A stretch of 40,566 bases of DNA from Sedimenticola selenatireducens (lineage in GTDB: Bacteria; Pseudomonadota; Gammaproteobacteria; Chromatiales; Chromatiaceae). Under the pieces are notes generated by a model. The model was not told the origin of the DNA, did not search any database, and saw only the letters and a list, made by a program, of their open reading frames with translations. Positions 1 to 40,566 of the stretch are shown here, piece after piece. A program made the position numbers and the translations under genes. Where the stretch lies: assembly GCF_007625115.1 (NCBI RefSeq), contig NZ_VMNH01000033.1, forward strand, positions 1-40,566, read 5' to 3'. Every line of letters begins with the position of its first letter. Within the stretch, counting starts at the first letter, position 1.

Positions 1-53
1 ACAGCTTCTCTGCGAAACTCTTCGGTATAGGCTGGTTTTCTATGCTTTGTCAT
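1..53 (-). CDS. IS3-family transposase OrfA, N-terminal fragment (cut by window edge)
   Basis: The minus strand from 53 reads MTKHRKPAYTEEFRREAV and then leaves the window. The basic start followed by Y-T-x-E-F-R-R-E-A-V is the usual beginning of OrfA, the helix-turn-helix DNA-binding subunit of IS3-family transposases. A purine-rich CGGAG lies about 8 nt upstream of the ATG. Only 17-18 codons are visible, so completeness and subgroup cannot be judged. The terminal inverted repeat lies immediately upstream (to about 121). Confidence 0.75.
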   Translation of the reverse strand, partial: MTKHRKPAYTEEFRREA

Positions 54-121
54 GTGACATCTCCGTGCTAGACCTAAATCTAACTATAGAAGGTGTCTAC
101 TATTCGTGGGTAACTCGGTCA
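1..121 (-). mobile_element. IS3-family insertion sequence, left terminus (partial)
   Basis: Reading the minus strand from 121, the element begins TGACCGAGTTACCCACGAAT and continues with AGTAGACACC. This resembles IS3-group termini, which start TG and carry a TACCCA...ATAG(T/G)GGACAC-like stretch. The OrfA start follows about 70 nt further in. The end lies exactly at the core site of an integron cassette, so the IS sits within or right against attC. The other end and any target duplication are outside the window. Confidence 0.65.
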
Positions 122-187
122 TTTAACGCCTAATTAACTGGCGGAGGTGCGTCAGCACCGGAGTCCATGTTGAATTTCTTGTTAGCT
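121..187 (-). other. attC site of integron gene cassette B
   Basis: On the minus strand the site runs from R'' AGCTAAC (187-181) to R' GTTAAAT (127-121), 67 bp in all. The interior contains an imperfect hairpin, GGTGC and GCACC around a 4-nt loop (146-158). R'' is exactly complementary to the GTTAGCT core at the start of its own cassette (592-586), and not to the R' at its 3' end. That is expected when the attC of the circular cassette is split by integration at G^TT. The final T of R' is shared with the first base of the IS. Confidence 0.75.
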
Positions 188-188
188 G

Positions 189-578
189 CTATATACATAA
201 TAATTGCTTAACTATATCAACAGTATTTTCATTTTTAAGCTCATAACCAATAAACGCAATATCTTCTGATATATTTGTGATTGCATCATAATAACCAAGA
301 GCTAATTCTCTTTTATACTTAATGCCTAATTCAGTTAAATATGGTATAGCAATTTCTAAATCATTAGAGATTGATTCAGTTTTATTTATATTTATGCCAA
401 TATTCCAAATCGGATAATCATTTGGCTTTTCGTCTGGGCTTTTTTCATATTTATCATTTATAACCTGATAATTATATCCACCTGCACTAATCCAGGAATT
501 TAACTCTTTCAGCATGGGTTCTGAGACCTCTTTTAAATCATACCCATCAATATATATGTATATGCCTGTAAAATTCAT
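189..578 (-). CDS. hypothetical cassette-borne protein (cassette B)
   Basis: This is a 129-residue acidic soluble protein with no signal peptide or membrane segment. It begins MNFTGIYIYIDGYDLKEVSE. I recognise no family. The ATG lies only 7 nt after the GTTAGCT core of the upstream attC, with no evident Shine-Dalgarno sequence, and the stop lies next to its own attC. This tight fit of one ORF between two recombination cores is typical of an integron cassette. The DNA is clearly more AT-rich than the chromosomal genes to the right, which supports acquisition by transfer. Expression probably depends on a promoter upstream in the array. Function is unknown. Confidence 0.7.
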   Translation of the reverse strand: MNFTGIYIYIDGYDLKEVSEPMLKELNSWISAGGYNYQVINDKYEKSPDEKPNDYPIWNIGININKTESISNDLEIAIPYLTELGIKYKRELALGYYDAITNISEDIAFIGYELKNENTVDIVKQLLCI

Positions 579-585
579 TTTTTGC

Positions 586-683
586 AGCTAACGCTAAGCT
601 AAACGGCGTAGTAAAGCTGGCGGCTTTTTTGGAACAAAAAAGATGACAGGTTTACGGAGTCCGTTTTGAGCGCCTTGTTAGTT
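586..683 (-). other. attC site of integron gene cassette A
   Basis: On the minus strand the site runs from R'' AACTAAC (683-677) to R' GTTAGCT (592-586), 98 bp. The arms pair imperfectly and a purine/pyrimidine-rich central loop carries runs of T and A. R'' is exactly complementary to GTTAGTT at the start of its own cassette (1117-1111), but differs by one base from the R' at its 3' boundary. The G-TT cut point between 592 and 591 defines the end of cassette A and the start of cassette B. Confidence 0.8.
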
Positions 684-737
684 GATTTTTGCTTGCGCGC
701 CCCAAACGCTTTTTGCAGTACACCACGCCAAAAACAA

Positions 738-1097
738 TTAAAGTTTAGGAACATTTACCAGTTCATGGTCAATTTGATATTCAATATAAACTCTCAAATT
801 TCCGATTGATTTAGAAACCGCACCTTGTAATTTCCCCAACAGCTCATTTGCTTCCGTATAGTTCTGCACATTGTGACCATTTTCTTTGCAAAGGACTAAA
901 TCTAGAAAACCACCCATATTCGGCATTGGAATTAATTTATAAAGCCTAATTGCTTTGTCAAATTCAAAACTCTCAATAGCTTCTTTAATTGGGTAAAACC
1001 TGCCAGCCCAAGTATATTCATTACACCGTTCTAAATGAGCGATTAGCTGAGTCAATGCTTCAAATGCGTTTTCTGATTTTTCTTCTAGCGACGGCAT
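738..1097 (-). CDS. hypothetical cassette-borne protein (cassette A)
   Basis: This is a 119-residue, probably helical, soluble protein starting MPSLEEKSENAFEALTQLIA. I know of no assigned function. I chose the ATG at 1097; a TTG at 1112 would add five residues but lies inside the recombination core. GAGAAG upstream could serve as ribosome binding site. The gene occupies almost all of a 525-bp cassette (592-1116), bounded by GTTAGTT and its own 98-bp attC. About 50 nt separate the stop codon from attC. AT-rich composition contrasts with the neighbouring dehydrogenase genes. It may be selfish or defence-related cargo, as many cassette genes are, but nothing in the sequence shows this. Confidence 0.7.
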   Translation of the reverse strand: MPSLEEKSENAFEALTQLIAHLERCNEYTWAGRFYPIKEAIESFEFDKAIRLYKLIPMPNMGGFLDLVLCKENGHNVQNYTEANELLGKLQGAVSKSIGNLRVYIEYQIDHELVNVPKL

Positions 1098-1110
1098 ACA
1101 TTTTCTTCTC

Positions 1111-1210
1111 AACTAACAGTTGATTATGCGGCTTCTACGCTGCCATAAGTGAGAAATGCAGCAAGCACGCACGAATATTTGTATTATGCGGCATATTGTT
1201 CTACGCATTA
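1111..1210 (-). other. candidate attI-like or upstream recombination site of the cassette array
   Basis: The GTTAGTT core that starts cassette A (1117-1111) is preceded on the minus strand by AATCAAC one base away, giving a simple-site-like inverted pair. Further upstream are two direct repeats 60 bp apart, ATTATGCGGC-TTCTACGC at 1123-1140 and ATTATGCGGC-6 nt-TTCTACGC at 1183-1206 (plus-strand reading). The stretch does not fold like an attC. Direct repeats beside a simple site are known from attI sites, so this may be the head of the array. No integrase gene accompanies it. The rest of 1210-1379 shows nothing recognisable. Confidence 0.35.
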
Positions 1211-1379
1211 TATTTCCTGTTGTTGATCAGTCAGGAAGTGTGCCTGGGAGGGATTATTCAGCATCCTGCCAAGTGTCTTTCCTTGAATCTTTGTAGATTA
1301 GCAGAGGCTTGGAGGGAGGTGAAGTAATTTCATGTGCATAATGAATCGGGATAGCAATTACACGGCGGTTATTACCAAA

Positions 1380-2612
1380 TCACTTCCACTCTTCAATCAC
1401 TTCAACAAAACGGGTTAAGAAACGGTTGGTCTGATAGGCGTCAAGTGCGCGATGATCGATGGTCAAAGTGATATAGGCCATGGGGCGAATCTGGATGGTG
1501 TCAACGCCGTCAATCTCTTTAACAATCACTCGCTTCTGCATCTTGCCAATTCCGAGGATGGCGGATTGTGGTTGGTTGATGATGATGGGCGTTGCCACCA
1601 GGCTGCCACTGACACCGTGATTGGATAGGGTAAAGGTGCCGCCCTGTATCTCAGCTGGGGAGAGCTTTCCACGGCGCGCCTTTTCTGCTAATTGTTGCAG
1701 TTCACTGGCGATGCCCAGCAGGTTTTTATTCTGCGCTTGATGCAGGACGGGTACGATTAACCCTTTGTCATTCAGTGCCGTACCAACCCCGATATTCATG
1801 TCACTGAATAGCTCCAGGCTCTCTTCATGAAAGCGACTGTTGATTTGGGGTACCCGTTGCAGTGCTTGCACGGCGGCATAGACAAAATAGGCGGTAAAGG
1901 TTAAGTGAGTACCATGTTGTTCAAAGTGTGCTTTGTTTTGCTTACGATGCCGGGTTATGGCGCTGAGGTCGGCCTCAAATATGCTGGTGACATGGGGTGC
2001 GGTATGCAACAGGCTCTCTGTCATATGTGCCGCGATACGCCGACGCATGTTGTCATGGGGTATATGAGTTGAGCTTGTTGATTGACGTGTTTCCTCTTTC
2101 CCTTTAGTTTCAATAGCGGTTGCACGTTGCACGGTTTCAGCAGGGGAGGTAGGTGTCTGTTTGAGATAGTTCAGGATGTCCTGCTTCGTAACCCGTCCGC
2201 GTTTCCCTGTACCCTCAATCCTGTTCAGATCTACGGGATGTTGCTTAACCAGTCGGCGTACGGCTGGACTGAGTAAAGCATGATCAGGTGTATCGGTTTG
2301 ACTGTCGGAATCGATCGGGTTGGATACGGGTTCTACTTGATCAGTGATGGCCGTTTTATCACCTGACCCGGTGAGTTCGATCCTTCCAAGCAGCGTTCCT
2401 GGGGTCACATTATCCCCGGGCTTTTTAAAGATATCTTTCAGTATACCGCTGGCTGGTGCAGCTACTTCAACCATCACTTTGTCCGTCTCAATATCAACCA
2501 GGGGCGCATTGATGGTGACAGATTCACCCGGCATCTTAAGCCAGTTAGCCAGCACATGGGCGGTTCCCTGTTGTTCGCCTTCGGGAACAATAATGTCGAC
2601 CATTTGTACCAT
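1380..2612 (-). CDS. 2-oxoacid dehydrogenase E2 (dihydrolipoyl acyltransferase, branched-chain type)
   Basis: E2 carries the acyl group from E1 to CoA through a lipoyl arm. In 410 residues the order is a lipoyl domain (about 1-80, lipoyl Lys45 in ETDKVMVE), an acidic linker, a peripheral subunit-binding domain (about 112-148), an Ala/Thr linker and a catalytic acyltransferase domain (about 180-410) with H387 and D391 in DHRALDA. The last position of the usual HRxxDG motif is Ala rather than Gly. The start at 2612 is 2 nt after the E1 stop, with GGAG in the last E1 codons, so the pair is translationally coupled. No E3 gene lies nearby, so dihydrolipoamide dehydrogenase must be supplied elsewhere. 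Substrate (branched-chain 2-oxoacids versus acetoin or pyruvate) is inferred from the E1 partner. Confidence 0.88.
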   Translation of the reverse strand: MVQMVDIIVPEGEQQGTAHVLANWLKMPGESVTINAPLVDIETDKVMVEVAAPASGILKDIFKKPGDNVTPGTLLGRIELTGSGDKTAITDQVEPVSNPIDSDSQTDTPDHALLSPAVRRLVKQHPVDLNRIEGTGKRGRVTKQDILNYLKQTPTSPAETVQRATAIETKGKEETRQSTSSTHIPHDNMRRRIAAHMTESLLHTAPHVTSIFEADLSAITRHRKQNKAHFEQHGTHLTFTAYFVYAAVQALQRVPQINSRFHEESLELFSDMNIGVGTALNDKGLIVPVLHQAQNKNLLGIASELQQLAEKARRGKLSPAEIQGGTFTLSNHGVSGSLVATPIIINQPQSAILGIGKMQKRVIVKEIDGVDTIQIRPMAYITLTIDHRALDAYQTNRFLTRFVEVIEEWK

Positions 2613-2614
2613 GA

Positions 2615-4729
2615 CTATATCTCCAGTAATTCAGTGATGGTTTCAACGATCTTGTTTTCTCCTGGTAAAACAGTGTTCAAGAGAACAGGGCTGTGTGGGC
2701 TGGGTATATCCGGCATCGCGAGGCGTTTGATCGGTGCATCCAACTCAAAAAATACAGTCTCGGTTAATGTAGCGGCTATCTCTGCGCCGAAGCCGGCGGT
2801 TATATTGTCTTCATGAACAATCAGGCAGCGACTGGTCTTGGTGACTGATGTAACAACGGCCGCTTTATCCCAGGGCGATATGGTGCGCAGGTCAATGACT
2901 TCGATCTTTCCGGGAAACTGCTTTGCGGCTGCTTCACAACGCGGAACCATGGCGCCCCAGGTTACGATGGTCAGATCTGTACCTGTTGTCACTGTCGCCG
3001 CCTTACCAAAGGGGATGACATATTGATCACCCGGGTAGGGGCGACGTGCCCAGGCATCATCCAGCATAGCGCGATGTTCGAAAAAGATCGTGGGGTTGTT
3101 ACTGCGTAATGCCGTGCGCAATAGTCCTACGGCATCTTCAGCATTGGATGGCATGGCGACTTGCCAGCCGATGGCGTGGGCCCATTTGACCTCTTGACAC
3201 TGGCTATGCCAGGGATCGCCGCATTTAAAAAAACCGCCCGCTATTCGAACCACCATGGGTGCGGCGAAACGGTTTTTAGTGCGCCAGCGCATAGTGCCCG
3301 TGTCATTAAGTTGTTCTTCAGCCGGGTCGGCATACTTTCTGAACTGGATCTCTGGAACCGGCATCAAGCCGGCCTGAGCCATGCCGATTGAACGACCAAT
3401 AATCCCTTCTTCTGAAAGACTGGTATCGAAGACTCGCTCAACACCAAATTTTTCTGCCAGTCCCATGGTGACGGCATGTACGCCACCCTTTGCGGCGACA
3501 TCTTCTCCAAATACCAGCAGTCTGTTGTTGTTGCTGAGTTCATAGTCCAGTGTCCTGCGAATGGCAGATACCATATTGATTCGGGTTGGTTCAGGTTCTG
3601 CTGTCTCTGATGATTCTGGAAACAGTGTGCCTTTGGGGGCCAGTCCTCCCTGTTCCTGGATATCGAATGATCCGTCCTTGTGGGTTTCGCAAAATACATG
3701 CCGTTGTATATCGTGAGTTTCTGGAATGGGACGCTGTTTGGCTTTCTCCAAAGCCAAAGAAACATCACTTTCTGCTTTAGCTTCCAGTGCCTTCCACTCC
3801 GCTTCAGTAAGCAGATGATCAAGCAGATAGGTCTTCAGTTTTGGTAACGGATCACGAGATTGCTCTTCAGTAATCTGTTCAGCAGTTTTGTAGGCTTGGG
3901 TGTCCTGTGCTGAGTGTCCAGAGAGGCGGGGCACTTGCAGACGGAGTAATACTGGACCCTGATCCGCACGGAGATGTAGCAGGGCGTCATTGATCAGGGC
4001 GCTGGCCTCTGCTGGATCTGATCCATCGCCATCAAGTATCGTGAGATTTTTAAATGCTGCAAGATTGGCGGCGATGTTTTTTCCAGGGGTCTGCTTATCT
4101 GAGGTGACAGAGATGCCGTAGCCATTATCTTCAATATAAAACAGCATGGGTAACTTCATGGTGGTGGCCATGGTCAGCGATGACCAGAAGCCACTGGTCG
4201 CCGTTGATGCCTCGCCACCATGCGCGACTGCGATGCAGCCTGCATAGCTGTCGTCATTCAAGACCCGTTGATAGTAGTGAATGGACTGAGCCCAGCCGGC
4301 CACCGGTGTGTATTGTGCGCCGACGCCACCACTCATGGGCAGACCGCAGGGACCATTCAGATTCGGAAGGTTATGGACAACACCGATATCGCGTCCATCA
4401 CTGTAGCCTCCTGCCCGCATAAGGGGGCCAGCCATGGCATCTTCAAATGAGAGTCCCAGTGAAAGCATGAGTGGCCGTGAGCGATAATACCCAGCTAAAG
4501 CATCACGCTTACCGGTCATGCGTGTGCCGAGAATGATTTGAGCCAAGTCATGACCACGGGCTGAAAATTGATACAGCACTTCTTTGCTAGGGACCAGTTC
4601 ACGCTCTTCGATTCGGTCCATTGCCCGGGATACAAACAGCAGATAGGCAATCCTTTTCCAGTCAAAATTCACTTCATCAAAAGGCGTATGCTTGTGTGAG
4701 ATGGGCTGAACTTTGGATTTTGTACGCAT
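2615..4729 (-). CDS. fused E1 alpha/beta subunit of thiamine-diphosphate-dependent 2-oxoacid dehydrogenase
   Basis: At 704 residues this joins the E1 alpha and beta chains in one polypeptide. Residues up to about 340 are E1alpha-like: G172-E173 and N202 (EDNGYGIS) form the metal/ThDP motif, with Ala where the third Gly of GDG/GEG usually stands. A linker follows, and from about 390 the beta part shows FGEDVAAKGGVH, DTSLSEEGIIG, an EIQF motif and an RWRTKN motif, then the transketolase C-terminal domain (HEDNITAGFG). Fused E1s of this kind are usually annotated as 2-oxoisovalerate dehydrogenase. It would decarboxylate branched-chain 2-oxoacids and acylate the E2 encoded 2 nt downstream. The start at 4729 has only a weak ribosome binding site. 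Confidence 0.87.
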   Translation of the reverse strand: MRTKSKVQPISHKHTPFDEVNFDWKRIAYLLFVSRAMDRIEERELVPSKEVLYQFSARGHDLAQIILGTRMTGKRDALAGYYRSRPLMLSLGLSFEDAMAGPLMRAGGYSDGRDIGVVHNLPNLNGPCGLPMSGGVGAQYTPVAGWAQSIHYYQRVLNDDSYAGCIAVAHGGEASTATSGFWSSLTMATTMKLPMLFYIEDNGYGISVTSDKQTPGKNIAANLAAFKNLTILDGDGSDPAEASALINDALLHLRADQGPVLLRLQVPRLSGHSAQDTQAYKTAEQITEEQSRDPLPKLKTYLLDHLLTEAEWKALEAKAESDVSLALEKAKQRPIPETHDIQRHVFCETHKDGSFDIQEQGGLAPKGTLFPESSETAEPEPTRINMVSAIRRTLDYELSNNNRLLVFGEDVAAKGGVHAVTMGLAEKFGVERVFDTSLSEEGIIGRSIGMAQAGLMPVPEIQFRKYADPAEEQLNDTGTMRWRTKNRFAAPMVVRIAGGFFKCGDPWHSQCQEVKWAHAIGWQVAMPSNAEDAVGLLRTALRSNNPTIFFEHRAMLDDAWARRPYPGDQYVIPFGKAATVTTGTDLTIVTWGAMVPRCEAAAKQFPGKIEVIDLRTISPWDKAAVVTSVTKTSRCLIVHEDNITAGFGAEIAATLTETVFFELDAPIKRLAMPDIPSPHSPVLLNTVLPGENKIVETITELLEI

Positions 4730-5174
4730 GGTTTTACACTCAGATTGACCCGTGTTGACTTGAAACTTGGCAGACCCATCCGTGATGGATTGGTCGCATT
4801 GTTTAAATCGCTTTGATAAAAGTGTAGATCTTGGTGTCAGGTAAGTCCTTGCAAATTACTTGGTTATACGTTTAATAGCGGTAATTACTTCTAATTATAT
4901 TTCTAATAAAGGAATAATTTACCTTTTGGGGATAGGATGGCAGTCTGTTCTACCAATACGCTGGCCTCTGCGGGATCTGACCGGTAGACCCTTTGTCTTA
5001 TTCTCTAGTGATTAGCTCGTGTGATTTTGAGTTGCAAAGCAAGTCCCATAATTTCTTAATGCAAAAGACTATGTTTATTATGTATATGTTTGTATGCTAT
5101 GAAATTATTCATGGAATCAGTTGTTATGATTTCATCTATAGCCAAGTAATACAGAAAGGTACTGGGAGACCTCG
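4730..5174. other. 445-bp intergenic region with AT-rich tract and a 24-bp echo of the E1 gene
   Basis: No credible gene lies here; an open frame at 4993-5178 is AT-rich, lacks a ribosome binding site and overlaps the next start. The region separates the divergent E1 and HDOD genes and must hold both promoters, but I see no convincing -35/-10 pair. It includes a very AT-rich tract (about 4855-4925). At 4959-4983 the sequence matches 4000-4024 inside the E1 gene at about 22 of 24 positions in the same orientation. Confidence 0.5.
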
Positions 5175-6152
5175 ATGATCTGCATCAGTTGCGGTAGAAC
5201 ACACCGCTATATTGCCTCTTCAATTGATCAGGGAATGCACTGGTTGCGTTCAGATGATGCTGTTGGATTGGGCATCTGCTCATTCTGTGAGGATTCAGTG
5301 CCAGCGTGGGATCAGGGTGCACGTGATGTCAGAACCCTGGCCATCGCCAAGGTCAGCAATAAACGTGAAACTGATCTTCCTGGCTGGCTGATTGAGAACG
5401 CCAAAATTCCTTCATTGCCCCATGTGCTGATTGAGATCTACAAAGAGCTGGAGTCCGATACTGCGGGTATTGAACGCATGATCGAATTGATCCAGACAGA
5501 TCCTGGCTTGACCGCGCGGTCGTTGCAACTGGGTAATTCGGCTTACTACGGATCATCCAAGCAGATTACCCAGGTAGCAGACGCTATCTTGCGAGTGGGT
5601 CCCTTTGATCTTTGGGCTTTGTTGATATCGACAGAAGTAAAAAGTCTGTTTTTTGGTATTCGCCCTGATCTCCTAGATATGAATATCTTCTGGCGTCATT
5701 CTCTTCTGACGGCCTGTGCTTGTCGCAAACTGGCTGAACAACAGGGGATAGGATCTCCGGGAGACCTCTTTATTGCTGGGCTGATCCATGATGTGGGTAA
5801 GTTGGTTTTTCTTCAGCAGATGCCGATTGAGTATGCCGATGTAGTTGCTTCCCATACCTTTGGGGATGACTGTAGCCAGCTTGAAGAGCGGTTGTTGAGT
5901 GTTAATCATGCAGAGATAGGTGCGAAACTGTTTGAGTCTTGGAACTTCCCGGAGCGCTTGATTCAACTTACCGCTGAGCACCATAGCGCCGACGCCGACG
6001 ATCCAGATGTAATGCTATTGCGCCAGGCTAACGGATTGGCACATCACTACCTTGACCGACAAAGCAGTGATGCTGATCAGGAGGGTGAGCAGCAAGTAGA
6101 TATGGGACCAATCATCGCACTTTATGAACGATTGACAGAATTGGTACTTTAA
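5175..6152 (+). CDS. HDOD-domain signalling protein with N-terminal zinc ribbon
   Basis: HDOD proteins are non-hydrolytic relatives of HD phosphohydrolases that act in signalling and gene regulation. The 325-residue protein starts with C3-x2-C6 and C35-x2-C38, a four-cysteine zinc ribbon, then an HDOD domain from about 70 to 290. The typical [18 protein letters not shown] helix (109-126) and HD in GLIHDVGKL (H205, D206) are visible. There is no attached GGDEF, EAL or receiver domain. GGGAG lies about 8 nt upstream of the ATG. The next gene starts 1 nt after the stop, so the two are probably co-transcribed. Target and metal content are unknown. Confidence 0.85.
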
Positions 6153-6153
6153 A

Positions 6154-6831
6154 ATGAGCGAAGGTGATCACAGGCATATTCCGCTTAGCCAATATCAAGC
6201 GTTGCCTTTGCCTGAAATGCAGCAGCGGGCTGAGCAATTTTTTGACTTAATGAGGCGCCGGCGCAGTGTCCGGGCCTTTTCTGAGCGCCCTGTTGATCGT
6301 TCCATTATTGAAAAATGTTTGCTCACTGCCGGACGTGCACCGAGCGGCGCTAATCAACAGCCTTGGAAATTTGTTGTCGTCAGTAATCCTGAATTGAAAC
6401 GGACTATTCGTTTGGCAGCTGAAGAGGAAGAGCGCGAATTCTATGCCGGTGGCGCATCAGAGGAGTGGCTGGATGCATTGAAACCGCTTGCAACCGATGC
6501 GGAGAAACCGTTTCTCGATCATGCGCCTTATCTCATTGTTATCTTCAGTGAAAACTATGGTGTGGATGATGAAGGGAACAAGATCAAACACTACTATGTG
6601 CGAGATTCAGTCGGCATCGCTACCGGCATATTGATAACAGCGATCCACAATGCAGGCCTTGCCAGCTTGACCCATACACCCAGTCCGATGCGTTTTCTGA
6701 ATCAGATCTTGGATCGACCCAAAAATGAAACACCGACCATGATCCTGGTTGTGGGTTATCCGGAAGAGGGCGTTACCGTTCCGGATATCGACAAAAAAGG
6801 GCTGGATGAAATCGCCGTATTCAAATCATAA
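6154..6831 (+). CDS. nitroreductase-superfamily flavoprotein, iodotyrosine deiodinase-like
   Basis: This is a 225-residue FMN-dependent nitroreductase-fold enzyme. [15 protein letters not shown] (34-48) and [12 protein letters not shown] (62-73) form the FMN-binding start. It carries the substrate-clamping triad of iodotyrosine deiodinases: E93-x3-Y97 and K118 (spacing 20), matching human E157, Y161 and K182 in spacing and surroundings. The C-terminal part also follows IYD ([40 protein letters not shown]). Known IYD reductively dehalogenates halotyrosines; the bacterial substrate may be a halogenated or other phenol. The ATG lies 1 nt after the HDOD stop. The superfamily assignment is firm; the deiodinase assignment is inference from the triad and remembered human sequence. 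Confidence 0.82.
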
Positions 6832-6845
6832 CCGGTGATGTTCTT

Positions 6846-6868
6846 TGTCGATCGGTCCCCGATCGACA
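6846..6868. terminator. 10-bp perfect inverted repeat between convergent genes
   Basis: TGTCGATCGG and CCGATCGACA flank a 3-nt loop, midway between the convergent stops at 6831 and 6893. The stem is strong, but neither strand has a T-run after it. It may act as an RNA 3'-end stabiliser, a weak bidirectional terminator or a protein-binding palindrome. Confidence 0.4.
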
Positions 6869-6892
6869 GAGTGTGAAAAGCTGTAGGCATGG

Positions 6893-7513
6893 TCAGGCGT
6901 AACTAATCCCGGGTTTCAGATCAGGTGCTGGTTGTGGTTCATGCTCTTCGACGGCAATGGGTATCACGCCTGCCCAAACGTCTAGTTGCATATCTTTTGG
7001 GCTATCAATCGGTGGGCCACTCCTGGCCTTAGCCGACGCCTCCTCTATTTCAAAACGCACAACAGAGGTCGCCTTGGCTTCTTCATCCGTCGCTGCTCGG
7101 GCAACACGGGTGCGTCCCGGTGCCAAATGCTCTGTAATGGTGATCAAGGCTTGATGCTTTTCGGCTAAATCTTCTACGTGTCTAGCCGTTCCAAAGGCCA
7201 CCACCGACCTGAAATTGAGCGAGTGATGAAAGGTTGATCGTGCCAACACCAGTCCATCCAGATGGGTCACGGTTACACACACGGGTATCCCGCTTCCTAG
7301 CTGCTTCAGCAGGCGGGAGTTGGGTGCACCATGCAGATAAAGTGCGTTTCCGTGTCGGGCATAGGCCATGGGTATGACAAAGGGCTGAGCTTCGACGGTA
7401 AAGCCAACATGACAGATCTTACCCTGATCAAGAATTTCATAGATTGTCGGGTCATCGTAGTGCCCACGGTCTTTGTGTCGGTGTATCCGGTTTCTGCTGG
7501 TGATTTCGCTCAT
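6893..7513 (-). CDS. pyridoxamine 5'-phosphate oxidase-family (FMN split-barrel) protein
   Basis: A 206-residue split-barrel flavoprotein of the NimA-like or Pyridox_ox_2 type. It has an N-terminal DPTIYEILDQGKICHVGF, the PFVIPMAYARHG strand pair, YLHGAPNSRLLKQL and the FHHSLNFRSVVAFGTA core that in this group binds flavin or heme. It is divergent from a MocR regulator 100 bp away, and MocR proteins often control a neighbouring split-barrel oxidoreductase. The C-terminus is Pro-rich and probably disordered. Substrate is unknown; a role in B6 metabolism or in reduction of a xenobiotic is possible. Family assignment is solid, function is not. Confidence 0.83.
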   Translation of the reverse strand: MSEITSRNRIHRHKDRGHYDDPTIYEILDQGKICHVGFTVEAQPFVIPMAYARHGNALYLHGAPNSRLLKQLGSGIPVCVTVTHLDGLVLARSTFHHSLNFRSVVAFGTARHVEDLAEKHQALITITEHLAPGRTRVARAATDEEAKATSVVRFEIEEASAKARSGPPIDSPKDMQLDVWAGVIPIAVEEHEPQPAPDLKPGISYA

Positions 7514-7613
7514 TTTTCTCTCCGATCAATTCTGTGGACTATGATTGTCTGTTAATGGCACTATTAAAAGAGCCAAATTAGATAAAAGTATAGGGCCCAA
7601 GTTAGGAGGGCAG

Positions 7614-9089
7614 ATGTTGATTAATCTGGATGGCGAGGGCCCGCTGTATATGCAGCTTTATCGCGCCATTAAACAGCAGATCCTCTCCGGTCTTTTGAAC
7701 GAGGGTGAGAAATTACCCGCAACACGGAGTTTGGCTGATCAACTGGCTATCTCGCGCAATGTGGTGATGCTTGGATACGACCAGCTGAAAGCTGAAGGCT
7801 ACGTTATCGGAGGTTACGGCGGGGGAACTAGGGTGGTTCGGCGTCTTCCAGATGAGCGACTGCAAACGGTTAGATCGGAAAAGCGTTCTATTCAAGTAAG
7901 GTCTGAACCCGCGGCATTATCAGAGCAGGCGCAAATAGCGTTGGCCTACTGGCGGGCCAGACCGCAGCTGTCATACCAGAGTGATACGCCGCTACTCTAT
8001 GATTTCAGATACGGGGATATCGATGTTGATCCGCAATCCATCAAGATCTGGAAGCAGTTGAGTAGTCGATTGTTTGATCACAGGGTTCATCAATACGGAG
8101 ATCCCCAAGGCGATCTTCTTTTGCGTGAGCAGGTGGCCGATTACGTCAATCGCAGCAGAGGATGTCACTGCAGTGCGGATCAGATAGCGATTGTGAATGG
8201 TTCGCAACAGGCGCTGGATATTATTGCGCGCATGTTCATATCACCGGGTGATTCGGTCATCGTGGAAGAGCCAGGCTATCAGGCCGCGAAGGCGGTGTTT
8301 CAAGCAGCAGGTGCCACGGTGTTACCGAATGCTGTAGATACCGATGGCATGCAGACTGAACGCTTGTCCAAGCTAAACAGCAAGGCGCGGTTGATCTATG
8401 TAACACCCTCCCATCAGTTCCCTACAGGTTCAATTCTCTCGCTGTCACGACGTTTAGCCCTGCTGGAATGGGCTGATCAGCAACAGGGTTATATTGTTGA
8501 AGATGACTACGACAGTGAGTTTCGTTTTGAAGGACGGCCTATTGCGGCGCTCCAAGGTTTGGATGAAAGTGCTAGAACGCTCTACATTGGTACTTTTTCC
8601 AAGGTGCTGTTTCCTGCGTTAAGAATTGGCTATGTGATCTTGCCACATCATCTTGTTGAAACTTTCATTGCACTACGCTGGCACTCAGATCGTCATACCA
8701 ACACACATCAGCAACGTGTATTGGCGGAATTTATTGGAGCAGGCCACTACGAACGTCATTTGAGACGAATGCGTAAACGGTATGAGATTAGAAGACGGTT
8801 ATTGATTGAAAACCTGTCACGTTGTTTTGGTGAGGCGATTGAGTTGCACGGCATCAATGCGGGGCTGCACCTTATGCTGGTGTTTAAGGATCAGTCGTTA
8901 ATGAAAAAAGAGCAGCAGTTTTTTACTGAGGCACGCGCTGCTGGGTTAGGGATCTATCCTGTTTCACCGCTCTATCAAGTTGCACCTGATCGTTTAGGAT
9001 TGTTGATGGGTTATGGCGGCATTGACGAAGAGGCGATAGAACCTGGAATCGCTTTGCTCAAGCGTGTGACAGCACCTTTTCTATCCTAG
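7614..9089 (+). CDS. MocR-subfamily (GntR/aminotransferase) transcriptional regulator
   Basis: In 491 residues an N-terminal GntR winged helix (about 10-75: LYMQLYRAIKQQIL, LPATRSLADQLAISRN) is joined to a class I aminotransferase-like domain. The latter has VNGSQQALDI, EEPGYQAA, EDDYDSEFRF and GTFSK, with PLP-binding Lys330. MocR proteins sense PLP or a PLP adduct; PdxR is the best-known member. I chose the ATG at 7614 because AGGAGG stands 4 nt upstream and because MLINLDGEGPLY is a usual N-terminus. An in-frame start at 7545 would add 23 unsupported residues. The likely target is the divergent split-barrel gene, with the operator in 7514-7613, and possibly itself. Confidence 0.88.
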   Translation: MLINLDGEGPLYMQLYRAIKQQILSGLLNEGEKLPATRSLADQLAISRNVVMLGYDQLKAEGYVIGGYGGGTRVVRRLPDERLQTVRSEKRSIQVRSEPAALSEQAQIALAYWRARPQLSYQSDTPLLYDFRYGDIDVDPQSIKIWKQLSSRLFDHRVHQYGDPQGDLLLREQVADYVNRSRGCHCSADQIAIVNGSQQALDIIARMFISPGDSVIVEEPGYQAAKAVFQAAGATVLPNAVDTDGMQTERLSKLNSKARLIYVTPSHQFPTGSILSLSRRLALLEWADQQQGYIVEDDYDSEFRFEGRPIAALQGLDESARTLYIGTFSKVLFPALRIGYVILPHHLVETFIALRWHSDRHTNTHQQRVLAEFIGAGHYERHLRRMRKRYEIRRRLLIENLSRCFGEAIELHGINAGLHLMLVFKDQSLMKKEQQFFTEARAAGLGIYPVSPLYQVAPDRLGLLMGYGGIDEEAIEPGIALLKRVTAPFLS

Positions 9090-9146
9090 AGAAAAATACA
9101 GTACCAGTGTTATGGTGTATCTAAAGTCAATCAACGGGGATGAATT

Positions 9147-9587
9147 ATGACAAGCCACTTTCTACTTTCACTGGTCGCGGTTGTCGGTGGCATTGCTGTA
9201 GCACTGCAGGCGCAGCTGATGGGATTGCTCGATAGACAACTAGGTACTGTCGAGAGTGTGTTCATCACCTATGGCAGTGGCGGGTTGCTCATCGGATTGA
9301 TCATTTTGTTTATGCGTGGTGGTAATCTCACACTGTGGCATAGTGTTCCCTGGTATGCCTTATTCTCGGGTGTGATTGGCTTGGTGATTGTGGCCGCCAT
9401 TGGCTTCAGTGCACCCCGATTAGGTTTAGTGACAGCCTTTACCATTATGGTTGCAGCGCAGTTTATTGTGGGTGCTTTTCTTGATCACTATGGTTTTCTC
9501 GGTGCAGAAGTGAGGCAACTCAATCTGGAGAAAATAGCGGGGATGCTGACGGTACTGGTTGGCGTCTGGCTAACTGTTCGCAGTTAA
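9147..9587 (+). CDS. DMT-family membrane protein, YdcZ/DUF606 type
   Basis: A 146-residue integral membrane protein with about four to five hydrophobic helices. It has LSLVAVVGGIAVALQAQLMG at the N-terminus, a small-residue-rich YGSGGLLIGLII and a final GMLTVLVGVWLTV helix. This matches the short DUF606 (YdcZ) branch of the drug/metabolite transporter superfamily, which works as homo- or heterodimers. GGGGATGAATT lies just before the ATG. It follows the MocR gene by 57 bp in the same direction and could be part of the same regulon. Substrate is unknown. Confidence 0.78.
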   Translation: MTSHFLLSLVAVVGGIAVALQAQLMGLLDRQLGTVESVFITYGSGGLLIGLIILFMRGGNLTLWHSVPWYALFSGVIGLVIVAAIGFSAPRLGLVTAFTIMVAAQFIVGAFLDHYGFLGAEVRQLNLEKIAGMLTVLVGVWLTVRS

Positions 9588-9726
9588 AGCGTATGATGAT
9601 TTGCAATGCCCGATGGTCAGTCTGAAATATAATGAATCCAAGCAAGGTCTATTATCTATAGAGCGATATGTTTGAATCCACAGGGTTCAGTATGGGCGCT
9701 GATTATTCAATATAAGAGTTCGTGTA

Positions 9727-10674
9727 ATGTCCCGATCTCCACACTATCTATTGATGATAATGGTTACAGGATGGGCCTATTTGGCACAGCCTAGTACAGG
9801 CCATGCTGTACGTAAGGGCGATTTTGAACTCTCACCTGACACCTCCGCCATCCCGATTGAAGAGATTCACTCCGGTGGACCACCCAAGGATGGTATTCCT
9901 TCTATCGATAAGCCCGTGTTTTTAACACCCGATAAAAGTTCGCAGCAAGATCAGGATCGGATACTGGGTTTGATGTGGAATGGTGTCGCCAAGGCCTATC
10001 CGATTAATATTATGAACTGGCATGAGATCGTTAATGATCAGTTTGGGAAAGAGCCTGTAGTAATTACCTATTGTCCCTTGTGCGGGAGCGGCGTGGCCTT
10101 CGAGGCGCAAGTGGGTGATGAGACGCTTCAATTTGGTGTCTCTGGTCTGCTTTATAACAGTGATGTTCTGCTCTACGATCGAAAAACTGAGTCGCTGTGG
10201 TCGCAACTGCTCTCACGGGCTGTGACGGGGAAGATGAAGGGCACACGCCTGAAGGTGTTGCCACTGATGGTGACCACATGGGCTGAGTGGAAACAGCTCT
10301 ATCCGGAAACGGTGGTCTTATCCCGTGATACAGGACATTTCAGGGATTATGATAGAGATCCTTATGCAGGTTATGAAACCAGTCAAGGTATCTATTTTCC
10401 TGTCAGCAAGAAAGATCCCCGTTACCACCCCAAAGAGCAGGTCCTTGGGTTGGAGATCAATGGTCAATTCAAGGCCTATCCATTGGCAGAGCTGAGTCTA
10501 ACCAAGGGCAAGTTAAAGGATGAGTTTGCTGGGCAGGTGTTGAGGATTGAATATAATCCTGCCAGTCAGAGTGCGCGCTTCTATGATCTTGAAGGCACCG
10601 AGCTTGCGGTAATCCGTACCTTCTGGTTTGCATGGTATGCCTTCCATCCAGAAACAGCGGTCTATAAGCCCTGA
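9727..10674 (+). CDS. DUF3179-family exported protein
   Basis: 315 residues. A signal peptide (about 1-27, ending STGHA) leads into a DUF3179 domain with IHSGGPPKDGIPSID, GLMWNGVAKAYPINIMNWHEIVND and the hallmark TYCPLCGSGVAFEAQ with two cysteines. The C-terminal half repeats the theme (VLGLEINGQFKAYPLAELS). The family is widespread in marine and sulfur bacteria, but its activity is unknown. The CPLCG motif could bind metal or serve redox chemistry. It stands alone after a 139-bp gap and is convergent with the TauD-type gene. Confidence 0.82.
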   Translation: MSRSPHYLLMIMVTGWAYLAQPSTGHAVRKGDFELSPDTSAIPIEEIHSGGPPKDGIPSIDKPVFLTPDKSSQQDQDRILGLMWNGVAKAYPINIMNWHEIVNDQFGKEPVVITYCPLCGSGVAFEAQVGDETLQFGVSGLLYNSDVLLYDRKTESLWSQLLSRAVTGKMKGTRLKVLPLMVTTWAEWKQLYPETVVLSRDTGHFRDYDRDPYAGYETSQGIYFPVSKKDPRYHPKEQVLGLEINGQFKAYPLAELSLTKGKLKDEFAGQVLRIEYNPASQSARFYDLEGTELAVIRTFWFAWYAFHPETAVYKP

Positions 10675-10686
10675 TATTTCCGCTGT

Positions 10687-11610
10687 TTAAATGTATTGCT
10701 CGATACCAGTCCCTTTGAGTCGATCATAATAACGGGCACGATAGAGGTGGCGAACACCTTGTTCGTCATCAGTAAATGCAGTCCGATCATGCAGGATGTT
10801 ATTGCTGATTAAACCCATGCCGGCTTCCAGCCTCCCGCGAAATATATAGGGCGAATCACTGTGCAGGATTTCGCTTAGGGCATCCAGTGCCTGACGTGTT
10901 AATGGGTCTTCGGACCAGATGACATGCCGTGTGCGAATGGTGTAACGCATGTGCAGGTTCCCGCACGGCATGATGGAGAACACGGGGCCGGTCTCTTCTT
11001 GGCGGGCAACTTCACCCTGATTCATCCGTGGCGGTATGGTCATCACCTCTGGCCCCATAAGCGCCGAGATAAAACTGGGGTCGCGATCTCTCAGTAGGAT
11101 ATAAGCGATCTCGTGGTCGAGTAGGGCATTCTCTCCCCCCTTACCGGCACTCTCAACACAATGTAGAAGTAAGGAATGGATCTGCTGTTCAGGCCGATTG
11201 TAATAACCGTCGGTGTGCCATTTGATCGCACGATTAGAGTAGGGGATATATTGTTGCCGGACACCCTCGGCGGCCACTTTCAATGATGTCAGGCCCGTAT
11301 CATCTGACAACCAGTTGTGGTTGAGTTCGCGTGCACCAAACTGTCTTCCCAGTGCAAGCGGAATTTCAGGATCGGGATCGGAACCTGTTTCACTGATGTA
11401 GATTGCCATGTTGGCTTTTTGCACGCGGGTTTGAATGGCGGCGTATTCTTCGGATGTCAGATGCCTGGGATCTTTGACCGATACCAGTAACTGCTCGATG
11501 GTGGTGGGGTAATTGGCCAGTTTCTGTTTGCGCCAGGCTTGGTAAGTGGCCTCATCCTCAAGATGAAAGGGGGTTTGGATTGGATCTGAAGAGCGCGCAG
11601 AATGAGGCAT
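10687..11610 (-). CDS. TauD/TfdA-family Fe(II)/2-oxoglutarate dioxygenase
   Basis: A 307-residue cupin-type dioxygenase. The iron ligands are H132-x-D134 in KWHTDGYY and the distal H274 in NNILHDRTAF, with Arg in HLYRARYYDRL for 2-oxoglutarate. Unlike sulfonate-specific TauD it has an N-terminal extension (1-60), and the HTDGYYN segment resembles the general TauD group. The substrate cannot be read from sequence. The gene ends 12 nt from the convergent DUF3179 gene. Upstream, 155 bp of AT-rich DNA separates it from the pterin dehydratase gene on the same strand. An adjacent Lrp-type regulator hints at amino-acid-related control. Confidence 0.83.
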   Translation of the reverse strand: MPHSARSSDPIQTPFHLEDEATYQAWRKQKLANYPTTIEQLLVSVKDPRHLTSEEYAAIQTRVQKANMAIYISETGSDPDPEIPLALGRQFGARELNHNWLSDDTGLTSLKVAAEGVRQQYIPYSNRAIKWHTDGYYNRPEQQIHSLLLHCVESAGKGGENALLDHEIAYILLRDRDPSFISALMGPEVMTIPPRMNQGEVARQEETGPVFSIMPCGNLHMRYTIRTRHVIWSEDPLTRQALDALSEILHSDSPYIFRGRLEAGMGLISNNILHDRTAFTDDEQGVRHLYRARYYDRLKGTGIEQYI

Positions 11611-11765
11611 GAGCTACAACCGTGAATGTGTAATGTGCATAAAATATTAGCAATTACTAAACAACCGCGCCAATGCAAAACAATAATGGAGCAATTAATA
11701 GTTTAATAATGTAAATTATTCAATTGCATAAGAATAATAATTAATGTGAATTATAGGTTAAGTAT

Positions 11766-12119
11766 TCATTCTAACGCATCAATTTTTGCGGCACAAATGA
11801 AATCATTTTCACTCAGCCCTCCAATGGTGTGGGTGCTGTACCTGACCTGACAACGATTATAATTGACGATCAGTTCCGGGTGATGGTCCTGTCGGTTTGC
11901 GATCCAGGCAACGGCATTTACGAATGCCATTGTCTGATAATAGTCCTTGAACTTAAATGTTCGCGAAATCTCTTTTGCTGATGAGGCTAGCACCCAGTCA
12001 GCATTCAGTTGAACCAAGAACGCCTTACATTGTGTAGCGGTAAGCATGGCTGTTGCAGTAGTGCAGGCAAGGCATTGGCGCTCATTTAGCGCTGTTGTTG
12101 ATTGAATACGTTGAGTCAT
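11766..12119 (-). CDS. phhB: 4a-hydroxytetrahydrobiopterin dehydratase (pterin-4a-carbinolamine dehydratase)
   Basis: 117 residues, the usual length of the PCD/DCoH family. The catalytic signature is plain: FVNAVAWIANRQDHHPELIV with the paired His, then YNRCQVRYSTHTIGGLSENDF. The enzyme regenerates the pterin cofactor oxidised by aromatic amino acid hydroxylases. No phenylalanine hydroxylase gene is in the window. The N-terminal 20 residues (QSTTALNERQCLACTTATA) carry a short CLAC motif. It is divergent from an Lrp-type regulator, with 151 bp between the starts. Confidence 0.88.
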   Translation of the reverse strand: MTQRIQSTTALNERQCLACTTATAMLTATQCKAFLVQLNADWVLASSAKEISRTFKFKDYYQTMAFVNAVAWIANRQDHHPELIVNYNRCQVRYSTHTIGGLSENDFICAAKIDALE

Positions 12120-12270
12120 GCCGTCTCCAGAAGATAGCGCACAAACCTATCGTGCAACGGGGTTACAGAGAGTATGGCGTAAAATTCGCCAGCCGTGTTT
12201 ACCGATAGATTGGGTGCATCGGCAATAAGGAAAGGTTGCGTCTAGTGGAGAAAATGGGGTAGAAACCGCT

Positions 12271-12738
12271 ATGGATCTAGATAAACTCGATAAGAAGATT
12301 CTCACGCTGCTTCAGACCGACTCTTGTCTGACCAATAATGAGTTGGCAGAGAAAGTGGGACTATCTCCATCGCCTTGCTGGAGGCGGGTAAAGCGTCTGG
12401 AAGAGGAGGGGATTATCACCTCTCGGGTAACCTTGCTCTCTCCGGCTTCTGTGGGATTGCATGTCTTTGCCTATGCATTGGTGTCGCTCGAAAATCACAA
12501 TAGTGAAACACTGGCGGCATTTGATCGCTTTGTACAAGAGTCCGATCAGGTTTTGGAATGTAGCTCAATGAGTGGCAGTTATGACTATCTTTTAAAGATT
12601 GTCAGCCACAGCATGGATGACTATGAATTATTACTGAGTGGACAGCTACTGAAGTTGAAAGGTGTTCGATCAGTCAATACCAGCTTTGTCCTGAGCCAGA
12701 AGAAAACAACCACCGCCTTGCCCTTGAACTATATCTAG
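12271..12738 (+). CDS. Lrp/AsnC-family transcriptional regulator
   Basis: 155 residues. An N-terminal helix-turn-helix (LDKKILTLLQTDSCLTNNELAEKVGLSPSPCWRRVKRLEEEGII) is followed by the RAM/AsnC ligand-binding domain (about 65-150) with the oligomerising GSYDYLLKI segment. Such proteins sense amino acids and form octamers. GGGGTAG precedes the ATG. It is divergent from the pterin dehydratase, and the 151-bp interval between them is the likely operator; TGGCG and CGCCA around a 7-nt spacer (about 12175-12191) lies in it. Likely targets are itself and phhB or the downstream dioxygenase. Confidence 0.9.
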   Translation: MDLDKLDKKILTLLQTDSCLTNNELAEKVGLSPSPCWRRVKRLEEEGIITSRVTLLSPASVGLHVFAYALVSLENHNSETLAAFDRFVQESDQVLECSSMSGSYDYLLKIVSHSMDDYELLLSGQLLKLKGVRSVNTSFVLSQKKTTTALPLNYI

Positions 12739-12739
12739 C

Positions 12740-13555
12740 TCAGTTGCTGATCATGCTGAGTGTGATCTCCCCGATATTTGGATGAATACGTTTGCTGTAT
12801 TCGCGGGTAATGCGCTTGACGTAGTTCTGTGTTTCACGATAGGGCGGAATGCCACTGTAACTTTCAACAGCACCTTCCCCTGCATTGTATGCAGCAAGTA
12901 CTAAACTTACCTCTCCCTCAAAGCGCTGAACCAGCCATTGAAGATAAGCCATTCCGCCATGCATATTCTCAGCAGGATTCCAGCTGTCATTGACACCAAA
13001 TCGGCGTGCTGTGGCAGGGATTAGCTGCATCAGTCCTCGGGCATCCTTGTGTGAATGGGCCTTTACATTAAAGTCAGATTCAGCCGCGATGACTGCCAAA
13101 ACCAGCCCGGGTTCCAATCCATATTCCGGTGCCCAGAGTTTTACCCAGGCCTCTATCTGTTGGCGATTGGGCTGACGGTTGTCGCTCAAACTACTGCAAT
13201 TGGGATCATTCTTTGGGGTTACGTCGGCAAAAATATTCAACATACGCTCAGCAATGGGGTCCCCGACTTCGGCTGCTCGGCTAAACCATCCCGCCGCTAC
13301 AGCTGGATCTTGTGCCACGCCGCGTTTGTTAAAGTACATCCATCCCAAATCATAATAGGCGTCCTGATTACCCAGATCGGCTGCCATGCAGTAGAGTCGG
13401 AAGGCTTTCTGGTAATCCTGATTAACACCGCGACCATGCTCGTACTGAATCGCAAGATTGCGCAGATGCACCTTATCAATGCGTTGCTCTGCCAGGAGTG
13501 TCAGCGGCAGCAGCATGAACAATAGTAAAAGGTTACGTAAGTTTGACGCGTACAT
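12740..13555 (-). CDS. lytic transglycosylase (SLT) with Sel1-like repeats
   Basis: 271 residues. A signal peptide (about 1-22, LLLLFMLLPLTLLAEQ) is followed by two Sel1/TPR-like repeats (about 33-105: YEHGRGVNQDYQKAFRLYCMAADLG and its echo). A C-terminal SLT domain (about 140-255) has catalytic Glu159 in VIAAESDF, then GLMQLIPATA and AAYNAGEGAV. It cleaves peptidoglycan in the periplasm with 1,6-anhydro product formation. The Sel1 repeats likely bind a protein partner. It is convergent with the Lrp gene (1 nt apart) and has its own promoter region at 13556-13698. Confidence 0.88.
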   Translation of the reverse strand: MYASNLRNLLLLFMLLPLTLLAEQRIDKVHLRNLAIQYEHGRGVNQDYQKAFRLYCMAADLGNQDAYYDLGWMYFNKRGVAQDPAVAAGWFSRAAEVGDPIAERMLNIFADVTPKNDPNCSSLSDNRQPNRQQIEAWVKLWAPEYGLEPGLVLAVIAAESDFNVKAHSHKDARGLMQLIPATARRFGVNDSWNPAENMHGGMAYLQWLVQRFEGEVSLVLAAYNAGEGAVESYSGIPPYRETQNYVKRITREYSKRIHPNIGEITLSMISN

Positions 13556-13698
13556 GTTTAGTTGCCAGAGCGGTAATTTCCGTTATGCCAGCAATTAATG
13601 TTCCACTAATATAAATCGTTAGTTAATACAATAAGATAGAATCAGATGTGAAGAGGTGATAATGGTTGGGTGTAAAATTACTCGACAGCGGTTAATTC

Positions 13699-14526
13699 TT
13701 ATTCATGAACTACAAGTACATCGCATGTGCTTCCATTAATAACTTGCTGGGCTTTTTTACCATGCAGCACACAGAGCCCCTTAAATTTATGGGAACCTAT
13801 GACGACCAGGTCTGCATTATGTTCAGTTGCAAAAACACACACGGCTCGGCCAACCGATTCCTTCGTGACCAATACCTCTTTTTCAATCTCGATCCCTTCA
13901 ATGACTGCGGTAAAGGCGTCAAGACCGCGAAGACGTAATTTCTTGATCTTCTCTTCACTGTCTCCCTTGTCGGGGTCAAACAGCTCCACCACGTTCAGTA
14001 GAGAGAGTCGAGATTGGAAGCGCTTAGCCGTTCTGACGGCCTTGTAGATCGTCATTAGACCCTGATCATTTAAATCGGCGGCAACCACGATATGCTGGTA
14101 ATCACGTGGTGGCGCAGTGGGTGAATAGCGGTGTGAATGAACGATCAGGGCATCGCAATCACCGTGATCACAGCTCTCTTTACTGCTTTTAATGAGTAAC
14201 GGGGCAAGTTCCGAATAAACTTTGTCATCCAGTACGATCAGATCACCACTCACTTCATTCGCGAGATTGATGAGTTCAAGCCAGTTGCCTTGTGCACTTT
14301 TAGTACCGGTGATTTCGGCATGGCCGGTGGTCAGTTGGTTAATAATATCAGTACTGGTTTGCTCAGAAACAGAATCTTGTTTAGTCGTGATGACATTCGC
14401 CAACGTTACTTCACTGTTTAGTTTAGCCGCAACATTGACTGCACGAATGACTGCCGGCTGATTGGCTGCACTGGGGGTTAATGCGGCAACAATACTGTGG
14501 TAACCAACGGATTGCTTAGAAGTCAT
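13699..14526 (-). CDS. tandem universal stress protein (UspA family)
   Basis: 275 residues containing two Usp folds. The second (about 140-275) ends with GSHKFKGLCVLHGKKAQQVINGSTCDVLVVHE, close to the ATP-binding G-x2-G-x9-G-(S/T) pattern. The first half is more degenerate. I place the start at 14526 because AGGTGAT lies a few bases upstream and the Usp strand begins soon after (HSIVAALTP). A TTG at 14589 would add 21 residues of little Usp character. It follows the DUF364 gene by 84 bp on the same strand, so they may be co-transcribed. Confidence 0.8.
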   Translation of the reverse strand: MTSKQSVGYHSIVAALTPSAANQPAVIRAVNVAAKLNSEVTLANVITTKQDSVSEQTSTDIINQLTTGHAEITGTKSAQGNWLELINLANEVSGDLIVLDDKVYSELAPLLIKSSKESCDHGDCDALIVHSHRYSPTAPPRDYQHIVVAADLNDQGLMTIYKAVRTAKRFQSRLSLLNVVELFDPDKGDSEEKIKKLRLRGLDAFTAVIEGIEIEKEVLVTKESVGRAVCVFATEHNADLVVIGSHKFKGLCVLHGKKAQQVINGSTCDVLVVHE

Positions 14527-14610
14527 GCAGTTATCACCTAGGATATTGAAGACAGGGTAAGGATAATGGGGATTGGCCTTCGAATACAACCTCCATGATT
14601 ACCGCTAGCC

Positions 14611-15441
14611 TTAATCAATGTGCTGTAGAAGGGATGCCAGACCTGGATAGATATCCTGGGTCAATTGGTATTTACGCCCGGCTGAACCCCAAGATTCACC
14701 CTGTGACATAGCCAATTTAAGCGCATCCAGATTATCGACAATAAACCCACCGGTAGAGTGGATGCCCAGATCAAACAGAATGTCAGGTAGTCCGCTGGCA
14801 CTGGGTCCAATAAGATTGATTTTTGCCGGATCTTTGGCGGCATGAACGATGGATTCAATGGTATTGTTGATTAAGGTTGATGCGGTGCACAGGATGTAAT
14901 CACAATCGGCAAGTGCTTCAGGTGTTGTGTAGAGTTTTAGGGAGAGTTCTGGGGGAACACGCTCCGGTTGTTGTTCAATAACCGTGACTTTTTTTCCCTG
15001 CTTAATATAGCGTTCGATGAGTGGGCGAAAAAAACCGACCATGCCTATATGGCTGTCGGAAATGTTGCTGTCGGATCTTTTTTCAAGGGCTGACGGATTA
15101 AAACCGGCCCTTCGCATAATGTGTTGGCTGATGGCATTGAAAGCACCCAGGGCGAGTGCACTGGCAGGGATGTTGATACCATCCAGTTTCTGGGCAATCT
15201 GGAGTGGTGTGACACCAATACATTGCTGTCGTTGGCCATGCAGCCATTCAAGCGTGTTGTCCAGACAGGTATAAAATGGGCCTGCACTGCCATCTTCAAG
15301 TATCACGAATCCAAAGTTATCCTTGATGTCATCTTCATTCGATTCGTCTACTGCGGGTAATAAAATTTCCTTAATAACAGGCGGTGAGATGGCTTGCTCA
15401 ATCTGCTTGATGAGTTGATGATATTGATTAAGGGATGACAT
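14611..15441 (-). CDS. DUF364 (putative heavy-metal chelation) protein
   Basis: 276 residues. The C-terminal half (about 130-270) shows the DUF364 Rossmann-like core: HIGMVGFFRPLIERYIKQG, VTVIEQQPE, ADCDYILCTASTLINNT and the GPSASGLPDILFDLGI motif. The N-terminal half has a DUF4213-like part (PFYTCLDNTLEWLHG). The family is linked by domain naming to metal chelation and nitrogenase-cofactor-like neighbourhoods, but no activity is proven. An ATG at 15441 gives the usual family length. It lies upstream of the stress protein gene on the same strand and is divergent from pepD, sharing a 185-bp regulatory interval. Confidence 0.75.
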   Translation of the reverse strand: MSSLNQYHQLIKQIEQAISPPVIKEILLPAVDESNEDDIKDNFGFVILEDGSAGPFYTCLDNTLEWLHGQRQQCIGVTPLQIAQKLDGINIPASALALGAFNAISQHIMRRAGFNPSALEKRSDSNISDSHIGMVGFFRPLIERYIKQGKKVTVIEQQPERVPPELSLKLYTTPEALADCDYILCTASTLINNTIESIVHAAKDPAKINLIGPSASGLPDILFDLGIHSTGGFIVDNLDALKLAMSQGESWGSAGRKYQLTQDIYPGLASLLQHID

Positions 15442-15577
15442 AGATAAGACTCTGGTTATTCATTGGTTTATCGATCGCTTTTATATTCAGCGTCTCGGGT
15501 GGTGACTCTATACCCTGTGTTTTTTTGTTCTTCTTGACTGCAGGATAATAGTAATTATTGGGTAACGATCCTAGCGG

Positions 15578-15610
15578 TACTATTAGTTATTGCCAATAGC
15601 GCTAATAGTA
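15578..15610. promoter_or_regulatory. 9-bp inverted repeat upstream of pepD
   Basis: TACTATTAG (15578-15586) and CTAATAGTA (15602-15610) form perfect arms around a 15-nt spacer. A related AATAGTAATTATT lies at about 15547-15559. The right arm ends 16 bp before the pepD ATG, which lacks a clear ribosome binding site. It may be an operator in the DUF364/pepD divergent region or an RNA hairpin that affects pepD translation. Confidence 0.4.
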
Positions 15611-15626
15611 TCTACTCTGATTCGCC

Positions 15627-17081
15627 ATGAATGATCTAATCTCCAAACTTTCACCTCAGCCACTTTGGCAACATTTTTATCAACTGACACAGATACCCCG
15701 ACCCTCGCATTTTGAGGCGGCTGTTCAAGCCCATGTCATCCGCTTGGGAGAACGTCTCGGGTTAGAGACGATCCGTGATCAAAACGACAATATCCTAATC
15801 AGAAAACCTGCAACTCCGGGGATGGAGCAGGCTCCCGGAGTGATATTGCAAGGTCATCTGGATATGGTGCCGCAGGCAAATGCGGATACACAGCATGATT
15901 TTACGCAAGATCCAATCACCGTAGTGATTGAGAAGGATTGGGTAAAAGCCAAGGGGACAACCCTCGGGGCGGATAATGGCATCGGTGTAGCGGCTGCATT
16001 GGCGGTACTCGAGTCACGTTCGATAAAACATGGTCCGATAGAGGCGCTCTTCACCAGCAATGAAGAGGATGGGATGACAGGGGCCTTCGGTGTTCAACCC
16101 GATCTTTTAAAAGGTACTGTTCTGCTGAATATGGATTCAGAAGATGAAGGCGTGCTTTGTATTGGCTGTGCTGGTGGAGCCAATGCCACAACCACCCTGC
16201 GCTATATTCCTGAGCCTCTGGAACCGGGCAAGATGGGCTATTTGATCGCTATACGTGGTTTGAAAGGCGGACACTCTGGGGTCGATATCCATCGCGGAAG
16301 AGCCAATGCCAATAAATTATTGTTTCGTCTGATCGCCGGGGCTGCCAATCTGTTTAAGCTCCAACTTTGTTGTGCATCTGGCGGCAATATGCGTAATGCC
16401 ATTCCTCGCGAAGGGACGGCTGCTGTGGCGGTTTCCGCTTCTGATGCGAATGCGTTTAGACGCTATGTATCGGAACAGTCGTCGCTCATCACGGCTGAAT
16501 ATGCTGTCAGTGAACCCGACTTGGTCGTTGAGTTTTCTCCAGATGACTCAGTCACTGACGCTCTCCCGGAGAAACTTCAACGAGATCTCTTGGATTGTTT
16601 AAGTGTGGTGCCGAATGGTGTGATGCGAATGAGCGATGCCATGCCGGGTCTGGTTGAAACCTCTACCAATCTGGCCATCGTTCGAGTTGAACAGGGCGCT
16701 ATTGAGATTAAGAGTTTACTGCGAAGTTCGGTAGATTCAGCGCGGGATGATCTAGCGGCGGTGCATCAGTCACTCTATAGACTCCTGGGGGCAGACACAC
16801 TCATAGACGGTGTTTACCCAGGATGGAAACCAAACACTGAATCTCCACTATTAAAAACAATGCGCCAAGTCTATCAAGAGATATTTGATGCAACGGCCGA
16901 AATTGGGGCCATTCATGCGGGTCTTGAGTGCGGGATTATCGGTGGGCGGTATGAAAACCTCGATATGATCTCATTTGGGCCAACCATACGTTATCCGCAT
17001 TCACCCGATGAGTGCATGCATATTCCATCGGTACAGCGTTTCTGGGATTTGCTGGTGGCAACCCTGTCACGACTGGTCTGA
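15627..17081 (+). CDS. pepD: aminoacyl-histidine dipeptidase (peptidase D, M20C)
   Basis: 484 residues, practically the length of E. coli PepD. M20 metal-site motifs occur in order: GHLDMVPQ, LGADNGIGVAAALAVLE, FTSNEEDGMTGAFG, NMDSEDEGVL, a dimerisation domain with RGLKGGHSGVDIHRGRANAN, and a final IHAGLECGIIGGR. It hydrolyses Xaa-His and other dipeptides in the cytoplasm with two zinc ions. It is transcribed alone, divergent from the DUF364 gene, and followed by a 126-bp gap before the phosphoribulokinase homologue. Confidence 0.93.
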   Translation: MNDLISKLSPQPLWQHFYQLTQIPRPSHFEAAVQAHVIRLGERLGLETIRDQNDNILIRKPATPGMEQAPGVILQGHLDMVPQANADTQHDFTQDPITVVIEKDWVKAKGTTLGADNGIGVAAALAVLESRSIKHGPIEALFTSNEEDGMTGAFGVQPDLLKGTVLLNMDSEDEGVLCIGCAGGANATTTLRYIPEPLEPGKMGYLIAIRGLKGGHSGVDIHRGRANANKLLFRLIAGAANLFKLQLCCASGGNMRNAIPREGTAAVAVSASDANAFRRYVSEQSSLITAEYAVSEPDLVVEFSPDDSVTDALPEKLQRDLLDCLSVVPNGVMRMSDAMPGLVETSTNLAIVRVEQGAIEIKSLLRSSVDSARDDLAAVHQSLYRLLGADTLIDGVYPGWKPNTESPLLKTMRQVYQEIFDATAEIGAIHAGLECGIIGGRYENLDMISFGPTIRYPHSPDECMHIPSVQRFWDLLVATLSRLV

Positions 17082-17207
17082 TTGCGGGTTGCCAAAAATT
17101 CATTTATAAAACAAAACGATAACCATAAGTTGTGGTTTCTGATGGCATAAGAAAAATTGAATGTATGGCGCATTGCAACAACCCGGGGAGTGTATTACGG
17201 TTTCGTA

Positions 17208-18086
17208 ATGTCTATTAAACATCCCATAATTGTTATTACTGGCTCCTCAGGCTCCGGCTCAAACAAAGTCAGTGATGTATTCAGCCACATTGCCTGGCGT
17301 GAAAAGATCAAGCCTTTCATTATTTCCGGCAGTGCCTTTCATCGATATGAACGCGATGAGATGGCGCAAAAGGTGGAAGAGGCCTGCGCCGATGGACGCT
17401 ATCTCAGCCATTTCAGCCCTGAGGGAAATCAGCTGGATCTGTTGGAGAATCTCTTCCGCGAGTTTTCAACTGATGGAACGGGGACATTTAGACACTATCT
17501 GCATACAGAGGAACAGTCTCTCGAATTTAATCAGCCGGTAGGTTCTTTCACGCCTTGGGAAACCATGCCAGAAGGGATTGATCTACTCGTCTATCAAGGT
17601 CTACACGGTGCTTTTGTTAGTCCGGACATCGATATAGCGGGCTATGCAGATTTGACACTTGGGGTAACGCCGATTGTGAATCTGGAATGGATCCAAAAGA
17701 TACATACGGATATCAAAAACCGGGGTTATACCTTGGAGTCCGTACGGGGTGCAATCCAACATCGCCTGCACGATTATGTACATTACATAACGCCTCAATT
17801 CTCCCACACAGATATCAACTTTCAGCGCATACCGTTGGTAGATACATCCAATCCATTTGATGCCAGAGATGTCCCGCAAAATGATGAGAGCATGGTGGTG
17901 ATCAGTTTCAAAGAGCCAAGAGATCATGACTTTGCTTTTCTTCTGAGTCGTATAGAAGATTCCTTTATGTCGCGTCGCAACTGTCTGGTCGTTCCGGGTG
18001 GTAAAATGGAGTTTGCTATGGAGATGTTGTTGAACCCATTAGTGCATGAGATGATGGAAAAACGACGTCAAGCTCAGGAGTATTAA
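17208..18086 (+). CDS. phosphoribulokinase homologue with degenerate active site (probable pseudoenzyme)
   Basis: 292 residues, collinear with proteobacterial class I phosphoribulokinase (Calvin cycle, ATP + ribulose 5-phosphate). Conserved stretches include AFHRYERDEM, FSHF-like SHFSPEGNQ, NLEWIQKIH, PQFSHTDINFQR, VDTSNPFDAR and VVPGGKMEFAMEM. Residues essential in the Rhodobacter enzyme are changed: catalytic base Asp42 is Ser42, Walker-B Glu131 is Gln130, Arg168 is Thr167, and P-loop GSSGAGT(S/T)T is GSSGSGSNK (12-20). R31, H45, R49, K164 and R172 remain. The frame is intact, so this is more likely a regulatory or ligand-binding paralogue than a pseudogene. I start at ATG 17208, the conserved MSIKHPII; upstream in-frame codons add 17 unsupported residues. 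The ribosome binding site is weak. Confidence 0.85.
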   Translation: MSIKHPIIVITGSSGSGSNKVSDVFSHIAWREKIKPFIISGSAFHRYERDEMAQKVEEACADGRYLSHFSPEGNQLDLLENLFREFSTDGTGTFRHYLHTEEQSLEFNQPVGSFTPWETMPEGIDLLVYQGLHGAFVSPDIDIAGYADLTLGVTPIVNLEWIQKIHTDIKNRGYTLESVRGAIQHRLHDYVHYITPQFSHTDINFQRIPLVDTSNPFDARDVPQNDESMVVISFKEPRDHDFAFLLSRIEDSFMSRRNCLVVPGGKMEFAMEMLLNPLVHEMMEKRRQAQEY

Positions 18087-18367
18087 TTATCACTTCCGAA
18101 AGAGAAAAAGATCGCGCTATTCTTCACGCCATGCGTAAAGTGTTGACTGCTGTGATTCGCGATACAACGCCCCCACCGGGTATGCGACATACCTTAACGG
18201 ATGAAACGATTCAGGATATGCGTGTCTGTCTCGGTATGATTACCGCGAGGGAGAAAGAGTTGGGTGATGAGGCTGGAGAGGCCCCGTCACGTCCCTATTA
18301 TGTGGACGAACAACCGACCTCTAAGGTTGTCCCGTTTGACCTGTCAGGCAAGCAAGATAAAGAGTGA
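18086..18367 (+). CDS. small conserved hypothetical protein, probable ATT start
   Basis: From the first ATG (18131) it is 78 residues. The in-frame upstream codons read ITSEREKDRAILHA and join naturally to MRKVLTAVIRDTTPPPGMRH. No ATG, GTG or TTG occurs between the frame's last stop (18047) and 18131. AGGAG at 18076-18080 stands 5 nt before an ATT at 18086, which overlaps the TAA of the preceding gene by one base; the ATG at 18131 has no ribosome binding site. I therefore favour an ATT start (93 residues). I recall similar short proteins in other proteobacteria, sometimes labelled segregation and condensation protein A, but I would not trust that name. It is soluble, with a charged C-terminus, and coupled to the phosphoribulokinase homologue. 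Confidence 0.65.
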   Translation: MITSEREKDRAILHAMRKVLTAVIRDTTPPPGMRHTLTDETIQDMRVCLGMITAREKELGDEAGEAPSRPYYVDEQPTSKVVPFDLSGKQDKE

Positions 18368-18386
18368 ACGGCCGTTATAAGCTGAT

Positions 18387-19295
18387 TCAGATGTCATCGA
18401 TATAACGACGTTGTAGATCAGCAAAGGAATCAATGCGTCGATCCCGTAGAAACGGCCAGATTCGGCGGACAGATTCGCTCCGTGCCATATCAAGATCGAC
18501 GAGTAAATTTTCCTCGCTTTTACCCGCGACGCCCAGCAGTTCTCCTTGTGGCCCACAGGCAAAGGAGTGACCCCAAAATGTGATCCCCGCGCTGTGCCCG
18601 GACGGATCGGCCTCATGGCCGACGCGGTTGCAGGCTATTACGGGTAGTCCATTGGCGACCGCATGTCCGCGCTGTACCGTTACCCAAGCCTCTCTTTGAC
18701 GCTGTTGTTCGTCCTCGGCGTCGTTTGGATCCCAACCAATCGCGGTAGGGTAGATCAACATCTCAGCGCCGGCCAGGGACATCAATCGTGCAGCCTCGGG
18801 ATACCATTGGTCCCAGCAGACCAGAATACCCAGTTTACCGACGGATGTTTGAATGGGTTTGAAGCCCAGATCGCCCGGGGTAAAATAAAACTTCTCATAG
18901 AATCCGGGATCATCCGGAATGTGCATTTTTCGATAGCGACCGGCAATGGAGCCGTCTGCATCTAATACCACGGCCGTGTTGTGATACAGACCCGCTGCGC
19001 GTTTTTCAAACAGCGAACTGACGATTACCACACCCAATTTACCTGCTAATGCGCTGAACTGATCCGTTGATGGGCCAGGGATGGGCTCGGCCAGATCAAA
19101 CAGTCGGGTCTCTTCGGTTTGACAGAAGTAGAGACTGTTATGCAACTCTTGCAGCACGATGAGCTTGGCGCCAGCACTCTGTGCCTGTTCAATCTTGTCA
19201 CTGATCAGTGCAACGTTCTGATCTCTGTCATCTGAACAGGCGTGCTGAATCAGGGCCACTTTGAGGTTTTTGCGGATTACAGGCATCGGTTTCAT
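18387..19295 (-). CDS. aguB: N-carbamoylputrescine amidohydrolase
   Basis: 302 residues, nitrilase (carbon-nitrogen hydrolase) fold. The Glu-Lys-Cys triad is E50 in VLQELHNSLYF, K123 in YRKMHIPDDPGFYEKF and C160 in LVCWDQWYPEAAR. The WVTVQRGHAVANGLPVIACNR and FWGHSF segments match plant and Pseudomonas AguB. It converts N-carbamoylputrescine to putrescine, CO2 and ammonia. It lies 20 nt downstream of agmatine deiminase on the same strand, so the two form the agmatine-to-putrescine operon. A second in-frame ATG three codons in (MPVIRKN) is an equally possible start; neither has a strong ribosome binding site. Confidence 0.93.
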   Translation of the reverse strand: MKPMPVIRKNLKVALIQHACSDDRDQNVALISDKIEQAQSAGAKLIVLQELHNSLYFCQTEETRLFDLAEPIPGPSTDQFSALAGKLGVVIVSSLFEKRAAGLYHNTAVVLDADGSIAGRYRKMHIPDDPGFYEKFYFTPGDLGFKPIQTSVGKLGILVCWDQWYPEAARLMSLAGAEMLIYPTAIGWDPNDAEDEQQRQREAWVTVQRGHAVANGLPVIACNRVGHEADPSGHSAGITFWGHSFACGPQGELLGVAGKSEENLLVDLDMARSESVRRIWPFLRDRRIDSFADLQRRYIDDI

Positions 19296-19315
19296 CTGTT
19301 TTGGGTAATCGGTGA

Positions 19316-20380
19316 CTAGGCGCTATGTTTTAACCCTGAAGTGATCAACTTCACCTGCTCAGGGAACTGCATGGTAATACAATGCAAGCTGCCATTTTGA
19401 CGAATCAGCGGAGAACAGTCTATGGGTATGATTTCACGGTCAGGAAAACAGTCTTGCAGGCAACGAATGGCTTCGGCATCCTGCTCAATATTATAGACGG
19501 GTAAAAGCAATGCATGATTGATAATTAGAAAGTTGGCGTAACCAGCCGGAAGTCGTTCACCTGAGTCGTCAGTGATCGGTGGAATCGCTGGCAATGGAAT
19601 CAATCGGTAAGCTTCGCCATTGCGTTGCCTGAATGCGCGGAGTTCCGCCGCCATGGCTTCTAATTCTGGGAAGTCGGGATCATCCTGAGTGGCCGTGGCA
19701 TAAAGGAGGGTAGCCGGATCACTAAATCGGACAAGTGTATCGATGTGTCCATCGGTATCATCGCCGGAAAGATGGCCATGCTCCAGCCAGAGATAGCGAT
19801 CAAATCCCATCTCTTTGGATAACAGTGCTTCAACCTGGTCAACCGAAAGCGTCGGATTGCGACTCTGTGTCAGTACAGAGCTGCGTGTGGCGAGTAGCGT
19901 ACCAAGGCCATCTGTTTCAACAGCGCCACCTTCAAGAATCATTGGAACTGAGTGGTGTGGTGTATTACCAAACACGCCATTCTTGAATAGAATCGGATTG
20001 ATCTGATTATCCAGGTCAGCCGGGTACTTTCCACCCCAGCCATTAAACTGGAAATTCAGCAGCAGGGCTTCTTCGTCATTCAGGCATGTGAGTGGTGCAT
20101 GATCTCTGGCCCAGGTATCATTTGATGGGGCGACAGCGAATCTAACGCGATCCAGATCGATCTTATGACAGGTGAGTTTGTTACAGACAGAGTGCTGATG
20201 ATCAATACTGTTGCATACAACCAGCAGTTGCTGAAAACGGGTTACCTGCTGGCTAATGGCGAGATAGACCTGTTCTACCTCTTCAAGATGTTTTGCCCAG
20301 TCAGTATTAGGATGAGGCCAAGTCAGCATCACGGCAGATTGTGCCGCCCACTCAGCAGGAAGGGTGTATTCGGGTTTCAA
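19316..20380 (-). CDS. aguA: agmatine deiminase
   Basis: 354 residues of the peptidyl-arginine-deiminase-like family. Catalytic elements are NDTWARDHAPLT (D93), MILEGGAVETDG (E150), LEHGHLSGDDTDGHIDTLVRF (H212) and the nucleophile C334 in GSLHCITMQFP. It hydrolyses agmatine to N-carbamoylputrescine and ammonia, feeding AguB encoded just downstream. The C-terminal Cys motif usually reads GGGN/G-IHC; here it is QNGSLHC, a mild variation. An inverted repeat (20393-20419) sits just before the start. Together with aguB it offers putrescine synthesis from arginine without agmatinase. Confidence 0.93.
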   Translation of the reverse strand: MKPEYTLPAEWAAQSAVMLTWPHPNTDWAKHLEEVEQVYLAISQQVTRFQQLLVVCNSIDHQHSVCNKLTCHKIDLDRVRFAVAPSNDTWARDHAPLTCLNDEEALLLNFQFNGWGGKYPADLDNQINPILFKNGVFGNTPHHSVPMILEGGAVETDGLGTLLATRSSVLTQSRNPTLSVDQVEALLSKEMGFDRYLWLEHGHLSGDDTDGHIDTLVRFSDPATLLYATATQDDPDFPELEAMAAELRAFRQRNGEAYRLIPLPAIPPITDDSGERLPAGYANFLIINHALLLPVYNIEQDAEAIRCLQDCFPDREIIPIDCSPLIRQNGSLHCITMQFPEQVKLITSGLKHSA

Positions 20381-20392
20381 GGTGGGTCCTGC

Positions 20393-20419
20393 AGACGCCG
20401 ATCAGTGACCGGCGTCTGA
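20393..20419 (-). terminator. 9-bp GC-rich inverted repeat between the small exported protein gene and aguA
   Basis: CAGACGCCG and CGGCGTCTG are perfect arms around a 9-nt loop, lying in the 42-bp gap between the stop at 20423 and the aguA start at 20380. No T-run follows on the minus strand, so it may be a weak terminator, an RNA-processing hairpin or part of the aguA leader. Confidence 0.4.
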
Positions 20420-20422
20420 AAA

Positions 20423-20713
20423 TTAACGGTGTACGACCGTATTAATGACGTATTCGTGTTCAAAGTAGACGGTAAAGTCGGCATAAACCCAACGACTGAT
20501 GGGCGGCTCGCCTACCCAGGGCATCTCCTGCTCCGGGGTGCCAAACTGAGTGCGAACGCTGTCCATGGTTTGACCGGTTCGGGGTCTTGGTAACCCTTCA
20601 CTACTGTTGGCCGGGACCTCCGAAATCGCATCAATCAGGAGTACATCGGCCACTGTCAGGGGGGCAAAAGAGGCCATTGCGGCGACCAGAAACAGTGTTG
20701 TAATGGATTTCAT
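20423..20713 (-). CDS. small exported protein of unknown function
   Basis: 96 residues. A signal peptide (about 1-22, LFLVAAMASFAPLTVADV) is followed by a short mature part with RPRTGQTMDSVRTQFGTP, WVGEPPISRWVYADFTVYFEHEYVINTVVHR. The layout (G-x-T-M-x-x-V, G-T-P, a W-x-Y strand, then V-x-F-x-x-x-x-V) recalls the small BamE/SmpA-like fold, but there is no lipobox Cys, so it would be soluble in the periplasm. Similar short proteins are common in gammaproteobacteria, without known function. GGAGTTCC lies before the ATG. It may be co-transcribed with aguAB. Confidence 0.75.
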   Translation of the reverse strand: MKSITTLFLVAAMASFAPLTVADVLLIDAISEVPANSSEGLPRPRTGQTMDSVRTQFGTPEQEMPWVGEPPISRWVYADFTVYFEHEYVINTVVHR

Positions 20714-20775
20714 GATTTTGGAACTCCTGTCCTAAAATTCTCTAAGGTAAAATATAGCATTTTGATCTAGATCCC

Positions 20776-20793
20776 GAAACACAAAGGTGTTTC
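20776..20793 (+). other. 7-bp inverted repeat followed by T-run, upstream of the Lol permease
   Basis: GAAACAC and GTGTTTC flank a 4-nt loop and are followed by TTTT, 28 bp before the permease start. A palindrome GATCTAGATC lies just upstream (20764-20773). The hairpin could be an attenuator or an operator in the divergent interval 20714-20821. The stem is short and AT-rich. Confidence 0.3.
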
Positions 20794-20821
20794 TTTTCAG
20801 AATATGGTTTAATGCGCGCCT

Positions 20822-22069
20822 ATGTATAAGCCTCTCGAACTCTATATTGGATTGCGATATACGCGCGCCAAGCGCCGCAATCACTTCATCTCATTCATCT
20901 CCATCATCTCCATGTTGGGGATCATGCTAGGTGTTGTGGCACTGATCACGGTGCTTTCTGTTATGAATGGCTTTCACAAAGAAGTCCGTGAACGAATTCT
21001 CGGAATGACCTCCCACGCCACAATCTCCTCCTATCAGAACAACCTCAAGGAGTGGGAAGAGGCGATGAACCTCTCGACATCACATCCCAATGTGGTAGGT
21101 CAGGCACCCTTTATTGAAGCACAGACAATGCTGACGAATGGGCAGAAGGTCAATGGTGCCATTTTGAGGGGTATTCTGCCTGGCTATGAGACACGGGTCT
21201 CTGAGGTAGGCGATCACATGCTGTCGGGGCGTCTGGATCAACTTGAAGCGGGTAACTTCGACATCGTACTCGGTAAGGAACTTGCCTTGCTGCTAGGTGT
21301 GAGTGTAGGGGACAAGGTGACCGTGGTTACCCCGCAAATACGCGTCACTCCGGCTGGGGCCATGCCACGGCTAAAGCGATTCTCGGTCATTGGTATCTTT
21401 GAAGTGGGTATGGGCGAGTATGATAGGGGATTGGCGCTGATTCATATGCAGGATGCAGCGAAGTTGTTAAAAATGGACGAAGGTGTCACCGGCGTGCGGC
21501 TCAAGCTGGATGATCTCTATCTGGCGCCGAGCGTTTCAAGAGAGCTCGCCAAAGCGTTACCCGGTGTTTACCGGGTGAGTGATTGGACACAGCAGCATAG
21601 AAATTTTTTCAGTGCACTGCGCACTGAAAAGCGCATGATGTCGCTGATTCTGTTTCTAATAGTTGCTGTGGCCGCTTTCAATATCGTATCAACGCTGGTC
21701 ATGGTGGTTACTGACAAACAGAGCGATATCGCCATCTTGCGTACCTTGGGCATCTCTCCTGCCAGTGTCATGGGCATCTTCATGGTGCAAGGCGCAACAA
21801 TAGGCTTTGTAGGAACCGTGCTGGGTATTCTGGGTGGCATCCTGTTGTCGCTTAATCTGGAGGCCCTGGTGAAATCTATTGAACAGCTCTTCAGTGTCAA
21901 TTTTCTCGATCCGAATATTTATTACATCAGCACGCTCCCCTCTGAACTGGATTGGAATGATGTGGGAATGATCAGCATCAGCGCCTTTATGATTACTCTG
22001 GTTGCAACGCTTTACCCTGCATGGCGAGCTTCCAGGACACAGCCGGCTGAGGCGCTGCGCTATGAGTGA
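20822..22069 (+). CDS. lipoprotein-releasing ABC transporter permease (LolC/LolE/LolF type)
   Basis: 415 residues. An N-terminal cytoplasmic stretch ([22 protein letters not shown]), a first transmembrane helix (about 25-50), a large periplasmic MacB-like domain (about 50-270) and three C-terminal helices (from about 275) fit the Lol permease family. It extracts outer-membrane lipoproteins from the inner membrane and hands them to LolA. Its gene overlaps lolD by 8 nt, giving translational coupling. No second permease follows, as would be seen in lolCDE of E. coli, so this is likely the single LolF-type subunit that forms a homodimer. LolC versus LolE identity cannot be settled by eye. Confidence 0.88.
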
Positions 22070-22763
22070 TCAACAGCCAGTGATTGCGTGTCATGATCTT
22101 ACCCGTACGTTCAAAGACGGGACGCTGAATGTGGATGTGCTTAAAGGCGTCACCTTGAGCATTGAAAAGGGGGAGCGAATTGCCATTGTGGGCAGTTCAG
22201 GATCAGGAAAGAGTACCTTACTGCACTGCCTGGGTGGACTGGACAAGGCGACGAGCGGAGAAGTTCTGATTGATGGCAAGGCGCTCACTAAGATGAGCGA
22301 AAGCGCTCGGGGTGAGTTGCGCAACCAGTCATTGGGATTCGTCTATCAGTTCCATCATCTGTTGCCTGAATTTACTGCCATGGAAAACGTGGCTATGCCG
22401 CTTCTGATTGGTCAATGCAGTGTTGAGCAGGCACATCAGCGCGCGGTTGATATGTTGCGCCGGGTTGGGCTGGAACACAGAACCGGCCACAAACCCGGTG
22501 AATTGTCTGGTGGTGAGCGCCAGCGTGCTGCCGTTGCAAGGGCTTTGGTTAACAACCCCCGCTGTGTATTGGCTGATGAACCAACGGGTAATCTCGATCA
22601 GAAAACAGCCAAACAGGTGTATGAGTTGATGCTGGAGCTAAACCGGGATCTGGAGACAAGTTTTATTGTGGTTACACACGATATGGGCTTGGCAGGGAGT
22701 ATGGACAGAGTGCTGCATCTCTCTGATGGTGTCCTCGGATCTTTCTCTACAGAAGTGGGATGA
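22062..22763 (+). CDS. lolD: lipoprotein-releasing ABC transporter ATP-binding protein LolD
   Basis: 233 residues. Walker [10 protein letters not shown], the Q-loop in [12 protein letters not shown], the ABC signature [15 protein letters not shown], Walker [12 protein letters not shown] and H-loop VTHD are all present. The [14 protein letters not shown] segment is the LolD-type motif that contacts the permease coupling helix. The ATG at 22062 overlaps the permease stop (ATGAGTGA); an in-frame start at 22002 would lie deep inside the permease gene. It powers lipoprotein release at the inner membrane. Confidence 0.93.
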
Positions 22764-23276
22764 TTACTTATTCGCGCGACGATTTTTCCAGTGGCTGATG
22801 ATATGCATTCGCCACAGCCCTCGTATCCCTAGATACCCAGCTAACGCAGCAATCACCCCGCAAACCAGGCTGCCTAGATAGAGCGGTTGCCAGATATTCC
22901 CCATGCTCTGAGTAAACCACTCCATTGTGAGTTCAAAATGACCGTTCATGGCTGGCTCACCGGTGATCCATGTGCCGACCAGATAGTTAAAATAGAACAT
23001 AGGTGGCATGGTGATAGGGTTTGAGATCCACACCAGCGCGACAGATAGGGGCATATTGACGCGCGTGGGTATGGCAGTGGCGGCAGCTGCCACCATCTGA
23101 AAAGGCATTGGGATCATGGCCCAGAAGAGCCCCACCGCAAAGGCACCGGCAACTGAGCGGCGATTCATATGCCACAGATTGGGATCGTGGAGCAGTTGAC
23201 CGAATACTCTTAAGTGCTTGTGATTACGAATCGTCTCATGATTTGGGGTGAACCGTTTGATCAGGTTTTTCGGCAT
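22764..23276 (-). CDS. DUF2062 membrane protein
   Basis: 170 residues. The DUF2062 core starts with SVAGAFAVGLFWAMIPMPFQMVAAA, then VNMPLSVALVWISNPITMPPMFYFNYLVG, and ends in a transmembrane segment (LYLGSLVCGVIAALAGYLGI) and basic tail. There are about three membrane helices. The ATG at 23276 has AGAGG upstream; a further in-frame start at 23372 would add 32 residues with no support. It is convergent with lolD with no gap. The family is common in proteobacteria next to lol/comEC and msbA loci; its function is unknown. Confidence 0.82.
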   Translation of the reverse strand: MPKNLIKRFTPNHETIRNHKHLRVFGQLLHDPNLWHMNRRSVAGAFAVGLFWAMIPMPFQMVAAAATAIPTRVNMPLSVALVWISNPITMPPMFYFNYLVGTWITGEPAMNGHFELTMEWFTQSMGNIWQPLYLGSLVCGVIAALAGYLGIRGLWRMHIISHWKNRRANK

Positions 23277-23515
23277 ACAACCTCTTTCAGCACTCTCAAT
23301 CCCCTTGGCAATCCCCCTGTGCGGGCGAGGTATTGAAGCATGGTCTAAACGATTTGACCAGTATCTATACAAGCGGCTGTGTTCAGCGGAAACTTAGCTG
23401 CGCTGGTAAATATATCTAATAGGTTGTTTTTAGCCAGAATTTGCTGGTATTTTTTCAGGGCGGGATTTAAAGTGTTTACACATTAAGTGAAATATCATCC
23501 ATCCAGGGAAGGAAG

Positions 23516-25828
23516 ATGATCCAGAAAACCATGGCCTTTGTCATTGGGGCCCTGCTGCTCCAATACCAATCAGAATTGCCTCACTTCGGCTGGAATCTGT
23601 TACTTATTCCTGTGGCACTGATGGCTTGGTATTATCGAACGAGCTTATTCGTTCACTTTCCCGCATTCCTGATTGCTGGCTTTTTCTGGGCCTCACTACA
23701 CGCGCATCAGTCACTTACACCTCAGTTAATTCCTGAGCTTGAAAAGCAGGATCTGTTAGCAACAGGTGTTATTTCATCATTGCCCGATATCACTACAGAA
23801 CGTACGCGCTTTGAATTTGTTATTGAACGGTTAGTGCATGCGGGTGAATCGATCGATTTTCCCCGGCGGATACTTTTGAGCTGGTATCGAAATGCACCTC
23901 CCTTGGCTGTTGGTGAGGGCTGGCAATTAGTGATCCGATTAAAACGCCCACATGGCATGTTAAACCCGGGAGGAGGGGACTATGAGCGTATCCTCTATAT
24001 CAACGGGATAAAAGCCACCGGTTATGTGAGAGCGGGGGATGATAACCGTCGTCTCAATCCAGCCGGCAGCGGTCAGCTATTTAACCGGCTTCGTGAACAG
24101 ATTCGATTCAGAATCGACCAAGCTATAGAAGATAAAGGCATTCAAGGCATTGTCAGGGCATTGGTTATTGGTGATCGAAGTTTGATTGTACCCGATCAAT
24201 GGGAAGTTTTTCGCCAGACGGGAACCAATCATCTGATGGCGATATCGGGACTCCATATTGGTATTGTCTCCGGATTGTTTTTCTTTCTGGCGAGTGCGTT
24301 ATGGAAACGCTTTCCGCGCGCATGTCTCTGGCTGCCTGCACAACAGATAGGCGCAATTGCGGCACTGCTCTCTGCATTTTGCTATGCCGGGTTTGCGGGT
24401 TTTGCCATACCCTGTGTACGGGCACTCATCATGCTGAGTGTGGTAATGGGTAGCCTGCTCTACAAACGCTCGATTAGCCCCCATCAGCCGCTGTGTTTTG
24501 CACTCTTTCTTGTGGTGCTACTGGATCCTGTTACGGTTATCTCAAGCGGTTTTTGGCTCTCATTTGCCGCGGTCACCATTATCATGATCACTATGCAGGG
24601 GAGGGTTGGCAGCCGAAGTGCTGTATTGTGGAGTGTGGTCAGAATTCAATGGGTTGTTTCCCTTGGGTTGGCCCCGGTTCTATTGTTGCTGGGTTTCGAT
24701 GTCCCCTTGCTATCCCCATTGGTTAATTTTTTGATGGTCCCACTGTTTTCACTGTTGTTGGTTCCTCTATTGTTGTTGACGGTTGTTCTGCTCTGTAGTT
24801 GGACGGCACCCGGTTTGTTCTTACTGATGCCATCGGTGTGGTTAATCGAAAAAATTCAGTGGGCGCTTGCCTGGATAGCTGATTATGATTTGACAGCCTC
24901 GCTGTTGGGAACCCCACCGACCTGGATGCTGATGGGCCTGTTGCTCTCGATACTCTTATTACTCCTGCCTGCGGGTATACCGGGTAGATGGCTGGGATTA
25001 TTGCTGCTATTTCCGCTGATACTCTTTAGAAATCCTCCACTGGAAGCCGGACAGGTTCATTTGACACTGCTGGATGTGGGGCAGGGCTTGGCTATTGTTG
25101 TACGCACTGCCCGTCATGTGTTGTTGTACGATGTGGGTCCGAGTTACCCGTCTGGATTTGATACCGGTAAATTGGTAGTTCTGCCCTTTCTGAAATCACA
25201 AGGTATTAAGCATATCGACAAGGTAATTGTCAGCAACGGGGACAGTGATCATCGAGGCGGTCTTCATGCCGTCATGGAAAACCGCTCCATAGGTGAACTG
25301 TTGAGTGGTGAACCACAACGAATACCGGGCGTAACGTCTGCGCAATGTCTGGCTGGATTAAATTGGGAGTGGGATGGGGTCAGGTTTGAAATACTACACC
25401 CGGACGGTACCCGTGATTGGAAAGGTAATAATGCCTCTTGTGTATTGGCGGTTCGTAGTGGCACGGGCCAGTTGCTGTTAACGGGAGATATTGAGGCGGC
25501 GGCGGAAGCCTCACTTATTGCGCACTATTCAAAGCGTTTAACCTCCCAGGTTGTTACAGTGCCGCATCATGGCAGCGCCAGTTCATCGGGAAAAGATTTT
25601 ATTAAGATGACGCAGGCCCAATATGGTTTAATCTCGGCAGGTTACAGGAATCGCTATAATTTTCCCCGTGAGGATGTTCGATTGCGCTGGCAAAATGCCA
25701 AAACTACTCTCCTCAATACAGCAGAAAGTGGGGCAATATCACTTATTCTGACGCCAGATGGTACCATTCATGGACCTTGGGCCTATCGTGCAGCCAACCG
25801 CCGTTACTGGATGTCTGCTCCAATGTGA
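23516..25828 (+). CDS. comEC: DNA internalisation competence protein ComEC/Rec2
   Basis: 770 residues, full family length. The N-terminal part has membrane helices and a DUF4131 beta domain (to about 200). The Competence channel domain (about 215-480) begins GTNHLMAISGLHIGIVSGLFFFLAS. A C-terminal metallo-beta-lactamase domain starts near 510 (LTLLDVGQGLAIVV) with SNGDSDHRGGLHAV and LLTGDIEAAAE. It forms the inner-membrane channel for single-stranded DNA during natural transformation, and the C-terminal domain may degrade the non-imported strand. GGAAGGAAG precedes the ATG. The intact frame argues for retained transformability. Confidence 0.92.
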   Translation: MIQKTMAFVIGALLLQYQSELPHFGWNLLLIPVALMAWYYRTSLFVHFPAFLIAGFFWASLHAHQSLTPQLIPELEKQDLLATGVISSLPDITTERTRFEFVIERLVHAGESIDFPRRILLSWYRNAPPLAVGEGWQLVIRLKRPHGMLNPGGGDYERILYINGIKATGYVRAGDDNRRLNPAGSGQLFNRLREQIRFRIDQAIEDKGIQGIVRALVIGDRSLIVPDQWEVFRQTGTNHLMAISGLHIGIVSGLFFFLASALWKRFPRACLWLPAQQIGAIAALLSAFCYAGFAGFAIPCVRALIMLSVVMGSLLYKRSISPHQPLCFALFLVVLLDPVTVISSGFWLSFAAVTIIMITMQGRVGSRSAVLWSVVRIQWVVSLGLAPVLLLLGFDVPLLSPLVNFLMVPLFSLLLVPLLLLTVVLLCSWTAPGLFLLMPSVWLIEKIQWALAWIADYDLTASLLGTPPTWMLMGLLLSILLLLLPAGIPGRWLGLLLLFPLILFRNPPLEAGQVHLTLLDVGQGLAIVVRTARHVLLYDVGPSYPSGFDTGKLVVLPFLKSQGIKHIDKVIVSNGDSDHRGGLHAVMENRSIGELLSGEPQRIPGVTSAQCLAGLNWEWDGVRFEILHPDGTRDWKGNNASCVLAVRSGTGQLLLTGDIEAAAEASLIAHYSKRLTSQVVTVPHHGSASSSGKDFIKMTQAQYGLISAGYRNRYNFPREDVRLRWQNAKTTLLNTAESGAISLILTPDGTIHGPWAYRAANRRYWMSAPM

Positions 25829-25850
25829 CGTGAGATCGGCCTAACAGCTT

Positions 25851-25878
25851 TTGATCAGGGTGTGTAATACAGTATGAT
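25851..25878 (+). promoter_or_regulatory. candidate sigma-70 promoter for exbB-exbD-lpxK-kdsB
   Basis: TTGATC (25851-25856) and TATGAT (25873-25878) are separated by 16 bp, and lie 65 bp before the proposed exbB start. This fits a housekeeping promoter for the five-gene run. Based on match to consensus only. Confidence 0.45.
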
Positions 25879-25943
25879 ACAACTCATCTTATGGGCGATT
25901 GCCCCTTGATCGGCAAAATTCAACTCCAGAGGGAATAGAGAAG

Positions 25944-26558
25944 GTGTTTGAACTGGTTAAAGCCGGCGGTATCCTAATGCTGCCCATCATCGTATGCTCA
26001 ATCGTTGCCCTGGCAATCATATTTGAGCGTCTATGGGCACTGCGCTCGCAACGTGTCATCCCCAACAACCTGGTGGCGCAGATCTGGCAACTGCACAGCA
26101 AAGGTCAATTGACCAATGCCCATGTAGTGACAGTCAAAGAGGGTTCACCCTTGGGGCGTATTCTGGCGGCGGGTTTAGTGAATCGCCAGCACTCCAGAAT
26201 TGTCATGAAAGAGGCTATAGAGGAGGTGGGGCGTCAAGTCGTTCATGAATTGGAGCGGTATCTCAATACACTGGGCACCATCGCTTCAATAGCACCGCTG
26301 TTGGGGTTGTTAGGTACGGTAATCGGAATGATCAAGGTGTTTGCAGCCATTATGACTGCAGGCGTGGGTAATCCGACCGTACTGGCAGGGGGCATCTCCG
26401 AGGCCTTGATAACCACCGCTGCTGGATTGTCAGTGGCCATTCCCAGTCTGATGTTCCATCGTTACTTTGGTGGAAAAGTGGAACGACTGGTGGTGAAGAT
26501 GGAAGAGCAGGCCTTGAAGATGGTTGAAGTGATGCAGGGCGAGCGCGAGCAAGGGTAA
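25944..26558 (+). CDS. exbB: MotA/TolQ/ExbB-family proton channel protein
   Basis: 204 residues from the GTG at 25944 (MFELVKAGGILMLPIIVCSI); GAGGGA lies 9 nt upstream. A TTG at 25899 would add 15 polar residues before the first helix and is unlikely. Three membrane segments are visible: about 8-30, about 100-130 (TLGTIASIAPLLGLLGTVIGMIKVF) and about 150-175 (ISEALITTAAGLSVAIPSLMF). With ExbD, encoded 4 nt downstream, it uses the proton gradient to energise outer-membrane processes. Its place directly before lpxK and kdsB is seen in many gammaproteobacteria and suggests a link to envelope biogenesis rather than only TonB uptake. Confidence 0.88.
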   Translation: MFELVKAGGILMLPIIVCSIVALAIIFERLWALRSQRVIPNNLVAQIWQLHSKGQLTNAHVVTVKEGSPLGRILAAGLVNRQHSRIVMKEAIEEVGRQVVHELERYLNTLGTIASIAPLLGLLGTVIGMIKVFAAIMTAGVGNPTVLAGGISEALITTAAGLSVAIPSLMFHRYFGGKVERLVVKMEEQALKMVEVMQGEREQG

Positions 26559-26562
26559 TCAC

Positions 26563-26988
26563 GTGAATTTACGCCCGCATCGTAAAGAGTCTCCTGAACT
26601 CAATCTGACGCCACTGATTGATGTGGTATTTTTGCTGTTGATCTTCTTTATGGTTTCGACCACCTTTGATAAAGAGTCCCGTATCAAGGTCGAATTGCCG
26701 ACGGCTGCTACGCAGGATGAGCAGGTTGAAGACGAGAAGGTGCTACAGATTACGGTAGATGCCAACGGTCGTTTCTATGTTGATGAGCGCGAAGTAGTCA
26801 ATACCGATGCCGATACACTCAAGCGTGCGATCGAAAAAGCGGCGGGTGTTCGGCGTGATTTACCCGTGATTATCAAGGCAGATGCCCGCGCTTCATTTCA
26901 GTCGGTATTTAAGGTGATGGATGTCACCAGCCAGTTAGGCTTTGTCAATATGACCTTTCCCGGTAAACAGCCGGTAGAGGCCAACTGA
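26563..26988 (+). CDS. exbD: ExbD/TolR-family biopolymer transport protein
   Basis: 141 residues, starting at GTG 26563. The N-terminal cytoplasmic stretch leads to one transmembrane helix with the conserved proton-carrying Asp (LNLTPLIDVVFLLLIFFMVSTTF), then a periplasmic domain ending VMDVTSQLGFVNMTFPGKQ. It pairs with ExbB encoded immediately upstream (4 nt gap). The conserved Asp is present, so the channel should be functional. Confidence 0.9.
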   Translation: MNLRPHRKESPELNLTPLIDVVFLLLIFFMVSTTFDKESRIKVELPTAATQDEQVEDEKVLQITVDANGRFYVDEREVVNTDADTLKRAIEKAAGVRRDLPVIIKADARASFQSVFKVMDVTSQLGFVNMTFPGKQPVEAN

Positions 26989-26995
26989 CCTCTTT

Positions 26996-27979
26996 GTGAA
27001 ACGTCTCGATCAGTATTGGTACAGTATTAATACTGTCTCCATCTTGCTCGTCCCTCTCTCCTGGGTATTTTGCCTGATCAGTTGGATTCGGCGGCAGGCT
27101 TATAAATACAACCTGTTAGCAACGCGGAAGATGCCAGTCCCCGTCATTGTGGTGGGCAATATCACCGTGGGAGGAACGGGTAAAACGCCCCTGGTTATCT
27201 GGTTGGCAGAGCACCTACGGCAGCAGGGTTTTAGCCCGGGAATTATTTCCAGAGGCTATGGTGGTAATGCCACTCATTGGCCAATTCAGGTAATGGATAC
27301 GAGTGATCCAGCAGAGGTAGGCGATGAGCCTATCATGTTGGCAAGGCGTAGTGGGTGTCCTGTTTGGGTGGGCCCTGATCGACCGGTCACTGCCACGAAA
27401 CTTCTGGATGCGACGGCCTGTAACATCATTATTTCAGATGATGGCCTGCAACACTATGCGCTGGCACGGGATATCGAGATCGCAGTGATTGATGGTGCGC
27501 GCGGTCTGGGGAATGGTCTCTGTTTACCGGCCGGTCCGCTTAGAGAAAAATCAAACCGACTCAGTACGGTTGATCTTGTGATTGCCAATGGCGCGTCTGA
27601 TCTGACAACGCATCAAATGACGTTGGTGCCAGGTGATTTGGTCAATCTAAAGGAAGATAATACCCGAGTGTCTACAGAGCAATTCCGTGGGGGTAGGGTG
27701 CATGGAATGGCCGGCATTGGCAATCCAACACGTTTCTTCAATACACTCCGGCAATTAGGACTAGACGTTGAAGCGCACGCCTTTCCAGATCACCATTCTT
27801 TCCGTGCGGCAGAGATAACACCAGATGATACACTGCCAGTGATTATTACTGAGAAAGATGCGGTAAAATGTACAGGCTTTGCCCAACAGCGTCACTGGTA
27901 TCTTGAGGTCAGTGCTGAGCTGGATGCCGGGTTCATTCAACAACTGGATAAACAGATTAGAGAATTGAAAGATGGATAA
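26996..27979 (+). CDS. lpxK: tetraacyldisaccharide 4'-kinase LpxK
   Basis: 327 residues. One N-terminal membrane anchor (about 12-32) is followed by [17 protein letters not shown] with P-loop Lys63, then [52 protein letters not shown] and [17 protein letters not shown]. It phosphorylates the lipid A disaccharide at the 4' position on the cytoplasmic face of the inner membrane. The start is GTG 26996, 7 nt after exbD, and its end overlaps the Trm112-like gene by 8 nt. This shows a lipid A-containing Gram-negative envelope. Confidence 0.93.
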
Positions 27980-28154
27980 AAAACTGCTCGATATACTGGT
28001 ATGCCCGCTCTGCAAAAGTAAGCTCACCTATAACCGTAAGGGGAGTGAATTGATCTGCAAGGCGGATCGCCTGGGTTTCCCTATTCGTGATGGCATCCCT
28101 GTCATGCTGGAGGATGAGGCCAGGAAACTGCCTGCAGATGAAGATATAGAGTAA
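27972..28154 (+). CDS. Trm112-family small zinc-finger protein
   Basis: 60 residues: [20 protein letters not shown] with C11 and C14, a central hydrophilic part with a third Cys ([12 protein letters not shown]) and the [14 protein letters not shown] end typical of the YcaR/Trm112 family. Members are small methyltransferase or enzyme partners. The gene overlaps lpxK and precedes kdsB, the arrangement found in E. coli (lpxK-ycaR-kdsB). Its role there is not established. Confidence 0.9.
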
Positions 28155-28194
28155 CGGCACCTGATGATTATTCACTTCAATACTTGGAACCGTT

Positions 28195-28962
28195 ATGAAC
28201 TTTAAGGTCGTTATTCCTGCTCGGTATGCGTCAACCCGCCTGCCTGGGAAGCCTCTGCTGAATATTGGTGGCAAGCCGATGATTCAACATGTGCATACCC
28301 GTGCCATCGAGAGTGGCGCCGATCAAGTTGTTGTAGCAACGGATGACATCCGTATAGCCGATTGCGTCCGAGATTTCGGTGGAGAAGTCTGTATAACTCA
28401 GGCTGATCACCGAAGTGGAACAGACCGTATTGCTGAGGTGGTAAAACAGTACGGCTGGCAAGAAGATGAAATCGTAGTAAATCTGCAAGGTGATGAACCG
28501 GATATGCCGTCTGCGCTCTTGCTTCAGGTGGCAAAGGATATGGCTGCCCATACCGACGCTTCAATGACGACGTTGAGCGCGAAGATGAGTGAAAAGTCAC
28601 AACTGTTTGATCCCAACGTCGTGAAATTAGTAACGGATGCCAAGGGCTATGCACTCTATTTCAGTCGTGCGCCGATCCCTTGGAATAGAGACCAGTTTGC
28701 AGATCAGGCAAACATTCCAGATCTGGTTGAAGGGCATCACCGTCACATAGGTCTGTATGCCTACCGTGCCGGATTTCTTGCGCGTTATGTTCAGTGGCAA
28801 CCCGCACCGTTAGAAGCGTTGGAATCCTTGGAACAGCTGCGAGTGCTTTGGCAGGGTGAAAAAATACATGTCAGTGAGGCGACAATCATGCCGGGGCATG
28901 GGGTGGACACACAACAGGATCTTGATCTGGTCAATAGACTATTCCAACAGCGTAGCAACTGA
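28195..28962 (+). CDS. kdsB: 3-deoxy-manno-octulosonate cytidylyltransferase (CMP-KDO synthetase)
   Basis: 255 residues, the family's usual size. The nucleotidyltransferase start VVIPARYASTRLPGKPLLNIGGKPMIQHV is followed by VVATDD, THRSGTDRIAE-like ADHRSGTDRIAEV, NLQGDEP and the YFSRAPIPWNRD and HRHIGLYAYRAGFL motifs. It activates KDO with CTP for lipopolysaccharide core synthesis. It is the last gene of the exbBD-lpxK-trm112-kdsB run and is convergent (3 nt) with a small hypothetical gene. Confidence 0.95.
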   Translation: MNFKVVIPARYASTRLPGKPLLNIGGKPMIQHVHTRAIESGADQVVVATDDIRIADCVRDFGGEVCITQADHRSGTDRIAEVVKQYGWQEDEIVVNLQGDEPDMPSALLLQVAKDMAAHTDASMTTLSAKMSEKSQLFDPNVVKLVTDAKGYALYFSRAPIPWNRDQFADQANIPDLVEGHHRHIGLYAYRAGFLARYVQWQPAPLEALESLEQLRVLWQGEKIHVSEATIMPGHGVDTQQDLDLVNRLFQQRSN

Positions 28963-28965
28963 AGC

Positions 28966-29250
28966 TTAATTCAAACCAGGTGGTATAACTTTGTTGGAAA
29001 GTAGCTCGAGCAACTCCTCAGAGAGCGAGTCGGGTGTATTTCCAAAGAGTGGTAGGGTAATGGTTTCTGGTCCTTTCCTGGACGGTTCACCAAACAGATT
29101 AGTCTGGATGATTGCTTGACTCGAAGGATCAGACAACACCACGCTGCCTTCATCAGCCAACACCTCATGCAGAACCCAAACTCTGCCCAGGTGGTTAAAG
29201 TGGCTGCCAATTAGTGTGCGCATGCGCTGAATAAAATCCTGATCTTCCAA
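28966..29250 (-). CDS. small conserved hypothetical protein
   Basis: 94 residues from a TTG at 29250 (MEDQDFIQRMRTLIGSHFNH); an ATG at 29223 would give 85 residues beginning MRTLIG. The frame codes for a compact beta-rich protein with HLGRVWVLHEVLADEGSVVLSD and a TITLPLFG strand. There is no signal or membrane segment. I recall similar short proteins near kdsB in related bacteria, but I do not know a function. The ribosome binding site is weak for either start. Codon use looks like that of the neighbours, which supports a real gene. Confidence 0.6.
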   Translation of the reverse strand: MEDQDFIQRMRTLIGSHFNHLGRVWVLHEVLADEGSVVLSDPSSQAIIQTNLFGEPSRKGPETITLPLFGNTPDSLSEELLELLSNKVIPPGLN

Positions 29251-29383
29251 AATGCCGGTCCCGATTGAGTGGGTTAAACCATGAAGAAAACGGTAAGGGT
29301 AACGATTAAAAGTATAAGTTGGGACGGGTTTTAGTCATTCAATCCCTTATTGCGATATTTATCAATCATCACAGGGCATAGTA

Positions 29384-29746
29384 TCAATAGTGTTGATAGC
29401 CCATTAATAGATCGCTTTTCCTTCGACCATGGCTTGAGCGGCGATCATCACTCTGTCTAAGAGATCGGCGACGTTCTATTCTGTAACGTCGGGATTTGTG
29501 ACCTCGCCGATCGACAATACCTTCATAGACACAACGACATTCGGGTGAGTTACAACTGGGCAGTGGAAGCACGGGTGCTTCATTGATCTGGAACACTTTG
29601 TCCAGTAGTGAAATAGCACTTTTACATCCGCAGCGGCTCACTCTGACAAGGATAAATCGCTGATATTCCGCTATCTTTTTGAGCTGCTTCTGGCGCAACA
29701 GATCGCTGCTGGGCGATTCAGTGTTCTGTTTAAAAAACCATCCCAT
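29384..29746 (-). CDS. conserved hypothetical Cys/Arg-rich protein
   Basis: About 120 residues from MGWFFKQNTESP (an ATG three codons upstream at 29755 is also possible). A basic, Arg-rich protein. Central cysteines occur as CGCKSAISLLDKVF and LPLPSCNSPECRCVYEG, followed by DRRGHKSRRYRIERRRS and a tail of Arg-Arg pairs. The Cys pattern (C-x-C, C-x4-C-x-C) suggests a small metal site. Related proteins with the same P-x-L-P-L-x-x-C and C-x-C-x-(Y/F) layout exist in other gammaproteobacteria, as far as I recall. It is divergent from the tyrosine phosphatase. Confidence 0.6.
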   Translation of the reverse strand: MGWFFKQNTESPSSDLLRQKQLKKIAEYQRFILVRVSRCGCKSAISLLDKVFQINEAPVLPLPSCNSPECRCVYEGIVDRRGHKSRRYRIERRRSLRQSDDRRSSHGRRKSDLLMGYQHY

Positions 29747-29824
29747 AATGATCATCCATGTCGGTCAATAGAGGTATACTCTCATTATAGATGACTACTT
29801 GTCGAATGAAGATATTCCATATTT

Positions 29825-29854
29825 TTGATAACGTATCATTAGGTCTATTAATAA
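29825..29854 (+). promoter_or_regulatory. candidate promoter for the tyrosine phosphatase gene
   Basis: TTGATA (29825-29830) is followed, 18 bp on, by TAATAA (29849-29854), about 20 bp before the ATG at 29874. The -35 is close to consensus and the -10 is imperfect. Confidence 0.3.
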
Positions 29855-29873
29855 TGGGTTATTGGTTGAATTC

Positions 29874-30356
29874 ATGAAAAAAGTATCCGTTTTGTTCGTC
29901 TGCATGGGCAATATCTGTCGGTCTCCCACGGCACATGGCGTTTTTGAAGGCTTGGTAGAGCGTGCGGGTTTACAGGGGAATATCAGCGTCGATTCAGCGG
30001 GTACCCATGCCTATCATGTTGGCAGTTCTCCAGATTCTCGATCACAAAAAACAGCCGCAAGCAGAGGTGTTGATCTGAGTGGGCAACGCGCACGACAAGC
30101 TGACCGCAAGGATTTTGAGCAATTCGACTATATTATTGCGATGGATCGAGACAATCTTTCCAATTTGCAATTTATCGCACCACCCGAAGGGAAGCATAAA
30201 TTGTATCTGTTATTGGATTTTGCCCCTGAGTTGGGCGTTAAAGAAGTACCAGACCCCTATTATGGGGGGGATAAGGGTTTTGATAAGGTATTCGACCTGG
30301 TCTATGCTGCTTCCGAAAGACTCCTGGCGAGCATCAAGGCTGAACACCAACTTTAA
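29874..30356 (+). CDS. low-molecular-weight protein-tyrosine phosphatase
   Basis: 160 residues. The active-site loop C10-MGNICR-S near the N-terminus and the general acid Asp in EVPDPYYGGDKGF define the LMW-PTP family. I start at ATG 29874 (MKKVSVLFVCMGNICRSP); the in-frame ATG at 29862 would add four residues. It dephosphorylates tyrosine on proteins such as exopolysaccharide kinases; no such kinase lies in the window, so the partner is unknown. It is convergent with rne and ends at a shared terminator. Confidence 0.93.
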   Translation: MKKVSVLFVCMGNICRSPTAHGVFEGLVERAGLQGNISVDSAGTHAYHVGSSPDSRSQKTAASRGVDLSGQRARQADRKDFEQFDYIIAMDRDNLSNLQFIAPPEGKHKLYLLLDFAPELGVKEVPDPYYGGDKGFDKVFDLVYAASERLLASIKAEHQL

Positions 30357-30381
30357 TCACGTTAAATTTCAGGATAAACAA

Positions 30382-30415
30382 AAACAGGCCGGTGGAAATA
30401 ACCACCGGCCTGTTT
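30382..30415. terminator. rho-independent terminator, bidirectional
   Basis: A 14-bp perfect stem (AAACAGGCCGGTGG and CCACCGGCCTGTTT) encloses a 6-nt loop. It is followed by a T-run on the plus strand and preceded by A-rich sequence, so it works in both directions. It ends the tyrosine phosphatase gene and the rne gene. Confidence 0.92.
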
Positions 30416-30435
30416 TTTGTCTGAAAGTGTGAGGC

Positions 30436-33400
30436 TTAGTCTTTATTTTCAGGTGTGGATTTCACATCCGCTTTGGGTCGTTCTGCTTCAACCGTGCTTT
30501 TCTGGGCAGATTCGGGTTTAGCGGCAGGCGCTGCTGTCTTTGGCGTATCGGCGGCGGTCTTTACCGCAGCAGCTCCACCCGTAGATACAGGCTCCATTCT
30601 GGGCTTTGTTTCCACCTGACGAAGCGGTTGTGTGGAAACCGGCTTACTTTCAGGTTTAACAACAGGTGTTGGAGCTGGCTTTGGTGTCGCTACTGGCGCT
30701 GGTGTAGGTTGTGGCGCTTTTTCAGCCATAGGCTTTGTTTCGACTTGACGAAGCGGTTGGGCCGGAACAGGTTTGGGCTTTTGCTCGGGCATCTTGGCAG
30801 GTGCTGATGCAGCAGGTTTTTCGGTTACCTGTTTTGGCTGTGTCGATACAGTCTCAGCAGGTTTTGCCGAAGTGGGTTTGGTTTCTACTTGACGCAAAAC
30901 CGGCTCGTTTGAGGAGGCAGGCTTCTCTGCGGCTTTTGTTGCAGGTGTTGGCTTTGTCTGCTGTGAGATGGCAGCCGATTGCGTACTAGGCGCTTCCTGT
31001 TTCTCCGGTACGGGTGCAGGTTTCTCAGTGGCTGACTTTGCCGTTTCTGCTTTGTGTGTTTGAGAAGGCGAGGCGATAGCATTACTGGACGAAGCAGGCG
31101 CCTCGCTTGGGCGTTCCACCTTTTCTACAGGTTTAGCGGCTGCAGGTGCAACTTTATCAACTGGTTGCGCAGGGCTTTGTGACTGCTCAGGTTTGCTGTC
31201 AGATGATTTCTCTGCCACAGCTTCTTGCTTCTCCATGCGATTCGGTTCGTCTGAATTGCGTGGTTTGCGCGCTGATTGACTACGGCTGGCTCTTGGCTTG
31301 GATGTGGATTGCTCACCCGCATCGGCCGATTGGTTTTCTGCTGTCTCAGGAGCCTTCTCCTGATTTTCAGTGGACACCTGATTGGCTGATTCGTTTTCAC
31401 CCGTATTGGTTTTCCGTCTACGACGCCCACCGCGACGACCACGCCGGGAGCTGCGCTTAGGTTCTTCATTGCCGCTTGCTTGTTCATTTGCCGGTTTATT
31501 AACCAGGTTTTCTGGTTTCTGCTCTTGTGAGGTCTTTGTTTCCTCTCGGTTTTCTGTCTGTTTTACAGCGGTTTTATCTTCCTGGCGTGGAGTAGATTGA
31601 GCGCGAGTGTCATCGCTCTTTTTTCTATTGGCCTGTTTAGGTTTATTGGGCCGGTTCGTATTGGATCGTTTGTTGTCGTCCTGGCTTGAACGGGTACGCT
31701 TGTCACGCCCCTTGGATTCTGCGCGCTTTGGACTTTCACGTTTTACGGGCTTCGCCGGTTGTTCTGTAGCCTGCTCTGCGGAATCACCGCCGATAATGGC
31801 TTTCCAGAGTTTACTGAAGAATCCTTTTTCTCTCGGCTGCACTTCCGCTACAGGAGTTTTTGCCTGAGGAGTGGGGGCAGGAGATGACGGAATGAATCGT
31901 TTTACCGTCGGCTCTTCAGGTGTTGCATCACCTGGTTTGGCAAAGTCAGGTTTCTTGTCTTCAGGTTCAGCCATCATTTTGTAGCTGGCTACCTCTTCCT
32001 CATCTTCGTTTACATCCTGATCACGAACACGTTCAATCTCGTAGTGTGGTGTATCAAAATGGATGTTTGGTATGAGTACTACACTGACATTTTGCCGTTG
32101 CTCAATGTCATGAATCATCTGACGCTTTTCATTCAGCAGAAATGTCGCTACATCGACCGGTAATTGGGCATTTATACGGAGCGTATTCTCTTTCATCGCG
32201 TGCTCTTCAATGATTCTGAGCACCGATAGCGCAAGGGATTCAACGCCACGGATAAAACCATGCCCATCACAGCGTGGGCAGACATGCAGCATTGATTCGC
32301 CTAGTGAAGGTCTAAGTCTCTGGCGCGACAATTCAAGTAGGCCGAAGCGTGATATACGACCGAGCTGAACGCGTGCACGGTCTTGCTTCATGGCCTCTTT
32401 AAGGCGGTTTTCAACTTCCCGCTGATTTCGTGTCGGGGTCATATCGATAAAATCGATAACAAACAGACCGCCCATATCACGCATTCTCAACTGACGCGCG
32501 ATTTCATCGGCGGCTTCCAGATTGGTATTGAGTGCGGTTTCCTCGATGTCTGCCCCCTTGGTTGAGCGAGCAGAGTTAATATCGACAGAGGTGAGCGCCT
32601 CGGTATGGTCGATCACAATCGCACCGCCCGATGGCAAGCGTACTTCCCGCTGGAAGGCTGATTCGATCTGACTCTCAATCTGATAGCGGCTGAACAGGGG
32701 CACTTCGTCCGTATAATGGCGCACTTTACGCAGGTTATGCGGCATAACCTGTTCGATAAACTCACAAGCCTCTTGATAGACTTCCTCGTGATCAATAACG
32801 ATCTCACCGATATCCTGGCGCAAGTGATCGCGAATAGAACGAATGATGACGTTGCTTTCCTGATAGATCAGGAAGGGGGCGGCTTTCTCTTTGGCTGAAG
32901 ACTCAATAGCGCTCCACAGTTGCAGCAGATAATTGAGGTCCCACTGCAAATCTTCCTGGCTCTTTCCAATACCGGCAGTACGTACTATCAGCCCCGATCC
33001 ATCTGGGATTTCAAGACCGGACATGGCATCACGCAGGTCATTACGTTCCTGGCCTTCAATGCGCCGGGATATGCCGCCCGCCCTTGGATTGTTCGGCATC
33101 AGAACCAGATAACGGCCAGCCAGGGATATGAAGGTAGTCAGAGCGGCGCCTTTATTACCGCGCTCCTCTTTTTCGATTTGTACGACGACCTCTTGCCCTT
33201 CTTTAATCGCATCCTTGATTTGTACGCGTCCACCTGATTCGCGAGCGGAGTCAGTAAAATAGTGGCGGGAGATCTCTTTGAGGGGGAGGAATCCATGACG
33301 TTCAGAACCGTACTCAACAAAGGCGGCTTCAAGGCTGGGCTCAACCCGGGTGACTCTTCCTTTGTAGATATTGGCTTTTTTCTGTTCGCGTCCGGCTGTT

Positions 33401-33489
33401 TCGATATCCAGGTTAAAAAGTTTTTGGCCATCCACGATGGCAACACGCAACTCCTCAGGCTGAGTTGCGTTGATCAACATACGTTTCAT
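30436..33489 (-). CDS. rne: ribonuclease E
   Basis: 1017 residues from ATG 33489 ([20 protein letters not shown]). With this start the numbering coincides with E. coli: catalytic D303 and D346, and zinc-link C404-PR-C407. S1 domain about 35-125; RNase H/5' sensor/DNase I-like parts to about 400; small domain to about 510. A membrane-targeting amphipathic helix is likely at 554-568 ([15 protein letters not shown]). The C-terminal 450 residues are disordered, rich in Pro, Lys, Glu and Arg, with an Arg-rich RNA-binding patch ([14 protein letters not shown]) and three LRQVETKP repeats. It initiates mRNA decay and tRNA/rRNA processing and scaffolds the degradosome. A frame extension to 33603 is unsupported. 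Confidence 0.95.
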
Positions 33490-33735
33490 ATTGTGATATT
33501 CCCAGGGCGCGCTCTGTTCAAACAGTACCCAAGGATCTGTATTCACAGATCTACCGGAAAACTCCCAGTATCTTGATTCCCATTCGAATTCAGGACTGCT
33601 CACGAAGTTGAATTAGCGAAAATCGCCTGTTCAACATGGCAGCAGCTTTATAGCGCGCCGTTAATTATGTGCATCGTCAGCTTATTCAGCCCGATGCGTT
33701 CTTTTGTTATGCCGTTGGCAGGTACTCGATGTACT

Positions 33736-33773
33736 GATCGATCTATCTCACAAAGCTTGCGAGAGATCTGATC
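33736..33773 (-). promoter_or_regulatory. stem-loop in the rne 5' leader
   Basis: TCTCACAA and TTGCGAGA (33746-33764) pair over 8 bp with a 3-nt loop. Two further 4-bp GATC/GATC steps, separated by small bulges, extend the stem to 33736-33773. In E. coli, leader hairpins of rne mediate cleavage by RNase E and feedback control. A matching role here is inference. Confidence 0.5.
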
Positions 33774-33879
33774 GCCTGGCAGTAACCAAACGACACACCA
33801 CTAGGATGTGCGTTCTGTATTCAGTTTGCTCATAGCAGATTCAGATAGCCCTATTAGCTAATTGAACCGCTAACGCGGG

Positions 33880-33908
33880 ATTATAGCTTTCTTAAGCAGG
33901 TGCAGCAA
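33880..33908 (-). promoter_or_regulatory. rne promoter (sigma-70 type)
   Basis: On the minus strand TTGCTG (33908-33903) and a perfect TATAAT (33885-33880) are separated by 17 bp. This is the best promoter match in the divergent interval, and it points towards rne. Confidence 0.7.
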
Positions 33909-34002
33909 ATATGATGTGTGTACAGGGTGTTACGCATTTTTCGAAGGCGTTAAAGTTGCCATCAATTGACCCACCAAAAGGGCATAAAAGTAGTTCTTTT
34001 CT

Positions 34003-34989
34003 ATGAGTCAGGTGGTTGAAACTGGTATTATTGCCCCTATGTCACTACCAGAAAAAACCAGCAACGCCGTTCATATCCTCGCTATTGAGTCAGGCTATGA
34101 GGGCCAAAGAATCGATAATTTTTTGATTAATTATCTCAAAGGTGTACCCAAAAGTTTGGTTTACCGGATTTTGCGTAAAGGTGAGGTTCGCGTCAATAAG
34201 GGGCGTATTCAAGCAAGTTATCGACTTCAGGTGGGAGATCAAGTCAGAATCCCCCCGGTTCGCATGGCAGAAAAGGAGCCGCAGACAAGATTGGATGATC
34301 GCCTCCTGAACAGACTGGAAGCGGCGATACTCTTCGAAGACAAGCGGGTTATTGTCTTGAATAAGCCGTCCGGATTGGCAGTACATGGCGGCAGTGGGCT
34401 CAATTTTGGTGTTATCGAGGCTGTACGGCAGATGCGCCCGGATGAGCGTCAGCTGGAATTGGTTCACCGCCTGGACAGGGATACCTCAGGTTGCCTGTTG
34501 ATTGCCAAAAAGCGCAGTGCATTGCGTTCTTTGCATGAACTGATGCGTACTGGAGGAATCGATAAGCGGTACCTGGCCCTCGTGAATGGGCATTGGCATC
34601 GCGATCGTATCGATGTGGACGTACCGCTATTGAAGAATACCCTTCAAGGGGGTGAGCGTGTGGTGGTGGTTGATCCACGAGGCAAGGAATCATTGACTCG
34701 ATTCAGTGTCAGACAGCGCTATAGCCATTATATGTTGGTCGAGGCGCGACTCATGACAGGGCGAACCCACCAGATCAGGGTGCATGCGGCTCATCTGGAT
34801 ACCCCCATTTTAGGGGATGACAAGTATGGTGATGCTGAAGCCAACAAGCAGGCCAGATCTCTGGGGCTAAAGCGCCTGTTCTTACACGCAGAGACATTAC
34901 GTTTTAGATGGCCAGATGAGAAACAGGATCAGCACTTCAAGGCTCCCCTGGAGCCCGAGTTAAACAAATTTTTATCCGCACTTAAATGA
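34003..34989 (+). CDS. rluC: 23S rRNA pseudouridine(955/2504/2580) synthase RluC
   Basis: 328 residues from ATG 34003; an ATG at 34039 gives 316 residues, closer to E. coli (319), and neither has a clear ribosome binding site. An S4 RNA-binding domain (RIDNFLINYLKGVPKSLVYRILRKGEVRVNKGR) is followed by the RluA-type catalytic domain with VHRLDRDTSGCLLIAKK (catalytic Asp), LVEARLMTGRTHQIRVH and LFLHAETLRF. The wording is very close to E. coli RluC. It is divergent from rne, as in E. coli, and heads an operon with a HAD phosphatase and sppA. Confidence 0.93.
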   Translation: MSQVVETGIIAPMSLPEKTSNAVHILAIESGYEGQRIDNFLINYLKGVPKSLVYRILRKGEVRVNKGRIQASYRLQVGDQVRIPPVRMAEKEPQTRLDDRLLNRLEAAILFEDKRVIVLNKPSGLAVHGGSGLNFGVIEAVRQMRPDERQLELVHRLDRDTSGCLLIAKKRSALRSLHELMRTGGIDKRYLALVNGHWHRDRIDVDVPLLKNTLQGGERVVVVDPRGKESLTRFSVRQRYSHYMLVEARLMTGRTHQIRVHAAHLDTPILGDDKYGDAEANKQARSLGLKRLFLHAETLRFRWPDEKQDQHFKAPLEPELNKFLSALK

Positions 34990-35021
34990 GTTGTGATCTG
35001 TAGTTAAGTGGTATCGAACAG

Positions 35022-35690
35022 ATGAATCGTAATTTCAAACTCCTAGTATTTGATTGGGATGGCACTCTGATGGACTCAGAGGCGAGGATCGTCTCCTGTG
35101 TGCGGGCTGCGGCCAGGGATATGGAGATTTCTACCCCTACCGATGACCAGATACGCAATATTATCGGACTGGGGCTTAAAGAGGCCCTGGAGGTGCTCTT
35201 TCCTGGGACGAATAATCACTTTAAAGAGCAGTTCATCGATCATTATCGTCGTTATTTTCTCAATGAAGACAGCACGCCCTCGCTGCTTTTCCCCAGCGCT
35301 CTGGAAGTTCTGAATGCGCTGGCGGAACAGAACTATCTATTGGCAGTGGCGACGGGGAAGGGGCGTCCTGGATTAAATAAGGTACTGGATGAAACTGGCT
35401 TAAGGCCGCTGTTCCATTCAACACGGTGTGCGGATGAGACTTTTTCCAAGCCCCATCCTGAGATGTTGCTGCAAATTATGGAAGAACTGGGTGCTGAGCC
35501 CGAAGAGACCCTGATGATTGGGGATACCGAGTATGATCTGCAGATGGCCATTAATGCCAAAACACATGGGTTGGCGGTCAGTTATGGCGTGCATGAAGTA
35601 AAACGGCTTAATCAATTCAATCCGCTGGGCTGTCTGGACGATATAGCCGAATTGACTCCCTGGTTGGAAGCGTACAGTAGACCAATCTAA
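35022..35690 (+). CDS. HAD-family phosphatase (phosphoglycolate phosphatase-like)
   Basis: 222 residues. The HAD motifs are present in order: motif I DWDGTLMDSE (D11, D13), motif II ATGKGRPGL (Thr), motif III Lys in SKPHPEML and motif IV IGDTEYDLQMA. A helical cap (about 20-90) places it in subfamily I, like Gph and YieH. The substrate may be a phosphosugar, phosphoglycolate or nucleotide. The rluC-HAD-sppA order is conserved in several gammaproteobacteria. It lies 32 nt after rluC. Confidence 0.85.
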   Translation: MNRNFKLLVFDWDGTLMDSEARIVSCVRAAARDMEISTPTDDQIRNIIGLGLKEALEVLFPGTNNHFKEQFIDHYRRYFLNEDSTPSLLFPSALEVLNALAEQNYLLAVATGKGRPGLNKVLDETGLRPLFHSTRCADETFSKPHPEMLLQIMEELGAEPEETLMIGDTEYDLQMAINAKTHGLAVSYGVHEVKRLNQFNPLGCLDDIAELTPWLEAYSRPI

Positions 35691-35714
35691 CGTTTAAATT
35701 CAGAGTAAACACAA

Positions 35715-36689
35715 ATGGATAACCTGGAACAGGAAAAAGTGAAGCGCAAGGATGGCTGGGAACGCGATCTTCTGGAGAAGCTTGCCAGCTCATCAATTAT
35801 TGAGCAGCGACGGGCCCGTCGTTGGGGTATCTTCTTTAAATTGCTTACCTTCGCCTATCTGGTGACGCTGCTCGTGCTGTGGATTCCGGATATGATCCCG
35901 GATGCGGCCATCAAGGCCACCAAAGAACACACGGCAATCATAGAGATCAAGGGCGTCATTGCCGATGACAGTGAGGCCAGTGCTGACAATGTCATTACCG
36001 CATTACGCGCGGCCTATGAAGACAAGAAAACCAAAGGGGTGATTCTGCGCATTAACAGTCCGGGCGGAAGTGCCGTTCAGGCTGGCTATATCAATGATGA
36101 GATTCAACGCCTGAAGGCGAAGCATAAAGACATTCCCGTCTACGCGGTTGTAACCGATATGGCAGCATCTGGTGGTTATTACATTGCCGTGGCGGCGGAT
36201 GAAATCTATGTGGATAAGGCGAGTATTGTTGGCTCAATCGGTGTGCTGATGAGTACGTTTGGCTTTGAAAAAGGCATGGAGAAGTTAGGTGTTGAGCGGC
36301 GGCTGCTTACCGCTGGTGATCACAAGGGTATTCTTGATCCCTTCTCTCCATTGAAAGAGGAAGAGAAGCAACACGTGCAAACCATGCTCGATCAAGTGCA
36401 TCAACAGTTCATCAACGAAGTAAAAGAGGGGCGGGGCGATCGACTCAAACCTAACGAGAAGATTTTCAGCGGCCTGTTCTGGTCAGGTGAAGAGAGTATT
36501 AACCTCGGTCTGGCAGACGGACTGGGCAGTAGCAGTTATGTGGCACGCGAGTTAATTAAGGCGGAGACGCTGGTCGATTACACCCAGTCAGAAGATATCT
36601 TTGAACGATTCGCCAAGCGTATCGGTGCCGGAGCGGCCGCATTTGTATCGAGCCGTGTAGGTTTGGAAGTGGCACCCTCACTGCGGTAA
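35715..36689 (+). CDS. sppA: signal peptide peptidase SppA (S49 family, short form)
   Basis: 324 residues. A cytoplasmic N-terminus of about 37 residues, one transmembrane helix (about 38-60), then an S49 domain. The nucleophile is Ser152 in TDMAASGGYYIA and the general base Lys204 in AGDHKGILDPF; LRINSPGGSAVQAG is the oxyanion motif. At this length it is the single-domain form that oligomerises, not the 600-residue E. coli type. It degrades signal peptides left in the membrane. It ends the rluC-HAD-sppA operon at a terminator. Confidence 0.9.
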   Translation: MDNLEQEKVKRKDGWERDLLEKLASSSIIEQRRARRWGIFFKLLTFAYLVTLLVLWIPDMIPDAAIKATKEHTAIIEIKGVIADDSEASADNVITALRAAYEDKKTKGVILRINSPGGSAVQAGYINDEIQRLKAKHKDIPVYAVVTDMAASGGYYIAVAADEIYVDKASIVGSIGVLMSTFGFEKGMEKLGVERRLLTAGDHKGILDPFSPLKEEEKQHVQTMLDQVHQQFINEVKEGRGDRLKPNEKIFSGLFWSGEESINLGLADGLGSSSYVARELIKAETLVDYTQSEDIFERFAKRIGAGAAAFVSSRVGLEVAPSLR

Positions 36690-36738
36690 CTTGCTGGGAC
36701 AAACTAATACCGCTACCGCAACGGAAGTGCCCGTCAGA

Positions 36739-36770
36739 AAAGCCTGCTCTTTGAGCGGGCTTTTTTTTCG
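36739..36770 (+). terminator. rho-independent terminator after sppA
   Basis: AAGCCTGCTC and GAGCGGGCTT pair (one G-T) around a 3-nt loop, followed by eight T residues, about 50 bp after the sppA stop. Confidence 0.88.
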
Positions 36771-36831
36771 ACAGGATAAGCGGCAAAAATCAGCTAATTT
36801 TCGACGCTAGAGTGATTTACTGAGATCGCTA

Positions 36832-36861
36832 TTGCTATATCTAAAATGGTCGATATATAAT
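36832..36861 (+). promoter_or_regulatory. arsenic operon promoter with ArsR-type operator
   Basis: TTGCTA (36832-36837) and a perfect TATAAT (36856-36861) are 18 bp apart, 34 bp before the arsR ATG. TATATC (36836-36841) and GATATA (36852-36857) form an inverted repeat centred in the spacer. This is the position expected for ArsR binding that blocks RNA polymerase. Confidence 0.7.
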
Positions 36862-36895
36862 GTATCTATCAAAATAAATATAGGGAAAAGTAGAT

Positions 36896-37243
36896 ATGCA
36901 ACCCGAGTCTTTGTTCAGAGCGCTCTCTGATACAACCCGATTGCGGTGTTTGGCGTTGCTTGTGGGTCATGCGGAGCTTTGTGTCTGCGAATTAACTCAC
37001 GCGCTGGCACTTCCCCAACCGAAGATATCCCACCATCTGGGTACCTTGCGAAAAGCAGGGCTGGTCTGTGATCGAAAGGAAGGGTTATGGATCTATTACC
37101 GTATCAACCCAGACTTACCGCAATGGGTTACCTCCATTCTTAGTACAACCGTTGCAGGTGTGCAGGACTTTGATCCCTATATCAGTGATGCCACGGCACT
37201 TTCGAAAATGCCCAATCGCCCTGGTGTTGTCTGTAGTGCCTGA
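36896..37243 (+). CDS. arsR: ArsR-family arsenic-responsive repressor
   Basis: 115 residues with a winged helix-turn-helix (about 10-85). The metal-sensing motif ELCVCEL (C29, C31) is the E. coli-type As(III) box, and ALALPQPKISHHLGTLRKAGLV is the recognition helix. A further VVCSA ends the protein. AGGGA lies 9 nt upstream of the ATG. It would repress the whole downstream operon from the operator at 36836-36857 and release it on arsenite binding. Confidence 0.9.
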   Translation: MQPESLFRALSDTTRLRCLALLVGHAELCVCELTHALALPQPKISHHLGTLRKAGLVCDRKEGLWIYYRINPDLPQWVTSILSTTVAGVQDFDPYISDATALSKMPNRPGVVCSA

Positions 37244-37315
37244 CAATTTAAAAGCGTCATAACAAAATATTTTCAAAATGATCAACTACCAAATAACAGA
37301 GAAGGCCATAGTGAA

Positions 37316-37546
37316 ATGAAAACGATCAAAATCCTTGGATCAGGCTGCAAGAATTGTGAGACAACCGCGAAACTGGTTTCGCAAGTGGCTGAGGAAGCCG
37401 GTGTATCCATAGCACTGGAAAAGGTGACAGATATTGCCGCGATTATGGGGTATGGCGTCATGTCGACACCGGGTGTCGTTATCGACGAAAAAGTGGTGCA
37501 CACAGGCGGTGTTCCATCGCTTGAACAGATTCGCCAGTGGTTTTGA
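37316..37546 (+). CDS. thioredoxin-like small redox protein (redox-active disulfide protein 2 type)
   Basis: 76 residues, a minimal thioredoxin fold: MKTIKILGSGC11KNC14ETTAKLVSQ and the cis-Pro loop MSTPGVVIDEKVVHTGG. This family commonly accompanies COG0701-type permeases and arsenic genes, and the permease at the end of this operon fits that pairing. It may reduce or hand over a metalloid-bound thiol, but substrate and partner are inferred. It lies 72 bp after arsR. Confidence 0.87.
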   Translation: MKTIKILGSGCKNCETTAKLVSQVAEEAGVSIALEKVTDIAAIMGYGVMSTPGVVIDEKVVHTGGVPSLEQIRQWF

Positions 37547-37593
37547 TGGGTCGCTGATACTGCAACAGATAAAAGCAGGGGAGTGTTTCTAAG

Positions 37594-38595
37594 ATGTCGG
37601 TAAAAGTAGGAATCAATGGGTTTGGCCGTATGGGTCGATTGGCATTGCGTGTCGGTTGGGAGATGCCTGAGATTGAGTTTATCCAGATTAATGAGATCGC
37701 TACAGATGCTGTCGGTTCAGCTCATCTACTCAAGTTTGATTCAGCGCATGGGACATGGCAGCAGGATGCTACCGCTGAAAACCAGCAGATACATATTAAC
37801 GAGAAGCGCATTGATCACACATCCAATAACGCGATTGGTGATACGGACTGGTCTGGTTGTGACATTGTTATAGAGGCCACCGGTAAACATCATAAGAAGC
37901 CTGAGTCACTTGACACCTATTTCAAACAGGGTGTTAAGAAGGTCATCGTTGCGGCACCAACAGAAGGTGCACTGAATATCGTCTATGGCATCAATGATGA
38001 TCAATACAATCCCGTTGAGCATCATTTGCTGACAGCGGCGTCCTGCACCACCAACTGCCTCGCACCCGTCGTCAAGGTGATGCATGAAAAGATTGGCATC
38101 CTGCATGGCTGCATGACCACGATCCATGACATCACCAATACCCAGACCATCATTGATAAGGGACATAAGGATCTTCGTCGAGCCCGTGCCTGTGGAACAT
38201 CACTGATACCAACATCGACCGGTTCTGCCAAGGCAATTACCAAGATATTCCCTGAGCTCAAGGGTAAGCTCAACGGCCATGCGGTGCGTGTGCCTGTGCT
38301 CAACAGCTCACTGACAGACTTTGTTTTTGAAGCGGCCAGACCGGTGACGGTTGAAGAGGTTAATGGTTATTTCAAATCCGCAGCGGAAGGGGAGTTGAAA
38401 GGAATCCTGGGATATGAAGAGCGGCCATTGGTGTCGGTTGATTATGTCAATGACCCCCGCTCATCAATTGTCGATGCCCTCTCTACCATGGTCATCGATC
38501 AGACACAGGTAAAGATATATGCCTGGTATGACAGTGAATGGGGTTATGTGAACCGCTTGATGGACCTCGCACGTAAGGTTGCGTTGAGTCTCTAG
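37594..38595 (+). CDS. gapdh: ArsJ-associated glyceraldehyde-3-phosphate dehydrogenase
   Basis: 333 residues with the NAD-binding start [15 protein letters not shown] and the catalytic Cys151 in [24 protein letters not shown] follows. In arsenate-resistance operons this paralogue forms unstable 1-arseno-3-phosphoglycerate from arsenate, which ArsJ exports. The gene stands 1 nt before arsJ. GGGGAG lies upstream of the ATG. The ars context, rather than any residue, separates it from housekeeping GAPDH. Confidence 0.92.
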
Positions 38596-38596
38596 C

Positions 38597-39823
38597 ATGG
38601 AGCGCAATTTATACAACTACCTGATCGTCACAGGCGGTTACTGGGCCTTTACCATAACCGATGGCGCCATCCGTATGTTGGTGGTGCTCTATTTTCATCT
38701 ACTGGGTTATTCGCCCTTTGAAGTGGCGATGCTGTTTCTGTTCTATGAGTTCTTCGGTGTTGTAACCAATCTGGTGGGTGGTTGGCTTGGTGCGCGCATC
38801 GGGCTTAATCTCACCATGAACATCGGGATGGGTTTGCAAGTAGTGGCCTTGGTGATGCTCACCGTGCCGGATGCATGGCTGAGTGTTGTCTATGTTATGG
38901 CTGCCCAGGCGTTGTCAGGTATCGCAAAAGATCTGAACAAGATGTCGGCCAAGGCATCAGTCAAGATCATTGCGGGTACTGCCGAAGGCTCACGACTATT
39001 CAGATGGGTTGCTCTACTCACCGGTTCCAAGAATGCGTTAAAGGGCGCTGGTTTTTTTGTCGGGGCGGCCCTGTTGGATTGGTTGGGGTTCAGGATGGCT
39101 TTAGGTGTTCTGGCCACTCTGCTGTTTATTGTTTTGCTGATAACTGTAACCTTGCTGCCGACTGCTGTAGGCAAACTACAATCCAAACCAAAATTTACAC
39201 AGGTATTTTCTAAAGTAGCGGCCATTAACTGGTTATCAGCGGCACGTTTTTTTCTGTTTGGTTCCCGTGATGTCTGGTTTGTTGTTGGCTTGCCGGTTTT
39301 TCTGGTTGAAATGCTTGGATGGTCACCTACAAAGGTGGGGGCATTTCTGGCGTTATGGATTATCGGTTACGGCATTGTTCAGGCCAGTGCACCAATGCTG
39401 CTGCGTCGCACCCATCACGGACAGGGACCGGGTGGTGATACAGCGCGTTTCTGGGCCTTTTTATTGGCACTGTTTCCGGCGGGTATTGCACTGGCATTGC
39501 AACAGGCATGGTCCAGTGAACTGGTACTAATCATCGGCCTTATTCTCTTTGGTATCGTGTTTGCCATAAACTCGGCCGTACACTCCTATCTTATTCTGGC
39601 CTATTCCGATCATGATAAGGTCGCCATGAATGTCGGTTTCTATTACATGGCCAATGCGGGTGGCCGTTTAATGGGCACGGTACTCTCCGGGTTGATCTAT
39701 CAGACGCAAGGTCTAATCGGTTGTCTCTGGTGGTCAACGGCCTTTGTAATCGCCGCCAGTCTGATCTCCATGGGTCTTCCAGTTATTCAGTCTCTACAAA
39801 ACAAGTTATCTGCAGATGTTTGA
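38597..39823 (+). CDS. arsJ: organoarsenical efflux MFS transporter ArsJ
   Basis: 408 residues, a major facilitator with about 11-12 helices. The N-terminus NYLIVTGGYWAFTITDGAIRMLVVLYFHLLGYSPFEVAMLF and the GIAKDLNKMSAKASVK segment are close to ArsJ. It exports 1-arseno-3-phosphoglycerate made by the adjacent GAPDH, and the product then falls apart to arsenate outside. Start at ATG 38597, 1 nt after the GAPDH stop. Its end overlaps the permease gene by 8 nt. Confidence 0.92.
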   Translation: MERNLYNYLIVTGGYWAFTITDGAIRMLVVLYFHLLGYSPFEVAMLFLFYEFFGVVTNLVGGWLGARIGLNLTMNIGMGLQVVALVMLTVPDAWLSVVYVMAAQALSGIAKDLNKMSAKASVKIIAGTAEGSRLFRWVALLTGSKNALKGAGFFVGAALLDWLGFRMALGVLATLLFIVLLITVTLLPTAVGKLQSKPKFTQVFSKVAAINWLSAARFFLFGSRDVWFVVGLPVFLVEMLGWSPTKVGAFLALWIIGYGIVQASAPMLLRRTHHGQGPGGDTARFWAFLLALFPAGIALALQQAWSSELVLIIGLILFGIVFAINSAVHSYLILAYSDHDKVAMNVGFYYMANAGGRLMGTVLSGLIYQTQGLIGCLWWSTAFVIAASLISMGLPVIQSLQNKLSADV

Positions 39824-40566
39824 AGCACTCGCAAATCTGATTGTTTATAACGGACTGAAGTTCTCACCAGAAACTCCGGTCGGTGCGGCGTTGCATTTCT
39901 TTGTCATGGATGTAACAAAAATCTTTTTCATGCTAGTGATCATCATCTATGTAATGGGACTGCTGCGGGCGATGATTTCACCGGAGCGGGTTCGGGAGTA
40001 CATTCGCAATCGCCCTGACTGGCAGGCGCGGGGCATGGCCGTATCTCTTGGTGCCATGACACCGTTCTGTTCCTGTTCATCTGTCCCGCTCTTTATCGGT
40101 TTTGTTGAGGCGGGTATTCCACTGGGTGTGACTTTCTCTTTTTTGATTGCATCGCCCATGATCAATGAAGTCGCAGCCGTTATTTTAATAGGTGTGCTTG
40201 GATGGAAACTGGCACTGCTCTACATTGTGGCGGGACTTGTCGTCGCCTGGTTTGGTGGGCTTATCATGCAGCGGTTTAAACCCGAACGCTGGGTTGAGGC
40301 CTATGTGTGGAAGATCCAGATGGGCGAAGTTGCACTGCCGGAGCAGGATAAATCGCTCAAAGGCAGGCATCAGTATGCTGTTGCAGAAGTCAAAGAGATT
40401 GTTGGACGAATATGGAAATGGGTATTTATCGGTATCGGCATAGGTGCGCTGTTTCATGGTTTCATACCGGAAGCTTGGGTGGCAGAGCATTTAGCCTCAG
40501 GAAACTGGTATGACGTACCGACCGCTGTTGTTGTCGGTGTACCCCTCTATTCCAATGCAACAGGAA
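39816..40566 (+). CDS. COG0701/PF03773-type permease, 3' end beyond the window
   Basis: At least 250 residues from ATG 39816, which overlaps the arsJ stop. Membrane helices alternate with TPFCSCSSVPLFIGF, the hallmark Cys-x-Cys motif of this permease family, repeated in character near the right edge (VPLYSNATG). The central loop is charged (EVALPEQDKSLKGRH). Relatives include ArsP (trivalent organoarsenicals) and metal or metalloid permeases; the small thioredoxin-like gene upstream in the operon supports such a role. The last part is cut by the window edge, so function and length are open. Position in the ars operon argues for metalloid export. Confidence 0.82.
   Translation, partial: MFEALANLIVYNGLKFSPETPVGAALHFFVMDVTKIFFMLVIIIYVMGLLRAMISPERVREYIRNRPDWQARGMAVSLGAMTPFCSCSSVPLFIGFVEAGIPLGVTFSFLIASPMINEVAAVILIGVLGWKLALLYIVAGLVVAWFGGLIMQRFKPERWVEAYVWKIQMGEVALPEQDKSLKGRHQYAVAEVKEIVGRIWKWVFIGIGIGALFHGFIPEAWVAEHLASGNWYDVPTAVVVGVPLYSNATG

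What the first reader, a model, noticed from the sequence alone, without database searches (positions are those of the whole stretch)
17208..18086. Phosphoribulokinase homologue that has lost its catalytic residues
The protein aligns end to end with class I phosphoribulokinase and keeps R31, H45, R49, K164 and R172. The catalytic Asp42 is Ser, the Walker-B Glu131 is Gln130, Arg168 is Thr167, and the P-loop T(S/T)T is SNK. The frame is intact and coupled to a small conserved gene. A maintained pseudokinase could act as a decoy subunit, a regulator of the true enzyme or of Calvin-cycle genes, or a sensor of ATP or sugar phosphate. I am not aware of such a paralogue being described.
Basis: partly seen in the sequence, partly recalled or inferred. 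Interest (0 to 1): 0.8.

Follow-up and report, generated by a model that had tools for sequence, protein, structure and literature searches.

The report
Dismantled phosphoribulokinase paralogue, kept by selection
A sulfur-oxidizing bacterium and its relatives carry, beside their complete Calvin-cycle kinases, an extra copy whose catalytic residues are gone but which evolution still protects, so it may sense or regulate rather than catalyse.

Summary
Confirmed and extended. Window 17208-18086 (genus Sedimenticola) encodes a full-length class I phosphoribulokinase (PRK) homologue with D42S, E131Q, R168T and P-loop TST to SNK. The genome holds two further PRKs with canonical residues, one near RuBisCO. 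The dismantled copy is syntenic in the 8 Sedimenticola genomes where the locus is assembled; the ninth has an assembly gap. It is under purifying selection (median pairwise dN/dS 0.067; the other two PRKs 0.028 and 0.048). Orthologues lie in two more genera (p1, 10 genomes). A second lineage (p2, 7) has D42S and E131R; a third (p3, 17) mostly D42N with H45R and R173K. Together: 34 of 210 family genomes, 8 of 61 genera. Of 100 sites nearly invariant in 96 canonical rows, 78 are unchanged in all 10 p1 proteins, sugar-phosphate residues included; D42, E131, R168 and T18 are not. Best reading: a non-catalytic PRK that still binds a sugar phosphate and regulates the true PRK. Inactivity is well supported by sequence; the regulatory role is inference. 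The open-literature searches found no description.

The parts
17208..18086 (+). Pseudo-phosphoribulokinase (292 aa): class I PRK homologue with D42S, E131Q, R168T, P-loop TST to SNK; sugar-phosphate residues kept
17082..17207 (+). Upstream intergenic region with stretches conserved, with few mismatches, in 8 aligned Sedimenticola (around CATAAGAAAAATTGAAT and TGTATTACGGTT); unknown leader or promoter element; the 32-nt stretch occurs once in the genome
18131..18367 (+). Small gene, 78 aa, no Pfam or NCBIfam match at E 0.001; gap-free 44-nt spacer after the PRK stop codon in 8 of 8 Sedimenticola; found away from PRK in other genera
15627..17081 (+). Upstream syntenic neighbour: beta-Ala-His dipeptidase family (TIGR01893)

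Best explanation
The gene encodes a non-catalytic phosphoribulokinase paralogue (a pseudoenzyme). Shown by sequence: the catalytic base Asp42, the Walker-B acid Glu131, the ATP-side Arg168 and the P-loop residues 18-20 are replaced, while the residues of the ribulose-5-phosphate side (H45, R49, Y98, H100, K165, R173) are intact, and the protein is under purifying selection beside two canonical PRKs. Inferred: it no longer makes RuBP but still binds a sugar phosphate, and acts as a regulatory partner of the true PRK, either by joining mixed PRK oligomers (R. sphaeroides PRK is a homo-octamer) or by competing for or buffering Ru5P/RuBP, thereby adjusting RuBP supply and, through RuBP and CbbR, Calvin-cycle gene expression.
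For: Losses at 42, 131 and 168 in 8 of 8 Sedimenticola and, with other residues, in the 2 further p1 genomes. Of 100 near-invariant canonical sites, 78 are unchanged in all 10 p1 proteins, including H45, R49, Y98, H100, K165 and R173; A16, T18, E40, D42, E131, R168 and R186 are changed in all ten. dN/dS median 0.067 (16 of 28 pairs usable). Two canonical PRKs in the same genome, one about 5 kb from a RuBisCO large-chain gene and near a LysR gene. Residues 221-270, in the C-terminal domain that carries the oligomer contacts of RsPRK (PMC5241800 section 6), are 64% identical to the RuBisCO-linked PRK, inside the range of six other PRKs compared with it (38-68%), while residues 1-60 and 126-180 fall below their range (48 vs 58-68%; 58 vs 67-80%). 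PRK is a reported link to cbb gene control, with RuBP as CbbR effector (PMC4806589, sections 16 and 18).
Against: No interaction, ligand or expression data. The locus is not near cbb genes and the neighbours differ between the genera examined. Within the genus, residues 221-270 of the pseudo-PRK are less conserved (0.844 mean pairwise identity) than in the RuBisCO-linked PRK (0.961), and p2 is lower there (46-54%), so the oligomer argument is weak. Seven of the 14 changed near-invariant sites lie outside the cluster named above. The AlphaFold model was too poor to examine the pocket (pLDDT 42.5). Co-occurrence with another PRK is expected anyway: 192 of 210 family genomes have a match.
Confidence: 0.43

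Rival explanations
1. It is a stand-alone sensor or sink for a sugar bisphosphate such as RuBP, not a PRK subunit. Replacing the two acidic catalytic residues by neutral or basic ones and adding a basic residue in the P-loop makes the pocket more positive, so a bisphosphate (one phosphate in the Ru5P site, one in the P-loop) could stay bound.
For: E131 becomes Q (9) or K (1) in p1 and R in all 7 p2; D42 becomes S or G in 17 of 17; position 20 is K or R in all 10 p1. P-loop G12, G15 and G17 and the sugar-phosphate residues are kept in all 10 p1.
Against: The charge argument is inference without a usable structure; R168 is lost in p1, which works the other way; no conserved partner gene across the genera examined.
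Confidence: 0.23
2. It is a neofunctionalised enzyme: another substrate or another reaction on a sugar phosphate, using a different catalytic residue.
For: Low dN/dS and a conserved pocket are equally compatible with a new enzyme; p3 keeps T18 and R168 but changes the sugar side (H45R and R173K in 17 of 17, H100 to E/R/Q), so substrate change may occur among these paralogues.
Against: In p1 the metal and nucleotide side is degraded, and positions 19, 42, 131 and 168 vary among members (N/A/W/Y/H, S/G, Q/K, T/V/N), unlike a new conserved active site.
Confidence: 0.23
3. It keeps weak but useful PRK activity despite the substitutions.
For: NCBIfam equivalog match above cut-off.
Against: Catalytic base, Walker-B acid, ATP-side Arg and P-loop residues are all replaced; the 96 rows treated as canonical are invariant at D42, E131 and R168; two complete PRKs are present.
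Confidence: 0.07
4. It is a decaying gene without function, or an artefact of sequencing or assembly.
For: One of 9 Sedimenticola genomes (G008) shows no copy; dN/dS is somewhat higher than in the two canonical copies.
Against: G008's locus falls in an assembly gap; no stop inside the match in 10 of 10 p1; dN/dS 0.067; the same substitutions in separately assembled genomes.
Confidence: 0.02

Closest known systems
Class I (bacterial-type) phosphoribulokinase (R. sphaeroides PRK, PDB 1A7J; NCBIfam NF011997)
   Same: Full-length colinear homology, P-loop glycines, sugar-phosphate residues, C-terminal domain
   Different: Catalytic base, Walker-B acid, ATP-side Arg and P-loop residues 18-20 replaced; not beside cbb genes in the loci examined
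Pseudokinases and pseudoenzymes in general
   Same: Paralogue of an active enzyme, active-site residues lost, one ligand side conserved, under selection
   Different: None found for PRK in the searched library; an acquired role is not shown
p3 PRK-like paralogues (g66, G107, G010; seen in this work)
   Same: Same bacterial family, possible sister group (support 91/88, not firm); D42 lost in 16 of 17
   Different: Keep T18 and R168, change the sugar side, carry an extra segment after about residue 136

Membership tests
Phosphoribulokinase / uridine kinase superfamily (PF00485) | Match to the family profile over its length | tested here: met
   E 3.4e-49, profile positions 1-196 of 196
Class I phosphoribulokinase enzyme | Full-length homology to bacterial PRK | tested here: met
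   1A7J residues 1-286, E 1.5e-89; NF011997 417 bits over a cut-off of 362
Class I phosphoribulokinase enzyme | Catalytic Asp42 and Walker-B Glu131 | tested here: not met
   S and Q; 96 of 96 rows treated as canonical have D and E
Class I phosphoribulokinase enzyme | ATP-side Arg168 and P-loop residues 18-20 | tested here: not met
   T167 and SNK
Class I phosphoribulokinase enzyme | Ru5P-side residues H45, R49, H100, K165, R173 | tested here: met
   kept in all 10 p1 proteins
Class I phosphoribulokinase enzyme | PRK activity | not testable with these tools
   needs purified protein
Pseudoenzyme (PRK-derived) | Maintained by selection, with a residue-complete paralogue present | tested here: met
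   dN/dS 0.067; two canonical PRKs in the same genome
Pseudoenzyme (PRK-derived) | Demonstrated lack of activity and an acquired role | not testable with these tools
   inferred from residues only

The most novel reading that the evidence does not exclude
An old group of PRK-derived pseudoenzymes exists in one family of sulfur-oxidizing Gammaproteobacteria, dismantled in three ways (p1: ATP and catalytic side lost, sugar side kept; p2: the two catalytic acids turned to Ser and Arg; p3: sugar side and base altered, T18 and R168 kept), whose members act as ligand-sensing regulatory subunits of the true PRK or as RuBP sensors, a layer of Calvin-cycle control not known before.
Probability: 0.25. 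Interest if true: 0.8.

Novelty: new variant of a known kind. Interest (0 to 1): 0.58.

Why it matters
PRK is one of the two enzymes considered unique to the Calvin cycle, and its product RuBP is a reported effector of CbbR. A conserved PRK without catalytic residues would be a candidate for an undescribed control layer in chemoautotrophs. It also has a practical side: a curated model calls it phosphoribulokinase above cut-off, so inferring carbon fixation from a PRK hit in an incomplete genome can go wrong unless residues 42, 131 and 168 are checked.

Tried and rejected
Structure: AlphaFold2 with P0001 and the six search for related loci relatives (A2) gave pLDDT 42.5, pTM 0.35, not usable, so no fold search was run.

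Loss of the gene in G008 was rejected: its contigs C42 and C81 end inside the locus.

The small gene as an obligate partner was rejected: it occurs in 7 genomes outside the genus with no PRK homologue in the short flanks examined. A link to form I RuBisCO was not supported: the RuBisCO small subunit is present in G000 and G002 but not found in G001 and G003-G007, all pseudo-PRK carriers; G004 and G007 are only 65% and 78% complete. A shared promoter motif: the conserved 32-nt upstream stretch occurs once in the genome (3 mismatches allowed); sigma-70 and terminator scans gave nothing above shuffles.

One origin of p1, p2 and p3 is suggested but not shown: p1+p2 96/94 with all columns but with a warning that long branches meet, 84/40 with nine functional columns left out, and p1+p2+p3 91/88.

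Literature: (phosphoribulokinase with pseudokinase or pseudoenzyme; phosphoribulokinase-like) found no such paralogue in the held open-licence library; this is not proof of absence. Other searches: (listings only). Papers opened: PMC4806589 (outline and sections 16 and 18), PMC5241800 (section 6 and passages), PMC9978339 and PMC11528492 (passages). The assignment of D42 as base, E131 as Walker-B acid and R49, H100 and R173 to the Ru5P side in R. sphaeroides numbering is partly recalled or inferred; H45 and K165 (Ru5P) and R168 (ATP) are stated in PMC5241800 section 6.

Full report
What is there. Window 17208-18086 (+) is an open frame of 292 codons plus stop. It is a full-length class I phosphoribulokinase homologue by Pfam, NCBIfam and comparison with R. 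sphaeroides PRK 1A7J. In an alignment with 1A7J and 50 other homologues (52 rows in all) the catalytic Asp42 is Ser42, Glu131 is Gln130, Arg168 is Thr167, and the P-loop Thr18-Ser19-Thr20 is Ser-Asn-Lys; Arg31, His45, Arg49, His100, Lys165, Asp169, Arg173 and Arg187 are kept.

The genome. The window is contig 18 of a 4.03-Mb genome whose same-genus relatives correspond to named Sedimenticola records (titles: S. selenatireducens, S. hydrogenitrophicus and metagenome-assembled genomes). It has two more PRK homologues, 55% and 52% identical to the window protein, both with the canonical residues. One (C2, L002/L004) lies about 5 kb from a RuBisCO large-chain gene with a divergent LysR regulator; the other (C24, L003/L005) lies in a region with a nitrate reductase beta gene. 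A RuBisCO small subunit is also present in G000. So the dismantled copy is not the cell's only PRK.

Conservation in the genus. Of 8 other same-genus genomes, 7 have an orthologue (78-86% identity). The eighth, G008, has contig ends inside the locus on both sides, so its absence is not established. All 8 loci (window included) lie between a dipeptidase gene and the small gene, followed by genes of the carbon-nitrogen hydrolase and PAD_porph families. All 8 have S or G at 42, Q at 131, T or V at 168, and S at 18. Pairwise Nei-Gojobori dN/dS has median 0.067 (16 of 28 pairs usable, the rest saturated at synonymous sites), against 0.028 for the RuBisCO-linked PRK (19 of 21 pairs; G005 left out as truncated, G008 not included) and 0.048 for the third copy (20 of 28; G008 not included). 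Many synonymous distances exceed 1, so the values are rough. Selection on the protein is strong, though somewhat relaxed relative to the two canonical copies.

Wider distribution. Among 210 genomes of the same family, 192 have a match to the window protein. Two more orthologues, in G018 and G108 (two further genera, 64% and 66% identity), complete lineage p1 (10 genomes; G108 has E131K, and both have R168N). A second lineage, p2, occurs in 7 genomes of two genera at E up to 1e-100; all seven have D42S, T18S and E131R but keep R168. A third, p3, occurs in 17 genomes of three genera at the same threshold: D42N in 16 of 17, H45R and R173K in 17 of 17, E131 D in 15, H100 E in 15, with T18 and R168 kept in 17 and an extra segment after about residue 136; in 5 of the 17 rows the matched stretch holds one stop codon, which I did not examine. 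In total 34 of 210 genomes and 8 of 61 genera carry a member.

Outside the family, 369 genomes drawn from the class gave 48 matches besides the window's own at E up to 1e-105; the 29 of them that were fetched are all canonical at D42, E131 and R168. That threshold would miss copies as divergent as p2 or p3, so those lineages are not excluded elsewhere. A pattern scan of genome contigs found six loci, all Sedimenticola; it reaches close relatives only.

Company of a canonical PRK. In 9 of the 10 p1 genomes at least one further PRK with D42, E131 and R168 was checked. In G108, G048 and G111-G114 a second match was seen but not checked residue by residue. In three p3 genomes (G178, G180, G186; 84-97% complete) the only matches are pieces of E about 1e-50, as p3 copies give, so p3 may occur without a canonical PRK; this counts against a regulatory-subunit role for p3.

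Phylogeny. With nine functional columns removed (122 rows, three fragments left out), p1, p2 and p3 are each well supported (100/99, 100/100, 100/99). p1+p2 (84/40) and p1+p2+p3 (91/88) group together without firm support. With all columns p1+p2 had 96/94, but with a warning that long branches meet.

What was lost and what was kept. Of 125 aligned rows, 96 were treated as canonical (23 p1-p3 rows, 1A7J, three fragments, and the divergent L027 and L030 were set aside). Of 100 sites with one residue in at least 95% of these, 78 are unchanged in all 10 p1 proteins, 14 have a different commonest residue, and 8 are changed in some members. Seven of the 14 are A16, T18, E40, D42, E131, R168 and R186, mostly the nucleotide, metal and base side; the other seven (24, 29, 43, 87, 104, 148, 188) I could not assign, apart from 43 being next to the base. 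The kept sites include R31, H45, R49, Y98, H100, H134, K165, D169, R173 and R187, which include the Ru5P side (H45 and K165 for Ru5P and R168 for ATP are given in PMC5241800 section 6; the remaining assignments are partly recalled or inferred). Against the RuBisCO-linked PRK of the same genome, identity in residues 221-270 is 0.64, within the range of six other PRKs compared with it (0.38-0.68; L003, 1A7J, L020, L027, L030, L147), whereas residues 1-60 and 126-180 are below that range (0.48 vs 0.58-0.68; 0.58 vs 0.67-0.80). The C-terminal domain carries the oligomer contacts in the octameric R. sphaeroides enzyme (PMC5241800 section 6). Against this, within the genus residues 221-270 are less conserved in the pseudo-PRK (0.844) than in the RuBisCO-linked PRK (0.961).

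How it most likely works. Without base, Walker-B acid and ATP-side residues, phosphorylation of Ru5P is not expected (inference from established PRK mechanism; passages of PMC9978339 describe the Asp base). An intact sugar-phosphate side suggests a non-catalytic, ligand-binding protein; partnership with the true PRK is the most economical role but is inference. R. sphaeroides offers a precedent for PRK as a control point: the authors link NADH-activated PRK to cbb gene expression, with RuBP as CbbR effector (PMC4806589, sections 16 and 18). A rival is a stand-alone sugar-bisphosphate sensor: the acid-to-neutral or acid-to-basic changes at 42 and 131, plus Lys or Arg at P-loop position 20 in p1, would make the pocket friendlier to RuBP. 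A new enzymatic function cannot be excluded. Decay and artefact are very unlikely.

Limits. No usable structure, no expression or interaction data. Literature searches covered only the open-licence library.

Noticed in passing
L173-L189 (p3; e.g. L158:477-1520): A separate PRK-like paralogue in 17 family genomes (15 of one genus, g66) with D42N (16 of 17), H45R, R173K, H100E/R/Q, T18 and R168 kept, and an extra segment after about residue 136: perhaps a kinase with a new substrate or an ATP-binding pseudoenzyme. In three of these genomes no other full PRK match was seen.
   Followed up: partly
L021, L023, L096, L113-L116 (p2): Seven PRK paralogues with D42S and E131R but R168 and P-loop Ser19 kept; in different gene neighbourhoods in the two examined (G009, G013).
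   Followed up: partly
L147-L155, L163, L164: A divergent second PRK with canonical D42, E131 and R168 but R234H and R257G (and mostly a changed R221); R234 and R257 are, from recall, NADH-site residues, so these may have lost that regulation.
   Followed up: no
window 17082-17207: The intergenic region before the pseudo-PRK has stretches conserved with few mismatches in 8 Sedimenticola, including TGTATTACGGTT, which cannot be read in frame with the PRK in all of them (one base more in 3 of 8); the 32-nt stretch is unique in the genome.
   Followed up: partly
window 18131-18367: Uncharacterised 78-aa protein with no Pfam or NCBIfam match, found in 15 of 24 searched relatives in different contexts.
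   Followed up: partly
L003 / L005 (G000:C24:132474): A third PRK, canonical at D42, E131 and R168, in 9 of 9 Sedimenticola and, by the tree, in G049 and G050; in G000 it lies in a region with a nitrate reductase beta gene; role unknown.
   Followed up: partly
L161 (G109:C62:2000-3900): A PRK copy in G109 split into two open frames by stops, in a genus (g57) whose other member carries p1.
   Followed up: no
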